Source: Bacteroidia bacterium
Lineage (GTDB): Bacteria > Bacteroidota > Bacteroidia > Flavobacteriales_D > Cryomorphaceae
NCBI GenBank assembly: GCA_030427905.1
Contig: JAUICL010000011.1
Coordinates: 1 to 58,950 of the forward strand
Length of the DNA stretch: 58,950 nucleotides
Reading direction: 5' to 3'
The translations under genes were made by a program, and so were the position numbers. Positions 1 through 58,950 of the stretch are shown in pieces. Under the pieces are notes generated by a model, which ran no database searches, was not told where the DNA came from, and saw nothing but the letters and a program-made list of their open reading frames with translations. Each line of letters starts with the position of its first letter. Position 1 is the first letter of the stretch.

Positions 1-3000
1 CGATCCACCGTAACCAAGCGTTGTAAATACAAGGGCATCTACACGCTCTGGCTCACCAAGTGCGTTGTTTTCATCTGTACGATCGGCAGGTAGAGCAGAA
101 CCGTTAGACTGGGTACCTTCGATGTACTCAACGGCAGCTACAGCGTAGCACTCGCCTTCTGGTACAATCACTGGCTCATCATCGCCACATCCAGCGGCCA
201 TGTCACCATTGTCAAGCATAAGCGCTTCACCATCTACTAGAGCCGTGTAAACAGCTACTTCAGATCCATCAGCAGCACTTACTTCTACGAAAGTAGATGT
301 TCCTGAGTAAGCTAATACAAGACCTGTTGAGTTGTTGGCTTGAGCCATACCGTTGGCACCAGGAATGTCACCTACTAGAATTGCTGACCCACCAGTGATC
401 TCGTAGAGTTCTCCTTGACCACGGTTCGCTACGTAAAGCTTACCATCTTGGATTGCAAGGTCACCACCGTGAAGTGGAGCATCGGCAAAATATGTAGCCT
501 GACCTGTTCCTAGATCAATCGTGTAAATCTCTCCGTCATTCGTATCACCAACGTAAAGTTGACCATCAGCTGGGTTGTATACAGTTGAGTAGATAGAGTT
601 AACACCACCAATAATCGGAAAGTCTCCTAGGAATGTACCTAGTGTTGGATCGTAAGCTCTGATGAAGTTACCGTTAGGGTTTACAAGGTATAGGATGTCA
701 TCTTCAGCATTGTAAGCTATGTGAGTTGTGAAAGGAACATTCGTCAAGAACGAAAGAACCGCATCAGAACCACTGTAAGCTACACTGTAGATATCTGCTC
801 CACCACCTACATGGTGTGAGTAGAACGTAGAGAATGCATCACAGTCGCCTTCGTTCTCATCAGAGAAGGTGTTGCAACCAGAAGCCATATCACCATTGTT
901 GTGGTTGAATGCTTCACCATCAAGGATCAATGGGTAAGAATCACCTGGATTTGAACCATCAAGATCCCGTACGCGAAGGTTGCTATTACCATTGTGAGAA
1001 AGAATGAGCTGATCATCACCTGAAAGTGCCATTCCCGTCACTTGATTTGAGAGAGACCCGATAAGGATATCATCCCACACACCATCGGGGTATACTTCGT
1101 AAAGTCCGTTTCCTTGACGTGTTGCTAAATAAAGCTGTCCTTCTCGATCAAATGCGATGTCACCACCGTTGATTGGTGCATAGGCATCGTAAACCGTTAG
1201 GCTGTTGTCAGAAACATCTACACTGTAGATCTTATCTTGTGTAGCAGACCCAATCAAAAGGTCTCCATCTGGACCGAACACAGCTGTAGTTACTCCAGGA
1301 ACATTTTGAGCAAGGTAGAATACTTCACTCACTTCTACTGGAGAAACGTGTGGGTTCACTTTTACATAAGAAGCGTTTGAGTTGCTTACTACGTAAACCA
1401 AGTTGTCAGCTGGATTGTAGGCGATATGTGCATGGTAGTCGATAGTGGCTAGGTAGGACAACTCAGCGTTTCCACCAACGAGTTCCACACCATAAAGATC
1501 AGTAACACCACCAGCATTGTTGTTCAAATACATTACCCAGTCTTCGCAAGCGTTTGGATCAGTGATTGGCGTACCTTCACATCCACATTCTGCAGTAACA
1601 ACATCATCTTCTGTGCTATCGTCACCATCATCGCAAGCATCTCCTATGTTTGCTTCAAGCTCAGGGCAGTCGAAGATTGAAACACCAACACATCCACAGT
1701 CTGCAGTAACAACATCACCTTCTGTGCTATCGTCACCATCATCACAAGCATCGCCGATGTTTGCTTCAAGTTCAGGACAGTCAAGAGCTGGAACGCAGTT
1801 TAGCGTCAAGTCAAAGTTTCCTGTATTAGAGCTATATCCATGTACTAGAATGTAGTAGGTCACACCATCTTCGTATTCGAAATCTACGATCGGGTCATTT
1901 CCACCGCAATTTGTATAGTCATCATCTTCTCCTACCACGCATTCTAGCGCATCGCATGATCCTGAGAAGATTCGAATTTTAGAGTCGAAGTCTGCATCGC
2001 AAAGACCAGCAGTAGCTATTCCTGCTCCAGAAGCAGTATAAGCATACCAAACTGCACCAGCACTTCCGTTAGAAGTACCACAGTAAGGCTGGTCTTCTGA
2101 GCTAGCACCGATTGTAGTACCAGAAATCACTTCGTCGCATGAGATTGCGATGGCATCGGCACAAACATCGTTTTCCGGAACTGGTGTTCCTTCACAACCA
2201 CAATCTTCGTTTACTACGTCATCGATCGTATTCTCATCACCATCATCACAAGAATCACCAATGTTGAGTCCTAATTCTTCACAGTCTACACCGAAAGAGC
2301 ATTCTGCTAACAATTCAAAGTTTCCTTCTGCATTGCTGTATCCTGCCACGGCGATGTAGTAAGTCACGCCAGCTTCAGCGTCAAACTCGCCGAGAGAAGC
2401 CCACGATTGGAAATCACATGTTCCCGGTCCATCTAGGTAACCAGCTCCACCCCAACCAGAAAAACAAGTTAGGCTTCCACAGTCATCACCTGTAAAGATG
2501 CTGATGTCTGAATCAAAATCTGTGATTGAAGAACAAGTAGTTAGTGAAATCGTTGCAGCTTCATCAAGGGTGAGTGAGTACCACACCGCATTTCTGTCGG
2601 TGAAGTTGCAGAAAGAGTCAGAAGTTGCATCGATGTTCGTTCCAATTACTGGGATACCGCACTCAAGTGCAATTGCATTGTCGCAAGCATCATTTTCTGG
2701 AATAGGCGTACCTGCACATTCGCAGTCTTCGCTTACCACGTCATCGATTGTATTCTCATCACCATCGTCACAAGAATCGCCAATGTTCAATCCGAGTTCT
2801 TCACAATCTACTCCGAAAGCACATTCTACCGACAGTTCGAAGTTTCCTGTAGCATTGCTATATCCAGCGACAGCGATGTAGTACGTCACACCAGCTTCAG
2901 CATCAAACTCACCGAGAGACGCCCACGATTGGAAAGAACAGTTTCCTGGACCATCAATGTATCCATCACCACCCCAACCGGCAAAGCAAGTTAGGCTTCC

Positions 3001-4239
3001 GCAGTCATCACCAGTGAAGATGCTGATATCTGTATCGAAGTCAGTGATCGAAGAACATGTAGTTAGTGAAATCGTTGCTGCTTCCTCAAGGGTAAGTGAG
3101 TACCACACAGCATTTCTGTCAGTGAAGTTGCAAAATGAATCTGAAGTTGCACCAATGTTGGTTCCTTCTACTGAGTCACCACATTCTAGCGCGATAGCGC
3201 TGTCGCATCCGTCATTTTCTGGTACAGGGATACCAATACACTCGCAGTCTTCAGTTACAATATCACCAAGTGTATTTTCATTTCCATCATCACAAGAAGC
3301 GCCAATATTTGCTTCAAGTTCTGGGCAATCGAAGCTAACACCACATGATACAGTCCACTCCCATGTGTCATATCCAGCACCGTCAGCACAGCTGTAAAGA
3401 CCGTCAGAGTCGAGTACAAGAAGAATTGAACTTCCAGAAGAGTTCACATTGATATTTGAAACTTCTCCAAATGATGGGTCTCCTTCAAAAAGGATAGGCG
3501 CTAAGTCATCAGCACCGTCGTATATAGTAATAAAATCCCAACCAGTTTCGATCGTCCCAGCAGTGAAATCTAAATTTAATGTTACACCTGGCTCGGCGTT
3601 GTAGATCCAAAATCTATCAGCATTTCCGTAGCAGAAAGACTGAGCCAAAGGACTTCCGCAGTCTATATCGAAAACAAATTGTTCTCCAACACATTCACAG
3701 TCTTCTGAAAGAATATCATTGATTGTGTTCTCGTTCAAATCATCACAGGCATCTCCTGGATTTGCCAGAAGTTCAGGGCACAAGAACTCTACGCAACTAG
3801 TACATTGAACCGTTGTCACAATACAAACATCATTTGTACCGCAACTTTCATCTGTGTTCCAGTGTGGATAAAGATTCGAACCATCGTTGCTCGTAGCGCT
3901 TACTGGGCTATACCCAGAAGCAATGATGGGACCATCAGAGGCGCCTTCACGAATAGTGATGTATCCACTACTTGAAGAAGTAAATTCATAGGTGTTTCCA
4001 GCAACAACTCCTGCAACGGTAGAGTATTCTTCTTCCCAGTTACAGCTGTTAATCTGAATAAGCGCATCGGTGCCATCCAGTAGTGCGGCACCATAAGAAC
4101 TTGTATTAAGGCATTCCGGATTTTGAGCGTACGCTGAAGAAATCCCGAGTGACAATAACAAGAAACAACAGACTTGCCATTGTTTGTTAAGCTGGCTGAT
4201 TAGATTCAGCCCAAAAGATTGAGTAAGCATCTTCATCAT
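1..4239 (-). CDS. Large modular surface protein, predicted T9SS cargo (C-terminus outside window)
   Basis: The reading frame runs open from an ATG at 4239 to the window edge, giving 1413 visible codons; the C-terminus is missing. In order I see: a signal peptide (residues 1-38, ending AYA); a short beta domain; a CUB-like segment (about 190-300, IYDG motif); three PPC-like beta-sandwiches (about 337-470, 513-643, 690-813); six copies of a roughly 32-residue Cys/Asp spacer of pattern CxxLxxNxGDxCDDGDxxT; then two units of about 220 residues with beta-propeller character (about 900-1120 and 1127-1347), each closing on NGDMAxGC. The visible end begins a domain with the LGEPER motif, which also occurs in the protein at 18261-21212. 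That homologue carries a T9SS sorting tail, so the same is expected here. ATGs at 4236 and 4230 are alternative starts. Role unknown: adhesion or matrix protein is an inference. Confidence 0.85.
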   Translation of the reverse strand, partial: MMKMLTQSFGLNLISQLNKQWQVCCFLLLSLGISSAYAQNPECLNTSSYGAALLDGTDALIQINSCNWEEEYSTVAGVVAGNTYEFTSSSSGYITIREGASDGPIIASGYSPVSATSNDGSNLYPHWNTDESCGTNDVCIVTTVQCTSCVEFLCPELLANPGDACDDLNENTINDILSEDCECVGEQFVFDIDCGSPLAQSFCYGNADRFWIYNAEPGVTLNLDFTAGTIETGWDFITIYDGADDLAPILFEGDPSFGEVSNINVNSSGSSILLVLDSDGLYSCADGAGYDTWEWTVSCGVSFDCPELEANIGASCDDGNENTLGDIVTEDCECIGIPVPENDGCDSAIALECGDSVEGTNIGATSDSFCNFTDRNAVWYSLTLEEAATISLTTCSSITDFDTDISIFTGDDCGSLTCFAGWGGDGYIDGPGNCSFQSWASLGEFDAEAGVTYYIAVAGYSNATGNFELSVECAFGVDCEELGLNIGDSCDDGDENTIDDVVSEDCECAGTPIPENDACDNAIALECGIPVIGTNIDATSDSFCNFTDRNAVWYSLTLDEAATISLTTCSSITDFDSDISIFTGDDCGSLTCFSGWGGAGYLDGPGTCDFQSWASLGEFDAEAGVTYYIAVAGYSNAEGNFELLAECSFGVDCEELGLNIGDSCDDGDENTIDDVVNEDCGCEGTPVPENDVCADAIAISCDEVISGTTIGASSEDQPYCGTSNGSAGAVWYAYTASGAGIATAGLCDADFDSKIRIFSGSCDALECVVGEDDDYTNCGGNDPIVDFEYEDGVTYYILVHGYSSNTGNFDLTLNCVPALDCPELEANIGDACDDGDDSTEGDVVTADCGCVGVSIFDCPELEANIGDACDDGDDSTEDDVVTAECGCEGTPITDPNACEDWVMYLNNNAGGVTDLYGVELVGGNAELSYLATIDYHAHIAYNPADNLVYVVSNSNASYVKVNPHVSPVEVSEVFYLAQNVPGVTTAVFGPDGDLLIGSATQDKIYSVDVSDNSLTVYDAYAPINGGDIAFDREGQLYLATRQGNGLYEVYPDGVWDDILIGSLSNQVTGMALSGDDQLILSHNGNSNLRVRDLDGSNPGDSYPLILDGEAFNHNNGDMASGCNTFSDENEGDCDAFSTFYSHHVGGGADIYSVAYSGSDAVLSFLTNVPFTTHIAYNAEDDILYLVNPNGNFIRAYDPTLGTFLGDFPIIGGVNSIYSTVYNPADGQLYVGDTNDGEIYTIDLGTGQATYFADAPLHGGDLAIQDGKLYVANRGQGELYEITGGSAILVGDIPGANGMAQANNSTGLVLAYSGTSTFVEVSAADGSEVAVYTALVDGEALMLDNGDMAAGCGDDEPVIVPEGECYAVAAVEYIEGTQSNGSALPADRTDENNALGEPERVDALVFTTLGYGGS
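1570..1790 (-). repeat. Two tandem copies of a 111-bp coding repeat
   Basis: The same CTGCAGTAAC string starts at 1590 and 1701, a period of 111 bp (37 codons). The units encode the fifth and sixth Cys/Asp spacers and differ by a few bases. They lie between the PPC-like domains and the propeller units. Confidence 0.8.
2230..3273 (-). repeat. Two tandem copies of a 522-bp coding repeat
   Basis: Landmark strings recur at 2230, 2752 and 3274, an exact 522-bp period (174 codons). Each copy encodes one Cys/Asp spacer plus one PPC-like domain of the surface protein. The copies remain very similar at the DNA level, including silent positions, which suggests recent duplication or gene conversion. 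The period is a whole number of codons, so copy number can change without breaking the frame. Confidence 0.85.
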
Positions 4240-4593
4240 ATAGATTGGTATTAGTTCCATAGTTAAATGCCCTGTAAGCGGGGCGATAAAATGGTCTAAT
4301 TGATGAAGCGCTATAGGTGAGAACAAGTCTCAGAGAGTGGATTTCATAGCTTCACAAAGTTAAGGCGTATTTCGACGAAGTCAAGTAAAATGTCGATGAA
4401 AGTGCTTTTTGCCGCTAGGGGTGAGTGAGCGACTAGGTGTTTAAGTGATTGGTAAACAGTGTTGTGTGGGGGCAACGTGAGAAAGTTCAGAAAGTTTCAT
4501 TTTTTTTCTGATTTCGATCAAAACACAATACTATTCTGTTAAAAAGCAGACTTCAGAAATGGTTGACCATCCAATTTTTGTCAAAAAAATAAA
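4240..4593. other. 354-bp intergenic region with promoter and leader of the surface protein
   Basis: No gene is supported here. On the minus strand it holds a promoter candidate (4355-4384) and a predicted leader of about 110 nt for the surface protein starting at 4239. A small GCCC...GGGC hairpin lies inside that leader near 4272-4287. No convincing terminator for hemB is visible at 4500-4593, only A/T-rich runs. Confidence 0.5.
4355..4384 (-). promoter_or_regulatory. Bacteroidetes-type promoter of the large surface protein
   Basis: On the minus strand TTGAC (4384-4380) is followed by TAACTTTG (4362-4355), with 19 nt between TTG and TAACTTTG. This fits the Bacteroidetes -33 TTG / -7 TAnnTTTG pattern. 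The start codon lies about 115 nt downstream. Confidence 0.6.
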
Positions 4594-5583
4594 TCAGTGC
4601 TGCGTGTAGCCTTCCTGGTAAAGCTTGGCGTAATCTTTTGCAAAATAGGTGAGGATGGTATCAGCTCCTGCTCTTCGAATACTCAGAAGCATTTCAGTCA
4701 TGGCGGCCTTTTCATCGAGCCATCCATTCTGTGCCGCGGCTTTTATCATCGCGTACTCTCCGCTAACGTTGTAGGCAGAAATAGGTAGGTGCGAAAATTC
4801 TTTCAGTCTATTGATAATATCGAGGTAGCAAAGCGCTGGTTTTACCATAAGCATGTCAGCTCCTTCGTCTTCATCTAGTTGGGCTTCTCTATAGGCCTCG
4901 TTGATGTTGGCTGGATCCATCTGATAGGTTTTTTTGTCGCCATCTTTTGGAGCCGAATCGAGGGCATCCCTGAATGGACCGTAGTATGCACTGGCATACT
5001 TAGCGGTGTACGACATGATGGCTACTTCTTCGAAACCTTGCGTATCCAGAGCTTCTCTGATACTGCCCACGCGTCCATCCATCATGTCAGACGGGCCTAT
5101 GATATCTATTCCGGCTTGGGCTTGGGCTACAGACATTTTCTCGAGTATGGGCAAGGTAGGATCGTTGAGAATCTTTCCATCCTTTACCAGGCCATCATGT
5201 CCATCAGAACTATAGGGGTCCATGGCCACATCGCTCATCAAAACTGCTTGGGGAAACTTCTGCTTAATCTCTTGAATGAGTCTTAAGTAAAAATTGTCGT
5301 CGCTATAGCTGTATGACGCAATTTTGTCTTTTAAACTCTCTTCTACAACGGGAAATAGAACGAAAGAATTGATTCCTAGTTTGAGCGATTCTTCGATCTC
5401 TCTGAAGGTTTCTTGAAATCCAAGTTGCGCTTGACCTGGTAGGGATTTGATCGGGTTAGCGTATGAATCGTGATCAGCTACAAAAAGTGGGTAAATAAGT
5501 TGTTGTGGTTGGAGAAAAGTCTCCCTGACCATTTTTCGAATTCCTGCTGATCTCCTGTTTCTTCTCGGTCTGATGTGATTCAT
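4594..5583 (-). CDS. hemB: Delta-aminolevulinic acid dehydratase (porphobilinogen synthase)
   Basis: Condenses two 5-aminolevulinate molecules to porphobilinogen, an early cytoplasmic step of haem synthesis. The 329-residue protein matches family length (E. coli about 324). The Schiff-base lysines are K195 in YTAKYAS and K248 in MVKPAL. The loop DVAMDPYSSDGHDG at 118-131 has A, D and D where zinc-dependent enzymes carry three Cys, so this is a cysteine-free enzyme, probably Mg-dependent. The open frame extends upstream to a TTG at 5607, but that TTG lies inside the TATATTTG promoter box, so the ATG at 5583 is chosen. yidD lies just upstream; hemF elsewhere in the window belongs to the same pathway. 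Confidence 0.97.
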   Translation of the reverse strand: MNHIRPRRNRRSAGIRKMVRETFLQPQQLIYPLFVADHDSYANPIKSLPGQAQLGFQETFREIEESLKLGINSFVLFPVVEESLKDKIASYSYSDDNFYLRLIQEIKQKFPQAVLMSDVAMDPYSSDGHDGLVKDGKILNDPTLPILEKMSVAQAQAGIDIIGPSDMMDGRVGSIREALDTQGFEEVAIMSYTAKYASAYYGPFRDALDSAPKDGDKKTYQMDPANINEAYREAQLDEDEGADMLMVKPALCYLDIINRLKEFSHLPISAYNVSGEYAMIKAAAQNGWLDEKAAMTEMLLSIRRAGADTILTYFAKDYAKLYQEGYTQH

Positions 5584-5604
5584 TTGTTTCTCGAACTTGG
5601 ACAG

Positions 5605-5612
5605 CAAATATA
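5605..5612 (-). promoter_or_regulatory. hemB -7 promoter box
   Basis: TATATTTG on the minus strand, a perfect TAnnTTTG. It ends 21 nt before the hemB ATG, predicting a leader of about 15 nt, and it excludes the longer TTG start at 5607. Confidence 0.6.
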
Positions 5613-5625
5613 GGGCTATTCTATA

Positions 5626-5883
5626 TCAAGAATTGCCATGGTGATGCACATGATGCTTATCTTTTTTGGGAACAGGGTCATATCCGTGGCCTCCCCAGGG
5701 ATGACACTTAGATATGCGCTTGATGCCCAACCATGTGCCTTTAAAGGCCCCCCATTCCTTAACCGCTTGGATTGTATAGTTTGAACATGTTGGGTCAAAT
5801 CGGCAATTGGCACCGAGCAAAGGTGAAATTGCATATTGATAAATTTTGACCAAGAAGATAACTAGTGTATTGAGTAGCTTCAC
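5626..5883 (-). CDS. yidD: Membrane protein insertion efficiency factor YidD
   Basis: An 85-residue protein of the YidD family, which assists membrane-protein insertion alongside YidC at the inner membrane. The family signature is clear: an N-terminal hydrophobic/amphipathic segment (about 4-22), then [10 protein letters not shown] and the [12 protein letters not shown] motif. The tail is His-rich (HHVHHHGNS). The start is GTG at 5883, because the protein aligns from that point and a TATCTTTG box ends 4 nt upstream, predicting a leaderless message. hemB follows after about 40 nt with its own promoter box inside the gap. Confidence 0.95.
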
Positions 5884-5887
5884 GGCT

Positions 5888-5895
5888 CAAAGATA
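5888..5895 (-). promoter_or_regulatory. yidD -7 box, leaderless configuration
   Basis: TATCTTTG on the minus strand with only four bases (AGCC) before the GTG start. Transcription from this box should begin at or next to the start codon. It lies in the short divergent gap towards the oxidoreductase gene at 5924. Confidence 0.6.
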
Positions 5896-5923
5896 AACGG
5901 AACGAAACAATCTAAATAGAAGT

Positions 5924-6895
5924 ATGAAAAGCGTTATTCAGCGAACGTACAAAGGACCCGATCATCTCGTTTTTGAAGATGTACCAAAACCGGTCTTAAA
6001 CTCAAATCAAGTTTTAGTAAAGGTAGAATATGCGGCAGTCAATGATTTTGACTGGTCCATGGTTTGGGGTAAACCTTTGTTGTACCGGTTGATGTTCGGA
6101 ATATGGAAACCGAAGAAAACGACTCCAGGCATGGAGATAGCCGGAATCGTTTCGGAAGTGGGGCAAGGCTGCAAGAATCTCAAAGTTGGAGACCGCGTTT
6201 ATGCGGATATTTCAGAAGATGGATTTTCGGGTTTTGCGGAATGCGTCGCGCTAAATGAAGAAACGCTTGTTTTAACTCCCAAAGAGTTTTCATCAGAAAA
6301 AGCGGTCACCATACCACATGCTAGCTTATTGGCCTATCAAGGGCTCATTTTATCAGGCAGAATAAAGAAAGGCGACGATGTGCTAATAAACGGCGCCGGG
6401 GGAGGTATGGGGCTCTTTGCAATTCAAATCGCCAAGAGTTATACTTCGAGCATAACGGGAGTCGATAAGGATTTTAAATTCGATATGATGAAGGACTTGG
6501 GCTGTAGCCGATTGATTGATTTTCAAAAAGTGGACTTTACAAGGGAGTCTACTCAATATGACCTTGTGCTCGATGCACGAACCAAACGTGGATTGTTTTC
6601 GATTGCCAGGAGTTTAAAGAAGGGTGGGGTCTACGTCACTGTAGGAGGTGATATCTCAAGGTTATTGGGTATCTTTTTTTTCGGTTGGATTGCAAAACTA
6701 CTGACTGGTAAGTCGTTCAAGATTGCAGCTCTTAAGCCTAACAAGTATTTACCCGAATTTTACAGAGAAGTGAGCCCAGAGAATTTACGTACTTACGTCG
6801 ATGGTCCGTATGCATTTGAAGATCTCCCAATGGCTATCAAGCGTTTTGGGGATGCGAATCACATCGGTAAAATTGTTATCAAAATTCAGGAATAA
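5924..6895 (+). CDS. Zinc-free MDR-family NAD(P)H quinone oxidoreductase-like protein
   Basis: A 323-residue medium-chain dehydrogenase/reductase of the quinone-oxidoreductase type. It has an N-terminal GroES-like domain (about 25-120, with GMEIAGIVSEVG and VGDRVYAD), then a Rossmann fold with the nucleotide loop LINGAGGGMGLFAIQ at about 150-164. The zinc ligands of true alcohol dehydrogenases are absent. The substrate cannot be read from sequence; such enzymes reduce quinones or enones with NADPH. It is divergent from yidD across 40 bp and is followed by a hairpin terminator shared with the convergent aminopeptidase gene. Confidence 0.85.
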   Translation: MKSVIQRTYKGPDHLVFEDVPKPVLNSNQVLVKVEYAAVNDFDWSMVWGKPLLYRLMFGIWKPKKTTPGMEIAGIVSEVGQGCKNLKVGDRVYADISEDGFSGFAECVALNEETLVLTPKEFSSEKAVTIPHASLLAYQGLILSGRIKKGDDVLINGAGGGMGLFAIQIAKSYTSSITGVDKDFKFDMMKDLGCSRLIDFQKVDFTRESTQYDLVLDARTKRGLFSIARSLKKGGVYVTVGGDISRLLGIFFFGWIAKLLTGKSFKIAALKPNKYLPEFYREVSPENLRTYVDGPYAFEDLPMAIKRFGDANHIGKIVIKIQE

Positions 6896-6931
6896 AAAAA
6901 GCTCTTCAGACAGGTAGTCCAAAGAGCTTTT
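6896..6931. terminator. Bidirectional hairpin terminator
   Basis: Arms AAAGCTCTT (6898-6906) and AAGAGCTTT (6922-6930) with a 15-nt loop, flanked by A- and T-runs. It lies between the convergent genes ending at 6895 and 6949. Confidence 0.7.
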
Positions 6932-6948
6932 GAATAAGATTATCCGAC

Positions 6949-8151
6949 TTAGATATTCAATTTCTTGGCAATCTCTTTTGGAATAGCGTCTTTGTGAAGG
7001 TAGATATTCATCGTTTTAAGCTTAACATAGGCTTCGCTAGCGAAGAAATACCCATCTAGGTTGTTGTACTTCGTACCCCAAGAGTTTTTTACAATGTAGT
7101 AGCGATCACCGTTTTGATCTTCAACAATCCCAGTAACTTGCATTCCGTGATCGTCTGTAGTCATCCAGTTGTCGAATTGCTCCTGACGAAGTTCCTGAGT
7201 CACTTCTTTTTGCGGCACAGGCTCTTCAAATGCATTACTCACTTTCTCAGCTCCAGCATCGCTGAAGTTTTGGTTGTCTTTTCCTTTAACATCGATCGTT
7301 GACTCGTCTTCAGGAAGAATGGCTAACCCTTCTCGGAAAGCAAATCCCTTCTCAGAAACGTCGGCTCCCCATGCAAAGGAGTATCCATTATCAATAGCCC
7401 CGTCCATTACAGCCATTAGCTCTTCTATTGGAAGGTTGTAGCTTTCAACGTGTAGCCAGTTGTCAGGAATTTCAAGCATAAATTTCTCATAAAAAGGGTG
7501 GTGCGTATAGCTAGTAATGGAAACGTAGTCGTCCATGTTCAACCCCAGTTCTTCAGCATATGACTTTGGCGTATACTCTTTCCCATCATACTCAAAAGAC
7601 TCGGGAATTTCGCCAAGGTATGAATCTACTACAGCGTTGTATCCTTCTTTCCATTTAGGCGAAAGCGTCTTTTGCTTGTTATCAACTACCGCTTCGACAT
7701 AGGCAGTTAAAATATGATCAAGCTCGGCGTGGTTGTGCTTATCTGTTCCATAGTTCAGACCTGAATACACTTCTTCGGGAACCATTCCATAATTGTCCCA
7801 AACATGTGCAATATCGACGAAGGCTCCACCTGCACCAAAATTGGTTTTGCCGTGCATGCGTACATATCGATCGGCTTTATCGCGGTAAGTGTGGTTTACA
7901 ACGTACATCTCACTCAGGTTGTGTTCACCTTTTCCAGTTCTGATTAACTCACTTTCGAAAAAACCAAGAGCAGAAAAGCTCCAACATGTTCCCGTGCGGT
8001 ACTGATCTTGAACCGGAGTGGCTTCTACTTGTTTTACCAAAGAGAAATCGTATCCGCTTTCTGGTTTTAGTTTAATCGTTTCAACATCCTGAGCTGTGAG
8101 TGTTCCAAAAGCGACGACTCCAGCAATTCCTGCGAATATGGTTTTTATCAT
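6949..8151 (-). CDS. Secreted C1-family aminopeptidase C / bleomycin hydrolase-like peptidase
   Basis: A 400-residue papain-fold cysteine peptidase. Catalytic residues are visible: Q50 (oxyanion), C56 in TGTCWSFS, H335 in DDHGMQVTG and N356 in VKNSWG. Unlike the cytoplasmic PepC of other bacteria, it starts with a signal peptide (about 1-20, ending LTA), so it should act in the periplasm or outside the cell. The last residues (KKLNI) resemble the C-terminal arm that lets bleomycin hydrolases act as aminopeptidases. It stands alone between convergent and divergent neighbours. Confidence 0.9.
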   Translation of the reverse strand: MIKTIFAGIAGVVAFGTLTAQDVETIKLKPESGYDFSLVKQVEATPVQDQYRTGTCWSFSALGFFESELIRTGKGEHNLSEMYVVNHTYRDKADRYVRMHGKTNFGAGGAFVDIAHVWDNYGMVPEEVYSGLNYGTDKHNHAELDHILTAYVEAVVDNKQKTLSPKWKEGYNAVVDSYLGEIPESFEYDGKEYTPKSYAEELGLNMDDYVSITSYTHHPFYEKFMLEIPDNWLHVESYNLPIEELMAVMDGAIDNGYSFAWGADVSEKGFAFREGLAILPEDESTIDVKGKDNQNFSDAGAEKVSNAFEEPVPQKEVTQELRQEQFDNWMTTDDHGMQVTGIVEDQNGDRYYIVKNSWGTKYNNLDGYFFASEAYVKLKTMNIYLHKDAIPKEIAKKLNI

Positions 8152-8248
8152 GTGTAATTGAATTTGTAGAATTTAGCCGCCCAATATACGGAAATCAGGG
8201 ATTTCAAGACTTGTCGTATTCCTAACAATTTCAAAATTGAATAAAGCT

Positions 8249-8256
8249 TAGATTTG
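8249..8256 (+). promoter_or_regulatory. bshC -7 box, near-leaderless
   Basis: TAGATTTG, a perfect TAnnTTTG, ends 6 nt before the ATG at 8263. The in-frame TTG at 8254 is part of the box and is therefore not the start. Confidence 0.6.
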
Positions 8257-8262
8257 CAGAAT

Positions 8263-9870
8263 ATGCCGCAAGCCACAAAAGAAATCTCTTATAAATGTGA
8301 TCAAGTCTCGCTCAAGGAGACAGGTTTTTTTGGAAAGATCATTCTCGATTATCTAGAAGATAAAGAGTCTTTAGGGTCTATGTATGGAAGGAGGCCCGCT
8401 CTTTCTTCATTTTCAGATCAGCTCCAAGCGAAGCAGGAGCAGTACGAGAATCGCGAAGTGCTTGTTGCCGCTTTGAAAGAACAGTACAAAGGTTCTGGAC
8501 TCCCTACGGATCAAGTGGAAAGGCTGAGTAGCAATATGGCATTCACCATTACTACAGGGCACCAAGTATGCTTGAATACAGGCCCGCTCTATTTCTTGTA
8601 CAAGATCATTTCAGCGGTGAAAACATGCGAGTCACTAAAGACTGAGCACAGCAACTACGATTTTGTTCCGGTATTTTGGATGGCTACCGAAGACCATGAT
8701 TTCGAAGAGGCGAACCATTTTTATGTTGGAGAGAAAAAGATGGAGTGGGAGAGTGGACAAGGTGGTGCTGTGGGCCGGATGAAAACAGTTGGGATGGACG
8801 ATGTTCTCAATGAATTGAAAGACATAATTGGTGTTGGATATACATCGGCTACCATACTCGAAATGTTTGAAAAGGCTTATGTGAAGTCCGAGAACATCGC
8901 CATAGCCACACGAAAACTGGTTCACCAATTGTTTGGAAAGTATGGTGTCGTCGTAGTTGATGGAGACGACAGAGCATTGAAGCGACTTGTTGCACCCTAT
9001 TTTAAGAGAGAGATTCTCGAAGGAATTGGAAAGGCTGAAGTAGAGAAGGCGAGCAAGGAATTAGCTGAAAAGTACAAAGCTCAAGTGTACCCACGAGACA
9101 TTAATCTCTTTTATTTAGACGAAGAGTATCGTGGGCGGATTGAAAAAAAGGGTGAGATTTATCAGGTTCTTAATAGTCAGCTTGAATTCTCGGAAGAAGA
9201 GCTGCTCAATCTTTTGGAAGAAGAGCCAGAGAAGTTTAGTCCGAATGTGGTTTTGCGACCGTTTTATCAGGAGGTAATTCTGCCCAATCTGGCCTATATC
9301 GGTGGTGGAGGAGAGCTCGCCTATTGGTTTCAGTTAAAGGGAATCTTTGACACGTTTGAGATTGAGTTTCCAATTCTATTGCTTCGCAATTCAGTTGGGA
9401 TTCTGGAGAAGCAGGCTTTTGAAGATTTGAAAAGCTTAGGTCTAAAACTGAAGGTTTTATTTCATCACACAGAGCACCTAGAAGAAATGCTACTTCAATT
9501 GGAAAACAGTTCCAACTACGATTTGGAGACGGCGTTTACTTCCATTAAAGCTGTTTTTGACCGCGTAGAGACGCAACTAGCGTCCATAGATCCTACGCTT
9601 GAGCATTCGGTAAAGAGTGGTTGGGCTAGAGTATCCCGCATTTTACTTAACCTTGAGAAGAAAGGGAAGCGCGCTGAGAAGCGAAAATATTCGGATACAA
9701 TTGCCAAGTTTGAACGAGCCCAATCTCAGTTCCTACCCGCTGGAAGCCTTCAAGAACGTCGATTCAATTTGATTTATGGTTACCAGGTGTTTGGGGAAGG
9801 TTTTATTGATGTTCTATACGATGTGATTCAACCTTTTTCCGATCAATTTTTGATCCTGAGAGAAGACTAA
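8263..9870 (+). CDS. bshC: Putative cysteine ligase BshC (bacillithiol synthesis)
   Basis: A 535-residue protein of the BshC family, which adds cysteine to glucosaminyl-malate in the last step of bacillithiol synthesis. Diagnostic motifs are TTGHQVCLNTGPLYFLYK (about 100-117) and FWMATEDHDFEEAN (about 142-155), which form the HIGH-like nucleotide site. Length is normal for the family. It starts at ATG 8263 just behind a TAGATTTG box. Its stop is one base from the stop of the convergent gene at 9872, with no room for a terminator. It implies a bacillithiol-type low-molecular-weight thiol in this organism. Confidence 0.95.
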   Translation: MPQATKEISYKCDQVSLKETGFFGKIILDYLEDKESLGSMYGRRPALSSFSDQLQAKQEQYENREVLVAALKEQYKGSGLPTDQVERLSSNMAFTITTGHQVCLNTGPLYFLYKIISAVKTCESLKTEHSNYDFVPVFWMATEDHDFEEANHFYVGEKKMEWESGQGGAVGRMKTVGMDDVLNELKDIIGVGYTSATILEMFEKAYVKSENIAIATRKLVHQLFGKYGVVVVDGDDRALKRLVAPYFKREILEGIGKAEVEKASKELAEKYKAQVYPRDINLFYLDEEYRGRIEKKGEIYQVLNSQLEFSEEELLNLLEEEPEKFSPNVVLRPFYQEVILPNLAYIGGGGELAYWFQLKGIFDTFEIEFPILLLRNSVGILEKQAFEDLKSLGLKLKVLFHHTEHLEEMLLQLENSSNYDLETAFTSIKAVFDRVETQLASIDPTLEHSVKSGWARVSRILLNLEKKGKRAEKRKYSDTIAKFERAQSQFLPAGSLQERRFNLIYGYQVFGEGFIDVLYDVIQPFSDQFLILRED

Positions 9871-9871
9871 T

Positions 9872-12800
9872 CTACCAAAACAGTTTGGACGCAAATTGAT
9901 CAGACCCATCAGTAAGCTGGACGATGTAGAGACCACGGCTCAATTGTAAAGGTAGTTGGTGCAAATTTGATTCTACATTAAGCGAAGACTCGAATATGAC
10001 GGCTCCACTCACCGAGCGCACTTGAACCTTGTTTGTGTGAGAGCTAGGTGAACACTCCAAGATCAGGTTTTCCCCATTTCGATATGCCTTGAAATTAGCG
10101 AGAGAAACAGGAGTGTTTATCGCTTTGACATCTGAATAGGAGAAACTTCCATCGAAATCAACTTGCTTGAGCCGGTAGTACGACATTCCCGGAAGGGGAG
10201 AAGTATCCAAGAATCGGTAGTCTGTGCGTGCAGAGCTTTCCCCAGCGCCTTTAACCCGCCCAATCTTTTTAAAATGAAGGTTGGGTCCCGCACGTTCTAC
10301 ATCGAAATGGCTACTGTTGGTTTCCGAACCGGTAGCCCAAGTCAAATTGATATCGCTGCCAAGCCGGTTGGCATTGAAAAACAAGAGCTCTACTGGAAGA
10401 ACGTTCAGAAACGAATTGCTCGTAAAGACAAAGTCACCGAAAGCGACAGGTAGAATACCCGGACTCATTGCTGAAACGGACTCTACATAATTTCCAGATA
10501 CACCTGAAAAGACAATATCCCAGTTGAAACCATTCCACACTGAGAAGTTGATTTGATCTGTGTCGGACACCGCGTTGCAGTATTCTGCCACATTCGAATT
10601 GGAAAAGGCGAGTCCGAGTTTAATTGTACCAGATCCATCTATCGAATCAATTGTCCAATAATCGCAATTCCCGACTTCTTGAAAATCATACGGGTTATTT
10701 GATTCTCCGTCGTAATAGGCTCCTGCATTTGGATGAGCTTCTGCTGTATATTGCGCATCGATTGTGGTTGGGCCTGTGATGTCAAAAATACGCGCTGGTT
10801 GGTAAAATGACGTACCGTCACCATTAGTGTCTCCTATTGGGAACACAAAGTTCTCACCTGCTGATTCCTTCCGAACCTTACCTTCTACAAAACTTGTATT
10901 TGAAGCATAACTCACATCTGCGCTGGGAAGGAAAATGACTTTTTGATCATCGGCCAATTCCAGTATACCCGAAATGGCTACCAGGGAATCGGAAATCTCA
11001 ATATCTTGATCTGTGAAAACCCTACCAGCGGGCTTGTCGAGCGTTAAATTATGGATGGAAAGGGGAGCCGAAGCCGATTGGAGAGTTTGGTCTTCATCAC
11101 CATCTAGACGAATTTTTCCATCTGTCATGGCAACGGTTCCGTCTAGAAACGCATCTCCCGAAATCGTCAAGGTCGAAGAAGGAGTAGTAAAGGAGAGCGT
11201 TGCGCCAACATCTACAATCAAGTCAGCACAAGTAGCTTCACTTTGCGAGATTTCCGGGTCGTTGGTGCTGGGAGGAATGGTCACGTTCGTATTTGGTTCC
11301 GGAAGTCGCAGATTAGACCAATTTCGACAGTCTTCCCATTCATTGGATGTGTCGCCAACCCAAATTCCTTCTGTGAAAACCCCTGCCTGAATGTCGAAAT
11401 TGACGCAAGTAGAAGCGTAATACGGGGGATTGCTATTGAAATCTGAATAGGACGCATAGCTGTCCCAGTTATTGGCATCGTTGAGTCGAGTTATCCACTC
11501 TGTTTTTGATGCCGCAGCAAAAGATCCGTTGTACTTGACAATATCATTGTTCAAGGTTTCTAAATCTGTGTTTAAGCAGGAAGAGTTCGGGAAGAGTGTA
11601 GACCCACTTGTGCTGTTATAGTTTGGAGATTCTTCCCAGCCGATTGCAGTCCAACCGTAGAGTACATTGCCAGTATAGTAGGCATTATGCGAGCCACTGG
11701 GGTTTTCCCATAAACCACCTTGCATAAGCCAAATTTGGTCGGTACTGTTCATATTGAAACTGAAAGCTCCGTTCAAAGATGATATAGACCAATCGGTATC
11801 GAGTACTCCACAAACATAAATATCGAAACCACTTTGGTTATTTCCTTGGCCTTCGATACAGATAGGTGTTCCTGCTGGAATCGTTCCGCCAGTTCGTTCA
11901 ATTCGAATTGTGCCTTCTGTGTCGCTCCAAAGACCAGCACTCACGCGCTCGTACCCATTGTCCGTAAAATCAATGGCCGTATTGGTTGTAATACTTTTAT
12001 ATGACACAAAGCAGATTTGGTCATCACTACCGCCAATATCGGTTACAACAGAAATAATTGACAAATCTCCAGGCTCCAGTGTTGTTGATTCGCGGGGTGT
12101 TTCGCAAACGTCAATTCCATTTGACCATTCACTTCCCTTTCTCACAAAAACCTTAAAACAATACGGTGTATCTGTGGTTAAGCCCGTCACCGTTTCGCTC
12201 GAACCAATGCCCGAATACACCACTTTTTCACCTGGGGCTAAATCCGGGTTTAAGACATCTGTAAAATCGTTGGAGTTGACACTGTAGTTGCTTCCAGAAG
12301 GTGTTCCAATCACGGGTGACTCGCTCGCTACAAGAATTATTTCATCGACACAAGCTGGAGTTACAGCCCATGTGAACGCTATGCTTGTCAAGGCTGGTGT
12401 TGCAGCTAAGTTTTCTACTTCACCTAGCTCTGCAGTAGCCGTAGATTGAGTTCCAGATGAATATTCCCAAAAACTCGGGTTCGAACAACTCGAGCAAGAA
12501 ACATACGCGAATACTTTGAATGTGTAAGATTGGGAAGCGATGAGCCCAGAAACTGTGATACTGGTTGAATTTCCTTCGTAAAGAATCTTGTTTACGCCTA
12601 CACTGGGTGCAAGTCCGAAATTGAGATTGTTGCCAACCGTTGTTGGGTTGGTGGTATTGATAGTCGTAGGAGTGTTGTTTTCACGACCTATGACTACGTA
12701 TCCATCCCAAATACCAGCAGGTGGGGGACTCCACGATAGATCCATGGTAGTTGACGTGGTACAGTCTATCAGAAAGTCCGGGTTTTCAGGTTCCATAAGC

Positions 12801-13741
12801 ACACTATGGCTAAGTGGATTGGTAGTATTGTATAATGTGGATGTAGATGCTCCGCAAAACGAATAGGCTTCAAAAAAGTACTCCGTACCAGGTGTCAGAT
12901 TTGAAATGACTATTTGATCTCCAGTGCCTTCATACACTACAAAACTATTTCCCAGGGCATCTCCGTCGCCAAAGAAAGCATCGGGGATATAATCTACCCC
13001 ATCAACAGGCGATTGATTTGGTGGTGCGTCTTCGCTAGCAATAATAAGCGTTTTAGAATCTGCCGCCGGGTTCCAGTTAAGCTCAAAATCTGTGGTTGAG
13101 ATATTGTCGGGATTGAATGTGGTGGGTTGTGATGCAGGTGCAACAAGGCACGGGTCTGCAAGGACACCTTCCAAAATGAAATCGTCAAAGCCAGCGTAGT
13201 CACTTCCTCCGTCTTGCTTCACACGTAGAATAATTGAAACTTCATTGACGGAGTTGGGTATCGAAACAACTTCTTCAGTCCAGCCGATGGAGATGTTTGC
13301 ACTTCCATCCACTAAAAGAACACTTGATTGGGGAATACCATCAAGGATGACTTGGTATTCAATGTCATCACCATTGTCGTACTCAAAGACTTTGTATGAA
13401 AATTTTAACTCTACATCCTCATAAGAAGACACATCAACCGAGCTGAAGGTGATTGTCTCAAACCCAGATCCACCACAACTTCCATTTAGATCGCGCACAC
13501 CCCACATTTGAGATCCCGTTTGCGGCAATATAGAACTGATCCCAGTGGAGTAGTCCCATATATCGGAGCCGTTCGTACAGGGTGGAGTAGATAAAGAATC
13601 TATTGACCAAGTATCACCTGCATCCTGCTCAAAGCCCTGGTAAGCGATCGTCACTTGCGCTTGAGCTTTTTCGTAAACAAAACAGCTAGAGATGACAATC
13701 ATCAACAAGGCAATTGCTCGCTTATGTCGAAAATGTTTCAC
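9872..13741 (-). CDS. Large secreted multidomain surface protein with T9SS sorting tail
   Basis: 1289 residues with a signal peptide (1-28, ending AQAQ). An N-terminal jelly-roll-like domain (about 30-190) is followed by three fibronectin type III-like segments (about 205-310, 315-435, 440-545), a lamin-tail-like beta domain (about 555-700), a segment with a TLTISGDAFLDGT repeat pattern (about 800-900), and a C-terminal T9SS sorting domain (about 1200-1289) preceded by LPVELLFFNA. This is the layout of a surface-anchored adhesin or matrix protein; no catalytic motif was seen. The start is GTG at 13741, since the only nearby ATG (13743) is out of frame. The gene is divergent from guaA and convergent with bshC. 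Confidence 0.88.
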   Translation of the reverse strand: MKHFRHKRAIALLMIVISSCFVYEKAQAQVTIAYQGFEQDAGDTWSIDSLSTPPCTNGSDIWDYSTGISSILPQTGSQMWGVRDLNGSCGGSGFETITFSSVDVSSYEDVELKFSYKVFEYDNGDDIEYQVILDGIPQSSVLLVDGSANISIGWTEEVVSIPNSVNEVSIILRVKQDGGSDYAGFDDFILEGVLADPCLVAPASQPTTFNPDNISTTDFELNWNPAADSKTLIIASEDAPPNQSPVDGVDYIPDAFFGDGDALGNSFVVYEGTGDQIVISNLTPGTEYFFEAYSFCGASTSTLYNTTNPLSHSVLMEPENPDFLIDCTTSTTMDLSWSPPPAGIWDGYVVIGRENNTPTTINTTNPTTVGNNLNFGLAPSVGVNKILYEGNSTSITVSGLIASQSYTFKVFAYVSCSSCSNPSFWEYSSGTQSTATAELGEVENLAATPALTSIAFTWAVTPACVDEIILVASESPVIGTPSGSNYSVNSNDFTDVLNPDLAPGEKVVYSGIGSSETVTGLTTDTPYCFKVFVRKGSEWSNGIDVCETPRESTTLEPGDLSIISVVTDIGGSDDQICFVSYKSITTNTAIDFTDNGYERVSAGLWSDTEGTIRIERTGGTIPAGTPICIEGQGNNQSGFDIYVCGVLDTDWSISSLNGAFSFNMNSTDQIWLMQGGLWENPSGSHNAYYTGNVLYGWTAIGWEESPNYNSTSGSTLFPNSSCLNTDLETLNNDIVKYNGSFAAASKTEWITRLNDANNWDSYASYSDFNSNPPYYASTCVNFDIQAGVFTEGIWVGDTSNEWEDCRNWSNLRLPEPNTNVTIPPSTNDPEISQSEATCADLIVDVGATLSFTTPSSTLTISGDAFLDGTVAMTDGKIRLDGDEDQTLQSASAPLSIHNLTLDKPAGRVFTDQDIEISDSLVAISGILELADDQKVIFLPSADVSYASNTSFVEGKVRKESAGENFVFPIGDTNGDGTSFYQPARIFDITGPTTIDAQYTAEAHPNAGAYYDGESNNPYDFQEVGNCDYWTIDSIDGSGTIKLGLAFSNSNVAEYCNAVSDTDQINFSVWNGFNWDIVFSGVSGNYVESVSAMSPGILPVAFGDFVFTSNSFLNVLPVELLFFNANRLGSDINLTWATGSETNSSHFDVERAGPNLHFKKIGRVKGAGESSARTDYRFLDTSPLPGMSYYRLKQVDFDGSFSYSDVKAINTPVSLANFKAYRNGENLILECSPSSHTNKVQVRSVSGAVIFESSLNVESNLHQLPLQLSRGLYIVQLTDGSDQFASKLFW

Positions 13742-13931
13742 ATCAAATTGGTTAAACTTGGCAATGATAGGGAGCGCCTATTAACTCTATCAGTCCCTTA
13801 AGTTAATCATTTTCAAGTAATTTTAAGTAAATGTTAATTGCTTTAAGTGAAAAGGGGGGATCGATGTATCAACAAGGAGTGAGGAGTTGCGGTTAGGTTA
13901 GATTCTAGCGTGGAAATCTCCAATTCAGTTC

Positions 13932-13939
13932 TATCTTTG
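13932..13939 (+). promoter_or_regulatory. guaA -7 box, leaderless configuration
   Basis: TATCTTTG, a perfect TAnnTTTG, ends 4 nt before the guaA ATG at 13944. The 13742-13943 gap also contains several TTAAGT-like repeats (about 13798-13850) of unknown meaning. Confidence 0.65.
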
Positions 13940-13943
13940 CGCC

Positions 13944-15476
13944 ATGCAAGAAATGGTCCTTATCCTCGATTTTGGTTCGCAGGTTACTCAACTAATAGCC
14001 CGCAGATTGCGAGAGCTAAACGTTTATTGTGAAATTCATCCATACAATAGTGTTCCGGAAATCGGAGACAATGTGAAAGGTGTAATCCTTTCTGGAAGTC
14101 CGTATTCGGTATACGATGAAGAAGCGCCAAGCATAGCGCTAGATGGTATTCGCGGTAAGCTACCTGTATTAGGGATTTGTTTCGGTGCGCAGTATTTGGC
14201 TCATATCGATGAAGTAGGTGAAGTGAGAAGAAGCTCAACTCGAGAATACGGGAGAGCCAAACTCGTTTCGGTTGATCCAGAGTCCAGGCTATTCGCAAAT
14301 GTACCTGTTGGATCTCAGGTGTGGATGTCGCATGGTGACACGATCTTTGAAATTCCAAAAGGTTCTAAAGTTGTCGCTAGCACCACCGATGTACGCGTAG
14401 CTGGGTATGAATTCGAAAACGAAGATACGTTCGCTATTCAATTTCACCCGGAAGTATACCACAGCACAGACGGAAAGCAGATTCTCTCCAATTTCGTTGT
14501 GAATATTTGTGGTTGTGCCCAATCATGGACACCGCACAATTTTGTAGAAAAGACGGTTGAAGAGCTCAAGGAAAAGCTCGGAAATGACAAGGTTATCCTC
14601 GGATTGAGTGGGGGAGTTGACTCATCAGTTGCCGCCATGCTGTTGCACAAGGCTATAGGCTCAAACTTGTATTGCATTTTCGTGGATAACGGTCTCTTGC
14701 GAAAGAATGAGTTCGAAGAAGTTTTGGAGAGCTACAAGGGAATGGGGCTAAATGTGCGCGGTGTTGATGCGAAATCGAGATTTTACGATGCGCTAGCAGG
14801 CGTTTCAGATCCAGAAACGAAGCGTAAGCGAATTGGGAAGGTATTTATCGATGTCTTTGACGATGCTTCGCACGAAGTAGAAGACGTAAAGTGGCTTGCT
14901 CAGGGTACAATTTATCCCGATGTAATCGAGTCAGTTTCAGTAAAAGGGCCTTCAGCTACGATAAAGAGTCACCACAATGTTGGCGGGCTTCCAGATTTTA
15001 TGAAGTTGCAAGTGGTAGAGCCACTTCGAGCTCTTTTTAAAGATGAAGTACGCCGAGTTGGTCGAGATATGGAAATGGACGAATCACTCTTGGGACGTCA
15101 CCCTTTTCCTGGGCCCGGGCTCGCAATTCGTATATTGGGCGATATCACCCCAGAAAAGGTACAGATATTGCAAGAAGTAGATCGAATCTTTATCGATAAT
15201 CTAAAATCGTCAGGTGAATACGACAATGTATGGCAAGCTGGAGCAATCTTATTGCCAGTGCAAAGTGTAGGTGTTATGGGCGATGAGCGAACTTATGAGA
15301 ATGCCGTAGCGCTCAGAGCGGTGTCGTCAACAGATGGAATGACGGCAGACTGGTGCCACTTACCTTATGACCTTTTGGGTAAGATCTCAAATGAGATTAT
15401 CAATAAAGTAAAAGGAATAAACCGAGTGGTTTACGATATTAGCTCTAAACCACCAGCAACGATTGAATGGGAATAA
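13944..15476 (+). CDS. guaA: GMP synthase (glutamine-hydrolysing)
   Basis: Converts XMP to GMP with ATP and glutamine, the last step of guanine nucleotide synthesis. The 510-residue enzyme has the class I amidotransferase domain (1-190) with nucleophile C79 in GICFGAQ and the HPEV motif near 168-171. The ATP-pyrophosphatase domain follows with the PP-loop [10 protein letters not shown] (about 218-227). The dimerisation domain contains [13 protein letters not shown] and ends in KPPATIEWE, the usual GuaA terminus. It is the first gene of a three-gene unit; the next gene overlaps its stop by 10 nt. Confidence 0.98.
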
Positions 15477-17284
15477 TACACCGGATTACATTAGTATTCT
15501 TAGCTGCTCTCACGATCAGCTTGGCGCAGGCTCAAGATTATCCTAAGATTTCTTTAAATGGGGTGGAGTACTATGTGTACGCTGTTGAGCCTGGAAATAC
15601 CCTTTATGCAATTTCTCGAAAATTCTCTGTTTCCGTTTCCGAATTGGCTTTGGCCAACCCCGGGGTTGCTGATGGCCTAGATATTGGCGAAGAAGTGCTT
15701 ATTCCAATCAAAGCAATAGACAAGAAGGAGGCGAAGAAAACTGAAGTTGACCTGGCGGGAGCCTACATTCTCCATACCGTACAGAAAAAGGAAACCCTTT
15801 TTGGAATTTCCAAACAATACAAAGTACCGATTGACAGCATTGCCGCCGTAAACCCTGGAATCCATAATTCGTTTAAAGTTGGCGATGTCATCAAAATACC
15901 CAATGATCTGAGTGCTGGTACTGATGAATCCTTTCTTAAACCAGCGGTAAATGATAGTTTCCTGATACACCAAGTGGTAAAAGGCGAAACACTCTTTTCA
16001 CTTTCACAGTCCTACGCTATCACTGCAGATTCTATTGTAGGTATGAATGGCGGATTGCCTGAAGGATTGCGAGAGGGACAGTATATCGTGATTCCGAAAT
16101 ACAATGCTAGCTTTTTAGCGATGCGCCAAGCCAGAGCCGACTCTATCAAAAAAGCTACTGGAAACTTTACCATAAACAAAGATGTCTATCGCATTGGCTT
16201 TATGCTCCCTTTTGAGTTCGAATTGAATGATTCAACTCAGAATTTACTCGAGCAAAGTCAGGATTTGTACATATTGACTGAGCTCGCTCTTGAGTTTTAT
16301 CGGGGCGCGCAGATTGCCCTAGACTCTTTGGCTAAGGCCGGACTGAATGCCGAAGTGTTTGTTTACAATGTAGGTGATGATATAGTTGCCACAAAAGAAA
16401 CCTTGAAGCAGGTGAAACGCGATAGTTTGGACATCATCATCGGTCCAATGCACAAAACGAGTCTTGCCTTAGTGAGTGATGAGTTTAAGTCGACTTCGAC
16501 GTATGTCGTATCGCCTAACTCATTCAATAATAAAGTCTTTGAAGATAACCCTAGACTGATTAGGTCGGCCGCGGCTCGAGAGACCATGGTAAGGTATCTA
16601 GCAAATTATGTGGCTATCCAGCACCAAGATGATCACGTTTTTATGATCAATACGGAAAGCCCTAAAGATTGGCCGCTCAGAAAGAGTATGATAGCTTCGT
16701 ATAACGCCGCAGTTGGGACATTCCCGAACTCTCAGAATGATTCAATTCGGTCAATTACTATCGATAAACTGGATCCTAAATCGGTGGATAAGTGGTTGAC
16801 GAAAGATGGTGAGAACGTGCTTGTTGTCCCATCCAATGAATTGGCTTTTGTAAGTGATTTTATGACCCGTCTTTCCTTGCTCGACACGGCCTATACGGTG
16901 CGCGTGTATGGGATGGACAAATGGGTGAAATTCGACAATATTGAAGTGGAATACAAAAACCGATTTAATCTGCGCTTGGTTGTTCCTTCCTTTGTGGATT
17001 ATGGAGCATCTGACGTTTCGCAGTTTCTAGAATTGTACCGCGGTCAATACCAAATAGACCCAAGTTCATACGAATTCGGCTTTCAGGCATTTGATTTGAC
17101 TTTGTTTTTTGGAAGCGCTCTTCTCAACTATGGCACCAATTTTTCAATTTATTTCGATCAACTCGAAATGAATGGAGTGGCTGGAAATTATCGGTTTGCC
17201 AAATCTACAACGGGTAGTGAGCTAGAAAACAAAGAAGTCTTTATAATCGAATACAAGGATTATAAGGTCAAGCAAATAAACTAA
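15467..17284 (+). CDS. Secreted triple-LysM protein with periplasmic-binding-like domain
   Basis: 605 residues: a signal peptide (1-22, ending AQA), three LysM peptidoglycan-binding modules (about 33-82, 98-145, 165-210) and a C-terminal type I periplasmic-binding fold (about 230-600, with [17 protein letters not shown]). The combination suggests a periplasmic wall-bound sensor or scaffold; the ligand is unknown. Its ATG overlaps the end of guaA by 10 nt (ATGGGAATAA), so translational coupling is likely. hemF follows after 5 nt. Similar LysM-PBP proteins are common in Bacteroidetes but have no assigned function that I know of. Confidence 0.85.
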
Positions 17285-17289
17285 GGTTT

Positions 17290-18186
17290 ATGTCCATATC
17301 TAGGAATGATATTAAGGATGCCTACCAGCAAATCCAAAACCACATTTGTACTCAAATAGAGCGAGCTGATGGCAAGGGACGTTTTGTAAGTGACCATTGG
17401 ACTAGAGAAGGCGGTGGTGGTGGTCATACCCGTATTTTAAGTCATGGAGCTGTGCTTGAGAAGGCAGGGGTAAACTTTTCGGCGGTTGAGGGTAAACTGG
17501 ATGAGCGTTTAAAGAAGCACTTGAAGACTGATGCAGATGCATTTTTCGCAACTGGTGTCAGCATTGTGATGCATCCATCAAATCCGCATGTGCCTATCAT
17601 TCATATGAATATTAGGTATTTTGAGTTGGATAATGGAATCTATTGGTTTGGCGGTGGAATCGATCTAACGCCGCATTACGTTGTAGAAGATGATGCAAAG
17701 TTCTTTCACAGCTCCTTGAAGACTGTTTGTGACAAGTATGATGGTAGCTTCTACCCGAAGTTTAAGACTTGGGCAGACGATTATTTCTTCATCCCACACC
17801 GCAATGAAACCCGTGGAATTGGTGGGATCTTTTACGATCAACTCAAGGAACATGAAGGCCTTTCCAAGGAAGAAATATTCTCGTTCAGTAAAGACTTGGG
17901 TATGTTGTTTCCAACTGTTTATTCTGAATTGATTGAAAGAAATCGGAACCGGTCATTTTCGGAGAGCGAAAAGGAGTGGCAGTACGTGCGCAGGGGGCGT
18001 TATGTAGAGTTTAACTTGGTATACGATCGTGGTACTAAATTTGGGCTGGAGAGCAACGGTAGAACGGAGTCGATTCTCATGAGCCTGCCAGAGCAAGCAA
18101 AGTGGTTTTACAATTATCAAGTCAACAAAGATTCCAACGAACAGCATACGCTAGACCTACTTAAGAAAGGAATCAACTGGATATAA
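17290..18186 (+). CDS. hemF: Oxygen-dependent coproporphyrinogen III oxidase
   Basis: Oxidatively decarboxylates coproporphyrinogen III to protoporphyrinogen IX using O2, a late step of haem synthesis. The 298-residue length is typical. Family motifs are GGGGHTRILSHG near the N-terminus, NPHVPIIHMNIRYFE (about 98-112), WFGGGIDLTPHYV (about 119-131), and RRGRYVEFNLVYDRGT with FGLESNGRTESILMSLP near the C-terminus. Last gene of the guaA unit, 5 nt behind the LysM gene, and followed by a strong terminator. Its presence indicates aerobic haem synthesis, together with hemB in this window. Confidence 0.97.
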   Translation: MSISRNDIKDAYQQIQNHICTQIERADGKGRFVSDHWTREGGGGGHTRILSHGAVLEKAGVNFSAVEGKLDERLKKHLKTDADAFFATGVSIVMHPSNPHVPIIHMNIRYFELDNGIYWFGGGIDLTPHYVVEDDAKFFHSSLKTVCDKYDGSFYPKFKTWADDYFFIPHRNETRGIGGIFYDQLKEHEGLSKEEIFSFSKDLGMLFPTVYSELIERNRNRSFSESEKEWQYVRRGRYVEFNLVYDRGTKFGLESNGRTESILMSLPEQAKWFYNYQVNKDSNEQHTLDLLKKGINWI

Positions 18187-18210
18187 ACTTTCGAAAAATT
18201 TAATAATCAA

Positions 18211-18243
18211 AAAGCCCCCCTGACAGTATCAGGGGGGCTTTTC
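18211..18243. terminator. Strong bidirectional terminator
   Basis: A 13-bp perfect stem, AAAGCCCCCCTGA against TCAGGGGGGCTTT, with a 5-nt loop, flanked by A- and T-runs. It separates hemF from the convergent gene ending at 18261. Confidence 0.92.
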
Positions 18244-18260
18244 TGATTGGTTGGTTATAA

Positions 18261-21212
18261 TTAATGAGCAATCATTAATTTCTCAATTTTCGTTGTGTTG
18301 TTTGTTGTAACCTTTGTTACGTAAACACCATTTGGAAGAGCTAATCCGTTGAAGTCGAATCTATACGTATTACCAGCTTCTGTTACGGTATTAAACAAGG
18401 TCTCAACAACGCGTCCGTTCATATCGAGTACTTCGATAAGAGCAAGGTCATTTGTTGAAGAAGTAAATTCAATCACCACGGGACCATTTGAAGGGTTCGG
18501 GTATGCAGTCAATTGAATTGTGTGATCTTCCGCTTCTTCTACAGTGTTGTCATCTTGTACTACTGGCTCTTCACCTTCTTCAAGTTCATCTACACAGTTG
18601 TGAAGGGCTACTACACCATCTACGTCGAATCCATCAGGAGAGTCAGAAGGATCAGCGCTAACTATTTTTACCTGGGTGATGTAGTCAAAATCACCAGCAT
18701 CACTGATATCAACGAATCCATCGAATCGGCAAATGTTTTCTACGAAGAAGAAGTTGATTCCATCTTGCGAAACGTATACATCGGCATACTCTGGGTAAGA
18801 TTCACATCCGTTTACACCAAATGTCGTTTCAACGATTTCGATATCGTCACCTTCTTCGTTTGGAACTGCACCGTCAAAGCCAAGTGTGATAAAGGCCATT
18901 CCATCTTCAGAGTATCCGAGTGAAGCGAAGTTGATTTCGTCATTTCTTTCAGGCTCTCCAAGTGCTTGGCTTCCATCTGTTCTATTGGCAGGTATTGGAC
19001 TTCCATTCATTTGAGTTCCAGGAGCGTATTCGATTACTTCCGTTGCATAGCATTCTCCAGGTACGATATCTGGCTCATCTGAAATGCATGCAGCAGCAAG
19101 GTCACCTGCGCTCATGGTGAGATCCATAGCAAAAGACGCTCCAATACCGCCTTCAGCTTCAGTATCAACAATGCTAATTGAATTCGTGTTGGCTGTTCCA
19201 ACTATGATAGAACCATCGCCCAATACAGCTGAACCGTAAATTCCATTGAAGTCTACATCAAACTGTGTGACGCCATCGGTAATGTTATAAAATCTGCTTT
19301 GACCGCGGTGTACAACCCAAAGGTCTCCATCTTCAGTTTGAATGATATCACCACCAGATACAGGGTTGTTAACAGGATTACTTGCTACACCTGTAAGTGG
19401 ATCTACTTGGTAAACCTTGTTCGCAGAAGAAGATCCTATGTAAAGCGTTCCATCTTCAGCTACTACTGCAGAGTGCGTATTGGTAATGTTTTGACCACCA
19501 ATAGTCAGTGGGAGATAGGCTCCCAAAACATCTGTTAGAGGGTCATAAGTGGCAACAGCTCCAGTACGTGCGATAAGGTAGACCGTACCATCTTGTCCAA
19601 GAGCTACATGTGATTTTGGCAAACCATCCCTAACAAGTGATAAACTTGCCGTCATTGTACCTTCATCCAAAACTACTTCGTAAAGTTCACAAGGCCCATT
19701 GGTATTATCAGTCAAGTAAATTTTGAAATTTTCGCAATCTCCATCAACACTGCTGTCACCATCGAAGCAACGGCTGGCGAGATCACCATTGTGGAGTTGA
19801 AGACCTGTATTGAAGGTCTCTCCAGTAGCAGTACCTGTATAGGGTTCATACACTTTGAAAAGTGATCCGAGATTACCATCTGAGATCAACAAATTTCCGC
19901 TAGGGAGAACTGCTACACCATTAATTTCAGTAGCATCTACAGAAAATTCACCAGGACCATTTACTTCATAGAATGTATCGTGTGCGCGGTTTGCAACCCA
20001 CAATACATCATCGATAAAGACAAGGTCACCGCCACTCACATCTCCTGTTCCGTAAAGTGTAGCATCACCGGTCAATGGATCTACAGAGTAGATTTTATCT
20101 CCTTGACCAGTTCCAACATACACGATGTTATTGTCATCAACTACTACCGCTGGTATTTGTGTTATGTTTCCAGCGTCAGAAGCGATTTGAACTGAGTTGA
20201 TAGGGCCTAGGTTTGGGTCCCAAGTGGTAAGGGTACCTGAACTGTGATGAACAATATAGAGCAGCCCGTCAGCTCCAACACCTAGGTGCGAACCTGCAGC
20301 TAGTTCACCTAGTTCAGTTAAGTCAGCTCCTCCAAGGTCATTTAAAGCAACGCTATATAGAATGTCTGGACCACCACCAAGCGCATCATGGATGTAATAA
20401 GTTCGAAGATCGCTACACCCATCTACACTTGAACTACGCTCAGAGCATCCAGCAGCCATATCACCATTATCTAAGGTAAAGGCTTCGCCATCGAGCATAG
20501 CAGCATACGATGCAACTTCTGAAACACCACCTCCATCGACGCTGTATTCTATAAAGCTTCCATTATTTCTTGAAGAAACGATCACGTTTTCTTGGCCTTC
20601 CATAGTAGCCATACCGGTTACATCTCCTTCTACAGTTCCCATTAATATGTTTGCCATACCTCCAAGAACTGTGTAGAGATTACCATTTGGCTTAGCGGCT
20701 AAGTATAGCCCATTGTTGGTCATCGTTAAGTCTCCGCCCTCAATGTCAGCTCCAGAATCATACGGAGACAATCCATAAGGGTCTGTGCTTAGATCGGCAA
20801 TGTAAATATTGCCATTACTCGAACCGATAATTAGACTACCATCATAGTCAACTGCAGCAGTAGTTACTCCACTAATTCCAGACTCTGGTGCAATTGTCGA
20901 CCCCAAAATGCCTGTGAGCGGGTCGAGAGTTTGAACATGTCCATTAGCATCATTGACTAAAAGTAGTAGGCCAGACTCTTCATCAAAAGCGATGTGAGCA
21001 CCATAAGTCAAGTCTAAAGCTACTGGGGTCAAATCGGCCTGGCCATCAGAAAGTGCCACACTATATATGTCTGACTGCTTTACTCCACCAGGATAATTTA
21101 TGTCTGAGTAATAATAGCTGTAGGAGCTGCAAACCCCTTGTGCCATCAGCCCAACTCCCGTAAAAGAAGCTAGGGTAAGCAATAAACTTTTCTTTAAGTC
21201 AAATTTCTTCAT
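18261..21212 (-). CDS. Surface beta-propeller-repeat protein with T9SS sorting tail
   Basis: 983 residues. A signal peptide (1-25, ending LMAQ) is followed by three units of about 220-230 residues (about 28-256, 266-485, 493-710). Each starts with C...YY/IY...LY/IYSVAL and ends in a GDMAxGC-like motif; repeated SVDPLTG-type strands suggest NHL/YncE-like propeller blades. Next comes a domain starting ECYATEV with the LGEPER motif (about 720-890), then a T9SS sorting domain (about 895-983, TAYPNPSNGPVVIEF). The repeat units and LGEPER domain are shared with the larger protein at the left edge, so the two are paralogues. Predicted cell-surface or secreted; function unknown. Confidence 0.88.
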   Translation of the reverse strand: MKKFDLKKSLLLTLASFTGVGLMAQGVCSSYSYYYSDINYPGGVKQSDIYSVALSDGQADLTPVALDLTYGAHIAFDEESGLLLLVNDANGHVQTLDPLTGILGSTIAPESGISGVTTAAVDYDGSLIIGSSNGNIYIADLSTDPYGLSPYDSGADIEGGDLTMTNNGLYLAAKPNGNLYTVLGGMANILMGTVEGDVTGMATMEGQENVIVSSRNNGSFIEYSVDGGGVSEVASYAAMLDGEAFTLDNGDMAAGCSERSSSVDGCSDLRTYYIHDALGGGPDILYSVALNDLGGADLTELGELAAGSHLGVGADGLLYIVHHSSGTLTTWDPNLGPINSVQIASDAGNITQIPAVVVDDNNIVYVGTGQGDKIYSVDPLTGDATLYGTGDVSGGDLVFIDDVLWVANRAHDTFYEVNGPGEFSVDATEINGVAVLPSGNLLISDGNLGSLFKVYEPYTGTATGETFNTGLQLHNGDLASRCFDGDSSVDGDCENFKIYLTDNTNGPCELYEVVLDEGTMTASLSLVRDGLPKSHVALGQDGTVYLIARTGAVATYDPLTDVLGAYLPLTIGGQNITNTHSAVVAEDGTLYIGSSSANKVYQVDPLTGVASNPVNNPVSGGDIIQTEDGDLWVVHRGQSRFYNITDGVTQFDVDFNGIYGSAVLGDGSIIVGTANTNSISIVDTEAEGGIGASFAMDLTMSAGDLAAACISDEPDIVPGECYATEVIEYAPGTQMNGSPIPANRTDGSQALGEPERNDEINFASLGYSEDGMAFITLGFDGAVPNEEGDDIEIVETTFGVNGCESYPEYADVYVSQDGINFFFVENICRFDGFVDISDAGDFDYITQVKIVSADPSDSPDGFDVDGVVALHNCVDELEEGEEPVVQDDNTVEEAEDHTIQLTAYPNPSNGPVVIEFTSSTNDLALIEVLDMNGRVVETLFNTVTEAGNTYRFDFNGLALPNGVYVTKVTTNNTTKIEKLMIAH

Positions 21213-21241
21213 AGCATTTTAATGATTAGTTATAGCAATAG

Positions 21242-21272
21242 CAAAAGTAAGATTTAATAGGGTATTTATCAA
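21242..21272 (-). promoter_or_regulatory. Promoter of the surface propeller protein
   Basis: On the minus strand TTG (21272-21270), then 20 nt, then TACTTTTG (21249-21242), a perfect TAnnTTTG with correctly spaced -33 element. The ATG at 21212 lies about 30 nt downstream. The rest of the 21213-21491 gap is AT-rich and shows no gene. Confidence 0.65.
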
Positions 21273-21491
21273 TATTTATCGGGTTATTATCGTGGTTCGA
21301 CGAAAAAGGAGCTGTGTAATCTTTGCTTTGTTTGCTTTGGTATTTGTGCTAAGTATCTGATAGTCTGTGTTTTATGTTGTTTGCGGGGTTATTTGACCCA
21401 ATTTATGATGGTGGGTGTCTAAACCCTTGGATAAGTGTAGAATTAAGACCTTTTTGGGGTGATTATACGTTAGTGTTTGTATCATTGGTGA

Positions 21492-23432
21492 ATGAGAAAT
21501 GGCGTTTTGTACATACTAACGGCTGTCGCTTTATTGGCAAGCTCTCTAGAATTGCTGGGGCAGTCAGATGACCACATGTCTGTATTTGAAATAGCCAAGA
21601 TGGAAGGGAAGCGTTGGAGAGGGGATATGCCCAAAAGCAGTGGGACGTTCAATGGAGAAAATTACAACTGGAGCTTTGCTGAGTGCTGGTGGGAGATAGA
21701 CCCATGGATAAGAAATATCAATGGTCGTGTGAAAATCTATCTGGAACTGCTCGTTGAAGCAGATCAGATTAGCTTTGATTTTAATCAAGCGCTTACCGTT
21801 GAGTCGGTTGTGGTGAATGGCGAGACAAAGACCAGTGAGTTTGCCGATTCCTACAGTTTGGTGGTTAATCTAGGCGAGATGATTATGCCCCAATCCTTGG
21901 AAGTTGAGATTGTCTATTCGGGTGAGCCACAACAGAGCTCTGCTCTTTCTTTTACTCAATCCTTTCATGGAGTAGACCCCGAGATTTATACCTTATCGGA
22001 ACCCTATGGCGCCCGTGATTGGTGGCCTTGCAAGCAAACGCTAAACGACAAGTTAGACAGCATTTTTATTGAGATTACAGTACCTGAAGGAAACAAGGCT
22101 GGTTCGAACGGAAAATTGATTTACGAAATACCTCATGACAACGGAACTGTGAGTTTTGGTTGGAACCATGCTTACCCGATACCTGCCTATTTGGTGTCAC
22201 TAGCTGTTACCAACTACGAGTCTTTTAGCCAATATGTCGAAATAGAAGGGGAGACCTTGGAGATTCTTAATTATGTGTACCCTGAGCGATACGACGATTG
22301 GTTAGGACTTTCAGATGCTACGGTTGAGCTCATGGTCTTGTTTTCAGAACTTTTCGGACCCTATCCATATTTAAAAGAAAAATACGGACATGCTCAAACA
22401 TCCATTCCGGGTGGTATGGAGCATGCTACAATGAGTACCATGTCGAGCCTAAATTTTGGATTAAACGCCCATGAGCTTGCTCACCAGTGGTTTGGTGATA
22501 AAGTCACTTGTGGTTCTTGGGAAGACATCTGGTTGAATGAAGGATTTGCAACCTATCTCACGGGGCTATCTTATGAGCATATTGGCCAAGAAGGTGATTG
22601 GGATAACTGGAAAAGCTCGGCCATTAATAGTGTTATTTCTATGCCTGACGGTTCTGTAATCGTAGACGATACCACTAGTCGCGATAGAATTTTCAGCGGA
22701 CGCCTTTCCTATCAAAAAGGAGCCATGGTCTTGCATATGTTGCGTTGGATAGGTGGAGATGAAAAGTTTTATGAGGGTGTACGAGCCTATCACAACGATG
22801 CTCAACTCGCCTATGGCTATGCGCGGACATCAGATTTTGAAGCCCACATGAGTCAGACTTTTGACATGGATCTATCGGAGTTTTTCTCGAATTGGGTTTA
22901 TTCCGAAGGGCACCCAATTTACAATCTCAATTGGTGGGTGAATGACGGGAGAGTTTATTTCAAATTACTACAAGAAACTTCGCACCCTTCGGTTTCGTTT
23001 TTCAGGATGCCGTTTGAAGTGAAATTAATTGGGGATCAACAGGATACTATTGTCAAATTTGACCATCAGTACTCGGGAGAAGTATTTCAAACTGATCCTG
23101 GTTTCGAAATCTTAGAAGTTGTTTTTGACCCGAATAAATGGATATTGGCAGAATCAGCTGTCAGTTTCGAGCCCAATATCGATTTGGAAGACGTTCTCAT
23201 CTTTCCGAATCCCGTAGGGAATTCTTTGCGCGTATCGATATTGAAACCAACCTTCTTTGCCGAATTTGCCGAAGTCATTGATGGAACAGGGCGTGTAGTA
23301 GATTTGATCAGCCCTGCAGGTGGGATTCGAACAGGGTTTGAAACCGATGTAAGTGGTTTGGCCCCCGGCACCTATCGGCTGCGTTTTGTCAATGGACAAT
23401 CGACAGTGGCCGTGGGGTTTGTCAAGTTATAG
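21492..23432 (+). CDS. Secreted M1-family metallopeptidase with T9SS sorting tail
   Basis: 646 residues: a signal peptide (1-23), an N-terminal beta domain, then the gluzincin catalytic domain. The exopeptidase-type motif reads GGMEH at 307-311 (GAMEN in classical aminopeptidases). The zinc site is HELAH at 327-331 with E350 in WLNEGF. The C-terminal 85 residues form a T9SS sorting domain (LIFPNPVGNSLRVSI ... APGTYRLRF). It should be a secreted or surface-attached aminopeptidase. GGMEH in place of GAMEN may alter N-terminus recognition. Monocistronic, convergent with the gene ending at 23436. Confidence 0.93.
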   Translation: MRNGVLYILTAVALLASSLELLGQSDDHMSVFEIAKMEGKRWRGDMPKSSGTFNGENYNWSFAECWWEIDPWIRNINGRVKIYLELLVEADQISFDFNQALTVESVVVNGETKTSEFADSYSLVVNLGEMIMPQSLEVEIVYSGEPQQSSALSFTQSFHGVDPEIYTLSEPYGARDWWPCKQTLNDKLDSIFIEITVPEGNKAGSNGKLIYEIPHDNGTVSFGWNHAYPIPAYLVSLAVTNYESFSQYVEIEGETLEILNYVYPERYDDWLGLSDATVELMVLFSELFGPYPYLKEKYGHAQTSIPGGMEHATMSTMSSLNFGLNAHELAHQWFGDKVTCGSWEDIWLNEGFATYLTGLSYEHIGQEGDWDNWKSSAINSVISMPDGSVIVDDTTSRDRIFSGRLSYQKGAMVLHMLRWIGGDEKFYEGVRAYHNDAQLAYGYARTSDFEAHMSQTFDMDLSEFFSNWVYSEGHPIYNLNWWVNDGRVYFKLLQETSHPSVSFFRMPFEVKLIGDQQDTIVKFDHQYSGEVFQTDPGFEILEVVFDPNKWILAESAVSFEPNIDLEDVLIFPNPVGNSLRVSILKPTFFAEFAEVIDGTGRVVDLISPAGGIRTGFETDVSGLAPGTYRLRFVNGQSTVAVGFVKL

Positions 23433-23435
23433 CAG

Positions 23436-23939
23436 CTATTGTTTGATTAAGGTCATCTCTAAGAATGGATATCGTTTAGTCGAGTCGTTTGGCTTGAAAT
23501 ATCCGACTTCATTCCATGTGTTGCCAGAAACACTCATCTCATATTGAATTTTACCGCCTTCTGTTTCAAATTCCCAGTGGAGTGTTCCCATTTTAGGAGA
23601 AACCAAACCTGAAATCACATCTCTTCCTTCTCCATTTACAGAGTGGATGTGAAATCCAGATCCATCGTGTGCACGATATATAAGTCCAACAGCTTCTAAC
23701 ACGGCTTCGTTTGACTCAGAGTTCACCCCAACACCATTCACCACAATTGCCTTTTGATTGGCGGCCCAATTCACATTTTCAGTGATATCGAATTGAAACT
23801 CTTGCCCCTTTTTGGTAATTGTGCCAGAGCCCTTCCATTCGCCTATCAAAAAGCTTAATGAATCGGCGACAAGAAATGATTGAGCATTTAAAGTGATTAC
23901 CGTAACAACGGCAATTACACTAAGGATGATTGACTTCAT
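23436..23939 (-). CDS. Small secreted beta-barrel-like protein of unknown function
   Basis: 167 residues with a signal peptide (about 1-20, ending LNAQ). The mature part begins FLIGEWKGSGTI, the opening seen in lipocalin/nitrobindin-like and DUF1579-like proteins, and continues with alternating strands. I do not recognise the exact family. It follows the AsmA-like gene by 7 nt and should be co-transcribed with it. Its stop lies 3 nt from that of the convergent peptidase gene. Confidence 0.75.
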   Translation of the reverse strand: MKSIILSVIAVVTVITLNAQSFLVADSLSFLIGEWKGSGTITKKGQEFQFDITENVNWAANQKAIVVNGVGVNSESNEAVLEAVGLIYRAHDGSGFHIHSVNGEGRDVISGLVSPKMGTLHWEFETEGGKIQYEMSVSGNTWNEVGYFKPNDSTKRYPFLEMTLIKQ

Positions 23940-23946
23940 AAGCGAT

Positions 23947-25536
23947 TCATTTTTTCTTTTTCTTATTTCCTCTCACTATTACTGGATTTACTTTCGAAAC
24001 GGTTGTAATTATTCCTTCTAAAATGCTGTCAACCCATTGGGCTACAAAACCTTTTCTGCCATCTCTGTTCATTTGAAAGTCGCCTCGCCTGTACTGATCA
24101 TGAGCTGGGTTACTTTTCCAAAATACTAGACCACCAAGCACATTCGACAGGGCATTGAGCCCAACTTTGTATTTCCCCGTTTCTTGGTTCAATGCTTTAA
24201 TCTCAAGATTTTGGTAGTAAAAGTCGGTGTATCCCGTTGTGCCATATTTGGTCCCGTTTACTGAAAACTCAAGCCTGTCGAGAGCGCCATTTGAAATTTC
24301 TACTCCCGCCGCGTTGAAAAGGAAGTTGTCCAGAAACTCCATTTTGGTTCGGCCTAGGCTGCCAGAAAACTCAAAGGGGTCATTTTCTCCAAACATATAG
24401 GTGGTCTGAAAAGCGAGCGGGGCTGCTCCGTACAACGTTGAAGTAGATTGAAGAGTGAATAGGGGCAGCTCCATACTCCTGTTTTGGAATGGAGCTATGG
24501 TGGCGTTAATCTCTGTCAAATTGGTCTCAGAAACCTGATAGTTTTTGAGGTGAGCAAAATAGTCAACCTGACTGTTTTTAACGAAAATAGAATCTATCTG
24601 AAACAACAGTTCTGTTTCCATGGCCATGCTTTGTGGTAGTAGAGTGACTCGCTCTGGTAATGGGTAGCGTAAGTTTTGATTTACAGAGAGATGTAGTCCA
24701 GAAACGTTGACCTTCGGAATTGTGAGTTCCGTCCATTTGATCATTCTCGACATGTCAATTTGGACTGACTCCAAATCTAGTTCAAACATGGCTTTTCTCC
24801 AGTTGTGTAATACCGTGTATTCTGAAATAGAATAGTTTGATTTAAGGCTTAGCTCTGAAACGAAAAGGGTGCTTTGATCTATGAGTGTACCCATTTCACT
24901 AACATTGATAGTAGAGAAAGAGTCAGGAGTAACGTATACTAGGTCACGGATAATTAGATGAGCATTTTTAATATAATCTTTGATTGGAGCGCCGGTTCCA
25001 TCAATTTGTACATCCTCCACCATAGACTCGTATTTGGCCGAGAGATACTCCGGACCTGAAGGGTTGTACGTGAACTGGCCATTTTTGATTTGAATTTTCT
25101 GAACCCCAACATCTATAGCAGCTTTCTTTAATATACCTTGGTGAGGATTGTTGGTGGAATCGATGCGTGCCTTGAGGTCAAATAAATTAATGACAGGACG
25201 CGAAAGTATTAGTGAGTCTACGCGATAGACTTTTCCTACCAAATATTCATAAACCCCAAAACCAAAGAATTCTATTTTGTCAACTGTAGACTCCCAAAGT
25301 ATCGAGTCGCCTTGGGATCTGGAGAACTCAATGTTCTTGACTGCGACACTTCTATTGAAAAACCCCCATGTACTTTCTTCGAATTCAAAATGAAAATCTT
25401 CTCCAAGTTGTTCTTCAATCTTAGAAATTAGAAACGACTCAGCTCTGGACTCAGCGTTCAATACAACAGCCAAACCAGCGATTGTAAGAGCTACCAAAAG
25501 GATGAAAACAACTCTCCAAAGAAGTTTTTTCTTCAT
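23947..25536 (-). CDS. AsmA/DUF748-like membrane-anchored protein
   Basis: 529 residues with one N-terminal transmembrane segment (about 7-27). A long beta-rich periplasmic region follows, with repeated short strands such as VAVKNIEFSR and VDSLILSRPVINLFDLKA, which look like the AsmA-type bridge proteins that sit between inner and outer membranes. The C-terminus is very basic (RGNKKKKK). A role in lipid transport or envelope assembly is inferred from fold resemblance only. First gene of a two-gene unit with the 167-residue protein. Confidence 0.65.
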   Translation of the reverse strand: MKKKLLWRVVFILLVALTIAGLAVVLNAESRAESFLISKIEEQLGEDFHFEFEESTWGFFNRSVAVKNIEFSRSQGDSILWESTVDKIEFFGFGVYEYLVGKVYRVDSLILSRPVINLFDLKARIDSTNNPHQGILKKAAIDVGVQKIQIKNGQFTYNPSGPEYLSAKYESMVEDVQIDGTGAPIKDYIKNAHLIIRDLVYVTPDSFSTINVSEMGTLIDQSTLFVSELSLKSNYSISEYTVLHNWRKAMFELDLESVQIDMSRMIKWTELTIPKVNVSGLHLSVNQNLRYPLPERVTLLPQSMAMETELLFQIDSIFVKNSQVDYFAHLKNYQVSETNLTEINATIAPFQNRSMELPLFTLQSTSTLYGAAPLAFQTTYMFGENDPFEFSGSLGRTKMEFLDNFLFNAAGVEISNGALDRLEFSVNGTKYGTTGYTDFYYQNLEIKALNQETGKYKVGLNALSNVLGGLVFWKSNPAHDQYRRGDFQMNRDGRKGFVAQWVDSILEGIITTVSKVNPVIVRGNKKKKK

Positions 25537-25695
25537 TGTTCAATGTAAAAATAATTGGTGAATAAGAATTGTTCACATGATGCATTCTCCTCCTATTAAA
25601 ACAATCAGAAAGGGCATCCAATTAAGTTGAAGAATATGATTGTCGGTAGGAGGGTTATTAATCCTTTTGAATTCTGATGCAATTAATAGTCAAAC

Positions 25696-25728
25696 AAAAA
25701 ACCCGACGAAGCAATTCGTCGGGTTTTT
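25696..25728. terminator. Terminator of the prpD-prpB-prpC operon
   Basis: Stem ACCCGACGAA / TTCGTCGGGT (25701-25710 and 25715-25724) with a GCAA tetraloop, A-run before and T-run after. It lies 20 nt beyond the prpC stop; no gene ends at it from the other side. Confidence 0.9.
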
Positions 25729-25748
25729 GTTTTATAGATATTCTTGAA

Positions 25749-26879
25749 TTACCGTTCAGAAACGGGGCGTACTGCACGCTCGCCTTCTCCAACGTAGTCA
25801 CTCAATGGACGAATGATTCGGTTGTTGGCTTGCTGCTCCATGATGTGTGCGCACCATCCGGTAACTCGGCTCATGACAAAAATTGGGGTAAACATGTCGA
25901 TTTCAAAGCCCATCATATAGTAAGCTGGACCGGCTGGGAAATCGAGGTTAGGGTAGATTCCTTTCTCACCAACCATGGTGTCTTCAAGAATGTTGGCAAT
26001 CTCCAACCACTTCTCCTGACCAGTAAATGATGCCATCTTCTCGGTGTACTTCTTCATTGTAGGAACACGGGAATCACCATTGCGGTACACGCGGTGACCA
26101 AAGCCCATTACTTTGCGCTTCTCTGCCAGAGCGTCTAGCATCCACTGACGAGCTACGCTTGCTTCACCAACTTCTTTAAGCATGTGCATTACCTGCTCAT
26201 TGGCTCCACCGTGAAGTGGTCCTTTCAATGCTCCGATTCCACCAACTACCGCACTGTACATATCACTCGTAGTAGAAGTGATGACGCGTGTAGTAAAAGT
26301 AGATGCGTTGAAAGAGTGCTCTGCGTAAAGGATTAGCGATACATCAAATGCTTTGATGATTTCTTTCGCCGGAACTTTCCCAAAACACATGTGGAAGAAG
26401 TTCTCGCTCATTCCCAAAGAAGAATCTGGAGCGATAAAGTCCAAACCTTTGTGATGACGGTAGCTCGCTGCGATAATAGTCGGAATCCGTGCGAGCAAAC
26501 CGATAAACTTATCCATGCTCGTCTCCGGGCTGTTATCCCAAATTCGGTCGTCTTCCAACCCTAGGAAACTAACGCCCGTTCTGAGTGTATCCATTGGGTG
26601 AGCACCCTTTGGGAATTTTCCGATTACGCTTAGCAAGTCATCGCTGATTCCACGGTATGATTTTTCTTTCTCGGTAAATGCTTTGAGTTGATCAGCATTC
26701 GGAAGATCATCGTTTACCATTAGGTAGGCTACTTCTTCAAAAGAACAAGACTCAGCCAAATCCTGAACCTTGTATCCGCGGTATACCAATGAGTTGATCT
26801 CAGGCATTACTTTCGAGATCGACGTTTCGTCGGTCACGACTCCAGCAAGGCCTTTTGGTGCAATTATTTTTTCGCTCAT
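25749..26879 (-). CDS. prpC: 2-methylcitrate synthase (citrate synthase family)
   Basis: 376 residues of the short citrate-synthase type. Condenses propionyl-CoA with oxaloacetate to 2-methylcitrate. Active-site motifs are present: GALKGPLHGGANEQVM (histidine near 220), VMGFGHRVYR (second histidine near 260) and, near 310, the expected aspartate in LDFPAGPAYYMMGF. The short length and the position behind prpB and prpD favour methylcitrate over citrate synthase, though such enzymes are often bifunctional. It begins 13 nt after the prpB stop. Confidence 0.92.
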   Translation of the reverse strand: MSEKIIAPKGLAGVVTDETSISKVMPEINSLVYRGYKVQDLAESCSFEEVAYLMVNDDLPNADQLKAFTEKEKSYRGISDDLLSVIGKFPKGAHPMDTLRTGVSFLGLEDDRIWDNSPETSMDKFIGLLARIPTIIAASYRHHKGLDFIAPDSSLGMSENFFHMCFGKVPAKEIIKAFDVSLILYAEHSFNASTFTTRVITSTTSDMYSAVVGGIGALKGPLHGGANEQVMHMLKEVGEASVARQWMLDALAEKRKVMGFGHRVYRNGDSRVPTMKKYTEKMASFTGQEKWLEIANILEDTMVGEKGIYPNLDFPAGPAYYMMGFEIDMFTPIFVMSRVTGWCAHIMEQQANNRIIRPLSDYVGEGERAVRPVSER

Positions 26880-26892
26880 AAGAGTATCTCAA

Positions 26893-27786
26893 TTAGAGTT
26901 TAAAATTGTAAATATTACTGTCGTATTGGTTGTACGCTTCGTAGTCCAATACTTCGTACAATCTCTTTCGAGTTTGCATGCTATCGAGCAGGCTTTCTTG
27001 TGTACCTGTAGATTTGATCACGTTCAGACCGTTTTCTACAGCGTTCATGGCTAGCCTCTGCGTTGTAACTGGGTAGATCACCAAGTTGTAACCCAGGTTT
27101 TCCAATTCGGTTTTTGAGAATAGTCTCGACTTACCAAATTCAGTCATATTGGCTAATAAAGGTACATCGATGGCTTTTCTGAATGCTTCAAAATCCGACT
27201 CATCGCGCATCGCTTCCGGGAAAACCATATCAGCACCAGCGTCAACATAAGCCTTGGCTCGATCTATCGCTTTGTCTAGCCCTTCAGAAGCACGTGCATC
27301 TGTGCGAGCGATCAATACAAAGTTTGGGTCTGTTTTAGCATCAGCAGCGGCTCGTACTTTTTGAACCATGGCATCTGTCGAAACCAACTCCTTGTTGTCG
27401 AGGTGACCACAGCGCTTTGGGTTTACCTGATCTTCCATATGGCATCCGGCCATTCCAAGGTATGTCAATTCCTTAATGGTACGAGCCACGCTCATGGTCT
27501 CACCAAATCCCGTGTCGATGTCCATGATGGTAGGCAAATCAGTAACGCGAGCGATCGAAGATGCAGCGCCAGCTACTTCTGTCAAAGTCGTCATACCGAT
27601 ATCTGGCAGCCCAAGCGAATTGGCCATAACCGCACCTGAAACATAGACTCCTTCGAATCCCGTTTGTTGGATCAGCATAGCCACCATGGGGTTGTAAGCT
27701 CCGGGAAACTGTAGGAGCTTCCCGGAGTCAAGTGCTTTGCGAAATGCCGCTCTTTTGTCGGCTGGATTAGTGTCGCTTATGATCAT
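26893..27786 (-). CDS. prpB: 2-methylisocitrate lyase
   Basis: 297 residues of the isocitrate lyase/PEP mutase superfamily. Splits 2-methylisocitrate into pyruvate and succinate, the last step of the methylcitrate cycle. Key motifs: VSGAVMANSLGLPD, IMDIDTGFGE (metal-binding aspartates), and the catalytic loop HMEDQVNPKRCGH (about 115-127) with KRCGH, the PrpB/isocitrate-lyase signature. Middle gene of the operon, 2 nt behind prpD. Confidence 0.95.
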   Translation of the reverse strand: MIISDTNPADKRAAFRKALDSGKLLQFPGAYNPMVAMLIQQTGFEGVYVSGAVMANSLGLPDIGMTTLTEVAGAASSIARVTDLPTIMDIDTGFGETMSVARTIKELTYLGMAGCHMEDQVNPKRCGHLDNKELVSTDAMVQKVRAAADAKTDPNFVLIARTDARASEGLDKAIDRAKAYVDAGADMVFPEAMRDESDFEAFRKAIDVPLLANMTEFGKSRLFSKTELENLGYNLVIYPVTTQRLAMNAVENGLNVIKSTGTQESLLDSMQTRKRLYEVLDYEAYNQYDSNIYNFKL

Positions 27787-27788
27787 GC

Positions 27789-29300
27789 TTAAAAGATTCC
27801 TTTTTGATTCGCCTTGTTCTCAAGCACATCATCAAAAGGCATCTCAACCGTCAAGGCCATTATTTCATCAGCAGATAGGCTTCTGAGCTTTTCAGCCAAA
27901 CCAATAAAACGGTCTCGCTCTTCTTTGGTGATGATGCCTTCCGTTAGCATATCGAATTTACCAACGTAGTTTGGTCTTTTGAATGGACGGGCACCTGCTG
28001 GGTGAGCGTTTGCTCGTTCCATTTCGTCTATGATCTCTTCACCATTTTTCATTTTGATGATGATTCGACCACCAAATGCTTTTTTGTCAGGGTCTTGATC
28101 GTGGTATAGCTTGGTCCACTTCTCTTTCTCAACAGTTGAGATCTTCTTCCAAAGCTCTACCGTTTCAGGACGCTGAGCTCTGCTTGGCTCGTAAGACTTC
28201 ACGTGGTGCCAGGTGCCGTCTTCAAGCGCAACGGCAAAGATGTACATGATACTGTGATCAAGCGTTTCACGTGTTGCGTATGGATCGAATTTTTGCGGGT
28301 CATTTGATCCCGTACCGATCACGTAATGCGTATGGTGTGAAGTCTCGATCAAAATGCTTTCGATCTCTGAGAAGTCAGAGATTTTATCTCTCATTCTAGC
28401 AGCCAAGTCAATCAAGGCTTGTGATTGGTACTCAGCTGAGTGTTCTTTGGTATAAGTCTCAAGAATCGCTCTTTTCTCTTCTCCTTCTTCTGGAAGTGGA
28501 ATAGTGTAGTTGGCTTCAGGACCATCAAGAATCCACGCGATCACAGAATCTTCTCCTTCGTAAATAGGTGATGGGCTCTTTTCGCCTCTCATCGCACGGT
28601 CTACTGCTTCGATAGCAAGTTTTGCTCCATGGCCCGGTACGTATGCTTTCCAGCTAGAGATTTCACCTTTACGGCTCTGACGCGTGCTCACCGATACGTG
28701 AAGCGCCTGTTGGATGGCCTGGTAAGTCGTTTCAGTGTCGAGTCCGAGTAGGGCACAAACTCCGGCTGCTTGAGCAGGGCAGAGGTGAGCTACGTGGTCA
28801 ACTTTGTGTTCGTGAAGACAAATGGCTTTTACCAAGTTTACATGTACTTCGTAAGCGGCAACGATTCCGCGAAGAACATCTTCACCAGATTTACCCAATT
28901 GCTGAGCTACGGCAAGCACCGCTGGAATGCTGTCACCAGGGTGAGAGTAGTCAGCAGCTAGGAAAGTATCGTGGTAATCGAGTTCGCGAACGGCAACACA
29001 GTTGGCCCAAGCGGCCCATTCTGCATGAACCTTCACGTCTTTTGGCATCCCGAAAAGATTGGCGCCACGGTCTGTTCTACCATGAGCCAAGGCTTGTGAG
29101 CGCGCGTTAACCACCGGCGTTCTGTTTACTGATGCGATGGCTACAGATGCGTTGTCAATGATTCGGTTGATGACCATGTCTTCAACTTCCGGGCTAATCG
29201 CCACATTGTCTGTTACCATTTTCGCCAGTTTCCATGCGAGTTGCTCTTCTTTTGGAAGATTGGCTTTTGAAGGATATACCTTTACCGAGTGGTTTTTCAT
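27789..29300 (-). CDS. prpD: 2-methylcitrate dehydratase
   Basis: 503 residues of the MmgE/PrpD family; dehydrates 2-methylcitrate to 2-methylaconitate without an iron-sulfur cluster. Typical motifs are VRELDYHDTFLAADYSHPGD (about 105-124) and the C-terminal region rich in ERANAHPAGARPF. First gene of prpD-prpB-prpC, which together with an aconitase elsewhere oxidises propionyl-CoA from odd-chain fatty acids, valine, isoleucine or methionine. A TACCTTTG promoter box lies about 40 nt upstream. Confidence 0.95.
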   Translation of the reverse strand: MKNHSVKVYPSKANLPKEEQLAWKLAKMVTDNVAISPEVEDMVINRIIDNASVAIASVNRTPVVNARSQALAHGRTDRGANLFGMPKDVKVHAEWAAWANCVAVRELDYHDTFLAADYSHPGDSIPAVLAVAQQLGKSGEDVLRGIVAAYEVHVNLVKAICLHEHKVDHVAHLCPAQAAGVCALLGLDTETTYQAIQQALHVSVSTRQSRKGEISSWKAYVPGHGAKLAIEAVDRAMRGEKSPSPIYEGEDSVIAWILDGPEANYTIPLPEEGEEKRAILETYTKEHSAEYQSQALIDLAARMRDKISDFSEIESILIETSHHTHYVIGTGSNDPQKFDPYATRETLDHSIMYIFAVALEDGTWHHVKSYEPSRAQRPETVELWKKISTVEKEKWTKLYHDQDPDKKAFGGRIIIKMKNGEEIIDEMERANAHPAGARPFKRPNYVGKFDMLTEGIITKEERDRFIGLAEKLRSLSADEIMALTVEMPFDDVLENKANQKGIF

Positions 29301-29338
29301 GAATATATTTTTTTGAGTTCAAATCGTGTTTTGCGCCG

Positions 29339-29346
29339 CAAAGGTA
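29339..29346 (-). promoter_or_regulatory. prp operon -7 box
   Basis: TACCTTTG on the minus strand, a perfect TAnnTTTG, ending 38 nt before the prpD ATG. It faces away from the TAACTTTG box at 29464. Confidence 0.55.
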
Positions 29347-29463
29347 ATGAATCGAAGCGTTCTTTTAGTGGTTTCAGGCGCCGTTCACTCCCCAGAATTC
29401 TAAGATGCAGATAGACCTGTTGAAAACAGCCATATTTTTCATGGAATTCAAGAAACAAGACAT

Positions 29464-29471
29464 TAACTTTG
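29464..29471 (+). promoter_or_regulatory. -7 box of the 156-residue protein gene
   Basis: TAACTTTG, a perfect TAnnTTTG, 20 nt before the ATG at 29492, predicting a leader of about 15 nt. Confidence 0.55.
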
Positions 29472-29491
29472 CGCCCATCTAAAACGACAAG

Positions 29492-29962
29492 ATGATCGAG
29501 ATTAAAAAAGCGTTTCAATCTATTTCAGAAGCTGAGTTTAACCAACTTGTTGATGCACCAGTGTGGCTTGCGCTACTCGCAGCGATTAGTAACGACGGGG
29601 AAATTCATCCTTCTGAAAAAGCAGACGCCGTGAAGTTGGCACACCTTAGAACGTTTACTTCGTCAAAAACGCTTCAAGAGTTTTACAAGCGGGTAGATGA
29701 GAAATTTGAATCGCGATTTGATACGCTCATATCTAGACTTCCAGCCACAGAGCACGATAAAGTCTTGTACATAGAAGGTCAAATCAAACAAGTTCACAAC
29801 ATCTTGCTCAAGCTCGATATGGATGTCGCTGAAGCGCTCGAAGCTAGTTTCTCAAGTTTTTACGAGCACGTGTTCAAGTCGGAGCAGAGTTTCTTTCAAT
29901 TCTTCGCCCTTCCGCTTGTCTCCAATAGGCTCAATAAGCAGTCGGGTCACTACGAAGTGTAA
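29492..29962 (+). CDS. Small soluble helical protein, weakly TerB-like, function unknown
   Basis: 156 residues, no signal peptide or membrane segment, mostly helical by composition. The segment WLALLAAISNDGEIHPSEKAD (about 25-45) resembles the start of TerB/TerB-like tellurite-resistance modules, which carry an Asp-rich turn. I cannot assign it to a family with confidence. It has its own promoter box, is divergent from the prp operon, and its stop lies 3 bp from that of the Crp/Fnr gene, with which it is convergent. Confidence 0.75.
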   Translation: MIEIKKAFQSISEAEFNQLVDAPVWLALLAAISNDGEIHPSEKADAVKLAHLRTFTSSKTLQEFYKRVDEKFESRFDTLISRLPATEHDKVLYIEGQIKQVHNILLKLDMDVAEALEASFSSFYEHVFKSEQSFFQFFALPLVSNRLNKQSGHYEV

Positions 29963-29964
29963 TT

Positions 29965-30642
29965 TTAGGCGATCTTGTCAAGATCTCTGATCAGTATTTT
30001 TCCACGCTCGAAGTAAATCTGGTTTTCTTCTCGCAGCATGTTGAGTACTTCACTCACTGTTTGTCGTGAAGTGGCAGTTAGCTTGGCTATATCTTTATGG
30101 GTCAATTTGGTTTTGATCATGACTTCATGCCCAATGGCTTGACCTTTCCACTCGGCAGCTTCTTTGAGGAATTCTACGATGCGCGTTCGGGCATCACGAA
30201 ATGCGAGTAACTCGATCTTTCGCTCTAGGCGCTGAATGCGCAGCCCCATCCACTTTAGAACTCGTAGGCTCATATCACTGTCGTTGAGCATGAGATTGCG
30301 AATGTCTTCGATGCTCAGCATACAAACTAGCGTGTTGTTGTCCATGGCTTCGGCAAACTCCGTGCGTTTCTTCTCACCCGCAAGTGCCATTTCTCCAAAT
30401 ACTTCACCGTTGGTCAGTATTGCTCGCGTCACTTCCTTACCGTCTTCAAGGTACTTGCCAATTTTCACCCGGCCTTGTACCACCACATGCAAATACTCGG
30501 CATCTTGCTCGGGTATATAAATGACTTCACCGGCCTTAAACCTTTTTGGATGACTGACCTCTTCGCTTTGACTTGACTTGATGGGACAGAGACGGCCAAA
30601 TAAGTCGAGCCCTTCGAGATACCAAAGTGCTTGTGGATTCAT
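29965..30642 (-). CDS. Crp/Fnr-family transcriptional regulator
   Basis: 225 residues: a cyclic-nucleotide-binding-like beta barrel (about 25-145, with the GEVFGEMALAGEKKRTEFAEA segment) and a C-terminal Crp-type helix-turn-helix (about 165-220, KDIAKLTATSRQTVSEVLNML). No cysteine cluster for an Fnr-type iron-sulfur centre is visible; the phosphate-binding loop reads GEMALAG..RTEFAEA, so the ligand is uncertain. A perfect palindrome containing TGTGATCACA lies 1.4 kb away at 32029 and would be a plausible target. Confidence 0.93.
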   Translation of the reverse strand: MNPQALWYLEGLDLFGRLCPIKSSQSEEVSHPKRFKAGEVIYIPEQDAEYLHVVVQGRVKIGKYLEDGKEVTRAILTNGEVFGEMALAGEKKRTEFAEAMDNNTLVCMLSIEDIRNLMLNDSDMSLRVLKWMGLRIQRLERKIELLAFRDARTRIVEFLKEAAEWKGQAIGHEVMIKTKLTHKDIAKLTATSRQTVSEVLNMLREENQIYFERGKILIRDLDKIA

Positions 30643-30732
30643 GGTGTGAAATTAGGAATAACCTGCTTGACGGTCGTCAATAAAATCGAATGGTGAAATA
30701 GATTTTTTTGATCATTCATGGCAACGAAAACA

Positions 30733-31851
30733 CTACGAGTTCTGAAGCTGATCTTTCCGAAACGTGAAGGTGTAGTGAAGCCCTGGGCCTTCTGTTGCCA
30801 CGGCGTATACGGCTTCCAACTGCTTCGTGAGCACGTCTATAATGTCGAGTCCTAAGCCCTTGTTTTCCGGTGGAAACGAAGCTATCCCTGGACCGTCGTC
30901 GCCGATTTTGAGCATGTAGATAGAGTCGCTTTTTTCTAAGCTGACATAAATCTCAATTCCTTCTTTGTCTCTGCAGGCGTGTTTCACTGAATTTGTAATA
31001 ATCTCATTGATAATAAGCCCAAGTGATATAGCTCTGTCTGCACTGATGAAAAGGTTGAGCATTTCAACTTTAAATTTGATTTCATCATCTAAATTGTAAG
31101 AGAGCTTCAGGTTTTCAATCAGAGATTTGGTGTAGATGTTCACGTTGACTTCAGCAAAATTCTTCGTTCGGTAGAGAATGTCATGTACGTTGGCCATCGA
31201 TAAGATTCGATTCCTACAATTGTTGAATGCCGCAAGCACTTCTGTGTCTTCAAACTGATCCATCTGCAAATTCAGCAAACTACTAATGATCTGCATATTG
31301 TTCTTCACCCTGTGGTGCACTTCCTGGAGTAGGGTTTGGATGTTTTCTTTCTGAGCTTCTATCTCCTTGTTTTGCTTTTGGAGTAGAGCTTGATTGTTTT
31401 TGTTTTCGGTGATGTCTGTGATCAAACCGAGCACATATTTCTGACCGCTTTCATCTTCTATTCGCACTTTGGAAGTGATGAGCTTATGCTTTTTTCCTTT
31501 CGATGTGAGCTCTTCTTCGTTCCAATTAGTTTTTCCGTTTTCTAACACTTCATCGTCCATCCGCCAGAAGATTTTAGATTGCTCGTCGCTCAGGAAATCG
31601 TAGTCCGATTTGCCGACTAATTCGCTATGCTTGGCATTCAAGAGTTCTTCAAATGCCGCGTTTACGAGTACATAGCGGTGTTTTTCGTCCTTGATGAACA
31701 AGGGGTTGGGTAGGGAGTTAATGATTGTTTGGGCAAAGGATCGGTCTGATTTATTGGATTGGTTCTGGGAATCTAGTAGACGCTTTAAAGCTTGGTTTTC
31801 AGCTTCAAGTCGTGCGATACGCTCGGTGAGTTTGTCAGGGTTGCGATTCAT
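30733..31851 (-). CDS. Soluble PAS-domain sensor histidine kinase (HisKA_2 type)
   Basis: 372 residues. An N-terminal coiled coil (about 5-35) is followed by a PAS domain (about 40-155, ending in the PAC-like KYVLGLITDITENK), a HisKA_2 phosphoacceptor with EVHHRVKNNMQIISSLLNLQ (about 177-196) and an HATPase domain with NEIITNSVKHA and the GDDGPGI loop. No membrane segment, so it senses a cytoplasmic signal. No response regulator gene is adjacent, making it an orphan. Closely behind the Crp/Fnr gene on the same strand order, but each seems separately transcribed (90-bp gap). Confidence 0.93.
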   Translation of the reverse strand: MNRNPDKLTERIARLEAENQALKRLLDSQNQSNKSDRSFAQTIINSLPNPLFIKDEKHRYVLVNAAFEELLNAKHSELVGKSDYDFLSDEQSKIFWRMDDEVLENGKTNWNEEELTSKGKKHKLITSKVRIEDESGQKYVLGLITDITENKNNQALLQKQNKEIEAQKENIQTLLQEVHHRVKNNMQIISSLLNLQMDQFEDTEVLAAFNNCRNRILSMANVHDILYRTKNFAEVNVNIYTKSLIENLKLSYNLDDEIKFKVEMLNLFISADRAISLGLIINEIITNSVKHACRDKEGIEIYVSLEKSDSIYMLKIGDDGPGIASFPPENKGLGLDIIDVLTKQLEAVYAVATEGPGLHYTFTFRKDQLQNS

Positions 31852-32028
31852 GGTTTGGTTTTGGCTTTTTGCCAGAATTGGTACTGGAATTTAACAAAAA
31901 AAGACCGCTTCCCCTTATGAACTGTTCATGTCGATGGTGGAACTCGCATTCTTTCTTACTTTCTCGTAGGCATTATTCGAATTGAAAATCCAAGGTCATA
32001 TCATCGTACAGCGCTTATCAGACACTAT

Positions 32029-32042
32029 ATTGTGATCACAAT
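32029..32042. promoter_or_regulatory. Perfect 14-bp palindrome, likely Crp/Fnr-type operator
   Basis: ATTGTGATCACAAT is identical to its own reverse complement. It contains the TGTGA / TCACA half-sites of CRP-like regulators, here abutting without a spacer. It ends 17 nt before the ATG at 32060 and lies in the 208-bp gap between the kinase and the small membrane protein gene. Binding by the Crp/Fnr protein encoded at 29965 is an inference. Confidence 0.5.
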
Positions 32043-32059
32043 TGAAACATGAAATCTAT

Positions 32060-32254
32060 ATGAAGAAGCATCTCGTCGCAATTTTACTACTCTCGCTTTC
32101 GTATTTGGGTGTTTACTTTTTGCTTACTGGAGATAGCTCTGACCGGTGGGGGCAGGCTGGTATTGCCCTGCTCTGGGGAGTGGCTTTTCACTTCGTTACG
32201 CTTAAGTTTTTTCCTTCGGCTTATATTTTTTCGGATCAGAACAGGGGCGGTTAG
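32060..32254 (+). CDS. Small two-helix membrane protein
   Basis: 64 residues from ATG 32060: MKKHLVAILLLSLSYLGVYF begins the first hydrophobic helix, a polar turn GDSSDRWGQ follows, and a second helix spans about 33-52. A longer open frame from TTG 32042 overlaps the palindrome, so the ATG is preferred. No family recognised. It is a plausible small inner-membrane protein controlled by the palindrome just upstream; coding status rests on its hydrophobic pattern only. Confidence 0.5.
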   Translation: MKKHLVAILLLSLSYLGVYFLLTGDSSDRWGQAGIALLWGVAFHFVTLKFFPSAYIFSDQNRGG

Positions 32255-32333
32255 GCATAGCCCGTGTTCTTTCTCTTTAGAAGAGACCAATCCGAGTTTC
32301 TGGCTTTACGAATTTGTGTGGCTTAATTTCAAA

Positions 32334-32362
32334 ATGCTTTAGTATGTTTTGTATTTTAGCAT
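32334..32362. promoter_or_regulatory. Imperfect dyad upstream of the XRE-S24 gene, putative autoregulatory operator
   Basis: Half-sites ATGCTTTAGTAT (32334-32345) and GTATTTTAGCAT (32351-32362) face each other across 5 nt and match at 8 of 12 positions when one is inverted. The dyad ends 9 nt before the ATG at 32372, where a self-cleaving repressor would be expected to bind. Confidence 0.45.
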
Positions 32363-32371
32363 GCAAATAAA

Positions 32372-33142
32372 ATGAGCAATATGCCATTAAGCCAAAACAT
32401 CAAGCACCTGAGAAAGCGAGCGGGCTTGACACAATCCGGACTCGCCGAAAAACTGGGTCTAAAGCGCCCTGTAATCGGGGCTTACGAAGAGGGGAGAGCC
32501 GAGCCGCGCTTAGCCACGCTTCGTCATATGGCCACCTTTTTTCAGGTCAATCTCGATGAATTTCTGACTAAGGATTTATCGACAGGTGAGCGCCAGGTGG
32601 ATGTGAAGGGAGAGTCACTCCGGGTGCTTCCCGTTACCATCGATGCGTCAAACGACCGCGAGCGCGCCGTGATCGTTCCCGAAAAGGCCGCAGCGGGTTA
32701 TCTGGCTGGCTACGGTGATATGGATTACATCGGAGCCCTGCCCAATTTTCCCCTTCCATTTCCCGAGCTGTCGTCCGACCGCACCTACCGGGTTTTTCAA
32801 ATAGAAGGAGAGTCGATGCTCCCCATACCACATGGAGCTTACGTGATTTGTGCCTACGTGCAAGACTGGAATCAGATCAAATCTGATGAGCGCTATATCC
32901 TCCTGACCAAAGACGAGGGAATCGTTTTCAAAAAGCTGCGGGTTCACTCCCAGAGTAAAACCTACGAACTCATATCCGACAATCCCGAGTACAAGCCATA
33001 CACCATCAAGCAGTCGCAGGTGGTAGAAGTGTGGAAGGCCTTGGGGATGACCTGCTTTGATCTCGACGCTTTTGAGATGAAGGATAAGGGAATGCACGAG
33101 GTGCTGGAGGCGATAAATCGGATTGAGAAGCGCATAAAGTAA
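32372..33142 (+). CDS. XRE-family repressor with S24 (LexA/UmuD-like) autoprotease domain
   Basis: 256 residues: an HTH_3 domain (about 8-65, LTQSGLAEKLGLKRPVIGAYE) and a C-terminal S24 peptidase fold. The catalytic serine is S148 in IEGESMLP and the lysine is K187 or K188 in GIVFKKL; the 39-residue spacing is close to the 37 of LexA and UmuD. An Ala-Gly pair at 108-109 (KAAAGY) is a candidate self-cleavage site. It sits 21 nt before dinB on the same strand and behind a dyad that may be its own operator. I infer a damage-responsive repressor of the polymerase; it could also act as a UmuD-like accessory subunit. Confidence 0.92.
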   Translation: MSNMPLSQNIKHLRKRAGLTQSGLAEKLGLKRPVIGAYEEGRAEPRLATLRHMATFFQVNLDEFLTKDLSTGERQVDVKGESLRVLPVTIDASNDRERAVIVPEKAAAGYLAGYGDMDYIGALPNFPLPFPELSSDRTYRVFQIEGESMLPIPHGAYVICAYVQDWNQIKSDERYILLTKDEGIVFKKLRVHSQSKTYELISDNPEYKPYTIKQSQVVEVWKALGMTCFDLDAFEMKDKGMHEVLEAINRIEKRIK

Positions 33143-33163
33143 GCCGAAAAGGGAACTGTGTTG

Positions 33164-34402
33164 ATGAAGGAAGAAGCGAATAATAGTGGAAGCGAGCAGG
33201 TGATCACCCATCTCGATTTGGACACCTTTTTTGTCTCGGTAGAGCGGTTGATGGATTCCCGGCTCAATGGTCGCCCCGTGCTGATTGGCGGCACTTCAGA
33301 CAGGGGAGTGGTGGCATCGTGTAGCTACGAAGCGCGCTCATTTGGCGTACACTCAGCTATGCCTATGCGCATGGCACGCGAGCTCTGTCCCGAAGCGGTG
33401 GTGATTCGTGGAAACACGGGCAACTACACCAAGTACTCAACGATGGTGACGGAAATCATCCGAGAGCGCGTACCCTTATTTGAGAAATCGTCGATCGATG
33501 AGTTCTACGTCGATCTCACGGGCATGGAGAAGTTTTTTGGAGCGCGACTCCTTGCGGCCGAAATCCGAAAGACGATCATTAATGAAACGGGGCTTCCCAT
33601 TTCGTTTGGGCTTTCCACCAGCAAGACGGTGTCTAAGATCGCTACGGGTGAAGCCAAACCCAATAACGAGCTCTACATAGATCGGGGGAATGAAAAGCCC
33701 TTTCTGGCTCCGCTTTCGGTGCGAAAAATACCTATGGTGGGTGCCAAGACTTACCAAACGCTCTGCAATCTGGGCGTGAAACAGATCAAAACCGTGCAGG
33801 AAATGCCCGTGGAGATGATGGAGCGCGTTATGGGGCTCAATGGCCGCGTGATTTGGAAAAAGGCCAATGGAATAGACCGTTCGCCAGTGGTACCCTACAA
33901 CGAGCGGAAAAGCATCTCGACCGAGCGCACCTTCGACAAGGATACCACCGACGTCAATAAGCTTCGGAGCATCCTCGTGGCCATGGCCGAGAACCTAGCT
34001 TTTCAGCTGAGACGCGGCGAGAAGCTCACGGCCTGCATTACCATCAAGGTGCGGTACAGCGATTTTGATACCCGCACCATGCAGGCTCGGATTCCGTACA
34101 CAGCCGCCGACCACAAGATCATTCCCAAGGTCAAGGAGTTATTCGACAAGATCTATAGCCGCCGCCTGCTCGTGCGTCTTATCGGGGTGCGATTTAGCCA
34201 CTTGGTGAGCGGGGGCTACCAAATACACTTATTTGACGATACCGAAGAGATGATCAGTCTCTACCAGGCCATGGACAAAATGCGCGACCGGTACGGAGAT
34301 CGAGCCGTTATCAGAGCGTCGGGGATGGGGGCCAAATCCCTAGGTCGTTTTAATCCCTTTAATGGGGAACCACCGCCGTTGCTGGCTAATAGGCATCAGT
34401 AA
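33164..34402 (+). CDS. dinB: Y-family DNA polymerase (DNA polymerase IV, DinB/UmuC type)
   Basis: 412 residues from ATG 33164; the frame can also start at GTG 33158. Translesion polymerase with the catalytic palm motifs ITHLDLDTFFVSVE (first aspartate near 18) and SSIDEFYVDLTG (aspartate-glutamate pair near 112). The Y-family thumb (GVKQIKTVQEMP, helix-hairpin-helix) and little-finger domain follow. The end RFNPFN...LANRHQ lacks a clear beta-clamp QLxLF motif. It is the second gene behind the S24 regulator. Hand counts of two lines (33901 and 34141) give 34 and 33 G/C of 60, richer than flanking genes, so horizontal acquisition is possible. Confidence 0.95.
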   Translation: MKEEANNSGSEQVITHLDLDTFFVSVERLMDSRLNGRPVLIGGTSDRGVVASCSYEARSFGVHSAMPMRMARELCPEAVVIRGNTGNYTKYSTMVTEIIRERVPLFEKSSIDEFYVDLTGMEKFFGARLLAAEIRKTIINETGLPISFGLSTSKTVSKIATGEAKPNNELYIDRGNEKPFLAPLSVRKIPMVGAKTYQTLCNLGVKQIKTVQEMPVEMMERVMGLNGRVIWKKANGIDRSPVVPYNERKSISTERTFDKDTTDVNKLRSILVAMAENLAFQLRRGEKLTACITIKVRYSDFDTRTMQARIPYTAADHKIIPKVKELFDKIYSRRLLVRLIGVRFSHLVSGGYQIHLFDDTEEMISLYQAMDKMRDRYGDRAVIRASGMGAKSLGRFNPFNGEPPPLLANRHQ

Positions 34403-34404
34403 CG

Positions 34405-34640
34405 AGAATTGAGCAACAGTTTTGAGCAACAGTGTGAAGGGTTCTGGGTTCTGGTTTCATAGTACTTAATATTTGGTGATTTGTGTGTTATACAATACCA
34501 CCCACATTCAACCGTTTTCGCAAGGCGGATTACGTGCGAGCTGGTCAAAATTCACCCTTCTTGCTCGTCACTCTTGCTCAGTTCTCTTGCTCTTGCTCAG
34601 TTCTCTTGCTTTTGCTCACCACTCTTGCTCTTGCTCACTT
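34405..34640. repeat. Degenerate GAGCAA/TTGCTC low-complexity tract
   Basis: Between the dinB stop and the stop of the convergent barrel gene, TTGCTC (or GAGCAA) recurs about ten times, densest at 34559-34640, separated by short pyrimidine-rich stretches. Long open frames on the plus strand here (rich in S, C and L) only reflect the repeat. No gene or terminator is supported in the gap. Confidence 0.7.
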
Positions 34641-35471
34641 CTCCTTTCCTTTTCCCCAGCTGCCCAAATTGAATGTGCCACCGATCAGGAGATTGTACTG
34701 TCCGAAAAAGAAATCTTGGCTCGCTCGGTCGGCATCACTGTTGGTGGTGAGAATATCAGGCATATTGATGTAGCCGCCTTTGAATTCACTTTGGATAAAA
34801 AACATATCCCAAAATGAAATTTGAACGCCAACTAGGGCATTAAATCCGTAGCCAGAGAAGTGATACTCGTCGTTTCTGCCGAAATAGAGCAAGTCCGCAT
34901 CGGTGCGCGGCATCAGGGCTCCGGCACCAATACCCTCCGTGACGCTAACCGATAGAAAGCTCTTTCGGAAGAACTCATCGCTTCTTCGGAGTTCGAAATT
35001 TAGGTAGTTGAGACCATCGGTGTGCTCCATTTGGAGAAAGCTGGGAGCCAACACAATTTCGTCTCTATCGTACACCCCATCGTAGTAGGAGCGTATGTCG
35101 ATCTCGCCACTTATGTCAACCGTTTGACCGGGTGTTACCACGTATTTCATATGATCGAACCCGAAAGAGATGTTCCATTTTTCGTGAAAGAAGTACCCAA
35201 TCCGAAAGTTGGTTTGTGGGAGAGTGAGCTTTCCAGGATTCATGTGGGTTCCGATATCAAATTCGGTTTGATCATCGGTCGATTGCACATCATAAAGAGT
35301 GAAGTCGTAATGATCTCCTGTAAAATGGATATCAGAGTTTGAGTAAAACCCCCGGTTCCATCCCCAATAGATGTAGATGTCACCTTTGTGCTGGGAGCGG
35401 TCCTTTTCGGCCCATTGTGCATTTGAGAGTACAGGCAAGCAGAGCAAAACCAGGATGATAACCCGTTTCAT
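34635..35471 (-). CDS. Outer-membrane beta-barrel protein
   Basis: 278 residues: a signal peptide (1-18, ending SNAQ) and alternating amphipathic strands typical of 8-12-stranded barrels (IYIYWGWNRGFYS, FRIGYFFHEKWNISFGFDHM, VGVQISFWDMFFIQSEFKGGY). The end NLLIGGTFNLGSWGKGKEK is a strand followed by a basic tail. Function unknown; a membrane-pore or lipid-modifying role cannot be told from sequence. The frame extends upstream to 35558, but those codons come from REP-like DNA; the ATG at 35471 sits 4 nt behind a TATATTTG box. Confidence 0.85.
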   Translation of the reverse strand: MKRVIILVLLCLPVLSNAQWAEKDRSQHKGDIYIYWGWNRGFYSNSDIHFTGDHYDFTLYDVQSTDDQTEFDIGTHMNPGKLTLPQTNFRIGYFFHEKWNISFGFDHMKYVVTPGQTVDISGEIDIRSYYDGVYDRDEIVLAPSFLQMEHTDGLNYLNFELRRSDEFFRKSFLSVSVTEGIGAGALMPRTDADLLYFGRNDEYHFSGYGFNALVGVQISFWDMFFIQSEFKGGYINMPDILTTNSDADRASQDFFFGQYNLLIGGTFNLGSWGKGKEK

Positions 35472-35475
35472 GCCG

Positions 35476-35507
35476 CAAATATAGGTGATTGTTTTTGTGA
35501 TGTACAA
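35476..35507 (-). promoter_or_regulatory. Promoter of the barrel protein, leaderless configuration
   Basis: On the minus strand TTG (35507-35505), 21 nt, then TATATTTG (35483-35476), which ends 4 nt before the ATG at 35471. Both -33 and -7 elements fit the Bacteroidetes consensus. Confidence 0.7.
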
Positions 35508-35520
35508 GGTATTAGGTATC

Positions 35521-35768
35521 GCCCTTTCAGGGCTTGACTTCCTATCGATGGCACGCATCGGGCGAAGCCCAATGCTAGGTGTTTTGCCCTTTCAGGGCTC
35601 GGTCATTGATCATTCGGGACTTGAATGAAAATTCAAGCACATGTGTACAATTGAATAACTAAAATTGAATTTGGTGCTTTAATGACGCCCGCTGAAGGTG
35701 GGCGGTATGCATAAGCATGGGGCGAAGCCCTATGCGTTAATTCCCGTTTAAATAGAGCCCTGAAGGGG
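35521..35768. repeat. REP-like palindrome cluster
   Basis: Two hairpins of the same design occur 160 bp apart: GCATCGGGC-GAA-GCCCAATGC arms at 35555-35575 and GCATGGGGC-GAA-GCCCTATGC arms at 35715-35735. They are flanked by three copies of a GCCCTTTCAGGGC-type palindrome (35521-35533, 35586-35598, and an inverted, shortened one at 35757-35768). The layout resembles REP/BIME elements mobilised by IS200-like (RAYT) transposases. It fills the 348-bp gap between the barrel and cupin genes. Confidence 0.7.
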
Positions 35769-35819
35769 AGGGACATGTAGAATCAACGGTGAAAAGTCGG
35801 TGAAATGGAATGTTTAACC

Positions 35820-36323
35820 CTAACCCCTCGTCAACGCCACAATCTCAGCTTCAAGCTTTGGAAAGGCATCAACCAACTCCTGTCGATCGGCCATTTCAAA
35901 ATCGGCGAAGTCGAAACCCGGAGCTACGGTACATCCAACCAGGCCATAAGCACCAACGCCGTGCACCCGCGAACCAAACCACACACCACCCTTTACCACG
36001 TGAAAGGGACGCTGTCCGGCATCGAGATCTGTCCCTAGTATAGTTACCGTGTGCGTTCCACTTGGATCTATCTCGTGGATTTCGATAGGTGAACCTTCAT
36101 AGAAATGCCACATCTCGTCTTGTAGAATGCGGTGATATGCCGAAAAATTACCCGCAGTGAGCAGGAAATAGATGGAAGTCGCATAGGAGCGGTCGCCTGA
36201 ATATCCCGCGGGGAGATGTTCTTTCTTGCTAAAATCGGAACTCCGATAGATCTCTCTGAAAAAACCACCTTCCGGGTGGGGAAGGAGTTGGAGTTTTGTG
36301 GTGAGTTCTTCTACTCTGGTCAT
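35820..36323 (-). CDS. Cupin-superfamily DUF985 protein
   Basis: 167 residues matching the DUF985 cupin family: PHPEGGFFREIYRS near the N-terminus, YFLLTAGNFSAYHRILQDEMWHFYEG in the middle (about 60-85) and CTVAPGFDFADFEMADR near the C-terminus. The histidines and glutamates of the barrel suggest a small-molecule or metal-binding enzyme, but the reaction is unknown. Single gene; a weak TATCCTTG box lies about 20 nt upstream. Confidence 0.92.
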   Translation of the reverse strand: MTRVEELTTKLQLLPHPEGGFFREIYRSSDFSKKEHLPAGYSGDRSYATSIYFLLTAGNFSAYHRILQDEMWHFYEGSPIEIHEIDPSGTHTVTILGTDLDAGQRPFHVVKGGVWFGSRVHGVGAYGLVGCTVAPGFDFADFEMADRQELVDAFPKLEAEIVALTRG

Positions 36324-36413
36324 TGACTGGGGTTTGGTACAAGGATAAGAGTTTAAATCTTAGACTTCATGATATCATTAAAATACAGATACTCATGTTT
36401 TGATAAATTTGCT

Positions 36414-36421
36414 TTTATCTA
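36414..36421 (+). promoter_or_regulatory. -7 box of the Kazal lipoprotein gene
   Basis: TAAATTTG, a perfect TAnnTTTG, 13 nt before the ATG at 36435. Confidence 0.55.
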
Positions 36422-36434
36422 GAACTTTTCAATT

Positions 36435-36647
36435 ATGACTAGATACATATTGATATTTGCAATAATCACTTTTTGTTCATGTGATAAAAAAGACGATTGC
36501 ATTGATGAAAGTCAGATTCAGGATGATGTAGCTTGCGCAGCAGACTATAACCCTGTGTGTGGATGCAATCAACAGTCTTATCCCAATGCTTGTTTTGCAT
36601 CAGTATCTGGTGTGGAAAGCTGGACTGAAGGCCTTTGTCAAGATTGA
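36435..36647 (+). CDS. Small lipoprotein with Kazal-type protease-inhibitor domain
   Basis: 70 residues. A lipoprotein signal (about 1-16, ending ITFCSC) is followed by KKDD, which fits the lipoprotein export signal that sends Bacteroidetes lipoproteins to the cell surface. The mature part has a Kazal core: CAADYNPVCGC, a short loop, then YPNACFA, with six cysteines (22, 34, 42, 44, 53, 68) able to form three disulfides. It should inhibit serine proteases at the cell surface. It is single, with its own promoter box; T9SS-secreted proteases are encoded elsewhere in the window, though none is adjacent. Confidence 0.85.
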   Translation: MTRYILIFAIITFCSCDKKDDCIDESQIQDDVACAADYNPVCGCNQQSYPNACFASVSGVESWTEGLCQD

Positions 36648-36948
36648 TGAAATCTCCCCTGAGCTCAACGTGAAAATAGCCGTTTAGCACGTTGTACTCT
36701 GATTGGAGTAATTTTGGACAGGTTCTAATTTGGATAAGACTGGGGTAGATTTAGCTTTGGTTCTAACTGTCGCTCACTTTGGGATTAACGCTGCTGATGG
36801 TGTTCAGTAAGTAGGTTGTAGGTCAGTGTTTTGGGATATTTTTTCGCAATGGAGTACATTAAATGTTTGAAGTCGCCAAAGCAATCAGAATACTCGATGT
36901 GAATAGTGGACGGACATGTACCCAGCGGCAGAATTGACTAAAAACTCT
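36648..36948. other. 301-bp gap with no recognised feature
   Basis: AT-rich sequence between the Kazal lipoprotein and the glycosidase-like gene. No perfect TAnnTTTG box, hairpin, repeat or coding frame with support was found here. Confidence 0.4.
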
Positions 36949-38199
36949 ATGAATAAAGTTTTCATCTTCATTTGCGCAGCATTTTTGCCTATTTCAATAG
37001 CAGCTCAGATTATAGATAAACCGCTGGGCTGCTTTGCCGGTACGAATGGAACCCACCCTGATGTACTAGCTCATCAAGAAGTACGAGGGGTGCTCTTGAC
37101 TGAGAAGTGGTCGGAAATTGAAGTCCTTCCTGGCGTGTATGACTTTTCGGGACTCGATGCCAAAGTAAATGTCGTAAGAGATGCCGGATTAAAATACGCC
37201 TTAGCGATTCCTGCAGGAGCATTTGGTAGTCCAGACTGGTTAATAGATTTTTTAGGTGTTGAGTTTCATGATTTTGATTATCAGGGTTCTGACTGGCGCT
37301 TGCCCTTGTGGTGGGATGATGTTGCAGATCAAAAGTTGACGGAGTTGATCACGCAACTGGGAATTCACTTCGCGGCTGACTCCATGCTGTCTCATGTCTA
37401 TGTATCGCAAATGACCGTGAATGGAGTAGAAGGACACTTGAACGGTGTGAATATGGTAGATTTTGAATCGGATGGGTACACAAACCAACTATGGATTGAT
37501 GCGGCTACTAGCACAACAATAAAATTTGCCAATGCCTTTCCCAACAAGCCCATAGTTTTCGAGGTGCATGAAATTGGTCAAGACACACTCGTTGCAGCCG
37601 CCATTATGAACGAGTTAACTCATAACTCAGAACTTTGCGATAGAGTTGGATTAGGCATGTGGTGGATTTCTGGAAAGACGGAATACCAGTCTGATTTGTT
37701 GGATTATATTCATGATTTTCAGGGAGATATTTACGCTCAGATTATAGGTCGGTCTGATCAACCAGAGCGATTTTTGGATAGCCTGTACAATACTGCCTTT
37801 GAGCAGGCTAAATATTTGGGGGTAAGATATATTGAACCTTGGCCTTTCGAATTTCAGCACCAGACCAACGATAGCCTAATACATGATTTTAACGAATGGG
37901 CTGATCTTCACTTTTCGCAATCAGATACTTGTTTCTATCTGACCAATGTTTCCACCCAATGGAATCGGAATCATGAGCTAGTCATCGCCCCAAATCCCAC
38001 GAAGGGATTCATTGAACTCCAGTTTGATTCTCAGTACCAGGAGATAGAAGTCGTTATCACAAACCATACAGGAGTACAAGTCTCACGAGTGAGAAACCAA
38101 ACCAGAGTAGATCTAGGGCCATTCCCAGAGGGCATTTATATAATCCACTGTTTTATGGATGATCTTTTCTTGCGCAAAAAGGTTGTTAAGCTAGATTGA
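36949..38199 (+). CDS. Secreted glycosidase-like TIM-barrel protein with T9SS sorting tail
   Basis: 416 residues from ATG 36949 (an upstream in-frame ATG at 36916 would put 11 residues before the signal peptide). Signal peptide about 1-19. The catalytic-like region has WSEIEVLPGVYDFSGLDAKV, the pattern of family 42-like glycoside hydrolases in which a travelling barrel strand is followed by a helix, and further barrel strands such as LKYALAIPAGAFGSPDWL. A T9SS sorting domain ends the protein (VIAPNPTKGFIELQF ... FPEGIYIIHC). Substrate unknown; I see candidate acids (VHEIGQDT, YIEPWPFE) but do not assign them. Confidence 0.8.
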   Translation: MNKVFIFICAAFLPISIAAQIIDKPLGCFAGTNGTHPDVLAHQEVRGVLLTEKWSEIEVLPGVYDFSGLDAKVNVVRDAGLKYALAIPAGAFGSPDWLIDFLGVEFHDFDYQGSDWRLPLWWDDVADQKLTELITQLGIHFAADSMLSHVYVSQMTVNGVEGHLNGVNMVDFESDGYTNQLWIDAATSTTIKFANAFPNKPIVFEVHEIGQDTLVAAAIMNELTHNSELCDRVGLGMWWISGKTEYQSDLLDYIHDFQGDIYAQIIGRSDQPERFLDSLYNTAFEQAKYLGVRYIEPWPFEFQHQTNDSLIHDFNEWADLHFSQSDTCFYLTNVSTQWNRNHELVIAPNPTKGFIELQFDSQYQEIEVVITNHTGVQVSRVRNQTRVDLGPFPEGIYIIHCFMDDLFLRKKVVKLD

Positions 38200-38317
38200 G
38201 TTGATGCTGGATACGGTTCGAGCAGTAAGAGCTTCAGCTGATCATCTACAGAATGGAAGCACAAAGCGCGCAATTTGAGTGAGTCCTTTTACAATTTAGA
38301 TGATGTAAACTAAACTT

Positions 38318-38325
38318 TATCTTTG
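38318..38325 (+). promoter_or_regulatory. -7 box of the DUF3124 lipoprotein gene
   Basis: TATCTTTG, a perfect TAnnTTTG. It lies 14 nt before an in-frame ATG at 38340 and 74 nt before the preferred ATG at 38400. Confidence 0.5.
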
Positions 38326-38399
38326 CAGCTTGTCCGACTATGGATCGGGAATCACCTTCGAGACCGTTGTTCTTTCAAGATCGATTCCCTAGCAAATTG

Positions 38400-38921
38400 A
38401 TGACTAGCCAAATCATGTGGAAAGCCTTAAACATCATCATTCTCCTTATCGCCTTTACCGGATGCAAAACCGAAAAGGATGAATCAGTGTCCAACCCGAA
38501 TTGGGAGAAGCGATACACTTCAATTCCAAACGACGATGCACTAGAGAAGGGAAAGAGCTACCTGTCGGTATACTCACAGATTTTTAGCCTTTCAGAGCGA
38601 AGAACTAGCAATTTAACGGTCATGGTAAGTATGCGGAATACGAGCGAGACCGACACTGTTTACCTTAGCCGAGCTGCCTATTTCGATACGGATGGTAAGT
38701 TGGAAAGAACCTATTTTGAGAAGCCAATTTTCCTAGCGCCAATGGAGACGGTAGAGATTATCATCGATGAAAAAGAAGAAGGTGGGGGAACAGGGTCAAA
38801 CTTTATCTTTGATTGGCATATCCCCAATGGCGTTTCAGAACCTTTGTTTGAAGCGATCATGAACTCGACCTATAGTCAGCAAGGTATTTCATTTACTACG
38901 CAAGCAATGCGCATCGAATGA
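38400..38921 (+). CDS. DUF3124-family lipoprotein
   Basis: 173 residues from ATG 38400. A lipobox (LIAFTGC) lies about 21 residues in. The mature part matches DUF3124: SYLSVYSQIFSLSERRTSNLTVMVSMRNTS and a GSNFIFDWHIP segment. The frame can start at 38340, but that would give a signal with an unusually long n-region, so 38400 is chosen (38415 is also possible). Function unknown. Overlaps marC by 4 nt (ATGA), so the two are probably translated together. Confidence 0.85.
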   Translation: MTSQIMWKALNIIILLIAFTGCKTEKDESVSNPNWEKRYTSIPNDDALEKGKSYLSVYSQIFSLSERRTSNLTVMVSMRNTSETDTVYLSRAAYFDTDGKLERTYFEKPIFLAPMETVEIIIDEKEEGGGTGSNFIFDWHIPNGVSEPLFEAIMNSTYSQQGISFTTQAMRIE

Positions 38922-39529
38922 TAGATATTCTTACGTCAGCATTTTTCATTTTCGCAGTCATCGATCCGATTGGGTCTATTCCGGTGTATCTTGAAGCTAC
39001 CAAAGAGTTTGAGCTTTCGAAACGAAAGAAGGTTGCCAAACGAGCTTCAATGATTGCTTTCATGGTACTTCTATTTTTTATTCTGATAGGGCAGTACATT
39101 CTTGAAGCCATGTCCATTTCCCTTGATGCTTTCCAAATTTCAGGAGGCGTCATTCTCTTTCTATTCGCCATTACCATGATTTTCGGTGATGGTAAACCCG
39201 AAAAGGAGAAGAATCAAATTACCGATTACAAACATGTTACGGTCTTTCCTATTGCGATTCCTTCCATCGCATCTCCAGGAGCGATTTTGGCTGTTGTGAT
39301 GCGCACTGACAACGATATTTACCCAATTCAACACCAGCTGAAAACGACTATTCTCGTGGCTGTTGTAATTGCCGTGACCTGTATGATTTTACTTTCTGCT
39401 AATCACCTTCAGAAGAGAATTGGAAGCTATGGTATAACCGTGATCAGTAAGGTTATGGGACTTATTCTGGCATCTTATGCCGTACAGAGTATACTTTCGG
39501 GGATTTCTGATTATTTCAACTTGATCTAA
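38918..39529 (+). CDS. MarC-family integral membrane protein
   Basis: 203 residues with six predicted transmembrane helices, family UPF0056/MarC. Motifs include FFIFAVIDPIGSIPVYL at the N-terminus and FPIAIPSIASPGAI in the middle. The family has no established transport substrate, despite the historical link with multiple antibiotic resistance. Coupled to the DUF3124 lipoprotein gene by a 4-nt overlap. Convergent with the pirin gene. Confidence 0.93.
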   Translation: MIDILTSAFFIFAVIDPIGSIPVYLEATKEFELSKRKKVAKRASMIAFMVLLFFILIGQYILEAMSISLDAFQISGGVILFLFAITMIFGDGKPEKEKNQITDYKHVTVFPIAIPSIASPGAILAVVMRTDNDIYPIQHQLKTTILVAVVIAVTCMILLSANHLQKRIGSYGITVISKVMGLILASYAVQSILSGISDYFNLI

Positions 39530-39537
39530 ACCAGCGT

Positions 39538-40407
39538 TTAGTCCATGCTTTCTACCAGAAAGCCCATCTTTCCCATTCGGTAGTCGCGCATGGCTTCGAG
39601 AATCTCGGTCTCTGTATTCATCACAAAAGGTCCTTGCTGCACGCGCTTTTCCGCAATTGGTGCGCCGGCTATTACTAAGATGTCTTGAGCCGAATTGGCT
39701 ACAATTCCTATAGATTCTCCATCATTTCCAAAGTGGATTAGCGTTTTGGCATCAACCAAACCAAAACCTGGAAACTTTGCATCGCCGTTCACCAGGTAGG
39801 CCGAAGCGTTGAAGTTTATTGGAATGGAAATCTCAAAACTGGCGTTGGAGTCTGCCTTCACCCAAAGAACAAGGAGTTCGGAGCTGGTTTGAACCGGGCT
39901 TTTTAGGCCGTTGTACTCTCCGGCCACCAATTTGATCTCAGCACCGTTTTGGTTGAACTTCGGTAATTGCTCTCCCTCTAGCAACTTGTAATAGGGCTGT
40001 TTCATTTTTTCGCTCGCCGGACTATTGATCCATAGCTGAACGATCTCGAGCGTCATCCCTTCCTGCACGGAATGCTCCGTCGGGCGCTCGCTGTGAATGA
40101 TACCAGCACCAGCATTCATCCATTGCACATCGCCCGCTTTCGCTACTTCATTGTGACCCCAACTATCTTGGTGACGATTTTCGCCGCTCAGGACAAAAGT
40201 TACTGGGGAAAAACCGCGGTGCGGATGCGGACCAACACCCTGAATGCGAGCTGGCCGATCGTCGTGGAGCTCAAGCCGAAGATGATGGAGTAATAAAAAC
40301 GGATCGATCTGATCTACCTGCGCTGTAGGTATGGCCTGGAGTACTGGTACTCCATCCATATCTATGGGCTGAGTGGGGAGAATGTGTTTTACTGACCTGA
40401 TTGCCAT
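39538..40407 (-). CDS. Pirin-family protein
   Basis: 289 residues, bicupin fold. The N-terminal cupin has the metal-binding set of pirins: PHPHRGFSPVT, HQDSWGH and the GIIHSE motif. Some pirins act as quercetin dioxygenases or as iron-dependent regulators; nothing here decides which. The ATG at 40407 lies 4 nt behind a TAAATTTG box. Confidence 0.95.
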   Translation of the reverse strand: MAIRSVKHILPTQPIDMDGVPVLQAIPTAQVDQIDPFLLLHHLRLELHDDRPARIQGVGPHPHRGFSPVTFVLSGENRHQDSWGHNEVAKAGDVQWMNAGAGIIHSERPTEHSVQEGMTLEIVQLWINSPASEKMKQPYYKLLEGEQLPKFNQNGAEIKLVAGEYNGLKSPVQTSSELLVLWVKADSNASFEISIPINFNASAYLVNGDAKFPGFGLVDAKTLIHFGNDGESIGIVANSAQDILVIAGAPIAEKRVQQGPFVMNTETEILEAMRDYRMGKMGFLVESMD

Positions 40408-40411
40408 AGGG

Positions 40412-40419
40412 CAAATTTA
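40412..40419 (-). promoter_or_regulatory. Pirin -7 box, leaderless configuration
   Basis: TAAATTTG on the minus strand, a perfect TAnnTTTG, ending 4 nt before the ATG. It lies in the 35-bp gap downstream of the decarboxylase gene. Confidence 0.65.
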
Positions 40420-40442
40420 ATCAAAGCCAGTGGAGAATAGCC

Positions 40443-41579
40443 TTAGAAGCTAAACTCGAAGGCTTCTTCAGACTCGGGAAGCTCAAGTTCTACTTCGTCG
40501 ATAAACCGATCGATGTCGTCCTTGCTTACGTTGGGCATACAAACCACGTGGGTGATATCTCCTTCGGTCGCGAGTTGCCACTTCTCCTTGACAGCTTTGA
40601 CCACCTTGGGAAGAACCACCGTGATAGCACCGGGGTTTCGCTCAGCTTGAATGCCTTTTTCTTGAAGCCGGGCTTGGCAATACTCCGCCGTAGCCAGACT
40701 TTTCTCATATCTGGCCTTGAGTCCGGCAGGACCCATCTTCATGATGGTATACCAGAGAAAGAGCACGTTGTGGCCGTTTCTCGAACCAGTGATGGTCGTG
40801 TCGAGCGATCCGATATAGGAAATCCCCTTAGAAATGCGGTCGCGGTATGAGCGTTTGGTTAGAATCACACCAGCAGGAAAAGGAGAACCGATAAACTTGT
40901 GGCCACTAATGGAAATGCTGTCGGCTCCGTCTTTCAAATCAAAGGGTACACGTGGATTTATGAACGGACCATATGACCCCGAAAGAGCGGCATCGCAATG
41001 TATGTAGTGATCTTGAATGGCCAGAGTTTTCAAGATGGACTTGATCTTCCCAACATCGTCCTTTGCTTCGCGCATGGTCGTTCCAAATGTCGAAAGCACG
41101 ATGGCAGGCTTGTGACGGTTCATCTGAAGGGTATTCTTCAAGTCTTCGTAGTCGATTTCTCCATTGTCCTGAGATCGGATCACGATACTCGGAATATTGA
41201 GCAGGTGAATATTCTTCTTCACGCTGTAGTGCGTCGATTCCGAGTAGTAGACCATGGCCTTGGGGTAAAGTTCCCGGGCAATGTAGAGCCCGTAGAGATT
41301 ACTCTCCGATCCACCATTGGTCACATAGCCCCAGTAGTCGTCTTGGTCAGCGCGGAACAGCCGGGCAAAAAAGGTTATGACTTCGCGCTCCATATCGTGT
41401 GTTTGTACGCGGTACGTCGAATCGTTGTACGGATCGCCCAGATTGTTGATCGGAAACTTTAGGAAATCAAAAAGCTCACTGTAGTCAAAGTCCTTTGAGA
41501 CGGGGTATCCAAGAAATGAATCCCGAGCTTCTGCAAGCTTAGCATGCAGATCGTCAATGCGTTGATTTGTTTGATTCAT
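40443..41579 (-). CDS. PLP-dependent histidine decarboxylase-like enzyme
   Basis: 378 residues, exactly the length of the PLP-type histidine decarboxylases of enteric bacteria, with matching segments: GYVTNGGSESN, the pyridine-stacking histidine in STHYSVKK (117), the aspartate in HCDAALSG (196) and the cofactor lysine K228 in SISGHKFIGSP, followed by TITGSRNGH. It probably decarboxylates histidine to histamine, but other amino-acid substrates are possible. An Lrp/AsnC regulator is divergent across 154 bp and a likely controller. Pirin lies downstream. Confidence 0.88.
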   Translation of the reverse strand: MNQTNQRIDDLHAKLAEARDSFLGYPVSKDFDYSELFDFLKFPINNLGDPYNDSTYRVQTHDMEREVITFFARLFRADQDDYWGYVTNGGSESNLYGLYIARELYPKAMVYYSESTHYSVKKNIHLLNIPSIVIRSQDNGEIDYEDLKNTLQMNRHKPAIVLSTFGTTMREAKDDVGKIKSILKTLAIQDHYIHCDAALSGSYGPFINPRVPFDLKDGADSISISGHKFIGSPFPAGVILTKRSYRDRISKGISYIGSLDTTITGSRNGHNVLFLWYTIMKMGPAGLKARYEKSLATAEYCQARLQEKGIQAERNPGAITVVLPKVVKAVKEKWQLATEGDITHVVCMPNVSKDDIDRFIDEVELELPESEEAFEFSF

Positions 41580-41733
41580 GATCCGATATATTTACCGTAA
41601 AAGTAGTGGTGAGCCGAATAAACAGCAATAGATGATGGGTGAAATAGGAAATTACACTAGATTTGGGTGGAATGGAAGTGTAAGAGTCTGTTTTGGGTCT
41701 TGCGGTAATTTCATTTCAGGAAAATGATCGGTT

Positions 41734-42186
41734 ATGGATGCGATAGACAAGAAGATTATCAGGTTGCTTCAGGAGAATGCGAAGCTCAATACCAAGGAGC
41801 TTGCCAGCAGGGTGGGGCTCAGCACTTCGCCCACTTTCGAGCGAATCAAGAAGCTGGAGAATGCTGGTGTTATTGCGGCCTATCACGCCGAGATAGACCC
41901 TGCGCTTTTGGGTCAAAAACTCACGGCATTTATACAGATTTCCCTACAGCGACATTCTCAGGAGCTCATTAATTCATTCAAAGAAAAAGCCAAGAGCTAT
42001 CCCGAAGTCCAGCTCTGTGCCCACGTTTCGGGTAATTACGATTTTCTGCTCAAAGTTTTACTCAGCGATATGAATGCCTACCACCAGTTTGTGGTCAATA
42101 AGCTTTCTACTTTCGAAGGAATCGCTAATATTCAGAGTTCGTTTGTGCTGGAGTCCGTAGTGGACACCCACTTTGTCAACGTATGA
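41734..42186 (+). CDS. Lrp/AsnC-family transcriptional regulator
   Basis: 150 residues: an N-terminal HTH (MDAIDKKIIRLLQENAKLNT..., about 1-50) and a C-terminal RAM ligand-binding domain with GNYDFLLKVLLSDMNAYHQF (about 100-119). Such regulators respond to amino acids. It is divergent from the histidine-decarboxylase-like gene, which it may control. Its 3' end overlaps the convergent hydrolase-OsmC gene by 11 nt. Confidence 0.95.
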   Translation: MDAIDKKIIRLLQENAKLNTKELASRVGLSTSPTFERIKKLENAGVIAAYHAEIDPALLGQKLTAFIQISLQRHSQELINSFKEKAKSYPEVQLCAHVSGNYDFLLKVLLSDMNAYHQFVVNKLSTFEGIANIQSSFVLESVVDTHFVNV

Positions 42187-43393
42187 GTTCGGTCTTGATC
42201 TCCACGGGGCTGTTCAGCGTTTTGTGAACCGGACACTTATCGGCGATTTGCATTAGACGTTTAATCTGCTTTTCATCCAAATCGCCTTCTATCGATATCT
42301 TGCGCTGGATCACATCTATTTTGGTCTTTGGGTCTTCACAATTCTCACAATCGGTGACGTGATCTTTCTTGTGATTGAGATGCACCACCACTTCTTTTAA
42401 GTCCCAGTCTTTCCGCGAAGCGTACATCTGGAGTGTCATGCTGGTGCAGGCGCCCAAAGCTGCGCTGAGCAGGTCGTAGGGGGTGGGGCCAAAGTCATTT
42501 CCTCCAACTGATGCGGGCTCATCGGCTGTTAACTGGTGATGACCTACAACGATTTCTGTAGTGAAAGTTCCACTTCCAGTGCGCACAGCAACTTTATGAT
42601 CAGTCTTGATAACATCAGATGCATCAGTCAAGTCTTTCACGTAACGTGTTGCCCAACTAGCAATCACCTGGCCCGTGTACAGCGAGTCTTCTTGTTTTGA
42701 GAGCAGATGGTCGGCGCCGTCCAGTGATATGAAACTCTTTGGGTGCATAGCCGCTTGGTAGATGTCGGCGGCGTTATCAATGCCCACAACGGTATCTTGA
42801 GGCGAGTGGAGTATCAGCAAAGGCTTACGAAGTTCTTTGATGACGCTTTCCATTTTCACGCCTTTCACATCTTTCAAAAAGCTATCCTTAATAGTGAATT
42901 TGCGCCCTGCGATGGTTACTTCCGATTCACCCGTTTCGAGAATCTCATCAATGCTGCTGCTGAACAGGTGTTGCACGTGATCTGGAGAGAATGGTGCGCC
43001 AATGGTCGCGATCGCTTCCACATGTTCCATCTGTGACGATGCAAAAAGAACGGCAGCTCCACCAAGCGAATGTCCAATTAGTAGTTTGGGCTTTGCGTGG
43101 GTATGTGCAAGCCAGTCTGAAGCAGCTTGAATATCCTGAACATTTGAAGTGAAGTTTGTGTCTTCAAAGTCGCCTTCGCTTTCACCCAGACCGGTAAAGT
43201 CAAAACGGAGCACACCAAATCCACTACGGGTTAGTGATCTAGCGATGTTCTTAATAGTCAGGAGATTCTTTCCACAAGTGAAGCAGTGCGCAAAAATGGC
43301 AAAGGCTTTGGGTTTTTGGTCAAGTGGGAGTTCCAGAATGGCTGATAATTCTTGGCCCTGACTGTTTTTGAAGGAGACTTTTTCCGATTTCAT
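42176..43393 (-). CDS. Alpha/beta hydrolase fused to OsmC-like peroxiredoxin domain
   Basis: 405 residues. Residues about 1-255 form an alpha/beta hydrolase with the nucleophile elbow LIGHSLGGAA (about 105-114) and the aspartate and histidine region SPQDTVVGIDNA...LDGADHLL. Residues about 270-405 form an OsmC-type domain with DLLSAALGACTSMTLQMYA, in which Cys is the first of the two redox cysteines (second in ADKCPVHKTL). Joined in one chain, the two modules suggest detoxification of organic peroxides or esters. The fusion is known in other Bacteroidetes. Ends convergently with the Lrp gene. Confidence 0.93.
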   Translation of the reverse strand: MKSEKVSFKNSQGQELSAILELPLDQKPKAFAIFAHCFTCGKNLLTIKNIARSLTRSGFGVLRFDFTGLGESEGDFEDTNFTSNVQDIQAASDWLAHTHAKPKLLIGHSLGGAAVLFASSQMEHVEAIATIGAPFSPDHVQHLFSSSIDEILETGESEVTIAGRKFTIKDSFLKDVKGVKMESVIKELRKPLLILHSPQDTVVGIDNAADIYQAAMHPKSFISLDGADHLLSKQEDSLYTGQVIASWATRYVKDLTDASDVIKTDHKVAVRTGSGTFTTEIVVGHHQLTADEPASVGGNDFGPTPYDLLSAALGACTSMTLQMYASRKDWDLKEVVVHLNHKKDHVTDCENCEDPKTKIDVIQRKISIEGDLDEKQIKRLMQIADKCPVHKTLNSPVEIKTELIR

Positions 43394-43510
43394 GGTTTGG
43401 ATTCTTGTAGTGACTTAAAGGTAGTTGAAATGGAGGGAAAGGAAGGTGGGGTAGCGGAGAGAAGATTTAATTTTGGGTCTAACTACTCACTGGGAATATC
43501 CTTACCAAAT

Positions 43511-43770
43511 TAAGTCAATTCGAGTGATCATTGCGGATTGAAATGAGCGTAATGATCGTATCGAGAATGACGACAATAGTTCTTTAATCTAATCAATTAC
43601 GAAGGCTTTGTCGCCACATCTCGATACACCACGAAGTTCCTCTTGGCACTCGATGTGACTTAATTTAATTGATAGAAGTCAGTTCGAGTACATCGAAAGC
43701 CTTCGATGTGTATCGAGAACGACGGCACTGTTTTCCTGAGTTTAATCTTCGCAAGTCTTGTCGCCACATC
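43511..43770. repeat. Two-copy hairpin-containing intergenic repeat
   Basis: Copy A (43511-43620) and copy B (43674-43770) share AGTC-A/G-TTCGAGT at the left, GTATCGAGAA-C/T-GACG in the middle and TTGTCGCCACATC at the right. Between the first two blocks each carries a hairpin, but with unrelated stems: GATCATTGCG/CGTAATGATC in A and ACATCGAA/TTCGATGT in B. It lies within the 43394-43832 gap, which holds nothing else I can support. Confidence 0.7.
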
Positions 43771-43832
43771 CCCGACGCCATGGGTCGGGCCTAGCTTCAT
43801 AATGACTTAAATATCTCGAGAGTTAAAACCCA

Positions 43833-45257
43833 CTACCACCTCATCAACCGTTTGATCAAATTCCTTTTTCCCTTGGAAAAGGGAGCATACCGAAATGGCG
43901 GATCGATCCACGATGCCGCTTTTACAAGAGCCTTAGAATGGCTGAAACATTCAAAGCTATAGTGCCCGTGGTAGTGGCCAGTACCACTGCTCATTACCCC
44001 ACCAAATGGCAGAGATGGATTTCCGAGATGAACGAGTGTATCGTTGATGCAACCACCGCCAAAAACGAGTTCGTTCTCGAAATAATCTCTCGTAGACTTA
44101 TCTTTTCCGAAGTAGTACGCTGCTAAGGGGTAGGGTGTCTTGGCAATTTGGCGCTTCACTTCATCGATCGATTTGAATGGAATCACCACAACGATAGGCC
44201 CGAAGATCTCATTGTGCATCAGTGTACTGTCGTGGTCTGGGTTGGTCATGAGCGTTGGGGCAATGTACTTTTCTTCACGGTCTGATTCACCCCCATAGAT
44301 TACTTCTCCCATTTCTAAGTACCCAGCTAAGCGATCAAACTGACGGTGATTGATAATTCTAGGATAGGACTCAGATTGCTTTGGGTCGGCACCAAACTGC
44401 TCGACTATTTCTTTCTTGAAAGCATCGATAAAAGAATCAAAGAGGGTTTCATCTACCATGATGTAGTCTGGGCTAACGCAGGTTTGACCTGCATTCATCC
44501 ACTTGCCCCACGTAATCCTTCGAGCCGAAAGTTTGATGTTGGCCGTGCGATCGACAATCGCTGGGCACTTCCCACCAAGCTCTAGCGTAGTTGGCGTTAG
44601 GGTTTTAGCCGCTTGTGATGCAATAATTTTACCCACAGCCGTGCTTCCTGTGAAGAAAATGTGATTGAAAGTCAGGGCATCCATAAGTGCTGGTACCACT
44701 TCGTGGCCTAATCCAAGAGCTGTTTGAACAAAACCGTCAGAAAAGAGTTCATCGGTCATTCTCTTAATTAAATCGGCGGTGTGGGGAGCGTCTTCTGATG
44801 GCTTCAGAACCGCACAGTTACCCGCCGCAATGGCACCTATCAAGGGGTTGATGGCCAGTTGAAAAGGGTAGTTCCAAGGTGAAATGATCAGCACCACACC
44901 CTTGGGCTGATAGACTACTTTGCTAGAAGATGGCTCCAGTGCCAGCGGGGTGTGCACGCGCCTTGGTTTAACCCATTCTTTCATGTGCTTCAGCGTGTGG
45001 TCTATTTCCGAAATCACCACGGCAATCTCAGTCATTTGGGCTTCTGTTGGCGACTTTTGCAAATCGGCGTAAAGCGCTGATTCTATTTCGGTTTCGTGAG
45101 AGAGAATGTAGGATTTGAGAAGCTCCAACTGCTTTTTCCTAAATGCTATTGACCTGGTTTTTCCCGCATCGAAAAAGGATCGGAGACGATTTAAAGATTC
45201 CTTGTTGACCTGAGTTTCTCGTATCATACTTTCGGTGGTTCCTTCGCTTACTTCCAT
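43833..45257 (-). CDS. Aldehyde dehydrogenase (ALDH3-like)
   Basis: 474 residues of the aldehyde dehydrogenase superfamily, closest in layout to the class 3/fatty-aldehyde type. Visible motifs: PWNYPFQLAINPLIGAIAAGN, the cofactor-loop FTGSTAVGK, ELGGKCP with the general base glutamate, and NAGQTCVSPDY with the catalytic cysteine (about 257). It should oxidise long-chain or aromatic aldehydes to acids with NAD(P)+. A TATCTTTA box (one mismatch to TAnnTTTG) ends 4 nt before the ATG. Divergent from the DUF389 gene. Confidence 0.95.
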   Translation of the reverse strand: MEVSEGTTESMIRETQVNKESLNRLRSFFDAGKTRSIAFRKKQLELLKSYILSHETEIESALYADLQKSPTEAQMTEIAVVISEIDHTLKHMKEWVKPRRVHTPLALEPSSSKVVYQPKGVVLIISPWNYPFQLAINPLIGAIAAGNCAVLKPSEDAPHTADLIKRMTDELFSDGFVQTALGLGHEVVPALMDALTFNHIFFTGSTAVGKIIASQAAKTLTPTTLELGGKCPAIVDRTANIKLSARRITWGKWMNAGQTCVSPDYIMVDETLFDSFIDAFKKEIVEQFGADPKQSESYPRIINHRQFDRLAGYLEMGEVIYGGESDREEKYIAPTLMTNPDHDSTLMHNEIFGPIVVVIPFKSIDEVKRQIAKTPYPLAAYYFGKDKSTRDYFENELVFGGGCINDTLVHLGNPSLPFGGVMSSGTGHYHGHYSFECFSHSKALVKAASWIDPPFRYAPFSKGKRNLIKRLMRW

Positions 45258-45353
45258 TTTCTAAAGATATTTCTTTTATGAGATTTACAGGTCTTCGGGC
45301 GATGTACCACGAGAGATTTAATTTTACATTTATGATTTCGAATCAATAGGGAA

Positions 45354-46862
45354 ATGACTGATAACAACGATCCGAACGAAGAGTTGGAAAACGATGCCTT
45401 AGACCAAGCCGCCAAGGAGCAGGATGAGAAGGTGGAAGCTCAGAAAAACCGTCTGATAGATCAGATCAAGATCGTGTTTGCCGAGACGGTGCAGTTCCTT
45501 CGTCAGCTGTTGAGCATTCGCGAAGAGACGGATTATAAGAAGACGCGGGAGGGGATAGAGCGCGATGTGACTTTTAGAGGGCATACAGTCTACATTTTGA
45601 TCTGCTCGATATTTATCGCGAGCATTGGTTTGAATCTGAACTCTCCGGCAGTCATCATCGGAGCCATGCTTATCGCTCCATTGATGGGGCCAATTATTGG
45701 AATCGGACTGGCGCTGGGAACCAATGATTTCACTTTGCTGATGAAGTCTTTGAAAAACTTCGGGGTGATGGTGGGAATCAGCATCGTGACCAGTACAGTT
45801 TACTTTTACATTACACCATTAGTCGAGTACCAGTCTGAGATTCTAGCTCGGGTCAAGCCAACAACCCTCGATATTTTCGTGGCCATCTTTGGTGGAATTG
45901 CTGGAATTGTCGCTGGTTCGCGAAAGGAAAAGAGCAATGTAATTCCGGGTGTGGCGATTGCTACTGCTCTTATGCCACCCCTGTGTACGGCCGGGTTTGG
46001 GTTGGCAAATGCCAACTGGAATTTCTTCTTCGGAGCTTTTTACCTGTTCTTGCTGAACAGTATTTTTATTTGTGCTGCTACCTTGGTGGGAGTGCGTTAT
46101 CTCAGATTCCCGCTTCGCGTTTTTGTCAATCCAAAGAAAGAGAAACGTACGCGTGCATTTATGGTCGCCTTTATTCTCATCATGGTACTCCCAAGTTTGT
46201 GGATTTTCTGGGGTGTCCTTCAAGAGTCGTTTTTCAATCGGAATGCCGATAGTTTTATCCGAAAAGAAGTGCATATCAATGGGGCCAAGTTGGTCAATCA
46301 AAAGCTGTTTTACAACGATACTGTTCCTTCAATAGAACTGTATTTGATTGGGGTGCAGATTCCCGATGATACGGTGGCCTTGTGGCGCAGGAAGCTACAG
46401 AATTACGGGTTGAATCACGTTGCTCTAGAAGTGTATGGAAATACGAATGGTGACGATGATGACGCGGAAGAGCTGAACTTGCTTTCAGGCCAAATTCAAC
46501 AGAACTTGAAGGAAGATCTTCTCAAAGACCTGTATGTCACCAATCAGAAATTATTAGAAGATAAAGACGAACGAATTACCTATCTCGAAGATCGGCTCTT
46601 TAAGGAAGAGATTCGGTTTAGGGAATGGAAAATGGTAGGGGAAGAATTAAAGATACAGTTTGAAAATCTGGAGAAGATCTCATTCGCTGAATCTGTGGAA
46701 TCGGACTTTTCGGGAAACCTGGATACCATACCGACTTTTATCATCAAATGGGATCCGCGCTCACCTTCGAAACAGTGCCGAAAAGAAGAAGAGACCATCG
46801 CTAAACTGATGAAGCTCCGTTTTGATTTGGATACCGTACGGGTGATCACAACAAAAAAATAG
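45354..46862 (+). CDS. DUF389-family integral membrane protein
   Basis: 502 residues. An acidic N-terminal region (about 1-70) leads into a membrane domain of six or seven helices (about 75-290) containing the DUF389 signature GLNLNSPAVIIGAMLIAPLMG and an AGSRKEKSNVIPGVAIATALMPPL segment. The C-terminal 200 residues are soluble, with a coiled coil (about 395-440) and the last segment ending in DTVRVITTKK. Function of the family is not established. Divergent from the aldehyde dehydrogenase. Confidence 0.93.
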   Translation: MTDNNDPNEELENDALDQAAKEQDEKVEAQKNRLIDQIKIVFAETVQFLRQLLSIREETDYKKTREGIERDVTFRGHTVYILICSIFIASIGLNLNSPAVIIGAMLIAPLMGPIIGIGLALGTNDFTLLMKSLKNFGVMVGISIVTSTVYFYITPLVEYQSEILARVKPTTLDIFVAIFGGIAGIVAGSRKEKSNVIPGVAIATALMPPLCTAGFGLANANWNFFFGAFYLFLLNSIFICAATLVGVRYLRFPLRVFVNPKKEKRTRAFMVAFILIMVLPSLWIFWGVLQESFFNRNADSFIRKEVHINGAKLVNQKLFYNDTVPSIELYLIGVQIPDDTVALWRRKLQNYGLNHVALEVYGNTNGDDDDAEELNLLSGQIQQNLKEDLLKDLYVTNQKLLEDKDERITYLEDRLFKEEIRFREWKMVGEELKIQFENLEKISFAESVESDFSGNLDTIPTFIIKWDPRSPSKQCRKEEETIAKLMKLRFDLDTVRVITTKK

Positions 46863-46903
46863 CCCCCCGTTTCTGGAGAGCTATTCGCGGTTTGCTTACA
46901 TGT

Positions 46904-47515
46904 TTACTGCCCGTCGATCAGGATTTTTCCCGATTGGATGCGCGTCTTGCCTTCGTCTACGGAATAGAAGTAAATTCCAGCAGAGAGATGGCTTAAGTCG
47001 CGAGATCCTTTGTTATTCAGTTGAAACTGATCTACAAGTTGTCCGTTCACGGTGAAAAGCGTGAATACCGGTTGACTGGCGCTTTGGTTATCGTTCCATT
47101 GCCAGTTGATCTGATCGACCACTGGGTTTGGGTAGAAAGTCAAGGCATCACTTTGCTCAGTATCTTCTACACCAACCGTTTCACCAACTGTTATAGAGCC
47201 AAACATCGTAGAAGTGTGAATCCCGCAGCGATACTCGTATTCGCCGGGAGTGTTGAAAGTGAATTCATAGACCCATCCTGCCCCACCAGCATCATTTCCA
47301 AAGGCTTCTGGATTGTCGGGGTAGGCATCTGCTGAGCCATCTACGGAGTGAAATCCACCTTCATTGGTCCAGCGCACGATGTCGCCAGCTTCGATGTCAA
47401 GATCAGCTGGGCTGAATTGCATTCCCGACAAGGTAACGTCGTGTGTGGTTTGAGCGAATGAATAAGTTGAAAAGAGTAGAGCCGCAGCTCCAATAGCTAG
47501 GTAAAGTTTTCTCAT
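46904..47515 (-). CDS. Secreted cupredoxin (plastocyanin/azurin-like) with T9SS sorting tail
   Basis: 203 residues: a signal peptide (1-22), a type 1 copper domain (about 25-112) and a T9SS sorting domain (about 120-203, LTFYPNPVVDQINWQW ... LSAGIYFYSV). The copper ligands are all in place: H56 in GGFHSV, C97 and H100 in RCGIH, and M104 in STMFG. It should carry electrons or copper outside the cell, tethered by the T9SS route rather than free in the periplasm as for most cupredoxins. Separated from msrA by about 55 bp on the same strand. Confidence 0.93.
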   Translation of the reverse strand: MRKLYLAIGAAALLFSTYSFAQTTHDVTLSGMQFSPADLDIEAGDIVRWTNEGGFHSVDGSADAYPDNPEAFGNDAGGAGWVYEFTFNTPGEYEYRCGIHTSTMFGSITVGETVGVEDTEQSDALTFYPNPVVDQINWQWNDNQSASQPVFTLFTVNGQLVDQFQLNNKGSRDLSHLSAGIYFYSVDEGKTRIQSGKILIDGQ

Positions 47516-47571
47516 AGATCTTCATTTAAAGGTTTTTTACTTGACGCTCTTTGGTAGAGAAAAGTCTACTC

Positions 47572-48246
47572 TTACTTTCGATAATTTTCCTTCAAGATAT
47601 CCTGAAAGTACTTTTCAAATTTCTCAACTTTAGGGCGGGTAACGTTTTGAACGTAACTATTTTCTGGATGCTGGGGGTAGTAGTCCTGGTGGTACTTTTC
47701 AGCGGGATAAAACCTTTCAAATTTTGTAATCTCTGTGGCAAAAGGCTTTGAGAAACTCGATCCAGATTCCAACTCTTCAATAGTCGATTCGATAAGCTCC
47801 TTTTCACCATCATTTCTATAGAAAGCGATGGAGCGGTATTGTGTCCCTAAGTCGGGGCCTTGCCGATTGACTTGGGTGGGGTCGTGGGCTCCGATAAAGA
47901 ACACCCGCAACAAGGTTTGGAAACTGACCACATCGGCGTCATAGTAGATCTGAATAGCTTCGGCATGGGTGGTTTGGCCGCTCCCCACCTGGCGGTAGTT
48001 CGGTTTGGCTTCCTTCCCTCCAGAATAGCCCGAGATGACATATTTCACACCATTCACCCGTTCAAAAACGGCTTCGGTACACCAGAAACAACCACCGGCA
48101 AAGGTGGCAATATCCAGCCCTTCCACATCGGTAGGGAGCTGCGCAAATTCATTTTGATCTTGGGCAGGGGCATTGGGGTTGCCCGCATTACAGCCAATCA
48201 ATGCGGTTAGTAAAATTGCGGTCGAGAACAGGGCTTTGAAATTCAT
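47572..48246 (-). CDS. msrA: Peptide methionine (S)-S-oxide reductase, lipoprotein form
   Basis: 224 residues from ATG 48246; a frame from 48252 would need a TTG start. A lipobox (LIGC) lies at about 16-19, so the enzyme is exported and anchored. The catalytic motif is FAGGCFWCTE with active cysteine C53, and the family motif YRSIAFYRNDGEKE follows. It repairs methionine sulfoxide in envelope proteins. Upstream in transcription order lies the small membrane protein gene at 48392. Confidence 0.96.
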   Translation of the reverse strand: MNFKALFSTAILLTALIGCNAGNPNAPAQDQNEFAQLPTDVEGLDIATFAGGCFWCTEAVFERVNGVKYVISGYSGGKEAKPNYRQVGSGQTTHAEAIQIYYDADVVSFQTLLRVFFIGAHDPTQVNRQGPDLGTQYRSIAFYRNDGEKELIESTIEELESGSSFSKPFATEITKFERFYPAEKYHQDYYPQHPENSYVQNVTRPKVEKFEKYFQDILKENYRK

Positions 48247-48391
48247 AAACAAGCGGTTTTATCAAATAACAACTGAAAGGTCAATATTCCCTTAGGTAGT
48301 GATTGTCAATTGGCCGACGTTTAAATATCTACTCATCTTGGTTTTGCATTTATTGGCAAAAAAGAAGGGCATCGTTTGATGCCCTTGCTGA

Positions 48392-48844
48392 TTAATGTCC
48401 TGGAAAATCCCTGTTCGAAATATCCGGTTTAGAGGGGTTGTCGCTCCTGACCACTTCATACACGAAATAAGTCGTTTCGGCCCGCCACGGAAGCACGGCA
48501 TACTTCTCTTTGTAGCGAATTTGGATGCGTTCACCAGTCAAGGACGCTTCTTCGAGCTCCTTGTAAATGTGTTCATCACCTTTTTCGACAGAGAAATTGA
48601 ATGTTTGTGATAATTGATTTTTGTCTTGGACTGCACCAAAGCTACCGATGTCTAGCTGTCCTTCAAGCGTTTTGAAGATAGCTCCACGCTTCGATATTTT
48701 CACGACCACTCCTGCACGAGTTCCGTCGCTGATATTGGCGTAATAAAGAAACAATACCACCCCGATAAAGATTAGGATAGCGATAGCTAATATTTTTCTG
48801 AAAAAGCTCTTGGCTTTTTGTTTGGCTGTCTTTGGTTCGCTCAT
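48392..48844 (-). CDS. Small single-pass membrane protein of unknown function
   Basis: 150 residues: a basic cytoplasmic N-terminus, one transmembrane segment (about 18-38), and a soluble part with GVVVKISKRGAIFKTLEGQLDIG. Homologues in Bacteroidetes are, to my memory, sometimes mislabelled as 6-phosphogluconate dehydrogenase; no such domain is present. The end SKPDISNRDFPGH is unstructured. Divergent from the glycosyltransferase gene. Confidence 0.8.
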   Translation of the reverse strand: MSEPKTAKQKAKSFFRKILAIAILIFIGVVLFLYYANISDGTRAGVVVKISKRGAIFKTLEGQLDIGSFGAVQDKNQLSQTFNFSVEKGDEHIYKELEEASLTGERIQIRYKEKYAVLPWRAETTYFVYEVVRSDNPSKPDISNRDFPGH

Positions 48845-48921
48845 CTGAGATTAGGTTTAGAGCGAAAGTAAATAAATCTAGGGTGATTTGATTCAATTCG
48901 AAGGTAATTCCATTTTTCTTC

Positions 48922-48929
48922 GATCTTTG
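48922..48929 (+). promoter_or_regulatory. Glycosyltransferase -7 box (one mismatch), leaderless configuration
   Basis: GATCTTTG differs from TAnnTTTG at one position and ends 4 nt before the ATG at 48934, the same spacing as in the perfect cases. Confidence 0.45.
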
Positions 48930-48933
48930 GGGC

Positions 48934-50031
48934 ATGGCCAAACCCAAAGTATTACATGTCAGTTCGGAGCGCGGTTGGCGCGGGGGAGAGCAGCAAATAG
49001 CTTACCTGATCGAGTACTCCATTGCGGTAGGAGCAGAAGTAGTTGTGGCTGTGCGGAAGGGTTCTGAAATGGAGAAGTGGTGTAGGGACAACGAGATCAG
49101 GCACGTATCTGGAAGCTTTAAGAATGGATTGGATATATCGACCGCACGGTTGATCAGAAGAACGGCAAAGAACGAAGGAGTTGACCTAGTCCATACCCAT
49201 TCGGGCAAGGGACATAGCTTAGCGTACTTGGCTTTAAGACTGGGGATGCGCAAACCAGTGGTGGTTCACCGCCGGGTCGATTTTCCCCTTAAGAAGTCTG
49301 GATTCTCCCTGAAAAAGTACGATCACCCACGGGTAAAGGCCATTGTTTGTGTGTCGAACACCATTAAGGCGATGGTAGCACCGTTTATTACCAAGCCAGA
49401 GCGGGCCGTCACGGTGTATTCGGGAATTGACTTCAACCGATTTAATCAGGATGCACCTACGGGATATCTCCACAGTGAATTCGGAATAGAGCCTTCAAAA
49501 AAGCTGGTGGCCAATATTTCTGCCTTGGCTCCGCACAAAGATTACCCTACATTCTTAATGGCGGCTAAGACGTACTTGCAAAATAGGGACGACGTTCACT
49601 TTTTGATCGTTGGTGGGGGAAGACTGGAAGAAGAGCTCAAAGACCAAGCCACTCAATTGGGAATAGATCACCAGGTGACCTTTACCGGTTTTCGTAGTGA
49701 TATACCGAGTGTATTCAGGGAACTCTACGCTTTTCTAATCACGTCGAGCACCGAAGGGCTCGGCACCACTGTGATTGATGCATTGCACAACGGGCTGCCT
49801 GTTGTGGCTACAAAGGGTGGGGGAATTCCAGAATTGGTAAGAGATGGAGTGGAAGGATTTCTCTCGGAAGTGGGCGATGAAGTAAGTCTTGCCAAACAGC
49901 TTGAGCAGTTGACTACCAACCCCGAGTTAAGAGATCAGCTCGGCAAGAACGCGGCTCTTCGTTCGCAGATGTTTTCGAAAGAAGAAATGGGGAAGGGAGT
50001 ACACGCCGTGTATCAGAATCTAGCACAGTGA
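48934..50031 (+). CDS. Glycosyltransferase family 4 protein
   Basis: 365 residues of a GT-B glycosyltransferase. The N-terminal domain begins LHVSSERGWRGGEQQIAYL; the C-terminal donor-binding domain has ISALAPHKDYPTFL and the E-x7-E motif TSSTEGLGTTVIDALHNGLP (about 268-287). Probably adds a sugar to a cell-surface polysaccharide or lipid; donor and acceptor are unknown. No other polysaccharide genes lie beside it. Confidence 0.94.
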   Translation: MAKPKVLHVSSERGWRGGEQQIAYLIEYSIAVGAEVVVAVRKGSEMEKWCRDNEIRHVSGSFKNGLDISTARLIRRTAKNEGVDLVHTHSGKGHSLAYLALRLGMRKPVVVHRRVDFPLKKSGFSLKKYDHPRVKAIVCVSNTIKAMVAPFITKPERAVTVYSGIDFNRFNQDAPTGYLHSEFGIEPSKKLVANISALAPHKDYPTFLMAAKTYLQNRDDVHFLIVGGGRLEEELKDQATQLGIDHQVTFTGFRSDIPSVFRELYAFLITSSTEGLGTTVIDALHNGLPVVATKGGGIPELVRDGVEGFLSEVGDEVSLAKQLEQLTTNPELRDQLGKNAALRSQMFSKEEMGKGVHAVYQNLAQ

Positions 50032-50066
50032 AGGGTGTGAGCTAGGGGTGAGTAGGGCTCTAATGT

Positions 50067-50096
50067 TAAAAAGCCCCCCGAAATGATCGGAGGGCT
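50067..50096 (-). terminator. Terminator of the TPR gene
   Basis: Stem AGCCCCCCGA / TCGGAGGGCT (50072-50081 and 50087-50096) with a T-run on the minus-strand side only, so it ends the TPR gene at 50100. No T-run follows on the plus side. Confidence 0.75.
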
Positions 50097-50099
50097 GTC

Positions 50100-50615
50100 T
50101 CAGTTGAGCAATCCGTAAAACACCATTCTTCTTTTACGACGAACACGTTCCATAGACGCTCTCATGGCATTCATGTAGTCATGATCTTCGGCTATAAGAA
50201 ATGCTTCACGGTAAGCCGTTCTAGCAGAACGCAGTTCTCTCATTGTTTCGAGAGCTCTACCAACCATACCCATAAGCTGGGCTCTGTCGGTACCTGCTAT
50301 GTTCAGACCTTTTCTAGCTACTTCTATAGAAGATTGAAATTCGCGCAATTCGAACAAAACTATCGCGTAGTTTGGGTAAATACCCGCGAATTCACCGTTG
50401 AATTTCATGGCCAATCTATAGTGATTAGCTGCTGTTTTAAAGTCACCAGTTTTAGCGTAAGCATACCACCCCATATAGGCGTGGGCTTTACCAAATCCTG
50501 GTTCACGGCTAATAATTGATTCAAGAAGGTTTAAACCTTCCTCATACATTTCTTGATTCCAAAGAGCATCTACACGAGCCAATTCGTGCTGCATAGAAGC
50601 GTCTATACGAGTCAT
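50100..50615 (-). CDS. Tetratricopeptide-repeat protein
   Basis: 171 residues, no signal peptide or membrane segment. At least three TPR motifs are visible (about 30-63, 64-97, 98-131): GKAHAYMGWYAYAKTGDFKT, FAGIYPNYAIVLFELREFQS and RAQLMGMVGRALETMRELRS. The C-terminus is very basic (RVRRKRRMVFYG). It probably acts as a scaffold or adaptor. The gap up to 51306 follows it on the other side. Confidence 0.85.
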   Translation of the reverse strand: MTRIDASMQHELARVDALWNQEMYEEGLNLLESIISREPGFGKAHAYMGWYAYAKTGDFKTAANHYRLAMKFNGEFAGIYPNYAIVLFELREFQSSIEVARKGLNIAGTDRAQLMGMVGRALETMRELRSARTAYREAFLIAEDHDYMNAMRASMERVRRKRRMVFYGLLN

Positions 50616-51306
50616 CGTTTTAAGTTTTAAGGGTTAATAAATATTTGATTTTCCGGAATTCCGGCGGCTGAGTGGACTACAGGCGAATGGTATCGCCATA
50701 GAGCGAAACCTGAAGGAACTCAGGTAATATGTGCGCTTTTCTACAAAACATGGCGATTAAATTTGGCTCTTAGACGGTTGTAAATTTTAAGGGTTGTCTT
50801 TAAAAATTTAGAAAATTTTGCTTCAGTGAATTCTTCTATTTGCCGACTAATGACAACAACAGGTTTTTAAGGTAATGTTTAGTGTTTTCATCTTCCTTTT
50901 GTCTTGATACAAAAGGAACAAAAGATCAGGGCTGTAATTTTATTTCTTGAAACCCATGAAACCACTTCAGCGCCTTACCCAAACTCGCAAACGCCATTAG
51001 CGAAAGCATAGCTTCCGATGGCTGAGCTCTAACATGGGTGCGGCGGACTTACGTTTGTTTCAGCGTTTCTATGAAATAAAATGAAGGCCGAAGTTTGGCT
51101 CACGACACTCTACACAAGCATACAGATTTTGATTCTGCAAGCTGTGAGCCAATCAGACCCAGAGCTCAAAAATCGAACAGTCATCTGACGTTCGGGTGTA
51201 TTCTAAAATCGTTACTTCCTTTTAAACTGGTTTCTTTTTTTGGAGTGGACGGATTGATTCCGATCATAACTATTTCGTAGGAATAGATATTGGCGTAAGG
51301 TTTTCT
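50616..51306. other. 691-bp gene-poor region with dispersed repeat copy 1
   Basis: No gene is supported. At 50895-50916 is a perfect CCTTTTGT/ACAAAAGG hairpin followed by GAACAAAA, and at 51007-51160 a segment of about 150 bp that aligns with 56494-56646. An open frame at 51095-51280 is only part of this repeat. Confidence 0.6.
50895..51160. repeat. Dispersed intergenic element, copy 1
   Basis: Begins with the CCTTTTGT/ACAAAAGG hairpin and ends in a block shared with copy 2 (TAGCTTCCGAT, CGTTTGTTTCA and GAGCCAAT landmarks). The hairpin block is shared with copy 3 at 58229. Confidence 0.65.
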
Positions 51307-52305
51307 CTAAAAGCTGGCGCAAGGCACTATCCGGCGCTTTGTGTTCTTCTTTCTGTTGGGAAGTTCCAAGATTAGAGATAGTTCGTGGGCACCGCCGCTA
51401 TAGCCGAACAGCCTGTTGACGCTGATGTCATAACTATAACCAAAGGAGAATCGTTTTGGCGCTTCATAGCCAAGGAGAAAAATCACCGACTCATTATTGC
51501 GGTAGCGCTCTTTGTCTGGTCTCAGTGGTATACCGCGGTACCACATCCCAAAGTTGATGTTCTTCATGGTGAAGTATCCTCCAAGATCGAGCTGCTGCCA
51601 ATCTCCCTGCTGCTTGTAGTTGAAAGCCACTCTAAGCTTTTTGGCGCCTAGCGACTTTTCAAATTCTTCGATAGGAATGATGGTACCACCGTGAATAGAT
51701 AGCTTACGCGGAATGATGTCTTCACCACCCATCAAAGACTGATTTGGTTCGTTGATACGGTGCATCGACACCCCGAACCAAGCCTTGGTGTTGAAATACA
51801 GGATTCCCGCTGAGAAATCGGCGTAAGAGCCTGTAGCTGGTGTGTTTTGCTGCGAAAGGCTGGTAGCCGACTCCCTGATCACCTGATCAGCGAAAAGCAA
51901 ATTGCCATCACCATAGGCGCGTTGGCCAAAACTCCCTTTAATTCCCACAGCCAGATTCGACCTTCGGGAAAGACGAATTTGCTGAGAATAGTACAGCGAA
52001 GCCATGGTGTTGCTCAAGTCGTTGGCACCAGCTACGTCTTTGATAAACGAGAGCCCGAATCCGGCGTTCAAGGGCTTCATGTAGAAGTCGGCACTCGAAG
52101 CCAAGGCGTTGTACTCGTGCTTGATTCCAGGCCATTGCTTACGGTAATTCATAACCACTCGGGTCACTTGCTTGCTCCCCGTAAATGCGGGATTGAGATA
52201 GAGCGGGTTGCTGTAAGGCTGCGAAAATTGCATATCCTGGGCGGCAACTCTTCCCGAAGCGAAAAGTAGTATGAGTAAACCATATGAACGAATGCAATTG
52301 GCCAT
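51307..52305 (-). CDS. PorP/SprF-family type IX secretion outer-membrane protein
   Basis: 332 residues: a signal peptide (about 1-22), then the PorP/SprF opening MQFSQPYSNPLYLNPAFTGS and the YRKQWPGI segment, followed by a 14-strand-type beta-barrel. Such proteins partner with one T9SS cargo of the SprB type to translocate or display it. Here the cargo gene lies immediately upstream, and the two frames share one base (stop TAA and start ATG at 52305), so translation is coupled. Confidence 0.96.
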   Translation of the reverse strand: MANCIRSYGLLILLFASGRVAAQDMQFSQPYSNPLYLNPAFTGSKQVTRVVMNYRKQWPGIKHEYNALASSADFYMKPLNAGFGLSFIKDVAGANDLSNTMASLYYSQQIRLSRRSNLAVGIKGSFGQRAYGDGNLLFADQVIRESATSLSQQNTPATGSYADFSAGILYFNTKAWFGVSMHRINEPNQSLMGGEDIIPRKLSIHGGTIIPIEEFEKSLGAKKLRVAFNYKQQGDWQQLDLGGYFTMKNINFGMWYRGIPLRPDKERYRNNESVIFLLGYEAPKRFSFGYSYDISVNRLFGYSGGAHELSLILELPNRKKNTKRRIVPCASF

Positions 52306-55300
52306 TATCTCAAGAGGGTTATGTCGCCGACTTTGGTTACTTCATTTCCATCAGCAAAGACGAAGTCGATGCGGTATACGTACACGTCCATGGGGCAGGG
52401 CTTGTTGCGGTAGGTTCCGTTCCAGCCTTTGCCGAGCTCTGTGGTCTCGAAAATCATTTCACCCCACCGGTTGAAAATGCTCATCCTAATTTCTTCAACA
52501 TATTCTGAGAAAGGGTAGAATACGGTATTGGTCAGGCTGGTAGGATCGTAGTATGGACTGTCGTTACCATCGCCGGGGGTGAAGGCGTTGGGAATAGTGA
52601 TGTCGTATTCCACTTCAATTTCGATCCAATGCCTGATGCTATCTGCACAGCCAAATTCATTCTCAACGAATAGCTCAATAGGATACATTCCCGTGTCGGG
52701 GAAGGTGTAGGAAATGAGGCTTTCATTTTCGAAATTCTCCCCGTTGATGGTCCAAAGATTAAGCGTGCTTCCTTCGCTTAGGTCGGAGAAGTTGATATTT
52801 GGGTCTTCGATATCGGCCGTCCAAGGCGAAGCCAGAAAATTGGCAACGGGTACTTCGTAGACTTCTACCGGTAGGGAAGTGGGGCTCGTTGCCGTACACC
52901 CATCCCCAGTGGTTATTTCGAGGATGACTTCGTAAACACCAGGCGTTGTAATCGCAAAATTCGATGGATTGCCTGTGTAAGACTCTCCCGTTGAGAAGTT
53001 CCAGGTGTGCGTATAATCCGTTGATACATTGACAGTATCCATCAAGATGGCTTCCAGTGGGCTACAACCGCTTATCAAGACATCGGGCAGTTCAACTATT
53101 GGGATGTCGAAAACAACGACTTCCACCGAGTCTGTTACTGTGTTTCCACAATCGTCTTCTACCATAAGCGTGTAGGTGGTAGATGCTTCAGGGCTGATTG
53201 TGGATGGGCCTGTACCGCTGATATCGGCGGGAGTCCATTGGTATTGGTAAGGCGGGTAGGCTCCATGGTAGTTGGCTGTGATCGCTACGCTTTCTCCCGG
53301 ACAAATAGCTGTATCGTTGCTGATCGCCAATAATTCAGGTGACATGCTCATGACTTCTACACCGATTTCTTGAGTAATAGAGACACATCCATTTTCATCT
53401 TCGGCAAAAACAGAATACACGGTGTCAATTACAGCAGTTACCAGGGTGTTTGGCCCCTGTTCGCTACTGTGACTCCAATTGTATGTCAAAGCACCCGATC
53501 CACCAAGCGCATCGGCAAATAGGCTAAGTTCCGAGCCAAAGCAAATCAGGGTGTCAGAGATAGCTGAAATGGTGATCTCCTCTGGTTCAGAAATGGTAAA
53601 GTCGGTTTGAGATGCACAACCATTGGCGTCTTCGATAATTACTTGATAATCTCCGGGAGCCAAGCCATCGGCGCTGCTTCCATGATCTTGAATATCCGAC
53701 CAGATATAGCTGTAAGTCGGTGTTCCATTGCTGACATCGATCGCAGCTGTCCCGTCGTTGAGACCAAAACACGACACGTCGTTGGTCGACTCCAGACTTG
53801 CAGTGGGATTTTCCCAAATCGTGATTGGGATATCGGCTGTGACTTCATTTCCACAGTAATCCGAAACAGTTACAGTGTATACGGTAGATGCATTTGGAGA
53901 AACGGCATGAGGCCCAGCGGTATTGGGTAGTCCATTGTTCCAGGTAAAGTAATAGGGTGGATTCTCACCACTGTAGCGCGCTCCGACCCGAATTGTCGCG
54001 CCATGGCAAACAGACACTGGGGCTGTGGTTTCCAATGAGTCGGCGTACATGTTTACCACATCTACAGAGATTGCTACGCTATCGGTGGTACAACCGTTTA
54101 TATCGGTGGCGTATACCCAATATGTGGTGTTCTCTTCAGGCGATACCGTAATGCTTTCACTGGTTTCGGTTGAGCCGCTCCAGTGGTAAGTGAAATCGCC
54201 CGTTCCACCCAAGGCTTCTGCCGTTAGATTGGCATCGGTTCCGTAACAAATGGTTGAATTTGCGCTCGCTGTGATCGATACCAGGTCGGGTTCGATGATT
54301 TCGAATGTAGTATCGGCTTCGCATCCATTTGAGTCGGTTATTTGAAGTGTGTACGTTCCCGCTTCCAGATCCGTAGCCGATGTACCGTGGTCTATACCGT
54401 CAGACCAGGTGTAGGTGTAGGGTTCTAAGCCGCCTGAAACGCTCAACTCCACCGAACCATCTCCTTCACCAAAGCAAGAAATATTGTCGAACTGAGTGAA
54501 TGAAATGTCCAACTCTGAAAAGAAAGCCACATTGACAGAATACAGGGTATCGCAAGAAGCGCCACCTGAAATCAATACGTCAAATGTTCCTTCCGAAGTA
54601 ACGATGTTTCCATCGGGGAGTTGGTACCAATCGCCCGAGCAGATCTCAACATCCATGGGGATCTGAATGGGGGAGCTTACCGTCAAATCAACGTTGTAGA
54701 TACTGTCGCACCCGTTGATGGTTTGGAAGTTTACCGTGTAATTTCCTGTAGAAGACACTTCTGTACCATCTGGAAGAGTATAGGTTTGATTTTGGCAAAT
54801 TTGTGGGCTCAGGTCAAAGCTGTACTCTGGGTATTCTTGAAGATTGACCGTAACAGTACTATCGCAGTCGCCTTGGGTTGGGTAGGTGAAGCTATACGTT
54901 CCAGATGCCGAAACGGTTGAATTGTCGGGTAAGGTATAGGTACTACCCGGACAAAACCCAGCTTCGATGGTGGTCTCGTATTCCGCATCAATCACATCGA
55001 TGCATTGAGTTTCCGTATCACCGTTGGCGTCGGTGATGGTCACACAGTAGTTTCCGGCACAGAGGTTCGATGCCGTTTGAGTCGTTTGATCTTGTACGTC
55101 ATTCCACACATAGGTGTATGGAGCCAGTCCACCCGTCGGGTTGGCTGTAGCCGTACCGTTACAAATCAAGAATTGGGGATCTACGCAGGTGGCATTGCAC
55201 GTGGCATAGGTCGGTGTTCCCTGCGCATCCCAAGCGCCGCCATCTGGAATACGCCTCAAACTTTGTCCTTGGTAATTAGCCGCCGAAACAGGAAGGATAT

Positions 55301-55997
55301 ACTCTTTTCGATCGGCGGGAAACTCATCGTAATTGGGGAGTAGCCCGCTGTAGGAGCAACCCGGAAGTGTTGGAAGCGGAATGCATGGGTACTGATCCGT
55401 ATTGGATTGGTTGGCCCACGATACGGCATCTTGGGGCACCCCGTTGTTGTCGTAGAAGGCAAACCACCCACCGGCATTTGGGAACCACAATCGATTACCA
55501 CCGCCCACACAAACTCCAGTTCCGTCTACAACGAGTTCTACCACGTTTCCACCGTTTTCTACCAATAGATTGGCAGGTACTGGGGCTGCGTTTACACCGC
55601 GGATCATGGCAAATCCTGCCGGTGGAACCACCGTTCCCGCTGGGATTACGTATCCACCGGGATAAGTACCACCATCGTTGGTGTTGTTACCGAGGTGGTA
55701 GCACGAAATATCGACCGAGTTGCACACATCGGGATTGTAAAGCTCAATCCACTCACCCGCCTGATTGGCGTTACCTCCCCACATCGACCCATCGTTTGCC
55801 GTAGGCGAAAGCATCAATTCGTTGATTAGGATGCTCGGGCCATCGTAGTCGCATTCGGTTCCACTACACACCGTGTTGTCGGTGGTAGCAAAGGAAACGT
55901 CAATTTGACTCAGCAAGGTTAAGGGGAATAGGCTTAGTGCAAAAAGTAGTACTAGCAGATTAAGATAAAGTGTAAAATTTTTCACCATACCCATCAT
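52305..55997 (-). CDS. Giant SprB-repeat surface adhesin with gliding-type C-terminal domain
   Basis: 1230 residues: a signal peptide (about 1-30), a lamin-tail domain (about 50-175, ILINELMLSPT ... GEWIELYNP), repeats with LPDG/LPDN landmarks (about 340-490), two copies of a roughly 240-residue unit made of a SprB repeat (SCFGEGDGSVELSVSGG; SCFGLNDGTAAIDVSNG) and Ig-like/PKD-like domains (about 505-1000), and a C-terminal gliding-motility domain (CHU_C, about 1140-1230: IPNAFTPGDGND ... IFNRWGEMIFETTE). This type-B tail marks T9SS cargo. With the PorP/SprF partner next door it is probably a surface adhesin used in attachment or gliding. Confidence 0.93.
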   Translation of the reverse strand: MMGMVKNFTLYLNLLVLLFALSLFPLTLLSQIDVSFATTDNTVCSGTECDYDGPSILINELMLSPTANDGSMWGGNANQAGEWIELYNPDVCNSVDISCYHLGNNTNDGGTYPGGYVIPAGTVVPPAGFAMIRGVNAAPVPANLLVENGGNVVELVVDGTGVCVGGGNRLWFPNAGGWFAFYDNNGVPQDAVSWANQSNTDQYPCIPLPTLPGCSYSGLLPNYDEFPADRKEYILPVSAANYQGQSLRRIPDGGAWDAQGTPTYATCNATCVDPQFLICNGTATANPTGGLAPYTYVWNDVQDQTTQTASNLCAGNYCVTITDANGDTETQCIDVIDAEYETTIEAGFCPGSTYTLPDNSTVSASGTYSFTYPTQGDCDSTVTVNLQEYPEYSFDLSPQICQNQTYTLPDGTEVSSTGNYTVNFQTINGCDSIYNVDLTVSSPIQIPMDVEICSGDWYQLPDGNIVTSEGTFDVLISGGASCDTLYSVNVAFFSELDISFTQFDNISCFGEGDGSVELSVSGGLEPYTYTWSDGIDHGTSATDLEAGTYTLQITDSNGCEADTTFEIIEPDLVSITASANSTICYGTDANLTAEALGGTGDFTYHWSGSTETSESITVSPEENTTYWVYATDINGCTTDSVAISVDVVNMYADSLETTAPVSVCHGATIRVGARYSGENPPYYFTWNNGLPNTAGPHAVSPNASTVYTVTVSDYCGNEVTADIPITIWENPTASLESTNDVSCFGLNDGTAAIDVSNGTPTYSYIWSDIQDHGSSADGLAPGDYQVIIEDANGCASQTDFTISEPEEITISAISDTLICFGSELSLFADALGGSGALTYNWSHSSEQGPNTLVTAVIDTVYSVFAEDENGCVSITQEIGVEVMSMSPELLAISNDTAICPGESVAITANYHGAYPPYQYQWTPADISGTGPSTISPEASTTYTLMVEDDCGNTVTDSVEVVVFDIPIVELPDVLISGCSPLEAILMDTVNVSTDYTHTWNFSTGESYTGNPSNFAITTPGVYEVILEITTGDGCTATSPTSLPVEVYEVPVANFLASPWTADIEDPNINFSDLSEGSTLNLWTINGENFENESLISYTFPDTGMYPIELFVENEFGCADSIRHWIEIEVEYDITIPNAFTPGDGNDSPYYDPTSLTNTVFYPFSEYVEEIRMSIFNRWGEMIFETTELGKGWNGTYRNKPCPMDVYVYRIDFVFADGNEVTKVGDITLLR

Positions 55998-56752
55998 TTT
56001 ATAGAGAGTTCTACGTGAAAAATTTGGGAAGGTTATGCTCTGAATGCCTTTATAGGCTTGGTTTTTTGCAGGTGATTAATGGACAGAAGGTTATAGGGGA
56101 AGATTCTTTGTGAATAGGAGGAGTACTTATTAAAATTTGAAGGGGGGGAATTGAGGGTTGTAGTATGGAATTATGTCAGATAAGGCGAACTCTTCAGCCT
56201 GAGTTTGAATTCGCCCTTTTCTTCCAATTTGCAAACTGAGTTGGATCGTTTTCTTTTCTCTTCGTTTTTCCTAAGGATGAAAAAGAAGCAAAAAATCATT
56301 TGTTTTCGAAAGTTGATCCGATGCTTCTCTTTGAAAAGATAAGAGAAGCACCGGACCGGCCGACAAAAGAGATCCGCTCCAAAGTCGACTACCACTTTTA
56401 TCGGCCTTCATGGTTCGAAAACGGGAATCCGTTCTCAGCTTCATTACTAGGGAGTCATTTTTGAAGTTAAAGCAAACGCTTATTCATACTGAAGAATAGC
56501 TTCCGATACATGCGCTCAGCCATAGGTGCGGTGGACTTTCGTTTGTTTCATGAGTTTCTGACAAATAAAGTTATGGCCGAATATTGGTTCAGTATTCACT
56601 GTGGATGTTAGATGTCATTTCCGCAAGCTCTGAGCCAATTAGTCCTCTTGCTGAAATAAGGGTGGCGATATGTCCAAGAGTATGTACTCTATACAAGTCT
56701 CTTCAAGAGAAGGGGAAAGGAATCAGTGAATATGTCGGATTCAAGAACCGGT
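55998..56752. other. 755-bp gene-poor region with dispersed repeat copy 2
   Basis: No gene is supported. It contains a perfect 9-bp stem GCTTCTCTT/AAGAGAAGC (56323-56349), a GGCGAACTC/GAATTCGCC hairpin near 56184-56215, and the 56494-56646 block that aligns with copy 1. Short open frames here follow the repeat, not coding signals. Confidence 0.6.
56323..56646. repeat. Dispersed intergenic element, copy 2
   Basis: The right part (56494-56646) matches copy 1 at TAGCTTCCGAT, GGTGCGG-GGACTT, CGTTTGTTTCA, GGCCGAA and GAGCCAAT landmarks. The ACTAGGGAGTCATTT stretch (about 56446) resembles ACTGGGAGTCATTT in copy 3. Confidence 0.6.
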
Positions 56753-57997
56753 TTACCATCCAAACCGGAGTATAAGGAAAGCTACCGCTAAAACGCTCAA
56801 GATAGTGATGGACGTGAGAGCGTAGTAGTTTTCTCCTTTGGTCCAGCGCTGGTCAGCGGGGAGGGAATCCAGGTTCATAGCCCGGTAGTTCAAAAAAGCA
56901 AAAATGGGTGATGTGCAAAAGGAAAGCAGGGTGGCTATATCGACCATAGTCACCATGGCAGGCCCCCAGAGATAGAGAATAGCAAAACTTCCCAAGGCCA
57001 GAACTCTGATACTGATTCCGTAAATCGACTTCTTCTGATCGGGCTTCCACACGTGCCATAGCTCATTGAGCGAACGCGGTATGGCGTCGAGACAAGTGAG
57101 TGTGGTAGAGATCATGGTGGTAAGTGCTGCCACGCCTACAATCCAAAATGCCCAATCGCCGAGCTGAGTGGTGTAAACGCTGATCAAACGATGGCTAAAT
57201 TTCACACCCGAATCTGGGAGTGATTCTGGATGGCCATGGAGCACCAGTGCGCCGAGCCCCAGGAAAAGGACCCCAACCACCATAGTGCCCCAATATCCGA
57301 TTTTGAAATCTCGATCAGCTGCTTTTTGGTCGTAGTATCCACCAGCTATAGCCATTTTTTCTTCGGTCCAGATGCTGTGCCACACCGAAAGGTCGAGTGG
57401 GGCGGGCATCCAGCCCATGAGTTTGATCAGCATCATCAGAAAGACGCCATCCAGGACGGGTGAATCTGCCAGTTGATTCCAGGCAGGTGGGTCAAACCAT
57501 GCACTGGTGAATGCCAGGATAGTGGAGATGGTGAGGACCAAAATAACTCCCGACATGATTTTTTCGAGCCAGGTGTACCGACCAAACAAGAGAAAGGCCA
57601 CGCTGAAGACGAGATAAGAAAGTGTGAGTAGTGCAGGTGAGAGATTGATTTGGAAGACGTAGGCTATAAGTCCTACGGATACGGCTGTGATGGCAGCGAT
57701 CACGGTAAACATCGTAGCTACGGTGATCAGAAAGTAGAGTAGGAGCGCCCAGTTTCCGATGCGTTTGTACCCACTTATCAGGCTTTCTTTAGCCGAAACC
57801 GCGTATGCAGATCCAGCTTTGAAAAAGGGGTACTTCACCAGATGAATTCCAATAATTGCTATAACGGGAAGCCAGCCGTAGTCTGCTCCAGCTCGGGTAG
57901 ATTGAATCAGGTGAGAAACGCCTATGGCTGCTCCGGCGTAGAGCATTCCGGGCCCGAGGAGATAGATGTAGCGTTTGATTTTGTGGAGGGTGGTCAC
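56753..57997 (-). CDS. Nramp-superfamily membrane transporter lacking the DPGN motif
   Basis: 414 residues with about 11 transmembrane helices. The family start GPGMLYAGAAIGVSHLIQST aligns with the Nramp GPGFLVAxxYMDPGN helix, but the metal-binding DPGN reads GVSH. The TM6 region keeps MP (GWMPAPLDLSVW) yet not the MPH extension. The substrate is therefore probably not the usual Mn2+/Fe2+; a different ion or small molecule is likely. The start is GTG at 57997, with a TATCTTTC box (one mismatch) ending 5 nt upstream. Confidence 0.88.
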   Translation of the reverse strand: MTTLHKIKRYIYLLGPGMLYAGAAIGVSHLIQSTRAGADYGWLPVIAIIGIHLVKYPFFKAGSAYAVSAKESLISGYKRIGNWALLLYFLITVATMFTVIAAITAVSVGLIAYVFQINLSPALLTLSYLVFSVAFLLFGRYTWLEKIMSGVILVLTISTILAFTSAWFDPPAWNQLADSPVLDGVFLMMLIKLMGWMPAPLDLSVWHSIWTEEKMAIAGGYYDQKAADRDFKIGYWGTMVVGVLFLGLGALVLHGHPESLPDSGVKFSHRLISVYTTQLGDWAFWIVGVAALTTMISTTLTCLDAIPRSLNELWHVWKPDQKKSIYGISIRVLALGSFAILYLWGPAMVTMVDIATLLSFCTSPIFAFLNYRAMNLDSLPADQRWTKGENYYALTSITILSVLAVAFLILRFGW

Positions 57998-58228
57998 GGA
58001 GGGAAAGATAGAATTATTCTTTTTTGATAGACCAATTGGGTATTGAGTTGGTCAAGATTGATACGTCCAAGATCGCCGACTTTTTAATTCAGAAGTGCTA
58101 ATAGGAAATGGATGTTGCTCTCACATAGCTTTTAGGATGGATTTTATTAAGAAATGAGTTGCAATTATCAATGGAACGTTCCAGACATAGATAAATAGCA
58201 TTTATCCAATTCTTCTTCTTCTTCTTTT

Positions 58229-58610
58229 CCTTTTGTCTATGCTGCGCCGACGGCAAGCCTTTGGCGACCGATGGGAAACAAAAGGAACAAAAATTCCCTG
58301 TTTTCCCAAAGGTGCTTCTCCAGGCCGTTTTTAGAATTTAACGGCCTTTCAAAACGCTGAACAAATCTTACTGACGATCAGCTTCACTGATGTCAGCATG
58401 TTTAGCATGGACTGACGAGCTGCGAAGCTACTGTCAGCATGATGCGGTCAAATGCAAAAACAGAAAAAGTGATTATTCCAATTGCGCATCATTCGCTTCC
58501 TTCGGTCGTCTGCAAAATTTGCTTTCGCTGCACTGGTGGGAAAACTCCAGAGCCGTTATCCAGTTCAGATACTGGGAGTCATTTGAAAGAAAGCTTTCTT
58601 TTGGCTAAGG
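58229..58610. repeat. Dispersed intergenic element, copy 3
   Basis: CCTTTTGT at 58229-58236 and ACAAAAGG at 58278-58285 match the hairpin of copy 1, but the loop carries a GC-rich insertion of 41 nt, itself with CGCC...GGCG symmetry. GAACAAAA follows, as in copy 1. Confidence 0.6.
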
Positions 58611-58627
58611 ATTGATCAAATGAATAA

Positions 58628-58659
58628 AAAAGCGATCCGAAAACTTTCGGATCGCTTTC
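58628..58659. terminator. Terminator of the SSB gene
   Basis: Long perfect stem: AGCGATCCGAAA (58631-58642) against TTTCGGATCGCT (58645-58656), flanked by A- and T-runs. On the minus strand it follows the SSB stop at 58681 by about 22 nt. Confidence 0.85.
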
Positions 58660-58680
58660 TGAGCTTAGGGGCTGACGAGT

Positions 58681-58950
58681 CTACTCACCTTTCTTTCCGA
58701 AGAGCAAGAACTGGTCTACCCGCACTTCGGTAGCGTATCGCTTGTTGCCGTCTTTGTCTTCGTAAGAGCGGCTGGTAAGCTTCCCTTCGATGGCTACTTC
58801 TTTGCCTTTGGCGAGGAGTTTCTGTGCTAGTTCGGCGGTTTTATTCCAGGCCACGAGGGTGTGCCACTGGGTGTCTTGCACTTTTTGTCCGTCGGCACCT
58901 TTGTAGGAGTTGTCGGTGGCGAGCGAGAATCGCGTCATCACGGTTCCGTT
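58681..58950 (-). CDS. ssb: Single-stranded DNA-binding protein, short form (N-terminus outside window)
   Basis: 89 visible residues, open to the window edge, so the N-terminus is missing. The OB-fold is clear: MTRFSLATDNSYKG, DTQWHTLVAWNKTAELA, KEVAIEGKLTSRSYEDKDG and YATEVRVDQFLLF. The protein stops at FGKKGE directly after the fold, without the linker and acidic tip (DDDxPF-like) that usual bacterial SSB proteins use to recruit partners. A paralogue with the tip is likely elsewhere. Followed by a strong terminator. Confidence 0.9.
   Translation of the reverse strand, partial: NGTVMTRFSLATDNSYKGADGQKVQDTQWHTLVAWNKTAELAQKLLAKGKEVAIEGKLTSRSYEDKDGNKRYATEVRVDQFLLFGKKGE

Follow-up and report, generated by a model that had tools for sequence, protein, structure and literature searches.

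The window, a whole contig (C12) of 58,950 nucleotides, encodes on its minus strand two large proteins that were predicted to share a repeated unit and a following domain with LGEPER (here LG), and the question they raise is what kind of family they represent and what its common part may do. At the left edge an open reading frame (1-4326, minus strand, ATG at 4239) runs off the contig, and the encoded protein is organised as follows.

1-4239, minus: surface-type protein, incomplete, C-terminus past the contig end (ORF calls)
4123-4239, minus: signal peptide ending AQ (translation, by eye)
3781-4119, minus: N-terminal segment without family match (Pfam/NCBIfam and comparison with the genome's proteins)
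3328-3672, minus: CUB-like segment, labelled by eye, without family match
1780-3219, minus: three PPC-like repeats (2806-3219, 2284-2697, 1780-2175) with Cys/Asp spacers between them (identity to C13d)
874-1548, minus: unit 1, propeller type, first-position class (profile, unit tree, DUF6923)
187-843, minus: unit 2, propeller type, clustering with C10 and C13c middle units (profile, unit tree)
1-156, minus: first 52 residues of LG (profile 1-153, E 7.4e-14)

The second protein (W2) lies about 14 kb away, as had been stated.

18261-21212, minus: family protein of 983 residues, complete (ORF calls)
21138-21212, minus: signal peptide ending AQ (translation, by eye)
20445-21131, minus: unit 1, predicted five-bladed propeller with terminal Cys pair (profile, AlphaFold model)
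19767-20417, minus: unit 2, predicted five-bladed propeller with terminal Cys pair (profile, AlphaFold model)
19086-19736, minus: unit 3, predicted five-bladed propeller with terminal Cys pair (profile, AlphaFold model; DUF5074 barely above cut-off)
18594-19058, minus: LG, predicted discoidin/BtuH-like beta-sandwich (model, structural and profile matches)
18270-18503, minus: T9SS type A sorting domain (TIGR04183 E 8.3e-12; PF18962 E 3.5e-12)

A unit of about 220 residues is indeed common to both proteins, with two copies in the left-edge protein and three in W2. With W2 as query the left-edge units were found at E values of 5.9e-31 and 3.2e-28 with 39% identity, which is a non-circular comparison; the iE values of 1.5e-60 to 2.2e-78 for the five units with an iterated profile are circular, since the profile was trained on them. 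The units start and end with Cys, and the predicted ending GDMAxGC was observed as such or in near variants (GDLASRC, GDLAAAC). Both terminal Cys were present in 51 of 54 units, neither in three, and a single one in none, a statistic that is inflated by kinship among the rows, and each unit is probably clasped by a disulfide from its first residue to its last. In both proteins the units run on into ALGEPER, and of LG the contig carries just the first 52 residues in the left-edge protein.

The original prediction recognised no named family for the unit. A name does exist, since the left-edge protein scored 44.3 bits for DUF6923 (PF21959) against a Pfam cut-off of 27, but it denotes a family without known function. 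DUF6923 matched 13 of the 24 units encoded in the genome at E up to 0.01 and was not listed for W2 at E up to 1, and no paper with that name was found in the limited literature collection searched. The 24 units are distributed over 10 genes, with a mean pairwise identity of 30%. Units were present in 8 of the 60 nearest genomes and in 8 of the 399 genomes from the order (both counts take in the own genome), and in both cases 7 of the 8 belong to the own GTDB family, in line with the lineage-specific expansion that had been suggested.

In a tree of the units, 17 formed one clade (96/87), of which 16 are the first unit of a visible protein and the remaining member begins a 5'-truncated ORF. The clade takes in 9 of the 10 first units of the own genome, the exception being the first unit of C2a, which was placed with middle units, and seven last units formed a separate clade (100/99). 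Units thus largely cluster by position, and free shuffling of units is ruled out by the tree. The module shuffling originally proposed applies instead to the N-terminal parts, as different modules precede one core. These heads are choice-of-anchor I with a 5'-nucleotidase C-terminal domain, VWA with DUF11, choice-of-anchor L, and PPC-like repeats; W2, C10, C13b and C1 have no head ahead of the units. The PPC domains claimed for the left-edge protein matched neither an NCBIfam model nor, at E up to 0.1, any Pfam family, but two of the repeats are 51-52% and the third 37-39% identical to C13d of the same genome, which matches PF04151 (PPC). Between repeats 1 and 2 the identity is 88%. At the DNA level the left-edge gene is homologous (77%) to its paralogue C3 from 15 residues into unit 1 to the contig end, with no DNA match upstream of this stretch; with dN 0.13 and dS 1.30, this one copy pair is under purifying selection.

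The claim of surface export agrees with the sorting domain of W2, which scored 44.9 bits against TIGR04183 (cut-off 23) and thereby identifies the protein as T9SS type A cargo, and with GldM being encoded in the genome. Any sorting tail of the left-edge protein would fall past the contig end, and tails of the family sit at other contig ends. Neighbouring genes include hemB-like and hemF-like ones.

The proposed structural check of whether the units close into propellers was carried out on an AlphaFold model of W2. The model has 20 strands per unit in the pattern 3+4+4+4+4+1, which by strand count would make each unit a propeller of its own, with five blades and a 3+1 closure. One strand of unit 3 is split into short pieces. 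Solved propellers aligned within single unit boundaries (Z 13.4-15.1 among the rows listed), and some rows spanned two or more units. The full-length model has a pTM of 0.41, so the domain arrangement is not readable from it, and the matches of a full-length Foldseek search, at query TM 0.13-0.19, were mostly proteins with several propellers, which says no more than "propellers".

LG was not recognised in the original prediction, but relatives could be traced, both BtuH-like and discoidin-like, and they extend beyond this lineage: a profile scan of genomes, with at most 9 candidates scored per genome, found LG in numerous Bacteroidota, and also on single contigs whose labels name other phyla. 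The domain is predicted to be a discoidin-like sandwich (pLDDT 92), which supplies a structural identity for an unnamed domain of many Bacteroidota. Neither module needs the other, because C1 has units without LG, and elsewhere LG often occurs in proteins that carry no unit. In 118 LG rows the acidic residues E83, E96, D151 and D153 were each present in all 118 and D78 in 116, and this acid-rich domain probably binds Ca2+. Cys91 and Cys116 occurred together in 101 rows, were both missing in 15 and occurred singly in two (Fisher 4e-17, again inflated by kinship among the rows), and Cys9 and Cys161 gave no usable covariation.

Taken together, these are members of a family of large surface-type proteins, ten or more in this genome, most with a common tail of two or three small beta-propellers (as predicted), a sandwich domain and an export signal, and it is a new family assembled from known kinds of parts. 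With moderate confidence we favour the reading that the tail is a C-terminal cassette for surface display and ligand binding, exported by the T9SS, duplicated mostly in order and joined to new heads. Such a cassette would begin with two or three five-bladed propellers, each clasped by a disulfide, followed by one LG sandwich and the tail for type IX secretion. Export would run via Sec and then the T9SS, after which the protein would either stay attached to the outer face or be released. The propellers may serve as stalk and docking discs, and LG may bind the ligand, be it a glycan, matrix or a small molecule; the N-terminal part, which varies and is not always present, would be the working head. 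The family may have grown by duplication of the cassette, its units mostly in order, followed by joining to new heads within one bacterial family. It would be an example of one lineage's surface repertoire, with one mostly ordered tail and many heads.

A self-associating scaffold, in which units and LG bind each other into a surface layer or matrix with no outside ligand, could account for the many paralogues with similar tails, the tandem propellers and the proteins elsewhere that carry three LG domains, but the mixed heads suggest that single proteins are on display, and we give this reading little credence. A second alternative, possible though rather unlikely, is that LG functions in carbohydrate binding, as a CBM32/discoidin-like module, with the proteins serving as adhesins or as anchors for enzymes on glycans of algae or exopolysaccharides. 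CBM32 was the best Foldseek match of LG and accounted for many further ones, F5_F8_type_C (PF00754) matched 27 of 118 LG rows at E values from 2.2e-4 up to 1, and one head carries the 5'-nucleotidase domain. On the other hand, LG of W2 matched no Pfam family, and this alternative overlaps the display cassette, merely naming its ligand.

Among the 50 structural rows listed for LG, the best two were the B12-binding domains of BtuH2 (7biz; Z 12.1, 2.7 A, 136 residues, 23% identity) and BtuG1 (8blw; Z 11.9, 141 residues, 24% identity), tied in Z with discoidin-like rows lower in the list, whereas the other 48 had 6-15% identity; the LG profile matched 8blw at E 0.023. In the portion of PMC8941943 available to us the BtuH B12-uptake domain is described as without known structural homologs, and the predicted fold of LG ties it to that domain. 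A search for BtuH together with discoidin found nothing in the limited literature collection. BtuG1 likewise joins a surface propeller to a downstream sandwich domain that resembles LG in structure and weakly in sequence (PMC10404256, from the accessible text).

Outside the family, the closest relatives of LG are single-copy proteins of Bacteroidota B12 loci, which we call FENAF. The whole LG domain aligned with them (hhalign E 4e-26, 32% identity) and acidic residues are common to both, and this sequence comparison indicates that LG and FENAF are kin. FENAF gave one match per genome, mostly adjoining BtuG-like genes, with some under cobalamin riboswitches: a BtuG-like neighbour or such a riboswitch was present at 14 of 16 loci classed strong, from 20 hand-picked in 48 genomes, mostly the better-scoring ones, with 15 of the 16 included in the FENAF profile and the BtuG and BtuB neighbour profiles seeded from 5 and 4 of the counted loci. 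Attention is thereby drawn to an uncharacterised protein of B12 loci.

These matches raise the alternative that the cassette is a repurposed corrinoid-capture device, a BtuG-like propeller plus a BtuH-like LG as in BtuG1, that is now T9SS-secreted and has kept its binding of B12 or of a different tetrapyrrole. A BtuG-like gene is present at one LG locus (L083). However, the phosphate-contacting Asn (N399 of BtuH2) is present in 9 of 9 BtuH and 15 of 15 FENAF rows and in none of the 118 LG rows, which have Thr (110) or Ser (8). In the stretch that matches the ribose-contacting Gln (Q333 of BtuH2), 24 of 118 LG rows have a Gln, though not necessarily at the equivalent position. The stretch that holds His476, Tyr510 and Trp511 of BtuH2 spans 174-222 residues in the 9 BtuH rows and 66-83 in the 118 LG rows, so that, judged by length, LG would lack most of the stretch with the contact loops described in the accessible part of PMC8941943. 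FENAF also lacks much of this stretch, so the absence of the loop does not by itself exclude B12 binding, which weakens the argument. No cobalamin riboswitch was found in the 26 LG loci scanned or in the window, and the only one of the genome lies elsewhere, preceding a gene pair for a TonB receptor and a DUF5074 protein. With the Asn absent, the loop stretch short and riboswitches missing from the loci scanned, B12 binding as main function was set aside; B12 is unlikely to be the ligand of the tail, and the corrinoid-capture alternative as a whole is improbable.

The propellers would differ as well. BtuG2 is seven-bladed (PMC10404256 and PMC6143338, as far as their accessible text goes), and five blades are predicted per unit here from 20 strands. 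BtuG1 has, in PMC10404256, one propeller and a BtuB partner in a B12 locus, as against two or three units, a T9SS tail, no B12 locus and a lost Asn in the cassette; for BtuG a surface lipoprotein signal would be expected, whereas the two proteins of the window have an AQ-type signal peptide (by eye) and W2 has the T9SS tail. Linkage to btuB or a corrinoid riboswitch, likewise expected of BtuG, was not found for the cassette. The hhalign match of the units to BtuG-like proteins (E 1.5e-9, 15% identity) is no proof of kinship, because propellers resemble one another. DUF5074 scored 54.6, 68.8, 83.9 and 23.5 bits on BtuG-like neighbours in B12 loci, a marginal 27.6 (cut-off 27.2) on the unit 3 region of W2, and at E up to 0.01 matched a single one of the 24 units. 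Neither DUF5074 together with cobalamin nor cobalamin riboswitch together with Flavobacteria, TonB-dependent and cell surface protein returned anything from the limited literature collection searched.

A more far-reaching scenario, to which we attach only a slim chance, is that a branch of the B12 toolkit (propeller plus BtuH-type sandwich) left the uptake loci, lost cobalamin contact and became a duplicated T9SS tail that goes on binding a small cofactor-like ligand. If so, the ligand would be another corrinoid, a tetrapyrrole or a metal chelate, for scavenging or signalling.

DUF4465 (BtuJ) jelly-rolls, too, are sandwich domains that bind B12 outside the cell, in Bacteroidota and others (PMC13398666, accessible part). 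DUF4465 (PF14717) gave no match at E up to 0.001 in this genome and was absent from the 19 Pfam families of the LG rows; no DUF4465 structure was among the 50 rows listed for LG, which excludes nothing. The LIC_13355 family lipoprotein model (NF033170) matched 15 of 118 LG rows and 14 of 15 FENAF rows at E up to 0.01, the first FENAF row scoring 45.2 bits, far below the cut-off of 120; a lipoprotein of that family is reported, in the available portion of PMC11891782, to bind laminin and plasminogen. A search of viral structures with LG gave three matches below 0.001, namely one giant-virus protein and two unnamed proteins.

Two proteins encoded in the window had been described from their sequence as sharing a repeat unit of about 220 residues and as both entering a domain with the motif LGEPER (here the LG domain):

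1-4239, minus strand: left-edge protein with two units and an LG domain
18261-21212, minus strand: protein of 983 residues with three units and an LG domain

A search with a unit profile recovered the same numbers of units, and LG was seen in both proteins. The larger protein, used as a query, matched the units of the left-edge protein at E-values of 5.9e-31 and 3.2e-28 (39% identity). Since its ORF extends past the contig end, the left-edge protein is incomplete. The scan of the whole genome (3.8 Mb in 13 contigs, of which the window is one entire contig) listed no further units on this contig, and the LG profile had no match in other window ORFs of at least 150 residues. In total the unit profile found 24 complete units, spread over 10 genes, of which two lie in the window and the rest on contigs C1, C2 (two), C3, C10 and C13 (three). 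We refer to units, LG and the type IX secretion (T9SS) tail together as the cassette, and to the paralogues by their contigs. What precedes the units differs between the copies:

C2b: choice-of-anchor I and 5'-nucleotidase C-terminal domains, upstream of the cassette
C3: VWA and DUF11 domains, upstream of the cassette
C13c: choice-of-anchor L domain, upstream of the cassette
C2a: Cys-rich repeats upstream of the cassette, gene cut by the contig end
Left-edge protein: repeats without a family match, upstream of the cassette
18261-21212 protein, C10, C13b and C1: units begin soon after the signal peptide (read by eye)
C13a: units preceded by a short Cys/Asp spacer (by eye)

The C3 paralogue (L026:5325-10130) has about five near-identical Asp/Cys repeats of the CNGDCEADADEDGICDDEDDCIGELDALGV type ahead of its units. 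In the C1 paralogue (L029:6020-10627) the two units are followed by kelch motifs and a T9SS tail, the kelch motifs taking the place of the LG domain, which is absent.

Whether the units close into propellers had been left to be checked. An AlphaFold model of the 18261-21212 protein (960 residues, 22 alignment rows, mean pLDDT 84.5, pTM 0.41) has 20 strands per unit in the pattern 3+4+4+4+4+1, with one strand of unit 3 split into short pieces. Counted from these predicted strands, each unit would form five blades, the ring being closed where the last strand joins the first three. Cysteine is the first and last residue in all 24 units of the genome; with 30 units from other genomes added, both terminal cysteines are present in 51, neither in 3 and only one in none. 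A disulfide clasp between the two is likely, because they are located at the ends of the closing strands in the model. Solved propellers fit within single unit boundaries, and some two-propeller chains span two or more units, at Z 13.4-15.1. Many of the aligned structures are six-bladed designs, kelch and NHL proteins, and as middling Z-scores are common for repeats, we used these values only in support of a closed propeller. Pfam family DUF6923 was matched in the left-edge protein (44.3 bits, cut-off 27) and by 13 of the 24 units at E up to 0.01, and DUF5074 in the larger protein at 27.6 bits, barely above its cut-off of 27.2.

The LG model (118 rows, mean pLDDT 92.4, pTM 0.89) had a CBM32 domain as top Foldseek match (E 2.3e-4), with PAPP-A and muskelin also among the matches listed. 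Finer structural alignment ranked two B12-uptake proteins first, BtuH2 (7biz; Z 12.1, 2.7 Å, 136 residues, 23% identity) and BtuG1 (8blw; Z 11.9, 3.0 Å, 141 residues, 24%). Because PAPP-A came next with a Z of 11.8, the Z-scores by themselves do not set the two apart, but the other 48 structures among the matches listed show 6-15% identity. In agreement with this ranking, 8blw_B was the PDB entry that the LG sequence profile matched best (E 0.023), in the same region as the structural alignment; with a profile of only 8 rows it ranked second (E 0.6).

Across the phylum, the LG profile matched 49 of 395 genomes, the present one and 48 with a single match each (E 2.1e-15 to 2.2e-7). Among 20 of these 48 loci fetched for neighbourhood analysis, 16 belonged to a single type, recognised by FENAF or a closely similar motif (L118, L120-L125, L127-L134, L136), and four were more distant relatives (L119:6584-7528, L126:6168-7475, L135:6188-7936, L137:6364-7029), three of which appear by eye to carry an OmpA-like C-terminus fused to the LG relative. 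The FENAF loci, some of which end early at contig ends, include a BtuG-like gene in 13, a BtuB-like gene in 9 and a cobalamin riboswitch in 6, with a BtuG-like gene or a riboswitch in 14 of the 16. Five of the BtuG-like and four of the BtuB-like loci had seeded the respective profiles, and the independent counts are therefore 8 and 5. In profile comparisons, LG aligned with FENAF over 146 columns (hhalign probability 99.7, E 4e-26, 32% identity), and both aligned with BtuH in the N-terminal part only (LG: 93.3, E 2.7e-7; FENAF: 95.7, E 9.4e-9). Judging from sequence and neighbourhood, the FENAF proteins are likely to be BtuH relatives, so far uncharacterised, that bind corrinoids outside the cell.

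Among the features described for BtuH2 (PMC8941943) are B12 contacts by Gln333, Asn399, His476, Tyr510, Trp511 and Trp577, the closeness of Leu578 and Phe401 to the lower ligand, and a bound calcium. At the position of Asn399, asparagine occurs in 9/9 BtuH and 15/15 FENAF rows but in 0/118 LG rows, which have Thr (110) or Ser (8) instead. LG retains an aromatic residue at the Phe401 position (Phe in 81 and Tyr in 31 of 118 rows). A Gln somewhere near the place of Gln333 is found in 24/118 LG rows. The segment between the Asn position and the final shared motif is 174-222 residues long in BtuH and only 66-83 in LG, so that LG has scant space for the part containing His476, Tyr510 and Trp511. 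This shortening alone does not exclude B12 binding, since FENAF rows are also short there (about 83-124 residues, measured with simple motif anchors). A metal site common to LG and FENAF is suggested by D78, E83, E96, D151 and D153, which are invariant or nearly so in LG, as are the matching FENAF columns.

No cobalamin riboswitch was found in the window, in the fetched loci L025, L026 and L028, or in the 26 of 75 LG loci scanned. The single one in this genome precedes genes for a TonB receptor, which matched TIGR01779 at E 1.8e-21 but below its cut-off, and a DUF5074 protein, a locus without an LG gene. On the contrary side, one LG locus (L083:5428-6546) has a BtuG-like gene nearby (E 5.6e-67), the only such case found and possibly an intermediate between the two settings, and another (L096) has a partial TonB-receptor match. 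Taken together, LG is related to the B12-binding domain but has probably lost B12.

In the best-supported reading, the cassette would serve as a binding tail at the cell surface to which varied heads are attached. Its component parts are of known kinds, and the path from sequence to architecture is observed or predicted at each step; binding of a ligand and the separate roles of the parts are what fold and conservation would imply. Export is expected from the T9SS tail and GldM. Our literature search found no account of DUF6923, of DUF5074 with cobalamin, or of BtuH with discoidin.

Units matched at 1e-8 in 8 of the 60 nearest genomes, this one included. Within its GTDB family the counts were 24 here, 4, 4, 19, 20, 16 and 5 in others and 0 in one; outside it, one weak match was seen among the 60. 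At 1e-10, 8 of 399 genomes of the order matched, the same seven plus one partial match in another family. Single unit-bearing loci are also present in some Bacteroidota MAGs, in Subsaximicrobium and in Winogradskyella aurantiaca. When genome contigs were scanned for LG, 80 of 96 relatives were retained, in 75 loci that lie largely in records of Flavobacteriales, Chitinophaga and Cytophagales. Cryomorpha ignava and MAGs of Cryomorphaceae are among the best matches in named contigs, which makes Cryomorphaceae the probable source of the window. Many of the retained proteins have two or three LG domains without units. Those on single contigs labelled Acidobacteriota, Patescibacteria-type or Woesearchaeota (L067, L071, L086, L099, L101) may reflect transfer or binning error.

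In a tree of 50 units (two rows with long branches), one clade (support 96/87) contained 17 units, 16 of them first units of visible proteins and one at the start of a 5'-cut ORF. It held 9 of the 10 first units of this genome, the exception being C2a. Seven last units formed a separate clade (100/99). The last units of the left-edge protein, C3 and C2b grouped with middle units of C10 and C13c and with the first unit of C2a, as if the last or first unit type had been lost, and units 2 and 3 of the 18261-21212 protein clustered with their counterparts from a single other genome (L034). This grouping by position argues that copying of the cassette largely preserved unit order, with gains and losses of units along the way. 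The left-edge gene and its C3 paralogue share 77% DNA identity over a stretch that starts 15 residues inside unit 1 and reaches the contig end (dN 0.13, dS 1.30 over 516 codons), with no DNA match upstream of that point.

A further four contig ends, on the right of C9 and C10 and on both sides of C11, hold C-terminal tails that match the 18261-21212 protein, and assembly breaks thus fall within this family. Of the three tails compared, C9 and C10 share 93-98% identity with one another and with the C3 gene, and C11 left shows 74-78%; the near-identity suggests recent gene conversion or duplication, together with an assembly gap. Contig ends inside family copies were noted at window position 1, the right ends of L027 and L031 and the left end of L030. 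The two family genes in the window are adjoined by hemB- and hemF-like genes (by eye; 4594-5607 and 17290-18186), and 9872-13741 encodes a separate T9SS-type protein with Fn3 domains, outside the unit/LG family.
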